Source: a virus. Taken from it: a DNA stretch of 33,727 bases. The translations under genes and the position numbers were made by a program. The stretch lies in IMG/VR virus record IMGVR_UViG_3300042922_000649, positions 1-33,727 of that record. One strand, given 5' to 3'. Within the stretch, counting starts at the first letter, position 1. Each line of letters starts with the position of its first letter. The notes below the pieces were generated by a model that saw only the letters and a program-made list of their open reading frames with translations, was not told the DNA's origin and searched no databases. This document shows positions 1 to 33,727 of the stretch, in pieces.

Positions 1-283
1 CGAACTCTTTACGGAATAAATCCCTATCACCGTGTATTTCTTCGAATTTAGCCTGTGCAAGGCTTTTTAAAGAGTTGTCAACTACTTTATTCTGGTGCGG
101 TGCATTCGGACCGTTTCTATGGCATTTATGACCGCATAGCCATACTTTTAATCCGTATTCCTCTGACTTCTTTCTGTTTGCAGTACCAAAGAATATATGA
201 TGGCTTTCAAGCTTGTTCATCCCGTATGATTCTTCGCTTTCGCAGAGGAAACACTTCTTTTCACTTTGTATAATTGAATCCAT
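1..283 (-). CDS. HNH-like zinc-binding phage protein, 3' end cut by window edge
   Basis: The reading frame starts at the ATG at 283-281 and is still open at base 1, giving 94 residues. It begins MDSIIQSEKKCFLCESEE, a CxxC pair, followed by ESHHIFFGTANR and later WLCGHKCHRNGPNAPHQNK. The CxxC, HH and CxxxC/H spacing resembles the small HNH-type zinc proteins often found near recombination genes of Firmicutes phages. Its start codon directly follows the stop codon of the upstream NinB-like gene, so the two are probably translationally coupled. Nuclease activity is an inference from the His and Cys pattern; a purely structural zinc protein is possible. The C-terminus lies outside the window. Confidence 0.7.
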   Translation of the reverse strand, partial: MDSIIQSEKKCFLCESEESYGMNKLESHHIFFGTANRKKSEEYGLKVWLCGHKCHRNGPNAPHQNKVVDNSLKSLAQAKFEEIHGDRDLFRKEF

Positions 284-829
284 TTAAACACCCCATTCCT
301 TTTTCATACGGTCTAATATGTCAGGCGTAAGTGTCTCAATGCCTAATTCCTTGCATTCACTTACTACTCCGTCAATTAGGATACTCATTTCTTTCGTGTC
401 GTACATGCTACTGCCTTTTATAAGCCGGTAATGGTTAAATTCTTTTTCACCAACATATCCTTTACCCATAAAAGCACAATGTATATCAGCATTTTTAATA
501 TCAACCTTGGAAGGAACGGATATTGTAATCAAATTACCGTCAGTATCAGTCGCATTTGTTCCATACCTCTGTAACATGGTTTCATATACTTCTTTGTCAC
601 TAGATCGCAGTATTTCTGCTATTTCTCCCATCAGTTTCCAACAATAAGCATTTGCGTTCAAACTTCTTTTCTCCCGATACTGTACTGCTGTAACTTTCAG
701 TTTCGATACTTTCTTAAGACGTTCATACTCAGCGAGAATATGCGATTTCTCATTCACCGAAAAGGTTATATTAACCTCTCCGGTAATGCTGTTATTGCTT
801 ATATCTGTTATTACTCCGGTAAATTCCAT
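284..829 (-). CDS. NinB/Orf-like recombination protein
   Basis: The 181-residue protein contains REKRSLNANAYCWKLMGEIAE (split here as REKRSLNANA and YCWKLMGEIAE), the signature of NinB/Orf-like phage recombination proteins, near residues 52-72. Its C-terminal half has YRLIKGSSMYDTKEMS and a closing LTPDILDRMKKEWGV. Lambda Orf (NinB) helps load the annealing protein on SSB-coated single-stranded DNA. The gene sits just after the ERF annealing protein with a 9-base gap, which fits a shared role in phage recombination. The C-terminal half differs from lambda NinB, so the assignment rests on the N-terminal motif and context. An AAGGTGA ribosome site precedes the ATG. Confidence 0.65.
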   Translation of the reverse strand: MEFTGVITDISNNSITGEVNITFSVNEKSHILAEYERLKKVSKLKVTAVQYREKRSLNANAYCWKLMGEIAEILRSSDKEVYETMLQRYGTNATDTDGNLITISVPSKVDIKNADIHCAFMGKGYVGEKEFNHYRLIKGSSMYDTKEMSILIDGVVSECKELGIETLTPDILDRMKKEWGV

Positions 830-838
830 GCGTTCACC

Positions 839-1441
839 TTATTTCTGTATTGGATTAAGCTTTTTAAGAGCCACAACATATTGTTCCTTGGTTAATTGCT
901 CCACCGGTACACCATTAAATACAACAGCCACATCAAGACCTCTTTTTTCACACAAGGCTTTTATTGTATTGGCTTCCAGTTCTGTAACTAACTCTACTTT
1001 CATATTATTTTGTGCCTTTGATAACTCATGGGATTCTGAATCAGGGTCTTTCATTTCCTCCGTAGGTATGCAGAATACTTGAAAGCAAGCGTATTTAAAT
1101 GCAATACTCATAGCCTTATTCGTCGCTTTATCCCCACTGTCAAAAGCTTCTCCGATAACTGTGGCTGCTACATTACTACCATCTTCTGCATAAAAGGTAT
1201 ACTTAATTTTGCATACAGAATAGATTAAGGGTGTTCCTTGCTTGCTGGTTCTATCTTCACGCAGTTGTTCTAGCACCTCTGGAACAACAAATAATTTAAA
1301 CTTAGTCATAGCTGGATTAAGAGCATTCATTACATCATCGATACCACGATACATAAATGCCTGTCCGCTGGTGTTCTTTTTATCTTTTGTTACTGCCCCA
1401 ACAGCTTCCATTATTTTTGGTATTGTTTCGTAGATATTCAT
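839..1441 (-). CDS. erf: ERF-family single-strand DNA annealing protein
   Basis: This 200-residue protein has the ERF core: FMYRGIDDVMNALNP near residues 29-43 and GEAFDSGDKATNKAMSIAFKYA (here GEAFDSGDKATNK then AMSIAFKYA) near residues 97-118. ERF proteins are phage annealing recombinases that pair complementary single strands, as in P22 genome circularisation. Length is typical of the family. The gene overlaps the upstream DUF1351 gene by one base (TAATG) and is followed by the NinB-like gene, forming a recombination operon. No separate SSB gene is visible in the window. The acidic tail expected to contact SSB is not pronounced. Confidence 0.88.
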   Translation of the reverse strand: MNIYETIPKIMEAVGAVTKDKKNTSGQAFMYRGIDDVMNALNPAMTKFKLFVVPEVLEQLREDRTSKQGTPLIYSVCKIKYTFYAEDGSNVAATVIGEAFDSGDKATNKAMSIAFKYACFQVFCIPTEEMKDPDSESHELSKAQNNMKVELVTELEANTIKALCEKRGLDVAVVFNGVPVEQLTKEQYVVALKKLNPIQK

Positions 1442-2352
1442 TAGATCACCCTTTCAAAATCTACTCCCAGGCTACTGCAATACATTTCAATCTGCTGTAG
1501 CTCTTGTTCCGTGGCTTCAAATGTGTATGTTGCATAGGTCGTTGTGGATGACTGTTTTTGCACTGCCATTACTTCTTTTTCAGCCTGCATCTCCTTGTAT
1601 ACTTCCTGCTTGGCAGCTGCAGCAACTTCATTTTCTCTTTCAACCTGTGCAACTGTTTCTCTGCGAACTCTTTCCTTTTCTCTTTCTAATTCCGCTTCAT
1701 AATCTCGTTTACGCTGTTCCTCTTGCTGGGCTAATATTTCTTTTTTCTGCTGTTCATAGCGGTTAATAAATCCGATTGCTGTAGGAAGATTTAAGTTCTC
1801 ATAATACATCTCAAGAGCAGCTTCTGACTTGTCAGAGTTCATTCCTTTAATAACCGCGATTCCTTGCTGTATTTCAGCTATTTTATCTGTTAAATCATCT
1901 TTTACAGTCTTTTTACTTACAGTTGCATTCTCCCACTTGCTGTCATATAAAACGGATAAAGAAATACGTTCAGCAAGTTCACCGGATAATTCCGTATAGG
2001 TATCATTTATGTACTGTATCTTTTCCAGTCTCTGCTTTTCTTCATACTCTTTCACCTGGTTGTCAAGAAAATTGATAGGCTGGGATATAATTTCCTGTAA
2101 ACCTTTTACCTGGTTCTCAAATTCGTAATATGGTGTTAAGAACTCATTCTTAACTTCAACCTTTTTGTCATTTAAAGCCTTAGAAATCTTACGCAAGGTA
2201 GCAATATCTTTCTTACGTTCCGGTTTATTGGCTTCTGTTACTTCCAGGCTCATATACACCTGCATCTGTTCCGTTATGCTAACCTTTAATTCCTCAAAAT
2301 TTGTATTAATAATCCCGGCCTGTTGGGATACTATAATTGCTCTTTCTTCCAC
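1441..2352 (-). CDS. DUF1351 family protein upstream of ERF
   Basis: The 303-residue protein matches DUF1351, a phage family commonly encoded just upstream of annealing proteins. The middle (about 90-250) is strongly charged and predicted to form coiled coil (EQQKKEILAQQEEQRKRDYE and following). The C-terminus ends in YTFEATEQELQQIEMYCSS. The start is GTG at 2352-2350 with an AGGAGG site nine bases upstream. Its stop overlaps the ERF start as TAATG. The role is unknown; the fixed neighbourhood suggests an accessory of recombination or replication. No catalytic motif is visible. Confidence 0.8.
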   Translation of the reverse strand: MEERAIIVSQQAGIINTNFEELKVSITEQMQVYMSLEVTEANKPERKKDIATLRKISKALNDKKVEVKNEFLTPYYEFENQVKGLQEIISQPINFLDNQVKEYEEKQRLEKIQYINDTYTELSGELAERISLSVLYDSKWENATVSKKTVKDDLTDKIAEIQQGIAVIKGMNSDKSEAALEMYYENLNLPTAIGFINRYEQQKKEILAQQEEQRKRDYEAELEREKERVRRETVAQVERENEVAAAAKQEVYKEMQAEKEVMAVQKQSSTTTYATYTFEATEQELQQIEMYCSSLGVDFERVI

Positions 2353-2546
2353 GGTTTCTTTCCTCCTAATTCGATATAAGTTTGCGGATCATAATAAAAG
2401 GGTAGGTCCTTAGTTTCTATCTCTTCTGAACTATTCCCTTTTGCTTTTCTACCTCTATCACGCATTAATTCGATCATCTGTGCGGTTAAGGGATTTTCAA
2501 CATCAACAGAATGGCTTCCACGGATATCTCTATCAGGTACGTACAT
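2331..2546 (-). CDS. Small early phage protein of unknown function (71 aa)
   Basis: The frame encodes MYVPDRDIRGSHSVDVENPL and ends GGKKPWKKEQL. I chose the ATG at 2546 because AAGGTGA lies five bases upstream; an in-frame GTG three codons earlier lies inside that ribosome site. It overlaps the next gene (DUF1351) by 22 bases and the previous one by 14 bases, typical of a tightly packed early operon. It is rich in charged residues, with no membrane segment or Cys pattern. I do not recognise the family. Confidence 0.6.
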   Translation of the reverse strand: MYVPDRDIRGSHSVDVENPLTAQMIELMRDRGRKAKGNSSEEIETKDLPFYYDPQTYIELGGKKPWKKEQL

Positions 2547-2793
2547 CGTTATCACCTTCTATCAGTTCCGTAACGTAAGCTATGGCTTCGTCTAATTTTC
2601 CCGTATGGTCGAGTAAATCTAAATCCATAATAAATAGCTTTGCTATGTTCCCATTTTGATAATGCACTATTTGCACATTGTCATGTCCCGATACATACTC
2701 GAAATTTACGTCATGCCCATATTCTCTGGCTTCTAGACACAGCCTAAACAGGGTTAGCGATTTCTTCTTATAGCCTTCGATATAAATTTTCAT
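2533..2793 (-). CDS. Small early phage protein of unknown function (86 aa)
   Basis: The protein begins MKIYIEGYKKKSLTLFRLCL and ends in an acidic helix (LDEAIAYVTELIEGDNDVRT). The pattern suggests a small alpha/beta fold. The start ATG lies two bases after the stop of the upstream gene, with a GGAGG further upstream in that gene's 3' end, so coupling is likely. No known motif was recognised. It lies in the early operon between small unknown genes and DUF1351. Confidence 0.6.
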   Translation of the reverse strand: MKIYIEGYKKKSLTLFRLCLEAREYGHDVNFEYVSGHDNVQIVHYQNGNIAKLFIMDLDLLDHTGKLDEAIAYVTELIEGDNDVRT

Positions 2794-2795
2794 TG

Positions 2796-3083
2796 TCAGC
2801 CATCTACCTCCAATTCATGGATAGTATTGTCCAAAAGTTCCTCAAAAGATTTCTGAGACTGATTTAAGACCTCTATTGCTTCTTGGAGTGTAAACGCCCC
2901 ATTGTCCAGTTTTTCTTTCTGTATGAGACTCACACAAGCTTTAATAGCCTGTTTTAAACTTCCGTGATAGCTGTATGTACGATAAGTAGGATTGCCTTGC
3001 TTGTCAGTACCTCCTGTAGCTTTTTTAAGTGTATAATTTAGTGGGTCTACATCGACCACATATCCATTTATTAAATTGACCAC
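2796..3083 (-). CDS. Small early phage protein of unknown function (95 aa, GTG start)
   Basis: The protein has a beta-rich N-terminal half (INGYVVDVDPLNYTLKKATG, TYRTYSYHGSLKQAIKACVS) and a helical C-terminus. This resembles small phage proteins that carry a display-like strand followed by a helix, but I cannot name the family with confidence. The start is GTG at 3083 with a GAGAGG site nine bases upstream; no upstream ATG fits. It is followed after two bases by the 86-residue gene in the same operon. Confidence 0.6.
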   Translation of the reverse strand: MVNLINGYVVDVDPLNYTLKKATGGTDKQGNPTYRTYSYHGSLKQAIKACVSLIQKEKLDNGAFTLQEAIEVLNQSQKSFEELLDNTIHELEVDG

Positions 3084-3128
3084 TTGACAAATCCTCTCTT
3101 TCTGCCATAATAGGCTTAGATAATTTTG

Positions 3129-3314
3129 TTAAACTTTCCGGCTGTGAGTATTGCGAGTACTTACAGCCAGTTTTATTATTTGCAGGATTAGTATTACCAA
3201 TAGGATTACGATTTCCCTTATCAGAAATTCCTTTGGTGTTAGCAAATCCACATCCAGAGAATTAAACTGTCCTACAAAGATTACCACCAGTAGAAGCTGT
3301 ATTGTGAGTATCAT
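3129..3314 (-). CDS. Small membrane protein with two hydrophobic segments
   Basis: The 61-residue product has a hydrophobic segment at residues 1-16 (MILTIQLLLVVIFVGQ) and a second at about 32-50 (REIVILLVILILQIIKLAV), ending in a basic tail (STRNTHSRKV). It is probably a two-pass inner membrane protein, or a signal-anchor peptide. Its start overlaps the stop of the 194-residue upstream gene by four bases (ATGA). The function is unknown. The last codons lie inside a strong inverted repeat at 3140-3168. Confidence 0.55.
   Translation of the reverse strand: MILTIQLLLVVIFVGQFNSLDVDLLTPKEFLIREIVILLVILILQIIKLAVSTRNTHSRKV
3140..3168 (+). repeat. 11-bp inverted repeat with T-rich tail, inside a coding region
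   Basis: Bases 3140-3150 pair with 3158-3168 around a seven-base loop, GGCTGTGAGTA with TACTTACAGCC. There is one G-U pair when read as plus-strand RNA, but an A-C mismatch on the minus strand. The plus-strand copy is followed by a T-rich run, so it looks like a rightward terminator. No rightward gene ends here. It may stop antisense transcription into the early operon, or be chance. Confidence 0.4.
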
Positions 3315-3892
3315 GGCTTTTCCTCTACTATCTCGAACGTATATCCAAGGATTTTCTCTATCTCTGCGATTGTCATTAGTTTCTTTTCCTTACGTGTCCA
3401 TACAGTTGAATAATTTGCATTAACAAAGATATCAAATGGATGGCTTGGTGATTCTACCTTAACAATGTCACAACTATGCCTGCATTGGTTTGTTAAATCA
3501 TCATTGATATGTGTAAAACTGGACCATGACTTTTTTTCGAAATTTACAATTACATCTTCCTCTCCGCTTGGAATACATCCGGTAAAATCACATCCGCGTA
3601 AAACTATAAGACTTTCACCATCCCTGTGTGTAACTCTCATACCTGTTTTTAAATCACTCTTTGTCATCCTGTTCTCCTCTACTAATTCGAATAATGTCTG
3701 CCATTCATCTTTTTCGCTGAAATGTTTATTGATGTCTTCTGGATCATTATATTTTTCGCCATCATTGGTCCATATTGAACTTTCTTTATCTTTAAATACC
3801 CCGTCAATGACCCTTAATATACTTCCAGGTGAACCAAACTTACGATAGCTGTATGCACCAATATTCTCCACTACTCTTATTTTAAAGTTCAT
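3311..3892 (-). CDS. Early phage protein of unknown function (193 aa)
   Basis: The N-terminal half is unrecognised. From about residue 77 there is a segment MTKSDLKTGMRVTHRDGESL, followed by a small beta-rich region. Similar MTKxDLKxGMxV segments occur in other phage early proteins, and this could be a short SH3-like module. AAGGAGG precedes two adjacent ATG codons; the second (3892) has the better five-base spacing. The 3' end overlaps the small membrane protein gene by four bases. Two Cys residues near GCDFTGC do not form a clear metal site. Confidence 0.55.
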   Translation of the reverse strand: MNFKIRVVENIGAYSYRKFGSPGSILRVIDGVFKDKESSIWTNDGEKYNDPEDINKHFSEKDEWQTLFELVEENRMTKSDLKTGMRVTHRDGESLIVLRGCDFTGCIPSGEEDVIVNFEKKSWSSFTHINDDLTNQCRHSCDIVKVESPSHPFDIFVNANYSTVWTRKEKKLMTIAEIEKILGYTFEIVEEKP

Positions 3893-3912
3893 CATTACCT
3901 CCTTATTTATTT

Positions 3913-4107
3913 TTACTTTCCAGTTCTCCTTCTGAAAAGTGTTGCAAACTTGCTTAAAAGAAGCATTGGTAAAGTAGGGTCATTATAATTCTTGCTGTTG
4001 GAAATTACAGAAGAATGATATGCTCTGGATTCAAAGTCTCTGAATACCTGAGTATTGTTATTGAACGTTTTATGGCTCCTCTGAGCATGCTTTAATTTAC
4101 TTGACAT
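3913..4107 (-). CDS. Small basic phage protein (64 aa)
   Basis: The product starts MSSKLKHAQRSHKTFNNN and ends LLLSKFATLFRRRTGK, so it is basic at both ends. A clear AGGAGGG site lies seven bases before the ATG. Short basic proteins with a KHAQRSHK-like start are frequent in Firmicutes phages but uncharacterised. Nucleic-acid binding is possible from charge alone; I claim nothing more. It sits between the ORF6N antirepressor gene and the 193-residue gene. Confidence 0.55.
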   Translation of the reverse strand: MSSKLKHAQRSHKTFNNNTQVFRDFESRAYHSSVISNSKNYNDPTLPMLLLSKFATLFRRRTGK

Positions 4108-4120
4108 ATGTATTACCCTC

Positions 4121-4882
4121 CTATTTGGTGTTTAGTGTTAATTGGTTATTAGTGTCCTGTATCTTCTCTCGCAGAGCATATCCAAGTTGATAGGCATCAA
4201 TAAATTCATGTACTTCTGCAAGATATTTTCTCTTTAAAGCAAGGTAAGTCATATTCTTTCCGGCAGAATCACGTACACCAAATTCTCTTTTAATCTGGTC
4301 GTATATGTCTCTGTATACCTCCTGACGAATCCCTTTATCCTTATAGGCATTAGAGATTTTACCACCCATTACTAATACACCTTTTCGTTTTACATGGTCA
4401 GATAGTTCCTTTGCTTCACAGCCGTACAAGGGTATATCAAATTCTAGCTTGTCCATGCGATCCTCTGTCTTTTCCATGTGCTCTAAGACAATCTTGATTT
4501 TCTTATCATGTGACAGTAACACTTTCATTTCTTCTGTAAGACCTGCAAATATATCCTTGGCAGCGAAATATGTATCAACAAGATTTTCGTATGTTTCCCA
4601 TGCCTTATCTGTACCCAAAGATTTTGCTTGAAGCAGGCAGCCTTTTTCTGTCCAGAGGTATAATTGATTTACTCTTGACGATTCATCAAATTGATGATTC
4701 GTTTTGAAAGATTTTAAATCTTCACCCTGCAGCAATATGTAATGTTTACCTTCCTGGTACCGGTCCTTATTTCGGTTAAAGTTATTTGAGATAGTCTTGC
4801 TATCCGTTTCATACTGATCCGCTAACTGCTGAGTGGTTAACACCCGGATATCTTTAAATTCTGTTACTGTTATATTGTTCAA
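4121..4882 (-). CDS. ORF6N/ORF6C-domain phage antirepressor-type protein
   Basis: The 253-residue protein has an N-terminal ORF6N domain (about 1-100, with FKDIRVLTTQQLADQYETD, and NQLYLWTEKGCLLQAKSLGTD at about residues 72-92). A helical linker follows, then a C-terminal ORF6C domain (about 155-240, with ELSDHVKRKG, KISNAYKDKG and YDQIKREFGV). ORF6N/ORF6C proteins are phage DNA-binding or antirepressor-like regulators. This length and domain order are typical. It lies midway in the early operon, downstream of a Rha-type regulator, so the phage carries two such proteins. Confidence 0.82.
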   Translation of the reverse strand: MNNITVTEFKDIRVLTTQQLADQYETDSKTISNNFNRNKDRYQEGKHYILLQGEDLKSFKTNHQFDESSRVNQLYLWTEKGCLLQAKSLGTDKAWETYENLVDTYFAAKDIFAGLTEEMKVLLSHDKKIKIVLEHMEKTEDRMDKLEFDIPLYGCEAKELSDHVKRKGVLVMGGKISNAYKDKGIRQEVYRDIYDQIKREFGVRDSAGKNMTYLALKRKYLAEVHEFIDAYQLGYALREKIQDTNNQLTLNTK

Positions 4883-4895
4883 TAACTTGTCCTCC

Positions 4896-5354
4896 TTATT
4901 TGATTGTTATTGCTTCATTCTTTTTAACTGGTTGACTACAGTATTCAACGCTTACAATCCGCTGATATGAAAATGTGCTGCCACAGCATGAACAATATTC
5001 CTCTTCTTCATCTTCACTCGCTTCCCAACTGTCTTGATTTTCATATCCACAGTATGGGCAGGTTATATTACTGGTGTAATCTTTATCCTCTGGCTCTTCA
5101 CCATTAATAAAAATGTCTTGGTCTTTCATCTTTTCTACATAACAGGTATTGTAATGATTGCCTTCTGTAGAAGTCCTGCCAGACATAGAGCAGATGCAGT
5201 ATGCTACATCATCAATAATAATCAAGTCACCCATTTGTATTTCTCTATCAGTCTCACAAATAGGTCTTATACCGTCTGCTTCTGGTGTTATTCCTTTCTC
5301 TGTGTAATCCCATGAATGTTTACTTCCAAGATCTGCGTAATCAAAGATTTTCAT
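4896..5354 (-). CDS. Zinc-ribbon phage protein
   Basis: The 152-residue protein has a CPYCG motif near residues 100-104 and a second CSCCG near 122-126, separated by an acidic stretch. This is a two-knuckle zinc ribbon. The N-terminal 90 residues form an unrecognised domain with several beta strands (MGDLIIIDDVAYCICSM). Ribosome site AAGGAGG precedes the ATG. A regulatory or nucleic-acid-binding role is possible. It is 14 bases upstream of the ORF6N gene, and they are probably co-transcribed. Confidence 0.6.
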   Translation of the reverse strand: MKIFDYADLGSKHSWDYTEKGITPEADGIRPICETDREIQMGDLIIIDDVAYCICSMSGRTSTEGNHYNTCYVEKMKDQDIFINGEEPEDKDYTSNITCPYCGYENQDSWEASEDEEEEYCSCCGSTFSYQRIVSVEYCSQPVKKNEAITIK

Positions 5355-5366
5355 TGCTTGTCCTCC

Positions 5367-5528
5367 TTATAAATTATTTTCTAAACCTAAAACCCAATTT
5401 AATGCGTTGATTTGTGCCTGATATCTCATTCTTTGGTTAATATTTGTCATACAGGAATACTCAAGGGTGCGTTTTGATTCTTTTTCTAATAATTCAATCA
5501 TCTGATCAATTTCATATTCTGATTTCAC
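5367..5528 (-). CDS. Small helical early protein (53 aa, GTG start)
   Basis: I place the start at GTG 5528-5526 because AAGGAGG lies six bases upstream. An ATG 14 codons earlier has no ribosome site and would run into the divergent promoter region. The product is mostly helical (YEIDQMIELLEKESKRTLEY and MRYQAQINALNWVLGLE). It resembles small early phage proteins of unknown role. Its 5' end abuts the rightward promoter of the DUF2513 gene. Confidence 0.55.
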   Translation of the reverse strand: MKSEYEIDQMIELLEKESKRTLEYSCMTNINQRMRYQAQINALNWVLGLENNL

Positions 5529-5562
5529 GTTTGTCCTCCTTATGGAATATTTTGTTATATTG

Positions 5563-5571
5563 TGGTACAAT
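5563..5571 (+). promoter_or_regulatory. Extended -10 promoter for the DUF2513 gene
   Basis: TG at 5563-5564, one base, then TACAAT at 5566-5571 form an extended -10 element about 50 bases before the DUF2513 start. No good -35 hexamer is seen at 17 bases, as expected for extended -10 promoters. The location between divergent genes supports it. Confidence 0.5.
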
Positions 5572-5622
5572 CTCCTTACAGGCTATTGCAGTAGCCAAGT
5601 ACTAATGAAGGGAGAAATACTT

Positions 5623-6015
5623 ATGAAATTAAATCCTGATTGTATTCGTGATATCTTGTTAACCGTTGAAGAAACTACAACGTACAGCAAGTTATTTGAG
5701 TTCGATGAAGATGATATCAAGCAGGAACGTTTAAAAACTTATAACGGTGAAGAAATCCTTTATCATCTGAGACAATGCAAAGCGGATGACTTCTTTCTAG
5801 ACTGTAAATTTACTCTAGATGGAATATGCTTGATTAATGATTTGTCTCCAAAGGCTCACAGGTTCCTAGCTGATATACGATCTGACACAATATGGAATAA
5901 GACCAAAGAAAAAGCAAAAAGTATAGGTTCTTATTCTCTTGATGTTCTCGTAAAAATTGCTTCTGGTGTAGTAACAACAATGGTTAATTCTGCGTTACAG
6001 GGAACTCAACCATAA
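5623..6015 (+). CDS. DUF2513 family protein, lone rightward gene in the early region
   Basis: I chose ATG 5623 (MKLNPDCIRDILLTVEE), preceded by GAAGGGAG at eight bases. An in-frame ATG 27 codons upstream has no ribosome site. The 130-residue protein matches DUF2513: an N-terminal winged-helix-like part (LNPDCIRDIL, a LYHLRQCKADDFF-type segment, then a SPKAHRFLADIRSDTIWNKTK segment). A C-terminal hydrophobic tail follows. DUF2513 proteins are common near phage regulators, with unknown function. It is the only gene on the plus strand between 1 and 7312, and its 3' end overlaps a minus-strand small gene by 32 bases. Confidence 0.75.
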   Translation: MKLNPDCIRDILLTVEETTTYSKLFEFDEDDIKQERLKTYNGEEILYHLRQCKADDFFLDCKFTLDGICLINDLSPKAHRFLADIRSDTIWNKTKEKAKSIGSYSLDVLVKIASGVVTTMVNSALQGTQP

Positions 6016-6145
6016 TCGTTAAGTCAAGCTCTGCTACTCCGTTAGTGGAGCTTTTGACTTTGTAATTCAGTACGCTTTTCACTTCTGTATCATCCAGAAA
6101 GAATTTTGTTTTATCTCCTTCTTTTACAATAGTGAGTTTATTCAT
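5984..6145 (-). CDS. Small phage protein (53 aa) overlapping DUF2513 antisense
   Basis: The frame reads MNKLTIVKEGDKTKFFLDD and continues with VKSVLNYKVKSSTNG, ending at TAA 5986-5984. It looks like the compact beta-rich small proteins found beside Rha and antirepressor genes in Firmicutes phages. Function is unknown. A purine-rich run (GGGGGAAAAGAGG) precedes the ATG. Its last 32 bases lie opposite the 3' end of DUF2513, so the two genes converge and overlap. A semi-palindrome near 6024-6062 inside it may also act as a weak terminator for DUF2513. Confidence 0.6.
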   Translation of the reverse strand: MNKLTIVKEGDKTKFFLDDTEVKSVLNYKVKSSTNGVAELDLTIMVEFPVTQN

Positions 6146-6173
6146 CCTCTTTTCCCCCTTTCCGTTTATTTGG

Positions 6174-6833
6174 TTATACAGCTTGTCCGATATAAGCGAT
6201 ATCCTTAAATGATTCTAACCGGCTCTTGCAGTCTTTATAGATTTCCTTGTAGTGCTTGTCTCTCATAATTCCGGCTTCAATAACATGCAGGATGATATTT
6301 TCTACCAGCTCCAAGTTATTAAGCTGCGATATCGTTGCATCATCTCTTTTCTTAATACCCGTCATTCCGTTGGCTAGTTTAGAATATGTAACATATAGCA
6401 TGTCAGCGTGTTCACTGCCTTGGCCTTTCGCATACTCTACTAATTTCTGTATGGTATCCGTCTCAGCCTTTCTGGTTAACTTACCGTGGTATCTGGTGGC
6501 TATCCATTCGTTTGATTGGCGTTCCAGGATGAAACGTCGCATTTCGTAGAACTGTCGGACAAGTTCTAGTTTGAAATCTACTACTTTTTCTGTATTCTTT
6601 AATAGTGTGATTAAGAATGTCGCTTGCTGCTCATTAAGATCATATACTTCTAATCTTCTACCGCCTGTACTTTCTCCCCCATATGAGGTAGAAAGTTGTC
6701 CTAACTTTCTTAGCTTAACTTCATGCTTTCGTATGGATTCTTTTAATTTATCGTGCCTTATTCCTGTTCCTTCCGATACGACTTTGCTGTTTGTGAATAC
6801 ATCATTTCCATTAAGTGATACAAGATTATTCAA
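6174..6833 (-). CDS. Rha family phage regulatory protein
   Basis: The 219-residue protein has the Rha N-terminal pattern: LVSLNGNDVFTNSKVVSEGT, then RHDKLKESIRKH, YDLNEQQATFLITLLKNTE and VVDFKLELVRQFYEMRR (residues about 1-100). The C-terminal part is helical and unassigned. Rha proteins were named from phi-80 and P22 and are DNA-binding regulators. The start is TTG at 6833 with AAAGGAG six bases upstream. A repressor-type operator lies 40 bases upstream (6877-6889), so the gene may have an extra repressor-controlled promoter. Confidence 0.8.
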   Translation of the reverse strand: MNNLVSLNGNDVFTNSKVVSEGTGIRHDKLKESIRKHEVKLRKLGQLSTSYGGESTGGRRLEVYDLNEQQATFLITLLKNTEKVVDFKLELVRQFYEMRRFILERQSNEWIATRYHGKLTRKAETDTIQKLVEYAKGQGSEHADMLYVTYSKLANGMTGIKKRDDATISQLNNLELVENIILHVIEAGIMRDKHYKEIYKDCKSRLESFKDIAYIGQAV

Positions 6834-6876
6834 ACTTTTCTCCTTTCTGTTTATAAAATTTTAAATTATGTACTGG

Positions 6877-6889
6877 TGCGTTTAACGCA
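6877..6889. promoter_or_regulatory. Operator O0, perfect TGCGT dyad before the Rha gene
   Basis: TGCGTTTAACGCA is a perfect 13-base palindrome around a central T. It differs by one base from the operator at 7170-7182 beside the switch promoter. It lies in the 60-base gap between the Cro-like gene and the Rha gene. Confidence 0.6.
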
Positions 6890-6893
6890 ACTT

Positions 6894-7145
6894 TTAAGGT
6901 AAAAAAATTTCATCCATTGTTAATAATGGGTCCCCCTTTTTTTCAGCCATCTTATTGAGAGCTGACATAATAATAACCATTTCTTCGTATCTTAGAGGAG
7001 ATCTCCTATTAATCTTACTACTGTAACCAGTAGATGCAGCAGTTGCCTTTATACCAATAAGCTTTCCTAGCTGTTCTTGAGTAAATCCATATTTCTTTCT
7101 ATAATACTCAAGTTTGAGGAATTTTTCTTTTTTTGTGACGTTCAA
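6894..7145 (-). CDS. Cro-like helix-turn-helix regulator
   Basis: The 83-residue protein has an XRE-type HTH at about residues 10-45 (KLEYYRKKYGFTQEQLGKLIG, split as KLEYYRKKYG and FTQEQLGKLIG). It is divergent from the repressor gene, the usual place of cro. Its start is TTG at 7145-7143 with AAGGAGG seven to nine bases upstream. It is the first gene of the leftward early operon, and its promoter overlaps operator O1. It probably represses the lysogenic promoter, though this is inferred from position. The HTH second half (STGYSSKINRRSPL) is somewhat diverged. Confidence 0.75.
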   Translation of the reverse strand: MNVTKKEKFLKLEYYRKKYGFTQEQLGKLIGIKATAASTGYSSKINRRSPLRYEEMVIIMSALNKMAEKKGDPLLTMDEIFLP

Positions 7146-7169
7146 TCGCTCACCTCCTTTGCTGTACAG

Positions 7170-7182
7170 TGCGTGTAACGCA
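7170..7182. promoter_or_regulatory. Operator O1 at the leftward early promoter
   Basis: TGCGTGTAACGCA is a near-perfect dyad (five of six pairs) lying just downstream of the leftward -10 element, where transcription should start. Bound repressor would block the early operon. It matches O0 at 12 of 13 bases. Confidence 0.65.
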
Positions 7183-7194
7183 ACTGGTACTTAT

Positions 7195-7223
7195 ATACTA
7201 TACCCTATTCATATATTTGTCAA
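7195..7223 (-). promoter_or_regulatory. Strong leftward early promoter
   Basis: Reading leftward, a perfect TTGACA (7223-7218) is followed after 17 bases by TAGTAT (7200-7195). It drives the Cro-like gene and the early operon. The predicted start near 7188 falls against operator O1. Confidence 0.75.
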
Positions 7224-7234
7224 TACAAATTTGT

Positions 7235-7288
7235 TGCGTATTTTATATTTTTGTTGTATACTTAGTTGCGTAACAAACACATTATAAT
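7235..7288 (+). promoter_or_regulatory. Repressor promoter with two TGCGT half-sites
   Basis: TATAAT at 7283-7288 lies about 24 bases before the repressor start codon. No good -35 is seen. TGCGT half-sites at 7235-7239 and 7267-7271 have poor second arms. The second lies just upstream of the -10, so self-regulation by the repressor, or control by Cro, is likely. Confidence 0.55.
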
Positions 7289-7311
7289 ATGAAAGAGGAG
7301 ATTAAAGGAAA

Positions 7312-7614
7312 ATGAAAGATATCAAGGACAGAATAAAAGAACTAAGAGACGAAACAGGGATTACCAGAGCTGAATTGGCACAGAAACTTGAAATTAATAA
7401 ATCAAGTGTGACAAGGTATGAAACTGGAGAAATGCGCCCTACACTGGATATAATGATTAAAATTCATGATATTTTTGGTGTTAGTCTTGATTGGCTTGCT
7501 GGCCTTGAAACAGGTGAAAATATCCAATATGACATGTTGATCAAAGAATGTGTCGATTCCGGTATCACTAGTGATAAATTGAAAAAGGCCATTGAGTTTA
7601 TAAAGGAGATATAG
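7312..7614 (+). CDS. XRE-family phage repressor (short, CI-like)
   Basis: The 100-residue protein has a clean XRE HTH at about residues 5-60 (IKELRDETGITRAELAQKLE, then NKSSVTRYETGEMRPTLDIM). A short helical tail follows. There is no LexA/CI-type peptidase domain, so RecA-stimulated self-cleavage is unlikely. Induction would need an antirepressor (ORF6N or Rha proteins) or another route. It is divergent from the Cro-like gene and lies two bases before the integrase, so both are expressed in the lysogen. The ribosome site is AAAGGAA. Confidence 0.8.
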   Translation: MKDIKDRIKELRDETGITRAELAQKLEINKSSVTRYETGEMRPTLDIMIKIHDIFGVSLDWLAGLETGENIQYDMLIKECVDSGITSDKLKKAIEFIKEI

Positions 7615-7616
7615 AA

Positions 7617-8819
7617 ATGAAAATGTATACTTATCAAATAAAATCCGGTCCCAATGCAGGTAGGTGGGCCGGATATCTTTTACTGAAAGGTGAAAACGAT
7701 CAAAAAGACTTAAAACTGACCAAGTATGGGAAAACTGAAAAGGAAGTCATAAGAAAACTTTCCGACTTGGAGAGAGATATCGAAAATGGTGATTACGTCC
7801 CACGTAATACCGATACTTTTATAGGATTCTTAAAAGAATATCACAAAATCTGTGCCGGTTATGATATATGGAATGGAAAACCTAGAAAAAACGAAAGAGC
7901 AAAATGGCAAGAAACAACATCAGAGCTTTATAAATTATATATTGATGTTCATTTTGAAAAGTATTTTAATACAATGAAATTAAATGAAGTGAAACCAATA
8001 ACTCTCGACAAGTTTTATAATGAGAAATTAGCTGAAACGAAAGAAATATATAAGATAATTGATGGAATCAGGCAAAAAGTAGAAGTTCACAAAATGTCTA
8101 TTAATACAGCTATAAAGTTAAATAAATTTTTAAAAGCTGCTTTTAATTATGCTGTTGATAACAGAATGTTAAAACAAAACCCAGCAGATAAGGTTATTTT
8201 AGGTAAGAAAATTAAATATGAACCCGTGATATATGATAATGAGCAATTTAAAAAACTACTAGACTATACCAAGCATAAATATGATAGAATACCGATAGTA
8301 TTAGGTGCCGGCATGGGATTCAGAAGAGGAGAAATTTTCGGTCTTACATGGAGTGATATTGACTTTGAGAAACAGACAATTTCTATAAACAAGACCAATG
8401 TAAGGTTTAATAAAAATCTTATAAAGTCACCCAAAAATGCAACTAGCAACCGCATTATCACAGGGCCATCATATGTTTTTAAAACACTCAGAGAATACAA
8501 AGAAGAAACGAAACCGGTTAATGATAATTGCTTTATCCTGGATGTATCTCCGTCATATTACTCTCATAGATTTAATTGGCTATTAGCTAAATTTGATATA
8601 CCTTCCATTAGATTGCATGATCTGAGACACTTCAATGCAGTTGTTATGATGAATAGTAATATACCTGACAAAGTTGCTGCCGAAAGATTAGGTCATTCTA
8701 CTGTTACAACATTAAGATCGACTTACCAACACGTAATAGCTGAAATGGACCAGCGAGCAGCCGATAGAATAAATGATATATTTGAACCTAAACAGCAAGA
8801 AACAGAGGAACAAGATTGA
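7617..8819 (+). CDS. int: Tyrosine-family site-specific integrase
   Basis: The 400-residue protein has an N-terminal arm-binding region (1-65, YTYQIKSGPNAGRWAGYLLL). A SAM-like core-binding domain covers about 66-195, and a catalytic domain about 205-380. Visible active-site residues are R236 (GFRRGE), K270 or K273 (KSPKN), H334 and R337 (HDLRH), H360 (LGHS) and Y370 (TYQH). All are present, so it should be active. AAAGGAG precedes ATG 7617. The gene points at the tRNA-like attachment core only 45 bases beyond its stop, the usual int-attP arrangement. A hairpin overlaps its stop codon. Confidence 0.95.
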   Translation: MKMYTYQIKSGPNAGRWAGYLLLKGENDQKDLKLTKYGKTEKEVIRKLSDLERDIENGDYVPRNTDTFIGFLKEYHKICAGYDIWNGKPRKNERAKWQETTSELYKLYIDVHFEKYFNTMKLNEVKPITLDKFYNEKLAETKEIYKIIDGIRQKVEVHKMSINTAIKLNKFLKAAFNYAVDNRMLKQNPADKVILGKKIKYEPVIYDNEQFKKLLDYTKHKYDRIPIVLGAGMGFRRGEIFGLTWSDIDFEKQTISINKTNVRFNKNLIKSPKNATSNRIITGPSYVFKTLREYKEETKPVNDNCFILDVSPSYYSHRFNWLLAKFDIPSIRLHDLRHFNAVVMMNSNIPDKVAAERLGHSTVTTLRSTYQHVIAEMDQRAADRINDIFEPKQQETEEQD

Positions 8820-8828
8820 CCTCTGTTT
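8800..8828 (+). terminator. Hairpin over the integrase stop codon
   Basis: Bases 8800-8808 (AAACAGAGG) pair perfectly with 8820-8828 across an 11-base loop that contains the stop codon. A T-rich stretch follows after about seven bases (8836-8840). It probably ends the repressor-integrase transcript before attP. Confidence 0.55.
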
Positions 8829-8846
8829 ACTATACTTTTTACTATA
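8826..8846. repeat. Two TTTACTATA boxes left of the attachment core
   Basis: TTTACTATA occurs at 8826-8834 and 8838-8846, twelve bases apart. The same TTACTATA word recurs three times on the other side of the core (9044-9078). The positions suggest integrase arm-type binding sites. Confidence 0.5.
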
Positions 8847-8862
8847 TTTTGTTTTTCATTAC

Positions 8863-8945
8863 TGCAGTCGACGGGACTTGAACCCGTACGAGCGCAATGC
8901 TCACTAGATCCTTAGTCTAGCAAATTGCCTATAGCGCAACCATTG
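8863..8945 (-). other. Phage attachment site carrying the 3' part of a tRNA-Leu gene
   Basis: Read on the minus strand, this contains an anticodon arm with stem CTAGA/TCTAG and loop CTAAGGA (anticodon AAG, leucine). A long class II variable arm (GAGC/GCTC) follows, then a T arm (ACGGG TTCAAGT CCCGT), the acceptor 3' strand CGACTGC and a discriminator A at 8863. The matching acceptor 5' strand GCAGTCG and a proper D arm are absent, so it is not a complete tRNA. Tyrosine integrases often carry the tRNA 3' end in attP to restore the host gene after insertion. The shared core is probably 8863 to about 8930. Confidence 0.75.
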
Positions 8946-9042
8946 TATTTACTGGATTTAATGATTTTAACAGCATTATCCATGTATGTATATTACAATA
9001 TTGTGCGCTATTCGCAACTGCTATATTGTATCTTACAGGGTA

Positions 9043-9079
9043 TTTACTATAAAACCTTACTATAGTTTTGTATAGTAAG
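9043..9079. repeat. Three TTACTATA boxes right of the attachment core
   Basis: TTTACTATA lies at 9043-9051, CTTACTATA at 9056-9064, and the reverse copy TATAGTAAG at 9071-9079. The last two form a perfect nine-base inverted repeat with a six-base loop. They overlap the 3' end of the small minus-strand gene and may also act as its terminator. Together with the left pair they look like integrase arm sites. Confidence 0.5.
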
Positions 9080-9340
9080 CAACAAGTTAATTCCTGTTCT
9101 TACGCCTTCAACAAAACATATTTTTTCACGCATTATGGACAACTCATCTTCATCAATTGAACCAGAAGCTTCCTTATTTATATATGTTTTGTTTGAACTA
9201 ATTGCCTGGGTACATTTTGCATTAATAAAATTATTAAATTCCTCGTCACATTCTAAAATATTTTTATATAACGCCTCTAAACATAACTCCTTCTCCATCT
9301 GTCCCTTTCCCTTTCTGGTGCCTAAGTTATCTTCTTCCAT
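9047..9340 (-). CDS. Small SOS-promoter-linked protein beside attP
   Basis: The 97-residue frame has a core from MEKELCLEALYKNILECDEE to FVEGVRTGINLLLTIQNYSK. This helical pattern, ending in a FxxGxRxGxxLL segment, loosely resembles DUF6809-type small proteins, but I am not sure. ATG 9340 has AAGGA directly against it. An internal ATG at 9298, preceded by AAAGGGA, is an alternative giving 83 residues. The gene has its own leftward promoter with a LexA/DinR-like box. Its position between attP and the XRE gene, with SOS control, would suit a protein acting in excision or induction, but no excisionase fold is evident. Confidence 0.55.
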   Translation of the reverse strand: MEEDNLGTRKGKGQMEKELCLEALYKNILECDEEFNNFINAKCTQAISSNKTYINKEASGSIDEDELSIMREKICFVEGVRTGINLLLTIQNYSKVL

Positions 9341-9366
9341 TCCTTGTCGTTCATTTGCGTATTACT

Positions 9367-9395
9367 ATTATAGAACATACGTTTGTGTTAATCAA
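9367..9395 (-). promoter_or_regulatory. Leftward promoter containing a LexA/DinR box
   Basis: Reading leftward, TTGATT (9395-9390) is followed after exactly 17 bases by TATAAT (9372-9367). The spacer next to the -10 holds GAACATACGTTT (9373-9384, plus-strand reading). This fits the Gram-positive SOS box core GAAC-RNRY-GTTY. LexA bound there would cover the promoter of the 9047-9340 gene. Confidence 0.7.
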
Positions 9396-9630
9396 GTGTT
9401 TTTTGTCCTCGCCCCCTAATAATTTATTTAAATTGTTTCTATTGTGCCTAAGTATTCTCCTAATTGATAGTTTACCAGAATTAACCTTGTAACACAATGG
9501 AAATTGTTTCATAAAATTTAACATTTATTTCATATTATCTTAATATTTTCCTATTTCATTTACTATTAATATACATATTATTCTTTATCGGAATATATTA
9601 AGATTTTAAAGAATATAACTCTAGACCATA
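9396..9630. other. AT-rich intergenic region without recognised genes
   Basis: This stretch separates two divergent transcription units. No open frame with a ribosome site was found on either strand. A small dyad (ACAAT, four bases, ATTGT) lies near 9493-9506. I see no other structure. Confidence 0.6.
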
Positions 9631-9671
9631 TTGTTAGAAAAATTACCTCATGCTAAGATGATTATGAGGTG
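9631..9671 (+). promoter_or_regulatory. Promoter and overlapping dyad of the XRE gene
   Basis: TTGTTA (9631-9636) and TAAGAT (9654-9659) are 17 bases apart, with an extended -10 TG at 9651-9652. A perfect seven-base inverted repeat, ACCTCAT (9645-9651) and ATGAGGT (9664-9670), brackets the -10. The right arm is also the ribosome site. It is likely an autoregulatory operator. It could also hide the ribosome site in RNA if transcription starts further upstream. Confidence 0.5.
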
Positions 9672-9676
9672 TTTTT

Positions 9677-9964
9677 ATGTTCGATTATGTTAGTATGGGA
9701 AACAGAATATTTTATATAAGAACCAGTAAAAATATTAAACAGAGTGAAATGGGACAAAGAATGGGTATTGTGCAATCCGCTTATTCTAAACTGGAACGCG
9801 GAAGTCAGGAAATGACTATTGCACAAATATATAAAATAGCAGAAATATTAGAGGTTCCCGTATTCTGGTTGTTAGATCCTGACTATAAAGAAACTCTTAC
9901 AGATGAAGAAGCTTTGGAGATGGAAAATTATAAGAAATATTTAATTGAAAAAAGGAAGAAATAA
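9677..9964 (+). CDS. XRE-family helix-turn-helix regulator in the accessory block
   Basis: The 95-residue protein has an XRE HTH at about residues 6-65 (GNRIFYIRTSKNIKQSEMGQ, RMGIVQSAYSKLERGSQEMT). A charged tail ends EKRKK. The ribosome site GAGGTG is five bases before the ATG. It is a single-gene unit with its own promoter and a strong terminator at 9970-10000. It is separate from the main repressor switch, so it may regulate accessory genes or itself. No toxin-like partner adjoins it on the same strand. Confidence 0.75.
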   Translation: MFDYVSMGNRIFYIRTSKNIKQSEMGQRMGIVQSAYSKLERGSQEMTIAQIYKIAEILEVPVFWLLDPDYKETLTDEEALEMENYKKYLIEKRKK

Positions 9965-9969
9965 TTTAG

Positions 9970-10001
9970 AGTATCATAGTATAACTATGGTACTTTTTCT
10001 T
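9970..10001 (+). terminator. Rho-independent terminator after the XRE gene
   Basis: AGTATCATAG (9970-9979) pairs with CTATGGTACT (9985-9994) with one G-U pair and a five-base loop. A T run follows directly. It lies a few bases after the XRE stop codon. Confidence 0.85.
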
Positions 10002-10029
10002 ATAATATGATTAAAAGCTTGTAAATCCA

Positions 10030-10058
10030 TTGACATTAATGGTAAAATATTGCATACT
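10030..10058 (+). promoter_or_regulatory. Promoter of the secreted-protein gene
   Basis: A perfect TTGACA (10030-10035), a 17-base spacer and CATACT (10053-10058) lie 32 bases before the start codon. The word TTGACATTAAT recurs at the next promoter (10511). Confidence 0.65.
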
Positions 10059-10090
10059 GAAATAAATTAAAACATTCAGGAGGAATGAAT

Positions 10091-10510
10091 ATGAAAAAGG
10101 TGTTATGCCTGTTATTAGCAGTTGTAATTATTTTTTCTGTTGGACAAAAAGTACAAGCTGCTGATACAAATACAGTCTCCCAAGCAAGCGTAAATAAGAT
10201 TAAAAATGAAATGATAGAAAAAGCTGAAAGCATGAAGGATTATGATTTTTCAGCAATAAAAACAAGTACATCAATTGATTCTGATGTAATAAAGGTTAAA
10301 GTTAAAAATACTAGTACTTATGATGCATACTCAATACCTGTCAATATAGCATTATACAAAAATGGTAAGAATCTTGATACCACATCTTATTTTATTCAAG
10401 TGAAGGCCGGAAGAACAGTTACAATTGAACTGGATTTCCCTTACGCGGATAATACAATTGTGAAACCTGATGATTGTAAGGTGTATATTAACTACATTGC
10501 TATTTATTAA
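10091..10510 (+). CDS. Secreted protein with signal peptide
   Basis: I chose ATG 10091, which has AGGAGG seven bases upstream; the ATG at 10085 touches the ribosome site. The 139-residue protein starts MKKVLCLLLAVVIIFSVGQ with a typical Sec signal and a probable cut after VQA (residue 23). There is no lipobox. The mature part is about 116 residues. Its second half (VIKVKVKNTSTYDAYSIPVN, then YFIQVKAGRTVTIELDF) looks like an Ig-like beta sandwich similar to FxLYD domains. It has its own promoter and lies among lysogeny accessory genes. A cell-surface role in the lysogen (such as superinfection exclusion) is possible but unproven. Confidence 0.7.
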   Translation: MKKVLCLLLAVVIIFSVGQKVQAADTNTVSQASVNKIKNEMIEKAESMKDYDFSAIKTSTSIDSDVIKVKVKNTSTYDAYSIPVNIALYKNGKNLDTTSYFIQVKAGRTVTIELDFPYADNTIVKPDDCKVYINYIAIY

Positions 10511-10540
10511 TTGACATTAATAATCCATTCATGCTATTCT
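10511..10540 (+). promoter_or_regulatory. Second rightward promoter, start of a candidate small RNA
   Basis: TTGACA at 10511-10516, directly after the secreted-protein stop codon, is followed after 18 bases by TATTCT (10535-10540) with an extended -10 TG at 10532-10533. Its first 11 bases repeat the start of the previous promoter. Confidence 0.5.
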
Positions 10541-10546
10541 ACAAAT

Positions 10547-10616
10547 ATCTAGAGCAGAAGTGATAGAGAAGCAATACCATCCCTTTCCCCCGGTACGTGA
10601 GCCGGGGGATTTTTCT
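10547..10616 (+). ncRNA. Candidate small RNA of about 70 nt
   Basis: A promoter at 10511-10540 and a strong terminator hairpin, CCCCCGG (10587-10593) with CCGGGGG (10602-10608) followed by TTTTT, define a short unit with no convincing reading frame. The body is purine-rich at first and then C-rich. The same hairpin could simply end the secreted-protein mRNA, making this a 3' UTR. It converges on the HEPN Abi gene, ending 63 bases from it. Its existence as a separate transcript is inferred only from these signals. Confidence 0.4.
10587..10615 (+). terminator. Strong rightward terminator
   Basis: A seven-pair GC stem, CCCCCGG/CCGGGGG, with an eight-base loop is followed by TTTTTC. It terminates the secreted-protein gene and/or the candidate small RNA. 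Confidence 0.85.
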
Positions 10617-10634
10617 ATTGTAATATTTGGACAT

Positions 10635-10665
10635 AAAAAATAGGGGCAAGTGGTTGGCTCGCCCC
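10635..10665 (-). terminator. Leftward terminator of the Abi gene
   Basis: On the minus strand GGGGCGAG pairs with CTTGCCCC (8 pairs, one G-U) around a seven-base loop and is followed by TATTTTTT. It lies 14 bases after the Abi stop codon. Confidence 0.85.
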
Positions 10666-10678
10666 GTACAAAAATCAT

Positions 10679-11641
10679 TTATTGATTTTTTAACTTCGTA
10701 ATGTTAGTATATTCGTTAATTTTCATATTGTCAACGATTAATTTGCAAAAATTATAACTATTTTTAACGATATCGTTGTCTTTATAATAAGCAGAATTTT
10801 TTAACATTCTTTGATTTAATAGTTCATCCAGTTCAGCATATCTGCTCTTTTTAACCCCTAAACTATCAACTATATAATTAAAAAAATACAATAACGAAAT
10901 AAAGTCACAAATAAAAAAGTTTTTCAATCTAACCTTACGTTGGTTCTTGCTGATTTTGTCTATATTTTGCACATACTGGCTAATCGTAGATTTTGCAATG
11001 CTTATATCACTCTTTTGATACAAATTATTTATCAGGCAATTGTTATGAGCGGCTGCATTTCTCAAACTTCGCACCTGGAACAATAAATCGCAATACTGAA
11101 ATTCTCCAGGATATAAGTCTATGCAAAAAAATTTATAGAATTTACATAAGTCGCCAAACGATATAACTTCAAAAAATACCCATAATGGATACTGATTATT
11201 ATACTTTTTGATTAGATCCTTGCAATAATCACTTGAGCTATGTATGCTAATACTATTTTGAATAATCTTTTTAGTATCTTTTTCGTCTAGAAATTTTTTT
11301 ACAATACCATATCCGTCTTCATCTGACTTTAAAGAAATAAAATTCAACATTTTTGTTTTTATTGAATGTTCAATATCAAGACACATTTTAAGTATAAGAT
11401 GCCTTAGATACATGTCAATTCTAGATAAGTCTTGTAAATAAGCAAACTCAAGAGACTGATAGAATTGTTTACCGTTTTCATCGATATACTTGAGATAGTT
11501 TTTTCGATATGATGTTAATTTCATATAGTAGTTATTAGATTCCATAAATTTTGATGCATTTACTTCATCCACTATATTAAATTCTATACCGTTATTTTTC
11601 ATTATATCTATTAGTTCTTGAGTGCTTTTAAGAGTTTTCAA
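10679..11641 (-). CDS. AbiF/AbiD-like abortive infection protein (Abi_2, HEPN)
   Basis: The 320-residue protein fits the Abi_2 family. An N-terminal STQELIDIMKNNGI and YYMKLTSYRKNYLKY come first, then DLSRIDMYLRHLILKMCLDI. YPLWVFFEVISFGDLCKFY follows (about 151-169), then VRSLRNAAAHNNCLI with the HEPN RNase motif R194-N-A-A-A-H199. HEPN proteins of this kind are growth-arresting RNases. AbiF relatives are reported to pair with a noncoding RNA antitoxin and to be ancestors of Cas13. The start is TTG 11641 with AAGAGGTG upstream. It forms its own unit with a terminator, between the endolysin and attP, so it probably protects the lysogen from other phages. Whether it is AbiF or AbiD proper cannot be decided by eye. 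Confidence 0.82.
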   Translation of the reverse strand: MKTLKSTQELIDIMKNNGIEFNIVDEVNASKFMESNNYYMKLTSYRKNYLKYIDENGKQFYQSLEFAYLQDLSRIDMYLRHLILKMCLDIEHSIKTKMLNFISLKSDEDGYGIVKKFLDEKDTKKIIQNSISIHSSSDYCKDLIKKYNNQYPLWVFFEVISFGDLCKFYKFFCIDLYPGEFQYCDLLFQVRSLRNAAAHNNCLINNLYQKSDISIAKSTISQYVQNIDKISKNQRKVRLKNFFICDFISLLYFFNYIVDSLGVKKSRYAELDELLNQRMLKNSAYYKDNDIVKNSYNFCKLIVDNMKINEYTNITKLKNQ

Positions 11642-11687
11642 GGCACACCTCTTTTTATCTTATAGTAATTATATCCTATAACATAAT

Positions 11688-11709
11688 ATTACATTTTGCA
11701 ACATGTAAT
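11688..11709. promoter_or_regulatory. Dyad and possible promoter upstream of the Abi gene
   Basis: ATTACAT (11688-11694) and ATGTAAT (11703-11709) form a perfect seven-base inverted repeat, with palindromic TTGCAA (11696-11701) in the loop. Reading leftward, TTGCAA followed after 17 bases by TAGGAT could be a weak promoter for the Abi gene. TATAAT also occurs nearby. The dyad may be an operator, or an RNA hairpin at the 5' end of the transcript. Confidence 0.4.
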
Positions 11710-11722
11710 TAACTGGGTTAGC

Positions 11723-12406
11723 CTATATGGTTGATAATGACTTTATTGTTCCAAGCCCAACATTGTAACCGGTAGTATTAATATAGCTGGTCCACCCTTT
11801 ATAATCTGCAAACAGCAGCACAGCTATACGGGTCTTAAAATCGAATATTCCCGTAACTGGTATAGTGTAACCTGTCTTAGCAGCGTTAAGCTTCTCCTGT
11901 AGCCATTTAATGTCCTTCACTGAGGACTTAGGTGTTATGATTGTAGTTGGTGTATACTCTCCATACCCTTTCAAAAATAACTCAGCTTCGGCTACTCTTC
12001 TCTTGATTAGTCCATTAATAACATTACCGCCAGACTTATTCCATACCGCAAACTGTGCAGCTGCTCCTATGTAATCTTTTGTATTAAGTTTCTTAAGCAG
12101 TGTACTACCTTTTAGCGCAGCCCCGCCACAGTTATAGCAAAAGGATACCAGGGCATCAAACATATTCTGTGTGATCTCAACCTGTACATAGTCATTAACA
12201 GGTTTCTCATACCGCTTTAAATCGTTTTTAAGCATGGCTTCTGCCTGTGCCTGTGTAATTGTCATATTAGCAGTAACATCGGCTCCATAGTGCCCATAAC
12301 CGATTGTATAGTACTGTTCTGTAGGCAATGCCTTATATGCAACCAGCCGGCAACCCTCAAACTGCTTTAAGAGAGTTATGCCGGCTGCAGAAGTTGTTTT
12401 ATTCAT
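11723..12406 (-). CDS. Endolysin: GH24 lysozyme with C-terminal binding-like domain
   Basis: The 227-residue protein begins with a GH24 (phage lysozyme) domain (about 5-145). It contains LLKQFEGCRLVAYKA with the catalytic E17, YYTIGYGHYGADV and FDALVSFCYNCGG. The E to T spacing is two residues longer than in T4-type enzymes and the usual Asp/Cys position is Ala26. The part after residue 158 (DIKWLQEKLNAAKTGY, TGIFDFKTRIAVLLF) resembles a peptidoglycan-binding repeat domain. No signal peptide is visible, so the holin must release it. It overlaps the holin gene by eight bases. Confidence 0.9.
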   Translation of the reverse strand: MNKTTSAAGITLLKQFEGCRLVAYKALPTEQYYTIGYGHYGADVTANMTITQAQAEAMLKNDLKRYEKPVNDYVQVEITQNMFDALVSFCYNCGGAALKGSTLLKKLNTKDYIGAAAQFAVWNKSGGNVINGLIKRRVAEAELFLKGYGEYTPTTIITPKSSVKDIKWLQEKLNAAKTGYTIPVTGIFDFKTRIAVLLFADYKGWTSYINTTGYNVGLGTIKSLSTI

Positions 12407-12854
12407 TGGTTTCCTCCTTTATATTTGCCTTATCCTCAACCTGCTTCTTAATATTCTTAACAATAGGAGCCATAAAAGGTGGAATCTTAACACCGATATC
12501 AACCATGTTTTCAAGTATACTGATAATTTCGTTACAGATAAGCCAAACAGCCACTATACAGGCCACTAGGAATGTAAATGGTAGTGTAATACCTATTGTA
12601 CTTCCGGCATATAGGATAAGTTGGTCTATCATAGCCCCCACAGCCACCAGAAGCCACATGCACACCTTTTTCGCTATACCTTTGAAACTCTTATAGCTGT
12701 TGACTGTTTGTCCTCTTTTAGGACCTGCCATGATGCCTGTAATATAATCAATAAGATTTGCTAATATAAGCAAAAACATAGGTATGGCTAATATTCCTAA
12801 CCATCCTGTTAATGTTGCCAAAACCCCTGTAGCAATTGCCTTAATTTTATTCAT
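12399..12854 (-). CDS. Phage holin (phage_holin_4_1 type)
   Basis: The 151-residue membrane protein has three or four hydrophobic segments at about 8-25, 25-42, 62-85 and 90-112. The family signature is NLIDYITGIMAGPKRGQTVN, then SYKSFKGIAKKVCMWLLVAV. A charged tail follows (KNIKKQVEDKANIKEETNE). It makes the membrane lesion that frees or activates the endolysin. Its 3' end overlaps the endolysin start, so the two are coupled. Length fits the toxin-secretion/phage-lysis holin family. Confidence 0.9.
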   Translation of the reverse strand: MNKIKAIATGVLATLTGWLGILAIPMFLLILANLIDYITGIMAGPKRGQTVNSYKSFKGIAKKVCMWLLVAVGAMIDQLILYAGSTIGITLPFTFLVACIVAVWLICNEIISILENMVDIGVKIPPFMAPIVKNIKKQVEDKANIKEETNE

Positions 12855-12876
12855 GTCCTTATCCTCGTATTTTCGT

Positions 12877-12905
12877 AAAATAATAAGAGGAGCCTGAGCC
12901 CCTCT
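12877..12905 (-). terminator. Terminator of the acyltransferase cassette
   Basis: On the minus strand AGAGGGGC pairs with GCTCCTCT (8 pairs, one G-U) around TCAG and is followed by TATTATTTT. It lies 22 bases after the acyltransferase stop codon and before the holin gene. Confidence 0.8.
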
Positions 12906-12927
12906 GTTTGACTGTAAAACACCGATT

Positions 12928-13977
12928 CTACATCGTTCTTATTTTTACTAACTTTATTACCATATCTGTCACAAATTTTCTAGTAAGACCAATTATCGTA
13001 GTAATAATTATTACAGTTGCTACGATAGGAGCAAAATAAAATATAATTTGAAAATTTGATTCATATATTTCTGATATGACATACCGATATACAAACTTAT
13101 CAACAATATATGAAGCTAAATATATGTCTAATGTAACAGAAGATATTTTTTTTAATATATTAGATATTACATTATTTTTAATATCCACATTGTAAAAGAA
13201 TAAGAAAAATAATGTTGCTGAAAAAATTACTAAAATAGAACTATATTCGCCTATTGCTGTTACAAAATTACCACCTTTTGAGAAATAAAATGTTAATGCA
13301 GATTCAAGAACAATTATAGCGGAAAAGGAAACAATAATTATTATTTTATTTATCTTGGGTTCATATTTTTTTATGTAACATCCTATAAAATAATATAATA
13401 TTGGGTATATACCAATCCACCAGTCAGGGAATAATAATGCACCCGTTCCGCCACTTGTAATAGGCATATAATTAAAAAAGCTTGGTAATCCACATAAACA
13501 TAGTAATATAGTAATTAGTATTAATGATTGTTTTCTGCTTTTCAAATTGTTAAAAATTAAGTTTAAGAATGGTATTAAAAGGAATAATCCTATAAACATA
13601 TTTATATACCATGAATATTGATTTGCTTTAAATCCAATTGTTTCATATATCCATGATAATACACTTTTATTCTCATCGAAAAACATACTTCTTACAAGGA
13701 TAGCAGCAATAGAATAAATCAAATAAATTCCCAGCACATTCAGAATTCCTTTATAATATTTAGTATCTATTTGCTTGCCATTTTGAAGGAACCCAGTTGA
13801 TATCATAAACAAAGGAACGCATATCAAAAACGTCCATCTTAAACAAGTTTGAAAAAATAAATTTCTACACAATATTAAATCAGTGTAATAATAAGAAGTA
13901 TGTAAGAAGAAATGCACAGAAATGACAAAGAACGCGGCAAGTGTTTTTATTACATCTATCCCAATATACCTTTTCAT
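12928..13977 (-). CDS. Membrane O-acyltransferase, probable lysogenic conversion gene
   Basis: ATG 13977 (MKRYIGIDVIKTLAAFFVIS) has GGAGG five bases upstream. A longer frame to 14073 has no ribosome site and would overlap the tailspike gene. The 349-residue protein has about ten membrane segments. It matches the acyltransferase 3 (OafA/YrhL-like) family: GIDVIKTLAAFFVISVHFF with the key His17, and ICVPLFMISTGFL. These enzymes acylate, usually O-acetylate, cell-surface polysaccharides. It has its own strong promoter and terminator between late genes, the mark of a moron. It may change the receptor read by the neighbouring tailspike. Confidence 0.85.
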   Translation of the reverse strand: MKRYIGIDVIKTLAAFFVISVHFFLHTSYYYTDLILCRNLFFQTCLRWTFLICVPLFMISTGFLQNGKQIDTKYYKGILNVLGIYLIYSIAAILVRSMFFDENKSVLSWIYETIGFKANQYSWYINMFIGLFLLIPFLNLIFNNLKSRKQSLILITILLCLCGLPSFFNYMPITSGGTGALLFPDWWIGIYPILYYFIGCYIKKYEPKINKIIIIVSFSAIIVLESALTFYFSKGGNFVTAIGEYSSILVIFSATLFFLFFYNVDIKNNVISNILKKISSVTLDIYLASYIVDKFVYRYVISEIYESNFQIIFYFAPIVATVIIITTIIGLTRKFVTDMVIKLVKIRTM

Positions 13978-14002
13978 AAAATCCTCCATGATTTTTATAA
14001 AA

Positions 14003-14031
14003 ATTATATCATTCTTTAGTTCTAATATCAA
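14003..14031 (-). promoter_or_regulatory. Strong promoter of the acyltransferase gene
   Basis: Reading leftward, TTGATA (14031-14026) is followed after 17 bases by a perfect TATAAT (14008-14003) with an extended -10 TG. It lies between the tailspike stop codon and the acyltransferase start. Confidence 0.8.
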
Positions 14032-14069
14032 CAATTTGCCACATTTATTGACAATATTTATGGTTATTA

Positions 14070-16607
14070 TCAAGGATCTAATGTGCTATGTATTTTCTGC
14101 ATAATATTGGCAACACCATATCCTAAAATTAATGCATTTTTTGTAGTATGAAAAGCATATTCATTAATTGCAATATCATTCCATGCATTAATATCACCTG
14201 CATCTCTATATATATCATATGACAATCTACCATAGGTTTTTGTTTCCCCATATCCATCTATTGTACAGTTTTCATAGATTATATTTGCAAGGTAAGAACC
14301 ATTTGCTTGGGCTCCTACAACATGCGAGTTTGTTGCGAGATTAATAAAGCAATCTATAAATTCAACATTTAGCACTCCGCGAACAGACATTGAAGCAATG
14401 CCCCTATACCCATCATTTTTTGCACCATAATTATTTATTGTTAAGTTTTTAAACGTAATAAATGCTTTGGGTATGTTAAAGCTTATCCCACTATATTCAT
14501 AACTAAAATTAATTATTGGTTTGCTACCAGAACCAAAACTTGATATAACTAAGTCATTGGTACTGATTGACGTATAATCAATATCAAATGTCTGACCACT
14601 TTTTAGTAATATACTAACCTGTTTACCCAATTCTTGACTGTATTTAATCGCCGCTTTTAATGTTTTTAATGACCTAGATTCCGTGTCTCCAAAATTAATA
14701 TCATTACCATCTACACTGTCCACATATATAAGAGCTTTTGTAGATTTGTTGTTTAAATTGTCAGTAAACACTGACCTTAGCGCTCTGTCATTCATATGAA
14801 CTCCATCGGCAGCTTTTGGTTTAAAACCTGTTAAGGTCACCTTTGGAACATCAGTTGCGTCCAGCCATCCAGTAATTTTACTATAATTATAATCTCTACT
14901 TAGTGATGTAATCCTTAAATTTGAATCGACCACATTTAAGACATCCGCCATTTGGCAATGAATATTATTAAAGGAAATATCCAAATTAGAATAATAGGAA
15001 TATATCAGTGTTGAAGTTATTTGCTCCGTCCATATACCATATAGTTCTCCCGTACTATTTCCTAGGTTTATCATATCAGAGAACCACTCAATGGTTAAAC
15101 CATACGCATTTATACCTATATAGTTTCCAGTTATTCCACAACTCGCCTTGAAACTTAAATCATACTCACATCCATCATTTAAAGTAGATACATAAGATGG
15201 AAGATCTGGGGCAAGCGCTATTCCAACATTATACAAGTTTAGATTATTAGTTGAGTTCGTTGCAGAAATACCTCTCCATCTAGAAATCATAGTAGTATTG
15301 ATAATTGAACTATACCATGTAGCGGAAAATCTTATGCTTAAAGTAAAACCTTTTACAAAACAGTTGTTCATAATAAAACTTGGACTTAGCGCCATATTAA
15401 ACCCTCGAACAGTTTTGTTAGTATAGAAAGTCATATTATGAAACTCTATACCCTCACAAGTGGAGTGTAAACCATCATTTACATCAGCTCCGGTTCCTAA
15501 ATAATTATTTACCCTTACTCCAGCAGTATTATAAGGACACGTATCAAATGCAAAATCGGACTCGTTGTCATAATCAACAAAAATACAGGAAGCTTGAGTT
15601 TCCCTAGTATTCCAGTCGCTTCCTTTTTCAATCCCCACCCCCACAAACTTTATACCAGCATTTATTTTTAATTTTGAAGTAATTCTATAAACACCCTTGG
15701 GAAATCCTAGTGATCCATATTTTACTGCGTGTGTGGTTGAACCTGCGCTTCCTTGCCATATATAAGGCGAAATTGCATCTATTGCCGATTGTATTGCAGT
15801 AGTATCATCACTTACCCCATCTCCTTTAGCTCCATAATCTTTAACACTTTTAATAACTTTTACACTAATTTCGTTAATAGATTCCACCAAATCAGCGTTT
15901 GGTGTTGGTAATAAAGACCTATCGCCTACAGCTGCATCAATCTCTGTTTTATTATAATAATCTAGGGGATTAAATCCTGCAATAGCTTCTGCCTCTGCTG
16001 CTGCTTCTTCTGCTCTTTCTTTGTAAAATTTTGCATTATCAGTATCGTCGCCGGTTTCAACCCCTCCAACTGCATACCGTTTAGATAAATTTGCATTTGC
16101 AACCGAAATATTAGCTTGTACAATTATGTCTGCCAGATAATCTGGTTGCAGGTATTCTCCTGTAATGGATCCCAGTATAATTCCTGCCTTAATAGTTCCG
16201 TCTGATTCAACTGAAAAAGACACCGTATCGGTGTCCTCAAATTCGTATTGTGTTACCAGTGCAGACATATCTACATGTTGCACTGTTCCATCATCAAGTG
16301 TAATATCTAATTGCTGAGTTTCTGGGTTATATACAAAGTTTACAGCTAGTTTTTCAAGCTTAGTATCAATCGTTGTGTTGGTTCCATTAACCTTTGTTAT
16401 TGTTAATACTCCGGTAGATTCATTGAATGTAATGGATTGTACTACTCCATTCATAGTACTTTGGTTTGCCTTAGAAGTATCCATTGCAACCACTCGATTA
16501 TCTATAGTATTTAAAGCAACGTCTACTTTCCTTAAATTTGTCCTGCCAAGTGAGGTTGCTGTACTGGGAGAGTTTTGCCAGTCAATCTCATAATATACCT
16601 TATCCAT
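14070..16607 (-). CDS. Tailspike/tail fibre with pectate-lyase-like beta helix
   Basis: The 845-residue protein has a short virion-attachment part (YYEIDWQNSPSTATSLGRTN). Beta-rich repeats and a helical stretch (AKFYKERAEEAAAEAEAIAG) follow. A pectate lyase 3-like right-handed beta helix starts near residue 257 (VKDYGAKGDGVSDDTTAIQS). A second beta-helix run follows about residue 630 (YVDSVDGNDINFGDTESRSL). Such proteins bind and often cut surface polysaccharides and set host range. The start overlaps the upstream S74 tail protein gene by eight bases. No S74 chaperone domain is present at its own C-terminus. Depolymerase activity is inferred from the fold. Confidence 0.8.
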   Translation of the reverse strand: MDKVYYEIDWQNSPSTATSLGRTNLRKVDVALNTIDNRVVAMDTSKANQSTMNGVVQSITFNESTGVLTITKVNGTNTTIDTKLEKLAVNFVYNPETQQLDITLDDGTVQHVDMSALVTQYEFEDTDTVSFSVESDGTIKAGIILGSITGEYLQPDYLADIIVQANISVANANLSKRYAVGGVETGDDTDNAKFYKERAEEAAAEAEAIAGFNPLDYYNKTEIDAAVGDRSLLPTPNADLVESINEISVKVIKSVKDYGAKGDGVSDDTTAIQSAIDAISPYIWQGSAGSTTHAVKYGSLGFPKGVYRITSKLKINAGIKFVGVGIEKGSDWNTRETQASCIFVDYDNESDFAFDTCPYNTAGVRVNNYLGTGADVNDGLHSTCEGIEFHNMTFYTNKTVRGFNMALSPSFIMNNCFVKGFTLSIRFSATWYSSIINTTMISRWRGISATNSTNNLNLYNVGIALAPDLPSYVSTLNDGCEYDLSFKASCGITGNYIGINAYGLTIEWFSDMINLGNSTGELYGIWTEQITSTLIYSYYSNLDISFNNIHCQMADVLNVVDSNLRITSLSRDYNYSKITGWLDATDVPKVTLTGFKPKAADGVHMNDRALRSVFTDNLNNKSTKALIYVDSVDGNDINFGDTESRSLKTLKAAIKYSQELGKQVSILLKSGQTFDIDYTSISTNDLVISSFGSGSKPIINFSYEYSGISFNIPKAFITFKNLTINNYGAKNDGYRGIASMSVRGVLNVEFIDCFINLATNSHVVGAQANGSYLANIIYENCTIDGYGETKTYGRLSYDIYRDAGDINAWNDIAINEYAFHTTKNALILGYGVANIMQKIHSTLDP

Positions 16608-18900
16608 TCTTCACACCTTCTTCCAGAGCTTTTATTCTTTCCTCTATTGCGTTCATTCTTTCTTCTTGTGATTTTAATTGATCCTGTTGTTTCTTTATAA
16701 CCTGGAATGCCGGGGATATAAATTCTTCATACCGCAGCATGTATATGTATCCGATTATTGGACTGCTAGTATCAAACTCTCCGTCTTCATTAACAATTTC
16801 ATAGATAGGAGCCTTTACAAATCCACCAAAATCCTTACTATCGATACCAAGTTCAATCATTAATTCTTCAACTTCTTGACTTATGAATCCAGTGTGGTAT
16901 CTATCACTTGTACCGTCGTTATATTTAAACCGTACAGGTCTACATCTTAAGATAAGTTGTTCATATATCTCTGGTAAATCTTCGATAGAGTTTTTAAGTT
17001 TTCTGTCAGATGTGTTTATCGTTCCGGTTTGTGCGTATACTGTACCCCATCGAAATGTTGGTGAGCCTAAATCTCCACCGTTTTGTGAAGCAAATCCACC
17101 GCCAGAACCAAGAAATACCTGATTAGTGCCGTTGTATAAACTGCTGTGTGTATGTCCTGAAAGCGAAGGAGCAACACCATTAATATCTAAGCTTGTACAA
17201 GAAATAGAACCACCTCGAGTGACTGAAAATGTCATTGTACTTCCATTATAAAAACCCATTGTTGCGGAACTTATCAACAAATAACCAGCTGAATCTCCGG
17301 CAAAACTTCCTCCACCTGCAGCAACAGGTCTTAGCATAATTTGCAAAGCTGTAACCATTCCGTCTTTTATCTCAGTTCTTCCAAATATTCCATTGGATTG
17401 AACAAATTCAGAACCGTTTATTGTTCCACCTGTCATGTTTGCACTTGTAACATTGCCAGAAAACGTAGCATTACCACTACCATCTAGTTGAAAATTTGTA
17501 CTATTAACAACTAATCTGTTTCCTGATATAGTAACCTGACCAGATTCCAGTGATATTTCACTGCTTACTGTACCTTTTGTAACCCTGAGTGCTATTTGGT
17601 CAGCCTGTTGTATAAACTGGCTTTCAGCATCCTCTTTATTATCTGTAATCTGTGTCTGTAGCCCTTCTGCAGTAAAGGATATCATAGCTTCCAGCCCTTC
17701 GGCTGTGTCTGCTAACTCTACCTCTAAGCCGTCAACACCTTGCTTAAGCTTATAGGTTTTACTATTAAGCTGCTGTATCTGTGTGTTAACCCCTACCGTC
17801 TGCCTGCGTACCTTATTACCGGTTGCAGATATATTATCCTTTAGAGCCTGTATGCCTTTTAATGTACGTCGGAATACAAAGGATTCAATTGCATCATTTG
17901 TGGTAATAAGTGTTACACTGTCTCCAACTTCTAGGTAAGGCAGACCCATCATTACGGTATTGTGCGGACGGTAGAACTTGTTCTTTACCTGTAACAACAT
18001 TTCGTCTACTATCGGCTGTACCTCTGTACCAGTCTTGCCATATAATAAAAAGTTTCCAGTTATAATGTATGGATTTCCTGTAGTGCCTGCAGTTGTGCCA
18101 AAGTCATCGTCATCTTCCCTGATGGTAATAGAGGTTATTGGTTCAACAATGTATTCTTCATAATCAGCCGTTTCATAACCAGCAGTAAGATACTCACCTG
18201 ATTCAGACGGGAATAAATCTTCTGCTGGATAAAGTTCCTCTGACGGATATAATCCCAATCCCGATAGCTGGATAACCTTAAACTTATTCTCCCTTGTTAT
18301 ATGCCCGAATCCGGCATTAATTTCACACAAACGTCTTAATACATCTCTACCAAGTAAAGAAGCCGGATTTAACGTCTTGGGGATTGTCACAGTGTCATTT
18401 GTAATCGTCTGTTCTTCATATGCAATTCCCAGGTAAGTTAACAAGGATTCACGCATGGATTTTACTGTCTGAGGCCATGTTAATGCATTATACCAGGGTG
18501 ATACATCGATGTTTGTCTTTATCATACTGTCATAGGCTACAATCTCACGAAACCATAGGTCATTTTGTTTCTTACAGGAATCAACACGATATGTACCAAG
18601 TGGCATTGTGTAGGTACCATTAACAGTCTGTGTAACTATAAATTCATAACCACTTAAGTCCTGTATTAAATTAGCAACTGTTATTCTAAGACCGGCTCCC
18701 TCACAAGCACCGATTGTTAAATCATCACTGGAACACAAATTCTCCTGTAATTCAAAACTATCGTCAACTATACGATCTGTCGCAATAGTTAAATCTAAAT
18801 CAGGGAAATATAAAGATAATTCCTTAAGCGCTAATTGTGGAACAATCGGAATTCTATCATTACGGTAAATTAATTTTAATTCTTCGGGTATATTTAACAC
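16600..18900 (-). CDS. Tail protein with C-terminal S74 intramolecular chaperone
   Basis: The 766-residue protein starts with a baseplate-like region (about 1-350, LELIYRNDRIP-type start and LLQVKNKFYRPHNTV) resembling tail-associated hub proteins. Coiled coil and repeated AEGL/AEGLQTQI heptads (about 380-440) and glycine-rich beta repeats follow. The end is a peptidase S74 domain: SDRKLKNSIEDLPEIYE with S631 and K636 as the likely self-cleavage dyad, then GFISQEVEELM. The S74 domain helps trimerise the fibre and cuts itself off. A coiled coil (QEERMNAIEERIKALEEG) ends the chain. It adjoins the tailspike gene. Confidence 0.85.
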   Translation of the reverse strand: MLNIPEELKLIYRNDRIPIVPQLALKELSLYFPDLDLTIATDRIVDDSFELQENLCSSDDLTIGACEGAGLRITVANLIQDLSGYEFIVTQTVNGTYTMPLGTYRVDSCKKQNDLWFREIVAYDSMIKTNIDVSPWYNALTWPQTVKSMRESLLTYLGIAYEEQTITNDTVTIPKTLNPASLLGRDVLRRLCEINAGFGHITRENKFKVIQLSGLGLYPSEELYPAEDLFPSESGEYLTAGYETADYEEYIVEPITSITIREDDDDFGTTAGTTGNPYIITGNFLLYGKTGTEVQPIVDEMLLQVKNKFYRPHNTVMMGLPYLEVGDSVTLITTNDAIESFVFRRTLKGIQALKDNISATGNKVRRQTVGVNTQIQQLNSKTYKLKQGVDGLEVELADTAEGLEAMISFTAEGLQTQITDNKEDAESQFIQQADQIALRVTKGTVSSEISLESGQVTISGNRLVVNSTNFQLDGSGNATFSGNVTSANMTGGTINGSEFVQSNGIFGRTEIKDGMVTALQIMLRPVAAGGGSFAGDSAGYLLISSATMGFYNGSTMTFSVTRGGSISCTSLDINGVAPSLSGHTHSSLYNGTNQVFLGSGGGFASQNGGDLGSPTFRWGTVYAQTGTINTSDRKLKNSIEDLPEIYEQLILRCRPVRFKYNDGTSDRYHTGFISQEVEELMIELGIDSKDFGGFVKAPIYEIVNEDGEFDTSSPIIGYIYMLRYEEFISPAFQVIKKQQDQLKSQEERMNAIEERIKALEEGVKNG

Positions 18901-18912
18901 TGAACCACTCCT

Positions 18913-19320
18913 TTAATATTCAATAAGTGTAATAGCAATGCCTGCATAGGTTATCTCATATGTTTTGGGATCAATACTTTCATGTTTCCAGTCGATATCA
19001 GTCATATAGAATTTGCCCGTCTTATAAGCATGAATGTTATCATTCCAATATTCTAAATACATAAGTACTCTATTGTTTAGTACCGCTTGTATTGACAACT
19101 TAATTGCTTCTGGTATGTGGTCAACAGTATTAAGATAAACCTTGGATTTTGTGTGTGGCAGAGGATTCCTGCGTGTTTCTCCATAACCGTCTGTATATGC
19201 ATCCTTATCCTGGATCATGTCCGGTGTGGCATGGTACCCCTCACCGCCTTCTTTTAAGATAGAGGAAGGAAAGATATTTTCGTTTTCTGTATTCTTTATG
19301 TGGTATCCTTGAAATCCCAT
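18913..19320 (-). CDS. Small tail protein between tape measure and tail hub
   Basis: The 135-residue protein (MGFQGYHIKNTENENIFPSS; YMTDIDWKHESIDPKTYEIT) is beta-rich. In other Firmicutes siphophages this slot holds the distal tail protein or a DUF6711-type small tail protein, and the sequence looks like the latter. It is shorter than standard Dit proteins. It sits 13 bases from both neighbours in the tail operon. The assignment rests mainly on position. Confidence 0.6.
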   Translation of the reverse strand: MGFQGYHIKNTENENIFPSSILKEGGEGYHATPDMIQDKDAYTDGYGETRRNPLPHTKSKVYLNTVDHIPEAIKLSIQAVLNNRVLMYLEYWNDNIHAYKTGKFYMTDIDWKHESIDPKTYEITYAGIAITLIEY

Positions 19321-19333
19321 TTCCTACCTCCCT

Positions 19334-22294
19334 CTAATAGTTAAGTGCAAAGGATAAATTCCCCTGTGATGCCTGTTCAGTATTAATTTTCACCATATCT
19401 TCAAATTCTTTCTTGCCGTCTTTTATAAGGGTCAGATAAAGCGAGATATCACCATTACCACCAACGCCTAAACGTCTTAAGACATTCTCTACAGCCTGCT
19501 CCATTGTGGGTACAGGTGAAACAATTTCAGGATCCTTTTTGTTATCACCCAAGATAGATAAAAAGCTGCCGTAATTGGCAGGTACTACAGTACCGTTTGC
19601 TAATGCCGGGATGCGATCTATCTTTGGAACGGGTAAAGAAAAACCACTCAGAAAAGGGCCTACAACTGGAACCTTTTTCAGAATGGATATCATATCGTTT
19701 ATTTTGTTAAATGGCGTTGCGATAATAGCGTTTATTCCGTCTATGAGCTTATTAACCACCGTTCTAAAGGTGTCAGCTATTCCTTCTTTCAACCCAGAGA
19801 AAATCTTACCGCCTGTTGAAAAGACATTCTTAACATTTGTCCAGGCGGTCGTAAATGTATCCTTAAACCATGTTGCCACACCACTAAATACTGACTTGAT
19901 ATTAGTCCATACACTTTCAAAGTGGGTTTTCATTGCAGAGGCGCTAAACACGGCTTTTATCTTTGCTAATGCATCGTTGAATTTTCCTTCAAACCATCCG
20001 GGAAGTCCCGTGAAGAAACTCTTTACATCACTAACAAGTGTCTTAAACTTCTCGTTAACAGAGCTAACAAGGGATGTAATGCCGTTTATCATTCCCTGCA
20101 TAATAAATGTTCCGATTTCCTTCATAACTGTACTTGGGCTATGTATACCAAATAGACTTTTGATATTGTCTACTATTGGCTTAAAGATATGTTCGTTAAC
20201 CCATGTGGCTGCATTCTTTATGATGTCACTTAAGGTAACACCATCCTTTAAGCCATCCATGATATTCTTGCCGATAGTCTCACCGATACCAAATACAGTT
20301 GAAACTAGTCCATTAAAAGCAGCAACCAGTAAATCAATTAATCCTCCTGCGATACCTCCCCAATCTATCTCAGAAAGCATATCACCGATGGTAGTACCTA
20401 CAAGCTCCCAGTCAATACCTTTTATAGCTTCGGTCAATGTATCTAATAGACCTGTAACGAGCTTAGAGGCACCTTTAGCAAGCTTTACCCAGTCAGTGGT
20501 TGTCAGTATGGCATTAATCTCGTCCGCTATCCCTTGTCCGAATTTCTTCCAGTCAAAAGTAGTTATAAATCCGTAAGCAGTCTCTATAATGATATTAAGC
20601 GCATTTCCTACAGCTTGCCCTGCTGCTGACCAGTCCGTGTTTGTTACTGCAGTGTTAAGGCTAGATGCTATATTACTGCCAAAACCTACCCAGTCAACCG
20701 ACTTATAGAAGTTATTTATAAAACTGGATATGGAATTAACTCCATCGGATAATAGCTTTCCTATGCCTGCCCAGTCAATGGTTTTAATAGCAGATTGTAA
20801 GCCGGTTCCTATTCCACTGCCTAGTTTATCCCACTTAATACCTGTAATAAGGGTATCAGCGAATTGTACAGCAGTATTTAAGCCATTGCCTATTGTGCTG
20901 CCTACAAGTTTCCAGTCTAAGCCGTCTACAGCGCCATTTATAAAGGTATAAATAGACTTTGCAGCCTTCTGGGATACTCCTTGAACGCTGTCCCAGTTTA
21001 TTGCTTCTAAGGCTCCGTTAATCTTGCTTGCAACTATTTCACCAATTTCGGTAAAATCTGCCGTATTCCATGCCTCTTTTAGCTTACTCGCAAAATCTGA
21101 AACCCCTTGGGATGTATCTATATTAGTATCAAAGTCCGGGGCTATTCCATCCTCATTACCTCCACCACTTGAAGAATCATTCTCCGTTGTGTTGTTGAGT
21201 TCATCGAGTGCTGATAACTGCTTTTTTGCATCTTTAGCGGATTTGCCTGTATCATCTAACGCTTTAGCTTGGTTATATTGCGCCTTTGCTGCTGCCTGAC
21301 TAGACTTAACAGACTGCCCAAACAACATAGAGGTAAACTGAGCTAAATAGCCGGTTAACTTAACAATGCCTTGCATCATAATATTGATAGCCGGCATAAT
21401 TGCAGTAAAGATAGGCTGAAATGCAGTAAAGAGATTTCCTTTAACTTGTGCAAGGCTAGATACAAATTGACTATTAGTTCTCAGCGCTCCCCATAATGTT
21501 TCTGTGAGGGCACCCATGATTTTGCTTAATCCTTGATACAGGATCATGGATTTAAGAACTTCTTTTAATCCAGTGTTATATCCCTTTGCTCCTTTTTGCC
21601 CACTAAACATTTTTCCTGTTAATTTTCCAATACCGACAATAGCCTTACCGACACCAGATGCAACTTTTCCAAAGCCAGAAGCAATTGTTTTCGCTGTTGT
21701 TCCAAGTTTTTTCATGCCTGTCCAGGCTTTAAGAGCCGACAAGGAAAGTCTACCTAATATTCTTGAAAGCCTGGTACTAGAATCCGTGCTTTTCTCTTCC
21801 TGACCTTCTGTTTCTCTTAATTTTGCCTGGTACTGTGTCAGCCTACCTTTAAGTAATTCAAGCTTATTTTGCATATCTGATAACTTTGTAGTGTCTCCAC
21901 CTATAGTAACTGCATTGCCTGATTCCTCAAGGCCTTGCAACTCAGCTTTTGCATATTTTATAGTATTTCTAGCATCTTCAATTTTCCACTGCAGGTTTTT
22001 CCAGCCCTGACCTCCGAGATCAGCACCGGTATCTTTCATCCTCTGTTCTGTTTCAAGATATCCACTCAACTTTTTTTGTGCAGCTTCTATTTGTTGCTGA
22101 ATCTCTTGGTATTCCTGTGTTGGTACTTCGGCATTCTGCATATCAGACATTGCTTTTTCAAGTTTCTCGATGTCATATTGGGTCTTTTTAATGGAATTTT
22201 GGAGACCAATTTGCTTACTGGACATATTTTGTATGCCTTCTACAAATCCGCTGTCATCTATTTTGGTGTCAAATTTTAATGTTCCGTCTGCTAT
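19334..22294 (-). CDS. Tail tape measure protein, apparent AUA start
   Basis: The frame continues 23 codons upstream of the first ATG (22225) as ADGTLKFDTKIDDSGFVEG, the normal start of this tape-measure family. The only suitable initiator is ATA at 22294-22292, nine bases after AGGGGG (AGGGGGTGA, one mismatch to the anti-Shine-Dalgarno complement). The protein is then about 986 residues. It has an N-terminal coiled coil (about 25-160), a hydrophobic middle and about ten DW-containing repeats (about 400-650). Amphipathic helices and a C-terminus ending GNLSFALNY follow. It sets tail length and threads DNA at infection. If ATA is not used, translation starts at 22225. Confidence 0.88.
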   Translation of the reverse strand: MADGTLKFDTKIDDSGFVEGIQNMSSKQIGLQNSIKKTQYDIEKLEKAMSDMQNAEVPTQEYQEIQQQIEAAQKKLSGYLETEQRMKDTGADLGGQGWKNLQWKIEDARNTIKYAKAELQGLEESGNAVTIGGDTTKLSDMQNKLELLKGRLTQYQAKLRETEGQEEKSTDSSTRLSRILGRLSLSALKAWTGMKKLGTTAKTIASGFGKVASGVGKAIVGIGKLTGKMFSGQKGAKGYNTGLKEVLKSMILYQGLSKIMGALTETLWGALRTNSQFVSSLAQVKGNLFTAFQPIFTAIMPAINIMMQGIVKLTGYLAQFTSMLFGQSVKSSQAAAKAQYNQAKALDDTGKSAKDAKKQLSALDELNNTTENDSSSGGGNEDGIAPDFDTNIDTSQGVSDFASKLKEAWNTADFTEIGEIVASKINGALEAINWDSVQGVSQKAAKSIYTFINGAVDGLDWKLVGSTIGNGLNTAVQFADTLITGIKWDKLGSGIGTGLQSAIKTIDWAGIGKLLSDGVNSISSFINNFYKSVDWVGFGSNIASSLNTAVTNTDWSAAGQAVGNALNIIIETAYGFITTFDWKKFGQGIADEINAILTTTDWVKLAKGASKLVTGLLDTLTEAIKGIDWELVGTTIGDMLSEIDWGGIAGGLIDLLVAAFNGLVSTVFGIGETIGKNIMDGLKDGVTLSDIIKNAATWVNEHIFKPIVDNIKSLFGIHSPSTVMKEIGTFIMQGMINGITSLVSSVNEKFKTLVSDVKSFFTGLPGWFEGKFNDALAKIKAVFSASAMKTHFESVWTNIKSVFSGVATWFKDTFTTAWTNVKNVFSTGGKIFSGLKEGIADTFRTVVNKLIDGINAIIATPFNKINDMISILKKVPVVGPFLSGFSLPVPKIDRIPALANGTVVPANYGSFLSILGDNKKDPEIVSPVPTMEQAVENVLRRLGVGGNGDISLYLTLIKDGKKEFEDMVKINTEQASQGNLSFALNY
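20330..21075 (-). repeat. Array of about ten DW-G repeats within the tape measure
   Basis: The protein carries repeated units of the form xDWxxxGxxIGxxLNxxI, for example LDWKLVGSTIGNGLN, IDWAGIGKLLSDGVN, TDWSAAGQAVGNALN and IDWELVGTTIGDMLS. Spacing alternates between shorter and longer units. The repeats are diverged at DNA level, so they are an old expansion. Confidence 0.7.
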
Positions 22295-22307
22295 GGTTAC
22301 TCACCCC

Positions 22308-22859
22308 CTAACTGAACATCTGATTAATATAATCAATACGGGTTTGCTCTTCCTGTGAACGCTTCGGCTTGAGTGTTACCAAGTCTTTGTGTTGCTTAAA
22401 AAACTCTTCTTCGCTTTTATCCAGTTTTTTACCTATGTTTAATTTGTGTCGTATACTAATTACGGTAGTAAAAAAGCCTTCTCCAATTCCTTGGAAAAGA
22501 CCTAGAAAAGTCCAGTAATGCATATATGCTACTGAACGTATTTCTTGCCCAGCAACATTGTTTAAAGCTGAAAATATCATTTGTTCATCTTTATTCCAAT
22601 CATAGACTGGTTTTTCTGTTTTGGGATTTTTTTCATATTTACCACCACAATTTAAAAACCAAAGAGCCTTTTCTATAGCTTCATTGGTATTGCTCGGCAG
22701 TTGCTTATATAATACCTTTAGCATGATTTCGTATGCATCATCCAATAGATTATCTGGATCATTAAAAGCTTCTAATATCAATAAGCAATTACGGTAATCT
22801 GTACGAATATCATACATCACCTCATCTACTTCAAGCTGTTTTGGAAGTCCTCCAATCAT
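22308..22859 (-). CDS. Gp15-family tail assembly chaperone
   Basis: The 183-residue protein matches the bacteriophage Gp15 family: VDEVMYDIRTDYRNCLLILE, IEKALWFLNCGG, then MHYWTFLGLFQGIGEGFF and a C-terminal basic segment. It is encoded between the tail tube and the tape measure, where siphophages encode tape-measure chaperones. It starts with an ATGA overlap on the previous chaperone gene. Both have their own starts, so no programmed frameshift is needed. Its stop codon TAG is part of the ribosome site of the tape measure gene. Confidence 0.82.
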   Translation of the reverse strand: MIGGLPKQLEVDEVMYDIRTDYRNCLLILEAFNDPDNLLDDAYEIMLKVLYKQLPSNTNEAIEKALWFLNCGGKYEKNPKTEKPVYDWNKDEQMIFSALNNVAGQEIRSVAYMHYWTFLGLFQGIGEGFFTTVISIRHKLNIGKKLDKSEEEFFKQHKDLVTLKPKRSQEEQTRIDYINQMFS

Positions 22860-23293
22860 TCATCAATCACCTGGCTTGTGTATTTATCAACTCTTTTCTT
22901 AGATGCTTTAAGAGAATTATCCAATTCAGAATTAATAACCGGTATGATCATATCCAGAAAGTTTTCAATGAAATACTTTCCATTATTCGGGTTAACATCT
23001 AAACAATGGAGATTTCCGAAAACAGTTTTGGATATCTCTGAATTAAACAAGTAATCTAATTCGGATTTTATATTTATGTCAAGCTCACTAATTTGTTCAA
23101 TCGCTTCTTCTCCATCCTGCGTTGCAAGTAGTTCTGCAGAATCTATATAAGCGCCTATCTTTATTTGCGTTTCTTTCGCTCTTTTTCCGATATTAAAATC
23201 GTTAGGATAAATACTTATAGTGCCTAGTGGTTTACCCGTTTCATCCTCAATATCATAGGTTTTCACACCTGTATTTAAGGTCAACTTTGACAT
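22856..23293 (-). CDS. First tail assembly chaperone (gpG-like position)
   Basis: The 145-residue protein (MSKLTLNTGVKTYDIEDETG; LDYLFNSEISKTVFGNLHCL) has a beta-rich start and a helical remainder. It may belong to the DUF6673-type phage family; I am not certain. Position between tail tube and Gp15 protein makes it the partner chaperone of tape measure assembly. It overlaps the next gene by four bases. AAGAAGGAG precedes the ATG. Confidence 0.7.
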   Translation of the reverse strand: MSKLTLNTGVKTYDIEDETGKPLGTISIYPNDFNIGKRAKETQIKIGAYIDSAELLATQDGEEAIEQISELDINIKSELDYLFNSEISKTVFGNLHCLDVNPNNGKYFIENFLDMIIPVINSELDNSLKASKKRVDKYTSQVIDE

Positions 23294-23309
23294 ATATTAA
23301 TCTCCTTCT

Positions 23310-23340
23310 TTTAAAGAAAGAGACGGTCAATGTGACCGCC
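23310..23340 (-). terminator. Hairpin after the tail tube gene
   Basis: On the minus strand GGCGGTCA pairs with TGACCGTC (8 pairs, one G-U, three-base loop), followed by a mixed T-rich run. It lies 12 bases after the tail tube stop codon. A partial terminator here would lower expression of chaperones relative to the abundant tube protein. Confidence 0.6.
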
Positions 23341-23351
23341 CCTCTAAATTA

Positions 23352-23840
23352 TTATTCTTCGGTTGATGGTGTGAATGTCTTGGTGGTATTATTCCATGTA
23401 CCTGCTGTACGGCTTCCGTTGTACATAATTTCATAAGGAACTTGCACACCGCCGTTGTCACCACCCATACTCTGCGGTACAACAAGAACATTTTCTCTGT
23501 ATGCCCATACAACCGTACCAGATTCAGTGATCAGTAAATCAACAACTGTTGTTTCAAGCTTCACACCTGTGGAACGTGTGTTAATAATTGTAGATAGCTG
23601 CGTAAATAAAGGATCTCCTTCACGTGCATAATATGTATCAACAGAAGAGCTTGGTTCAAATCCCTTAACCGTGTTTGAAGTCTCTCCCCAGATGTTTTTA
23701 ATAGTTTCCACATCAGGGTTAAGTTCAATATTGTATTCCTCTAAATCCTTACCGATTCTTTCATAGGATACTGTTCCCCCGAAAGATGAATCAACATAAT
23801 GTATGAGATACTTTCTCTCTAATTTATCACCTGTTGCCAT
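23352..23840 (-). CDS. Major tail (tube) protein
   Basis: The 162-residue protein (MATGDKLERKYLIHYVDSSF; YERIGKDLEEYNIELNPDVE; VKGFEPSSSVDTYYAREGDP) fits the short siphophage tail tube family, with alternating beta strands and a Thr/Ser-rich C-terminus. The usual order of neck proteins, tube, chaperones and tape measure supports it. GGAGG precedes the ATG by seven bases. A hairpin follows the stop codon, which fits its high expression. There is no C-terminal Ig-like extension. Confidence 0.82.
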   Translation of the reverse strand: MATGDKLERKYLIHYVDSSFGGTVSYERIGKDLEEYNIELNPDVETIKNIWGETSNTVKGFEPSSSVDTYYAREGDPLFTQLSTIINTRSTGVKLETTVVDLLITESGTVVWAYRENVLVVPQSMGGDNGGVQVPYEIMYNGSRTAGTWNNTTKTFTPSTEE

Positions 23841-23842
23841 GT

Positions 23843-24289
23843 TTAATCCTCCATTTCTAAATGGTATTCTGCGTAAATCTGTAACTGGTATGTTACCGGA
23901 CCGGTTAATGTCTCATTATCATAACTATACATCATTCCGTTGGCACTTCTTAACTTTTCAAGTGTACCCGTTACAGTCTTTTCGTTAATAGTTACCTCTA
24001 TCGATTGTTTCTTTGCTGCTTTCTCTAACCAATAAGCCAAGTCTAAAAGAAAAGTACTATTGACAAGTCTGTCATACTCTACGAATGACTGAAACCTACC
24101 ATATAGTACAAAATTATGTTGCCTGTCTTGGTTCCCGATAATATCCTCTTTTACAATTTGATCGCCTGTAGGGTATAAACCACAATTGTCAGTATCTGAT
24201 TTTGTAAAATCAATTTCCAACCCATTATTAAGTGCAGCAATCTGAGGAAATTCAGACAAGGTATGTTGCACTACTTCAATTATATTCAT
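23843..24289 (-). CDS. Tail completion/terminator protein (minor capsid 3-like)
   Basis: The 148-residue protein (MNIIEVVQHTLSEFPQIAAL; FVLYGRFQSFVEYDRLVNST; LTGPVTYQLQIYAEYHLEME) matches the minor capsid/tail terminator pattern, with a final beta strand. It would cap the tube at the head-proximal end. It overlaps the upstream neck gene by four bases and lies two bases before the tail tube gene. The family call comes from pattern and place. Confidence 0.65.
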   Translation of the reverse strand: MNIIEVVQHTLSEFPQIAALNNGLEIDFTKSDTDNCGLYPTGDQIVKEDIIGNQDRQHNFVLYGRFQSFVEYDRLVNSTFLLDLAYWLEKAAKKQSIEVTINEKTVTGTLEKLRSANGMMYSYDNETLTGPVTYQLQIYAEYHLEMED

Positions 24290-24705
24290 TGAACACCTGC
24301 CACCTTTCTGGCTCCTTCTAATATATCCTCTTTATTATCTGCTTTAGCTCTATCAAACCAATGAGGCCCTCTCTGAGGTGCACCATTATAAACCATATCT
24401 TTGTCAGTTAGTATCTTCTTTTCCCCTTTCATAGCCCATGAGCTGCCTGTAGTAGGAGAAACCATCAATTTACCGTAATAATGGTATCGGGCTTTTGGAT
24501 CAGAATATTCAAGATTACCACTACCGATTACAGTACCAAGAGTAACACTTTTGATTAATATTCCGTTTAGTCTTGGCGTTAATGGGTCCATAACTCTTAT
24601 CATTTCACTATCAATGAATTTCTGTACCTTTCCACCTGGTTCAAGTCCTCGTGCTTTTAGCATAATGTCCGCTGATTTTATCTCAAGATTCCCGTTAAAT
24701 CCCAT
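24286..24705 (-). CDS. Minor capsid 2-like head-tail joining protein
   Basis: The 139-residue protein has FIDSEMIRVMDPLTPRLNGI, then YSDPKARYHYYGKLMVSPTT and HWFDRAKADNKEDILEGARK. The YYGKL and HWFDRAKA segments are typical of minor capsid protein 2 and HK97 gp10-like neck proteins. It follows the order connector, stopper, neck, terminator, tube. It ends with a four-base overlap on the next gene. Confidence 0.72.
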   Translation of the reverse strand: MGFNGNLEIKSADIMLKARGLEPGGKVQKFIDSEMIRVMDPLTPRLNGILIKSVTLGTVIGSGNLEYSDPKARYHYYGKLMVSPTTGSSWAMKGEKKILTDKDMVYNGAPQRGPHWFDRAKADNKEDILEGARKVAGVQ

Positions 24706-24713
24706 TCAATCAC

Positions 24714-25085
24714 CTACTTACAAGATAAATCCCAGTGCTTCATCCTTGTGTTGCCATAACGCTTGTCATCTACCATATTAATTGTGTAGACCGTTCCCAG
24801 AAGTTCCAGTGATCTTCTACTATCTGATACAGTTTTTTGACTTGTATTATCAAAATCAAAGTCAATAATACCTTTCATGACAATATCTTTTCCTTGTGTG
24901 AAAATCAAATCATTCGCACTAGATATTGGTATCATTAACTTAACTGCATCGGCACTTGTCAGACCTGTTTTAAGGACATTAGACTGCCTGGATTCAGACC
25001 AGAATACATCTGTTATAGCTTGCCTTATAAAACCGCCATTACGACTAAAATAGACCGTGCAATCTGCATTGGTAAACATCAGCAT
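24714..25085 (-). CDS. Head-tail connector (stopper-like) protein
   Basis: The protein (MFTNADCTVYFSRNGGFIRQ, TSADAVKLMIPISSANDLIF, GTVYTINMVDDKRYGNTRMK) is a small beta-barrel type common as the stopper in Firmicutes siphophages (minor capsid 1 or DUF6751-like). Two starts are possible, ATG 25085 and ATG 25079. The latter overlaps the previous stop codon (TGATG) and has better spacing to GGGGG. It is 8 bases from the neck gene. Confidence 0.65.
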   Translation of the reverse strand: MLMFTNADCTVYFSRNGGFIRQAITDVFWSESRQSNVLKTGLTSADAVKLMIPISSANDLIFTQGKDIVMKGIIDFDFDNTSQKTVSDSRRSLELLGTVYTINMVDDKRYGNTRMKHWDLSCK

Positions 25086-25444
25086 AACCCCCTATACAAA
25101 AGACCTGTCATAGAAAGCCATTCATAGATACAAGAACGCATTTTGGCACTACTCAAACTAGCCGAATCCACTGGATTATTAAATGATATTGAATAATCGC
25201 CTACCTTTTCAGAAGATACATTACCCATCATGTTTTCAGCAGTCTCAAAAGTATATATCTGTTCCGCCAGATCACAGCAGCACATTTTTACTCTTTCCAT
25301 ATAATCTGCAGTGGTATCAATTCGGTTAAAAGTAAAATAATCAACTTTCAGCTGGGCTTTCATGGCTTGTTTATTAAAGGCAGCTACGGGAATGGAACTG
25401 CCTTTATAGGTATCTGTGTAATACGTGTAATCTATGTACTCCAT
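25079..25444 (-). CDS. Head-tail adaptor/connector protein
   Basis: The 121-residue protein (MEYIDYTYYTDTYKGSSIPV; FNRIDTTADYMERVKMCCCD; CIYEWLSMTGLLYRGLC) is mostly helical, as expected for gp6-like adaptors that sit directly under the portal. It follows the major capsid gene, the usual position. CCC at about residue 55 and the Cys at the end are unusual for a virion protein but form no clear metal site. Confidence 0.7.
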   Translation of the reverse strand: MEYIDYTYYTDTYKGSSIPVAAFNKQAMKAQLKVDYFTFNRIDTTADYMERVKMCCCDLAEQIYTFETAENMMGNVSSEKVGDYSISFNNPVDSASLSSAKMRSCIYEWLSMTGLLYRGLC

Positions 25445-25458
25445 TCCCTTATCCTTTC

Positions 25459-26517
25459 TTATCCCCTTGTAATTACTCTGGCGATAGGAATAGCTTTATG
25501 AGGGAAGTATTCAGAAGAACCACCCTCATTACTATTTGCTAACGCCCATTTAGAACCAGTCTCAAGGTTTGCATTTGTGGGAGATAAAATTGCTGAATCT
25601 GTGTAGGAAATACCATAAGGAGAGAATAACTTTCTCTGTCTACCGTAAAGTGTATCCTGTCCACCGTTCTTTGCGGGATCTCTGTCAGTTTCATAAGGAA
25701 CTTTAGCACCGCAATCTGTATATTCAATAGCTCCATCACCTAATACATAGGTTGTGTACTTATCATAAGCTGCCACTTCACCGGCTGCAGGTACATTTTC
25801 AACTGGCATAGCATCATCTACCAGTACAAGCTTTCCATTCAATGTTGCAAGTGGTAAAGCTCTCTCAATACCATCACTGTCAGTGTATTTCATATACTCT
25901 AACAGATTAAGATTTTCAAGTCCTGTAGCAATTACGGAATGCATAATTGCAAGTGTAAACTTAGCCTTGTTATCTCCCAGGGCTTTCTGGATGGCATTAT
26001 TAAGTGTAATAGCTCCGAAATAACCGGTTGCATCTGTATTAGCGGATACATCCAGTGTATGTCCATTAACAAACTGCAAGTTGTTCGTTCCAGTCATGGA
26101 GAAGATACCTTTCAGAACACTTAACAGAGTAGCCTGGTCTACATCATCCCAGTACTCTGCCACCTGAGAAGCAATCTGAGCCATGAAATCTGTGCTACCT
26201 GTGATATCATAGGAAAAGTCTGTTTCTACCCATGCATTAGCACGTCCTACAACCACACGTCCTTGTGTATAAGTCTTTAATTTATTGGCAGTAATGTCAG
26301 TACTACCGTTGTAATTCTGTGCTGCTCCTCCAATTCTTCCGAAAATAGGAACTGTCGCATAGTTACCGCCTACTTGATCGCTAAACTTAGCAGCTAAATC
26401 CTGTCTTGGACGAATGGCCTTGGATTTAAGTAACTCATTTCTGTTTAAATTAGGTGTCTTTTCGGCATATGCCATAAATACTTCACTATTAAAATTCTTA
26501 CTATCAAAAATACCCAT
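25459..26517 (-). CDS. Major capsid protein
   Basis: The 352-residue protein (MGIFDSKNFNSEVFMAYAEK; LLKSKAIRPRQDLAAKFSDQ; TQGRVVVGRANAWVETDFSY; WDDVDQATLLSVLKGIF) has the length and pattern of an HK97-fold capsid protein without a long delta domain. The separate scaffold gene upstream supports this. The C-terminal half (DRDPAKNGGQDTLYGRQRKL, FSPYGISYTD) is typical of Clostridia phages. It lies 17 bases after the scaffold gene. No protease gene is present, so maturation probably lacks a protease step. Confidence 0.9.
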   Translation of the reverse strand: MGIFDSKNFNSEVFMAYAEKTPNLNRNELLKSKAIRPRQDLAAKFSDQVGGNYATVPIFGRIGGAAQNYNGSTDITANKLKTYTQGRVVVGRANAWVETDFSYDITGSTDFMAQIASQVAEYWDDVDQATLLSVLKGIFSMTGTNNLQFVNGHTLDVSANTDATGYFGAITLNNAIQKALGDNKAKFTLAIMHSVIATGLENLNLLEYMKYTDSDGIERALPLATLNGKLVLVDDAMPVENVPAAGEVAAYDKYTTYVLGDGAIEYTDCGAKVPYETDRDPAKNGGQDTLYGRQRKLFSPYGISYTDSAILSPTNANLETGSKWALANSNEGGSSEYFPHKAIPIARVITRG

Positions 26518-26534
26518 AATTAATTACCTCTTTC

Positions 26535-27167
26535 TTAGATTAATGTTTTAATATCAGTTCCCGGATGCTCGTTTGCATATTTCATAGCATCCTGCAATGA
26601 CATTTTTTCACCTGGTTTACGTGGGTTAGTTGGTTTTACAATGACAGGAGGCTTTGTTCCATCATCTTCCGGTACAAACGCTGTGGGATTAGCTTCCTTA
26701 AGCTGTTTCATGAAGTCATCTCCACCAAGAAACTGACCATTTTCAAGTTTAAGCGCTTTGCCTTTAAACTCTTCCATTGCTGCCTTCTTGGCAAGTTCAG
26801 AAGTAAACTTATACCCTTCAAAGTACTTGCTAACGGCTCCTGTGTACTCCATTTCTGTAAGCTTAGTGTTAAACTCTGCCTCTTTGGTAGATAAGTCACC
26901 TTTGAGCTTAGTAATTTCTCCTTGCAGCTGAGTTACATCCACGTCCTTAAACTGTTCTAAGGCCTTGTTAGCCGTTTCCAGCAGAGTTTTATTATTATCT
27001 CTCTCTGTTACTGCCTTATTGTACTTTTCTGCACTCACATAGCCACCACCGCCCAAGTCAGCAAGCTTTACCTGCTTATCCTTGTTTTCTGGTGATTCGT
27101 TATATGTGTTTACAGCTGCTTCAAACTCTGGATACTTATCCCCTAATATCGCCTTTAAGAATTCCAT
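26535..27167 (-). CDS. Scaffold protein (phage minor structural protein GP20)
   Basis: The 210-residue protein has the GP20 scaffold pattern: MEFLKAILGDKYPEFEAAVN at the start, a central coiled coil of about residues 45-110 (KYNKAVTERDNNKTLLETAN; ITKLKGDLSTKEAEFNTKLT) and an acidic/proline hinge (VPEDDGTKPPVIVKPTNPRK). It guides capsid assembly and leaves before packaging. It is directly upstream of the major capsid gene. The ribosome site is GAAAGG. Confidence 0.88.
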   Translation of the reverse strand: MEFLKAILGDKYPEFEAAVNTYNESPENKDKQVKLADLGGGGYVSAEKYNKAVTERDNNKTLLETANKALEQFKDVDVTQLQGEITKLKGDLSTKEAEFNTKLTEMEYTGAVSKYFEGYKFTSELAKKAAMEEFKGKALKLENGQFLGGDDFMKQLKEANPTAFVPEDDGTKPPVIVKPTNPRKPGEKMSLQDAMKYANEHPGTDIKTLI

Positions 27168-27306
27168 TTTGATACCTTTCTATCGAGCATGTTTTTAATC
27201 GTGGTGCCATCCACTTCGATGCAGTGTTTAAACGTCTACCTGCAAGACAAGATTAGTTTAAACGTCATTTCGGACATAAAAATAAGACGCTGTTAACGTC
27301 TTAAAA
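27168..27306 (-). other. Leader of the scaffold-capsid genes with GACGTTTAAAC repeats
   Basis: The 11-base word GTTTAAACGTC occurs at 27226-27236 and 27256-27266, exactly 30 bases apart. A shorter form (GTTAACGTC) lies at 27292-27300 inside the terminator stem. No standard promoter or complete gene is visible. A short open stretch (IEVDGTTIKNMLDRK) is preceded by a stop codon and has no start. Confidence 0.5.
27275..27303 (-). terminator. Terminator between the broken peptidase gene and the scaffold gene
   Basis: On the minus strand TAAGACG pairs perfectly with CGTCTTA around a seven-base loop and is followed by TTTTTAT. It lies just past the peptidase pseudogene's final stop codon and would limit head-gene transcription coming from upstream. 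Confidence 0.75.
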
Positions 27307-27669
27307 TCAGTTTAATATATTTAATTCTTGAAACGCTTTAAATATCTTGGGAGATTGAATAGCTAACCAATCTACCATTTCTTCGTTTTGTGACCACCCC
27401 GCACTAGGAGTTCCAGTACTTTCCATCAGTCCGCTTTCATTTAGAAACGCATGTATCAATTCATGCCTTAATGTAGCTGTCTCTATGGCTTGATGTTTTT
27501 GTGTCGGTTATTCTTTATAGCCAGGATATGTATTTATGTTGCATATTACAATTTTCTTTAAATATCCATCGCAATATCCGTCTGCCTCTCTGTCTTTAAA
27601 GAATTCATCATCCTTGTAATCCTTTCTGCATATTTCGTATTCTGTGCCTAGTATATTAATTTTATCCAT
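27307..27669 (-). pseudogene. HExxH metallopeptidase-like gene interrupted by one TAA codon
   Basis: From ATG 27669 the frame gives 53 residues (MDKINILGTEYEICRKDYKD to NTYPGYKE) and then TAA at 27510-27508. After that the same frame runs another 66 codons to TGA 27309-27307: TQKHQAIETATLRHELIHAF, NESGLMESTGTPSAGWSQNE, EMVDWLAIQSPKIFKAFQEL. HELIH is a zinc-peptidase motif and the whole matches a small peptidase-like family common beside phage head genes. No restart codon with a ribosome site precedes the second half. A substitution, sequencing error or readthrough are the options. It overlaps the minor capsid gene stop by one base. Confidence 0.75.
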
Positions 27670-28826
27670 TAAACCCTCCCCAATCCATCTTGATATATCC
27701 TTGCTCTTTGCTGTGGCAGTTGCATTTTCGTCGAGAAATCAACATACTCTTTCATGGCAACTCTATATCTTATCTTGTCAATGGCAATCGTATCATCTGG
27801 CAGGCCAGCTATTATTTCGAGGTGTATATCCTGCCTTATCTTCCTCATGATGGTTTCTAGTTCTCTCTGTCGCTGTGTAGCTTCGTATGTGGTATATTCT
27901 TTATCCTTATATGCTTTCTTCTCATTCTCTTTACGATTCATTTCGTCTAACTGTTCGTCGTTATATGTACGCTTTGATATACCAGGAAGAAAAGGATAAT
28001 ATGAATGATAACAATTCCAACCGCTTAGACCCGGTCCGGTACCAAGTCCGCATACTGTTTGTAACTCTTCTTTACTGTAAACACGACCTTGCCAGACTTG
28101 ATGTGTAGGCCTTGCCGAAGCGTGCCAAGATACCTCAAAATAGTCAGTCTCAAGCGATTCTGCATTCATTTCGTTTATCTTACCGACTACCTGTGTTACC
28201 CCTGTCATTACAGCCCTTCTGGCAGCAACATCAATTCTGTTTCTCCATCCAGTGTCATATTCTGCTGTTCTTATACCTGATTTAGTCATGTCTTTAATAG
28301 CATTTAAGGCAGTCTTATTATAATCGAATGCCCCCGATGTGATCTCACTGATTGCTTGGTCAAGTCGGGATTTAAAGTAATCAGCTGTATCTTGATAACC
28401 GGAACCCACAGGCCCTTTCACCTTAACAGATGTTGTCTGTGTGATATTCACCAGTTCTTCACGCGTTTGCCTTTTAACAGCCTCTATAAGCTGTTGTAAT
28501 GGCTTATTGTCCTCATACCGTGTGAATGGCTTACCAGTAGCCTTGTATAAGTTTTCATCCCTTGAATAGCCCTCTTTGATAATTTCATTGTATATCTTAT
28601 CAATTTCATCATCACTCTTTTGCAATGTGGTCTGTATGGCTTTTCTAATGGTATTACTTGATACTCCTAATCGGCTTAATTGGTATATCTCAAAGTCTGT
28701 TGTTCGTGATATACTATCAATTATTGAAATACGTTCAACTACATCTTCCATAATGGTCATAGATAGGTCTAATAACAGCTTTTGTATCGGTAATGTTATT
28801 TGCTCTAACTCTGCCGGCGTAAGCAT
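27669..28826 (-). CDS. Minor capsid protein (phage_min_cap2 family)
   Basis: The 385-residue protein has the Mu gpF/minor capsid 2 pattern. The helical N-terminal half includes YQLSRLGVSSNTIRKAIQTT. The later motif region has DVAARRAVMTGVTQVVGKIN, EVSWHASARPTHQVWQGRVY and CGLGTGPGLSGWNCYHSYYP. These proteins are injected or lie at the portal vertex. The order terminase, portal, minor capsid, scaffold is standard. The C-terminus is helical and basic (TKMQLPQQRARIYQDGLGRV). Confidence 0.85.
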   Translation of the reverse strand: MLTPAELEQITLPIQKLLLDLSMTIMEDVVERISIIDSISRTTDFEIYQLSRLGVSSNTIRKAIQTTLQKSDDEIDKIYNEIIKEGYSRDENLYKATGKPFTRYEDNKPLQQLIEAVKRQTREELVNITQTTSVKVKGPVGSGYQDTADYFKSRLDQAISEITSGAFDYNKTALNAIKDMTKSGIRTAEYDTGWRNRIDVAARRAVMTGVTQVVGKINEMNAESLETDYFEVSWHASARPTHQVWQGRVYSKEELQTVCGLGTGPGLSGWNCYHSYYPFLPGISKRTYNDEQLDEMNRKENEKKAYKDKEYTTYEATQRQRELETIMRKIRQDIHLEIIAGLPDDTIAIDKIRYRVAMKEYVDFSTKMQLPQQRARIYQDGLGRV

Positions 28827-29024
28827 TTAATCGCTTCCTTTTTCTGTTTTTACATGATTCCAAAAGCACAGGAGCAACAACCACCACAAAGAATATTTCA
28901 CTGTCATATAGCATGTTAAACCCATCAAGAGAGAATTAAAAACCAATACAGCAATGTTTAGTGTTAATCTATGATTTAATGATTTATTTATAATGTTTTC
29001 ATAAACTTTTTTATCTTCTTCCAT
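28827..29024 (-). CDS. Small membrane protein among head genes
   Basis: The 65-residue protein has a charged N-terminus (MEEDKKVYENIINKSLNHRL) and two hydrophobic stretches at about 21-41 and 43-56 (NIAVLVFNSLLMGLTCYMTV, YSLWWLLLLCFW). It is probably membrane-embedded. Its stop codon directly abuts the ATG of the minor capsid gene. The ribosome site is GGAGG. Function is unknown; a membrane protein in the head cluster is unusual but small ones do occur. Confidence 0.55.
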   Translation of the reverse strand: MEEDKKVYENIINKSLNHRLTLNIAVLVFNSLLMGLTCYMTVKYSLWWLLLLCFWNHVKTEKGSD

Positions 29025-29033
29025 TTTCCCTCC

Positions 29034-29336
29034 TTAAATTGGTGTTTGTGTTGTTGCAATGGTGCTCACATCCCAATCTATATCAATATAAACCCTTTCA
29101 TATGTCTGCAGGAATATATCTGGCTTACAAGGATAAACTTCACCTTTTACCCCCATAATAATGTAATCGACTTTCTCCGCATGCATTATTCCTTCAAGCG
29201 TTTTAATATCGCATGTACCATCATCATACGTAATAATTTCATTACAGATACGTTTTTCATTGAACCAATCAGGCATTTCGTCGTCTAATTGGAATCTAAA
29301 GGCTTCAATTACAACAGGTTTCATTCTATATTTCAT
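29034..29336 (-). CDS. Conserved small phage protein of unknown function (100 aa)
   Basis: I chose ATG 29336 (MKYRMKPVVIEAFRFQLDDE), nine bases after AGGAGG; a TTG three codons earlier touches the ribosome site. The protein has IKTLEGIMHAEKVDYIIMGV and KGEVYPCKPDIFLQTYERVY, a pattern very widespread in phages of Firmicutes and others. No function is established to my knowledge. It lies between the portal gene and the small membrane protein gene. Confidence 0.75.
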   Translation of the reverse strand: MKYRMKPVVIEAFRFQLDDEMPDWFNEKRICNEIITYDDGTCDIKTLEGIMHAEKVDYIIMGVKGEVYPCKPDIFLQTYERVYIDIDWDVSTIATTQTPI

Positions 29337-29351
29337 ACTTTTCAACCTCCT

Positions 29352-30737
29352 CTACTGAATCACGTCTGCCTGCTCCGGTAAATTCTTTAATGCCTCTTCC
29401 AGTGATTCACCATACCATTTAGACCTGTATTCCTCTGGTCTCATTATTCCTGCAGACATATCCTGTCTGTCCTGTGCTCTTTCCTTCTCCGCATCAATGA
29501 GAATACTGTCATCCCATTCGAATGTTACTTCATTCTTGCCTTTAGTTGGTAATCCTGATAGTTGCCCTATAATATCCATGCAATATACAAGATGCTCAAG
29601 TGCTTTCTGTAATGCCTTCTGTGTATCCGTTATACTTTGATAAGACCTTTGCTTACTTGTCTTAATCTCTTCTGCTGTCTTATCAACCTGCTGGGGATCT
29701 GATATAGTTCCATAGGCCAACCCGCTCTTATATTCAATCTGCTTTAAAAGGCTGTTAAGTCCGTTAAGAAAGGATTGGTCGCGCAACTGTGGAGCAAACA
29801 CTTCAAAAGCTTTATTTACTTCATCCATCCCGTATCTTAGTTTACGGTACAGTCTTTCTTTCCCTTCTGGTAGATCAAATTCATCTGTTCCAGTTTTCTT
29901 AAAGCAATCCTCACTAGCATCAATGGCTAGTTCACCACCCTCGAACTCCCATAGCAATCTAGAATATTGTTTATCAGCCTCTTTGATATCGTTAATTGCC
30001 CTAGAATAGACCGAAACACCCAAAGGTGATGTTGTATCTATCGTGTTGGCTATTGGCACTTTAAAATAGGCAAATAGAGGCTTGTCTACATTCTGAATCA
30101 TAATCTCTGGTTCGAGCTCTGCCCAGTCATTTACCTCTGTAAGCATTATCTCATTGCCTATTGAATTATTACCCTCAATATTCTTTGTCTTGTATGCCTT
30201 GTTTGATATGTAATATCCCTCAGAAGCAAGATTATGATATTCTAACCTGGTATACAGTGTTTCACCTATCGTCTTTGTATCTACGAATACCGCACCGGTT
30301 ATCTCTCCACGGCTGTTATAAGCTGTAGGAAAGAAACAGTCCGCTTGTGTGAGGTCTACCTCTATATTCTGACCTGATACATAAGGTTTGAATACTAATC
30401 CACCTTTAGCACAAGCATATTCTGTATATATCCTTATACTATCTATAACAGCTTGATACTGTTCATTAAGATACTCATTACCCTCAATCTTAGACACCAT
30501 TTCCAACGTGGTTAATCTGGCGTACTCACTAGCTATGGTGGCACCTAAATTCATGCTTTGTACAGTCTCACTCAACCATGGAGCACGATCTTCGTAAATC
30601 TCCGTCCATTCCTGTATAGCCCTTGCCATCTTATCACTGGTGACAATATCAACTTGCATTTCTCTTTCTAAAGTGTTTCGATTAAACATCTTATTTAACA
30701 CCTGCCTTATAAAGTCTCTTAATCTCTGCAGCATCAT
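29352..30737 (-). CDS. Portal protein (SPP1 Gp6/A118 type)
   Basis: ATG 30737 overlaps the terminase stop codon as ATGA and has AGGAGG five to six bases upstream. A longer frame to 30755 has no ribosome site. The roughly 461-residue protein shows portal features: WLSETVQSMNLGATIASEYA, LTQADCFFPTAYNSRGEITG, VPIANTIDTTSPLGVSVYSR, LLWEFEGGELAIDASEDCFK and VDKTAEEIKTSKQRSYQSIT. The last segment is a hallmark of Firmicutes portal proteins. It forms the dodecameric DNA channel and docks the terminase. Confidence 0.9.
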   Translation of the reverse strand: MMLQRLRDFIRQVLNKMFNRNTLEREMQVDIVTSDKMARAIQEWTEIYEDRAPWLSETVQSMNLGATIASEYARLTTLEMVSKIEGNEYLNEQYQAVIDSIRIYTEYACAKGGLVFKPYVSGQNIEVDLTQADCFFPTAYNSRGEITGAVFVDTKTIGETLYTRLEYHNLASEGYYISNKAYKTKNIEGNNSIGNEIMLTEVNDWAELEPEIMIQNVDKPLFAYFKVPIANTIDTTSPLGVSVYSRAINDIKEADKQYSRLLWEFEGGELAIDASEDCFKKTGTDEFDLPEGKERLYRKLRYGMDEVNKAFEVFAPQLRDQSFLNGLNSLLKQIEYKSGLAYGTISDPQQVDKTAEEIKTSKQRSYQSITDTQKALQKALEHLVYCMDIIGQLSGLPTKGKNEVTFEWDDSILIDAEKERAQDRQDMSAGIMRPEEYRSKWYGESLEEALKNLPEQADVIQ

Positions 30738-32863
30738 TGCCCCCTCCTTTTCCATACTTCCTCAAGGGCGTATCTTATTGCATCTATTTGATGGTTATTC
30801 TTATCTGGATAACCGCTTATAATATTTCCTTCTTTGTCTCTGTCATACTCATAGTCAAGGAACTCAGTAGCTGTATGAGGTGTACGGCTATTATCGATAA
30901 TGATTTCTGCTAAAGAAGCTAACCATTTCATTGAATATTCCACGCTGCCAGGACCCTTGATAGCACCCCTCGCAAACAACCCATAATCCTTATAGTCATT
31001 TACTGACTTCTGTTCTGCACTATCACATGTTATACGGTCATTGGGGCCTATCCCGTGTTCTTCTCGTAATATTCTTGCTGTCTCTTCGTTCTTTGTCTTA
31101 TTCTTTCTATCTTCATCCAAGATATAAAGCTTGTGTTGATTAGCATTGTAATACATCTTATTAAATGCCCACGGGTCAGGATACCAACCCCAGTCAACGC
31201 CAAAGTATAATCTATCAAATATTGCAATTTCATCATCGGTAATCGTTTTTATTGTGACATTGTCAAATACATTTCCACCTGTACCATTAGCAACACCCAT
31301 ATACTCATTTTCATAAGCTGTAGGGTTAGTTTCTTTTAAATGCTCCGCTTCATCAAGGAATGGTTTTCCTAGCCACGACTTAGGCACGTCTAAATAGTTA
31401 CTGAGTGTAACCAACATACCAGGCTTTGGCACTTTGATATATTTATTTGCCCAGTTATTTGCGCTCTTAGGCGGATTGAATGATTTGAATATGTATGTTT
31501 TTTCACCACCACGCACAACTGATTGAGTAACTGTTCTTACTGCTTCGGCTCCTTTAAATTGGTCTAATTCTTCAAACCATAGTATTCCGATATAACCGTT
31601 CTCAACTTTCATCGTATCGTGATGCTTATTAAAGCTTTTTAGCCTTTCTTTATTTATCTTAATCCGGCGAATAGCTTCTTGCTTCAATGCAGGTGCTTTA
31701 ATACCTTTTGATTTCATCGGATCATCATTACCACGGAAGAATATCTTTTGTCCTGTTGACTTCTTAGTAATTTCAAGAGGTGATACATTACATTTGTATT
31801 CATCCTCAAGCCCTAAAGCTGATATTGCCCAGCACATCTGTGCATATACTGAATCTCTTAAGGTATTTCCTACCTGCCTAAATACAGCAGCATGCATTTC
31901 CGGGTTCTTTTCTAATAAATCCACAATTTCTAAACTTATAAATGAGGATTTTGTACTACCACGCCCACCAGGAAAAACATATTCATTGTGCTCATGTTCT
32001 GCAATATCAAATACAGTTTTTGCAAAGGCTGGCGCTATCATGGTAGCCGGAACACCATTATATTTAACTCCACCGTTAGTTTCTTCTGGTTCCATCTTTT
32101 TGTATTCGAGTTCCATCTTAAGACGGTCATATTCCATCTTGTGTTTGTCCATAGGGTTCATTAAGAAGAATTTTTCTAACCAATCCATGGACTTCTGAGC
32201 ATCATACATCTTTATCGATACTCCATCTCTACCTTGTTTGACTTCCTGTATTAATTCAGTATCCATATTTGATGATTCTCTAAATTTCACATAATTAACT
32301 TCTTTGGTAACTTCATCTCCGTTTTCATCTTTTACAGGACCAAACGCATTCATTACAGTTATTTCCTCTCTACCAAAATAGAGGTAATCCGTAATATTTG
32401 CAAAAGCGATTCGCATGTGTTTATCAACCAGATCTGATGCACTCACAATTATTTGCTGTCTCTTTAATTCATTAAGCCGTTCGACTTCTTTTTTGACTTC
32501 AACTTTTTTCCACAACTCATGTGCGTGTCCACAAGCATTCTCGTAAGAAGTGTTATAAGCTTTCATATAACTTTGTACTGCATTAAATGATTTACTGTAA
32601 TATATACAAAAAAGCCTTTGCTCATGGGTAAGATTTTCATTTAACATGGTTTCCTTTGTTCCATCATCAATAGGCTTTGTTATTGTTTCGCGTGTTGCAT
32701 TGCGTTGCGTTGCATTGCGTTCCCATTCATCCCGTGACTTCCAACTACGTACTGTAGTAACAGGGATGTTTAACTGACTTGCAATCTCAGTTAATTCCAT
32801 ATTAGGATTGCTCTTATATATTTCATATGCTTTATCTCTGTTAGGGTCTCTAGCCCTTGGCAT
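30734..32863 (-). CDS. Fused terminase: small-subunit domains plus large subunit
   Basis: I chose ATG 32863 (MPRARDPNRDKAYEIYKSNP), which has AGGTGG upstream. An ATG eight codons earlier is possible. The roughly 709-residue protein starts with a small-subunit HTH (about 1-50, ELTEIASQLNIPVTTVRSWK). A terminase_2-like domain follows (about 75-160, LTHEQRLFCIYYSKSFNAVQ). Then comes a PBSX-type large subunit: Walker A GGRGSTKS near 299-306, Walker B GILWFEELDQF near 426-436, nuclease Asp residues in FGVDWGW (557), CDSAE (614) and HQIDAIRYALEE (694). It cuts and pumps DNA. Its 3' end overlaps the portal gene. Confidence 0.9.
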   Translation of the reverse strand: MPRARDPNRDKAYEIYKSNPNMELTEIASQLNIPVTTVRSWKSRDEWERNATQRNATRETITKPIDDGTKETMLNENLTHEQRLFCIYYSKSFNAVQSYMKAYNTSYENACGHAHELWKKVEVKKEVERLNELKRQQIIVSASDLVDKHMRIAFANITDYLYFGREEITVMNAFGPVKDENGDEVTKEVNYVKFRESSNMDTELIQEVKQGRDGVSIKMYDAQKSMDWLEKFFLMNPMDKHKMEYDRLKMELEYKKMEPEETNGGVKYNGVPATMIAPAFAKTVFDIAEHEHNEYVFPGGRGSTKSSFISLEIVDLLEKNPEMHAAVFRQVGNTLRDSVYAQMCWAISALGLEDEYKCNVSPLEITKKSTGQKIFFRGNDDPMKSKGIKAPALKQEAIRRIKINKERLKSFNKHHDTMKVENGYIGILWFEELDQFKGAEAVRTVTQSVVRGGEKTYIFKSFNPPKSANNWANKYIKVPKPGMLVTLSNYLDVPKSWLGKPFLDEAEHLKETNPTAYENEYMGVANGTGGNVFDNVTIKTITDDEIAIFDRLYFGVDWGWYPDPWAFNKMYYNANQHKLYILDEDRKNKTKNEETARILREEHGIGPNDRITCDSAEQKSVNDYKDYGLFARGAIKGPGSVEYSMKWLASLAEIIIDNSRTPHTATEFLDYEYDRDKEGNIISGYPDKNNHQIDAIRYALEEVWKRRGQ

Positions 32864-32871
32864 ATCACCAC

Positions 32872-33006
32872 CTACTTCTCTTTGCATCTTTTATCTGGCA
32901 CCTTTTTATACCCAACCGCCCCACTGCTACCCCGTATCTTAACAATACACCCACACTTACGGCTGCTTATATGTTTGCATCCTATACAAGTCTTATGTGC
33001 TGCCAT
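32872..33006 (-). CDS. Small Cys-rich protein (44 aa)
   Basis: I chose ATG 33006 (MAAHKTCIGCKHISSRKCGC), with AAAGG seven bases upstream. The longer frame to 33087 is the shadow of the neighbouring zinc protein gene. Six Cys residues (C7, C10, C18, C20 and later ones) suggest a metal-bound fold, though spacing is irregular. It overlaps the previous gene by 14 bases in another frame. It lies just before the terminase. Function is unknown. Confidence 0.5.
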   Translation of the reverse strand: MAAHKTCIGCKHISSRKCGCIVKIRGSSGAVGYKKVPDKRCKEK

Positions 33007-33148
33007 AGTGTGCCTTTCTGCATTTAGAGCAACGCCATATGTATTTCTTTTGTAAGTGTCCACGGTGATCTGTTTCGAAGTATTCACCGGCTGGTATGTA
33101 TTTGTGTTGGCATAAGAATCTTTGTTTTAGTTTATTTAATAGTTTCAT
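32993..33148 (-). CDS. Small zinc-finger-like protein (51 aa)
   Basis: The frame from ATG 33148 to TAA 32995-32993 encodes MKLLNKLKQRFLCQHKYIPA and WRCSKCRKAHYGST. C13 with H15, and the C40-S-K-C43 pair, suggest one zinc site. Short proteins of this kind (basic helix, CxH, CxxC) are common near phage terminases and packaging genes. GGAG lies seven bases before the start. It is four bases after the DUF3310 gene and overlaps the 44-residue Cys-rich gene. Confidence 0.6.
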   Translation of the reverse strand: MKLLNKLKQRFLCQHKYIPAGEYFETDHRGHLQKKYIWRCSKCRKAHYGST

Positions 33149-33152
33149 AGGC

Positions 33153-33389
33153 TTACTCCGTATGTGCAAGTATCTCGGCTTGCGATTCCAAGTATTTTAT
33201 TTCAAACTCTAAAAACTCTCTTGCTTTTTTAAGGTCCTGCAAGGCTGTATTACCTTCCTTTTGTCCATGGCGTTTAATATATTTAAGTGTACTTCCAAGG
33301 TTAAAGTTAAGGTTCCAATCTCTTATTACATCCTTAGGCTCATATATGCAATTGCAGTAGTGTGTTGGTTTCTTTATATTGTCACCCAT
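33153..33389 (-). CDS. DUF3310 family protein
   Basis: The 78-residue protein fits DUF3310: IKKPTHYCNCIYEPKDVIRD, then WNLNFNLGSTLKYIKRHGQK, and a C-terminal helix QDLKKAREFLEFEIKYLESQ. The HY, LG and KYIxRxGxK elements are the family signature. It is common in phages, where it is often annotated as SaV-like or nucleotide-kinase-associated, with unproven function. AGGAGG precedes the ATG by five bases and overlaps the end of the phosphatase gene region. Confidence 0.82.
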   Translation of the reverse strand: MGDNIKKPTHYCNCIYEPKDVIRDWNLNFNLGSTLKYIKRHGQKEGNTALQDLKKAREFLEFEIKYLESQAEILAHTE

Positions 33390-33398
33390 CTTTACCTC

Positions 33399-33727
33399 CT
33401 ACACATAATATATAGCTGCCAGTTTATCTAGCGACCATTCGAATATCATAAAGCGTTTTAATGCTCCGAAGTAACCTTCGAAATCGCTCCAAATATCATC
33501 TTTATTTCCTGTACATAATCTACGACACATTACTCCGTATTCGTCAGTATCTATCTGCGTGTGTAAATGTCCAGCATGTATTTCTTTTACTTTAGATCTG
33601 GCAAATTCTATCGGAAACTTTATACTAAATTGACTACGTAAATCAGATGGCCTATTCTTTTTAAATTCTCCATGCGTAAGCCCTATGAAATTCGTACCAT
33701 ATGTAATGCACTTACGTTCTGATAGTC
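33399..33727 (-). CDS. Calcineurin-like metallophosphatase, C-terminal part only
   Basis: The frame is open from the right window edge to TAG 33401-33399, giving 108 residues. It contains FIGLTHGEFKKNRPSDLRSQ and VKEIHAGHLHTQIDTDEYGV. H in THGE and the GHxH motif (GHLH) are the last metal-binding motifs of calcineurin-like phosphoesterases. Phages of this group often encode such an enzyme upstream of DUF3310 and the terminase. The N-terminal motifs (DxH, GDxxD, GNH) lie outside the window, so the substrate cannot be judged. Confidence 0.75.
   Translation of the reverse strand, partial: LSERKCITYGTNFIGLTHGEFKKNRPSDLRSQFSIKFPIEFARSKVKEIHAGHLHTQIDTDEYGVMCRRLCTGNKDDIWSDFEGYFGALKRFMIFEWSLDKLAAIYYV

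Follow-up and report, generated by a model that had tools for sequence, protein, structure and literature searches.

A candidate RNA antitoxin with its own predicted promoter at the 3' end of a phage-borne Abi_2/HEPN toxin gene

Introduction

The guide RNAs of Cas13 are held to descend from AbiF-type RNA antitoxins. The AbiF protein of C. difficile is toxic and needs the R and H residues of its HEPN motif; it is neutralised in trans by an RNA that binds to it (PMC12373285). This RNA, RCd22 of prophage phi027/phiC2, lies upstream of abiF and contains two abiF motifs (RF03085), with toxin and RNA transcribed from one promoter and a terminator between them. Each PbAbiF monomer binds a single RNA (reviewed in PMC12737573). 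AbiD1 of Lactococcus lactis, also of the Abi_2 superfamily, is tightly controlled and toxic (PMC2661086). In the type III systems ToxIN, CptIN and TenpIN, a ribonuclease toxin is paired with a tandem-repeat RNA antitoxin encoded upstream of the toxin, with a single promoter and a terminator between the two (PMC5086642).

Here we describe an Abi_2 gene in a viral DNA of 33,727 nucleotides, referred to below as the window. The original prediction proposed an AbiF-type toxin whose RNA partner would be either a convergent promoter-to-terminator unit beyond the 3' end of the gene or the short toxin leader. We found that a partner candidate does exist at this locus, but that it is neither of these RNAs; it is instead a 3' RNA at 10699-10635 on the minus strand.

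Results

The Toxin Gene Encodes an Abi_2 Protein with the PbAbiF Fold

The 320-residue protein is a member of Pfam Abi_2 (PF07751), as had been proposed, with an E-value of 3.9e-24 and 86.4 bits against a curated cut-off of 25.6, and also belongs to the phage family phrog_2158, 'abortive infection resistance protein'. The claim of an intact HEPN motif (R-N-x3-H) was likewise confirmed, since R194, N195 and H199 were invariant among 65 homologues. An AlphaFold2 model based on 63 sequences was confident (mean pLDDT 93.5, pTM 0.90), and its sole significant fold match in the PDB was 8vz6, the PbAbiF dimer with its noncoding RNA (E 2.4e-4, TM 0.58/0.61, 17% identity). A search of the viral fold library gave no match, and the best PDB match to a Cas13 fold reached only E 5.7. 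No CRISPR array was seen at the locus, which holds one RNA unit without a repeat array.

The phage lysozyme and holin genes lie immediately upstream of the gene, in agreement with the proposed prophage accessory position; a location by the lysis genes has been noted before for prophage abiF genes (PMC12373285). A tyrosine integrase gene (7617-8947 of the window) adjoins a tRNA-Leu gene, which is likely the prophage attachment site.

Table 1. Features of the Abi_2 locus, in window coordinates
Feature	Position	Strand	Remarks
Abi_2/HEPN toxin gene	10679-11641	minus	320 aa; TTG start; RNAAAH at residues 194-199
Ribosome-binding site of toxin gene, AGAGGTG	11646-11652	minus	from sequence
Predicted two-hairpin noncoding RNA, ~65 nt, candidate RNA antitoxin	10635-10699	minus	covariance model, covariation, fold
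Stem 1	10670-10690	minus	10690-10683 pairs with 10677-10670; toxin stop UAA (10681-10679) in loop
Stem 2, G+C-rich	10643-10665	minus	10665-10658 pairs with 10650-10643
UAUUUUUU after stem 2	10642-10635	minus	intrinsic terminator with stem 2
-35 box of RNA promoter, TTGACA	10729-10734	minus	in frame in toxin C-terminal codons (V-D-N)
-10 box of RNA promoter, TATACT	10706-10711	minus	17-nt spacer
Convergent promoter-to-terminator unit	10511-10616	plus	goes with ORF 10085-10510, not with abi; also in L011
ATTACAT/ATGTAAT dyad (7 bp) in toxin leader	11688-11709		conserved only to a 96%-identical relative

The Protein Belongs to a Separate Branch of the Abi_2 Superfamily

A maximum-likelihood tree of 120 Abi_2 proteins placed the window protein in a clade of 115. 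With support of 100/100 and by a long branch, this clade is set apart from the AbiF proteins of pNP40 and phage phiC2 and from further Abi_2 proteins with high scores; the program warned of long branches, which leaves the details of the tree unsure. The PADLOC AbiD profile gave 87 bits for the window protein, against 316 and 213 bits in the comparison with AbiF of pNP40 and C. difficile, and the protein did not cluster with these. A structural comparison placing the protein outside the AbiF branch had been named as a refuting outcome, and this holds in part: its fold matches PbAbiF, but the protein branches apart.

Among the loci of the window branch, the 40 nearest lacked the abiF motif RF03085 at its curated cut-off. 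Rfam scans of the window at the gathering cut-off, and of 10400-11900 at E-values up to 10, returned weak sub-cut-off matches only, none of them to RF03085. The motif was found upstream of genes of the other branch (phiC2, L152), and its matches in 16 host genomes were at other-branch genes or in unrelated places. By eye, the pNP40 abiF leader (L198, 18644-19800) contains an RF03085-like hairpin, CCCACGCCUCUG...GCGCAUC, where the Rfam scan itself gave no match. The 50-nt transcript before abiD1 (PMC2661086) may be an element of the same kind. What stands of the AbiF-type assignment is a HEPN protein of the AbiF superfamily with the PbAbiF fold, whereas the protein represents a separate branch and its locus has no RF03085 upstream.

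A Conserved, Predicted Two-Hairpin RNA Overlaps the 3' End of the Toxin Gene

The candidate RNA (Table 1) overlaps the 3' end and the stop codon of the toxin gene, and folds far better than shuffled sequences (z -4.6). Sequences behind the stop codon of homologues share the pattern (AUUGA)AAAA-stem-UUUU-GUA-GGGAGYGG-stem-CCRCUCC-(U)GAUUUUUU, in which conservation and covariation extend to stem 1, the GUA linker and the 5' lead. In a sequence-only MAFFT alignment of 17 sequences, 92.9% of the cells in the two helices pair and double changes occur in 11 of the 16 pairs; the covariation was 0.505, as compared with 0.255 after shuffling and at most 0.170 when the helices were slid. RNAalifold, unprompted, returned the same two helices. 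With 56 sequences, the covariation rose to 0.713 against 0.212 for shuffled sequences; A4 was fitted to the model structure. The RNA is a single two-hairpin unit without tandem repeats, it matched no Rfam family, and similarity to RF03085 was not detectable.

Two covariance models were used, R1 from the 17-sequence alignment and R2 from 56 sequences with the window left out. R2 found a sole match in the window, at 10699-10635 on the minus strand, with 48.0 bits and an E-value of 8.5e-8, covariance-model E-values being rough. Conserved RNA structure in the flanks of homologues, the absence of which the original prediction had named as refuting it, is present in the 3' flank. The terminator that it placed downstream of the gene is also there, but as part of this larger conserved RNA.

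A Predicted Promoter of the RNA Lies within the Last Codons of the Toxin Gene

We found a promoter of the form TTGACA-17-TATACT (10734-10706, minus) inside the abi coding sequence, matching 11 of the 12 consensus bases. A sigma-70-type promoter just before the 3' RNA was also seen across the branch, with at least 9 of 12 consensus bases in 79 of 82 loci and at least 10 of 12 in 71 of them, as compared with 1.3% of gene-body windows reaching at least 10 of 12. The -10 box mostly lies 4-6 nt before the RNA start in the 82 loci, and the -35 box falls in the toxin C-terminal motif (V/I)(V/I)D(N/S/K). Of 73 genes, 67 use GAC for the Asp that carries the -35 box, whereas GAC makes up 24% of the other Asp codons (Fisher p 2e-33, a nominal value because the genes are related). 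A synonymous change of GAC to GAT in this last Asp codon is predicted to weaken the antitoxin promoter while leaving the toxin unaltered. The regions upstream of the toxins carry weaker promoters (median 8.5/12), which fits an excess of RNA over toxin.

Distribution of the RNA Family

R1 gave 70 matches in 632 kb, of which 67 closely follow an abi stop codon and lie on the coding strand. Leaving aside the streptococcal subclade, the window branch has 113 loci; taking R1 and R2 together, we counted a 3' RNA directly 3' of the gene in about 100 of them, a count of related sequences rather than of independent tests. Several of the loci among the 113 that the models did not detect show the 3' RNA pattern by eye. 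We relied on covariance models because an automatic two-stem search of the flanks misassigned several loci to neighbouring terminators. At about 100 loci, annotation pipelines currently label the 3' RNA as a terminator or miss it.

When 16 whole genomes were searched with R2 at 40 bits or more, 11 of 12 matches lay directly 3' of an Abi_2 gene and one was solitary. Among 196 genomes of the class and 200 genomes of one family, the matches of at least 40 bits were either linked to abi (L158, L199, L202, L203, L162) or solitary (L204, L205). Matches below about 40 bits were usually A-rich terminators; L168, L169, L200 and L201 were judged to be of this kind and rejected as RNA copies. Since such terminators occur among the weaker genome matches, about 40 bits is a fair working limit, and the window RNA, at 48, is above it. 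An abi homologue on a Campylobacter fetus plasmid has a member of the family 90 nt past its stop codon (L209, 1797-1859; 31.7 bits), a sequence match that suggests spread between phyla.

In L204 (~1501-1570), L205, L206 and L032 (1090-1151), the 3' RNA occurs with no abi gene beside it. Promoter-like TTGAC..TAT(T/A)AT boxes are kept in three of these four, and the L204 copy still encodes a remnant of the abi C-terminus, IDSLAK-stop, a pattern that fits an RNA gene able to function alone. The solitary copies are perhaps solitary antitoxins.

In streptococcal and satellite-phage homologues (L005, L006, L008, L009, L119-L140), this 3' position is occupied by another structured element, GUGUAAGACUGAUU...AUGCGUGCGU.

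In the literature we found no description of a 3' RNA behind Abi genes; the AbiF RNA models of Zilberzwige-Tal et al. (mentioned in PMC12804078) stand outside this comparison. The family is apparently undescribed and not part of Rfam.

Other Roles for the 3' RNA and Other Candidate Partners

One possible explanation for these data is that the 3' RNA is a genuine small RNA with transcription of its own that acts in trans on phage or host mRNAs and does not bind the toxin. An independent promoter and solitary copies without the gene would suit such an RNA. However, it is strictly linked to this Abi_2 branch, the protein is structurally related to an RNA-bound antitoxin complex (8vz6), and pull-downs of RCd22 recovered AbiF as the main partner and mostly no mRNA binding (PMC12373285). 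Because the strict linkage and the structural relation favour a protein partner, we regard this explanation as unlikely.

It is less probable still that the conserved element is merely the abi transcription terminator or a 3' stabiliser of its mRNA. Stem 2 and the U-run do have the form of an ordinary intrinsic terminator, and weak model matches elsewhere are terminators, but this would leave unexplained the conservation and covariation of stem 1, linker and lead, the consensus promoter at a fixed distance in nearly all loci, the extreme GAC bias at the -35 box (67/73) and the retention of the promoter in solitary copies.

The plus-strand unit at 10511-10616 has the compact promoter-to-terminator look, free of a reading frame, that made it a candidate partner, and it exists as sequence. 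In L011, however, the same promoter/terminator unit stands between the 77%-identical neighbour of ORF 10085-10510 and unrelated genes further downstream, with no abi match in the 11.4 kb of this contig, which is a fragment. No counterpart of the unit was seen in the downstream flanks of the abi homologues. The unit accompanies the neighbouring ORF rather than abi and was rejected as the RNA partner, a role that we now strongly disfavour and consider hardly probable. Its terminator string also matched an unrelated contig (L012). The ORF ahead of it encodes a putatively secreted protein of 141 aa (10085-10616, plus, together with the unit), and the ends of the unit are conserved between related phages while its middle varies.

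The least probable reading, also strongly disfavoured, makes the leader with the ATTACAT dyad the partner, after the upstream RF03085-type RNAs of AbiF of C. difficile and pNP40; the dyad exists as sequence, but the leader is only 81 nt long, has no RF03085 match and folds slightly above shuffles, barely better than chance (z -1.86), while the dyad was confined, among 206 loci, to the window phage and its 96%-identical relative and no shared motif was seen by eye in the leaders of about 55 homologues, so that it was rejected.

Discussion

The gene, its fold, the RNA family, the promoter and their linkage, as computed here, are in our opinion likely to reflect a two-part toxin/RNA-antitoxin module that resembles type III systems by analogy but has the reversed gene order, pairing a HEPN ribonuclease of a distinct branch with an independently transcribed two-hairpin 3' RNA. 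The toxin would be a ribonuclease from a branch of its own within the Abi_2 (AbiF/AbiD) superfamily, and the antitoxin the ~65-nt RNA, transcribed from the toxin-gene strand by a strong sigma-A-type promoter of its own in the last codons of the toxin. Made in excess, the RNA would bind the toxin dimer and block its active site, as for RCd22 with AbiF and for PbAbiF with its RNA. If the supply of antitoxin failed, through phage takeover or loss of the prophage, the longer-lived toxin would be freed, cleave RNA and halt growth, so that competing phages would be excluded or the prophage stabilised. To judge from its relatives, the 3' RNA probably acts by binding and neutralising the toxin; neutralisation by binding is an analogy here, because the RNA has no detectable similarity to RF03085, lies on the opposite side of the gene from RCd22 and is without repeats.

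We also lean, with somewhat less assurance, towards extending this toxin/RNA-antitoxin module to the whole Abi_2 branch. The branch would then be a toxin/RNA-antitoxin lineage of inverted architecture, most of whose members reside in Bacillota phages and mobile elements while it extends to Campylobacter plasmids, with an apparently undescribed non-Rfam 3' RNA whose promoter lies in the C-terminal codons of the toxin and which could persist alone after toxin loss. If a sister branch indeed pairs with an RNA that is differently built and differently placed, it would offer a second, independent view of how HEPN proteins are paired with small RNAs.

Among the described systems, the AbiF-RCd22 pair of the C. 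difficile prophage phi027/phiC2 (PMC12373285) resembles the window in that a small structured RNA accompanies an Abi_2/HEPN gene of a prophage, located within the lysis module or beside it. The window differs in having a single two-hairpin RNA at the 3' end, an RNA promoter inside the toxin gene, and a protein of a separate branch. RF03085 abiF RNAs are, like the 3' RNA, small, structured and linked to Abi_2 genes, but they stand 5' of the genes of a different branch. PbAbiF with its noncoding RNA (8vz6) shares the fold and the HEPN motif with the window protein at 17% identity, a likeness known from the protein alone. AbiD1 (PMC2661086) belongs to the same superfamily, but the 50-nt transcript known for it stops at a terminator that precedes the gene, as in the AbiF type. 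The classical type III systems ToxIN, CptIN and TenpIN (PMC5086642) serve as a working model in that a ribonuclease toxin goes with an RNA antitoxin. The window locus shares with them a linked cognate RNA; it departs from their upstream, one-promoter order and their tandem repeats, with a non-repetitive RNA at the 3' end, an RNA promoter of its own and an unrelated toxin fold.
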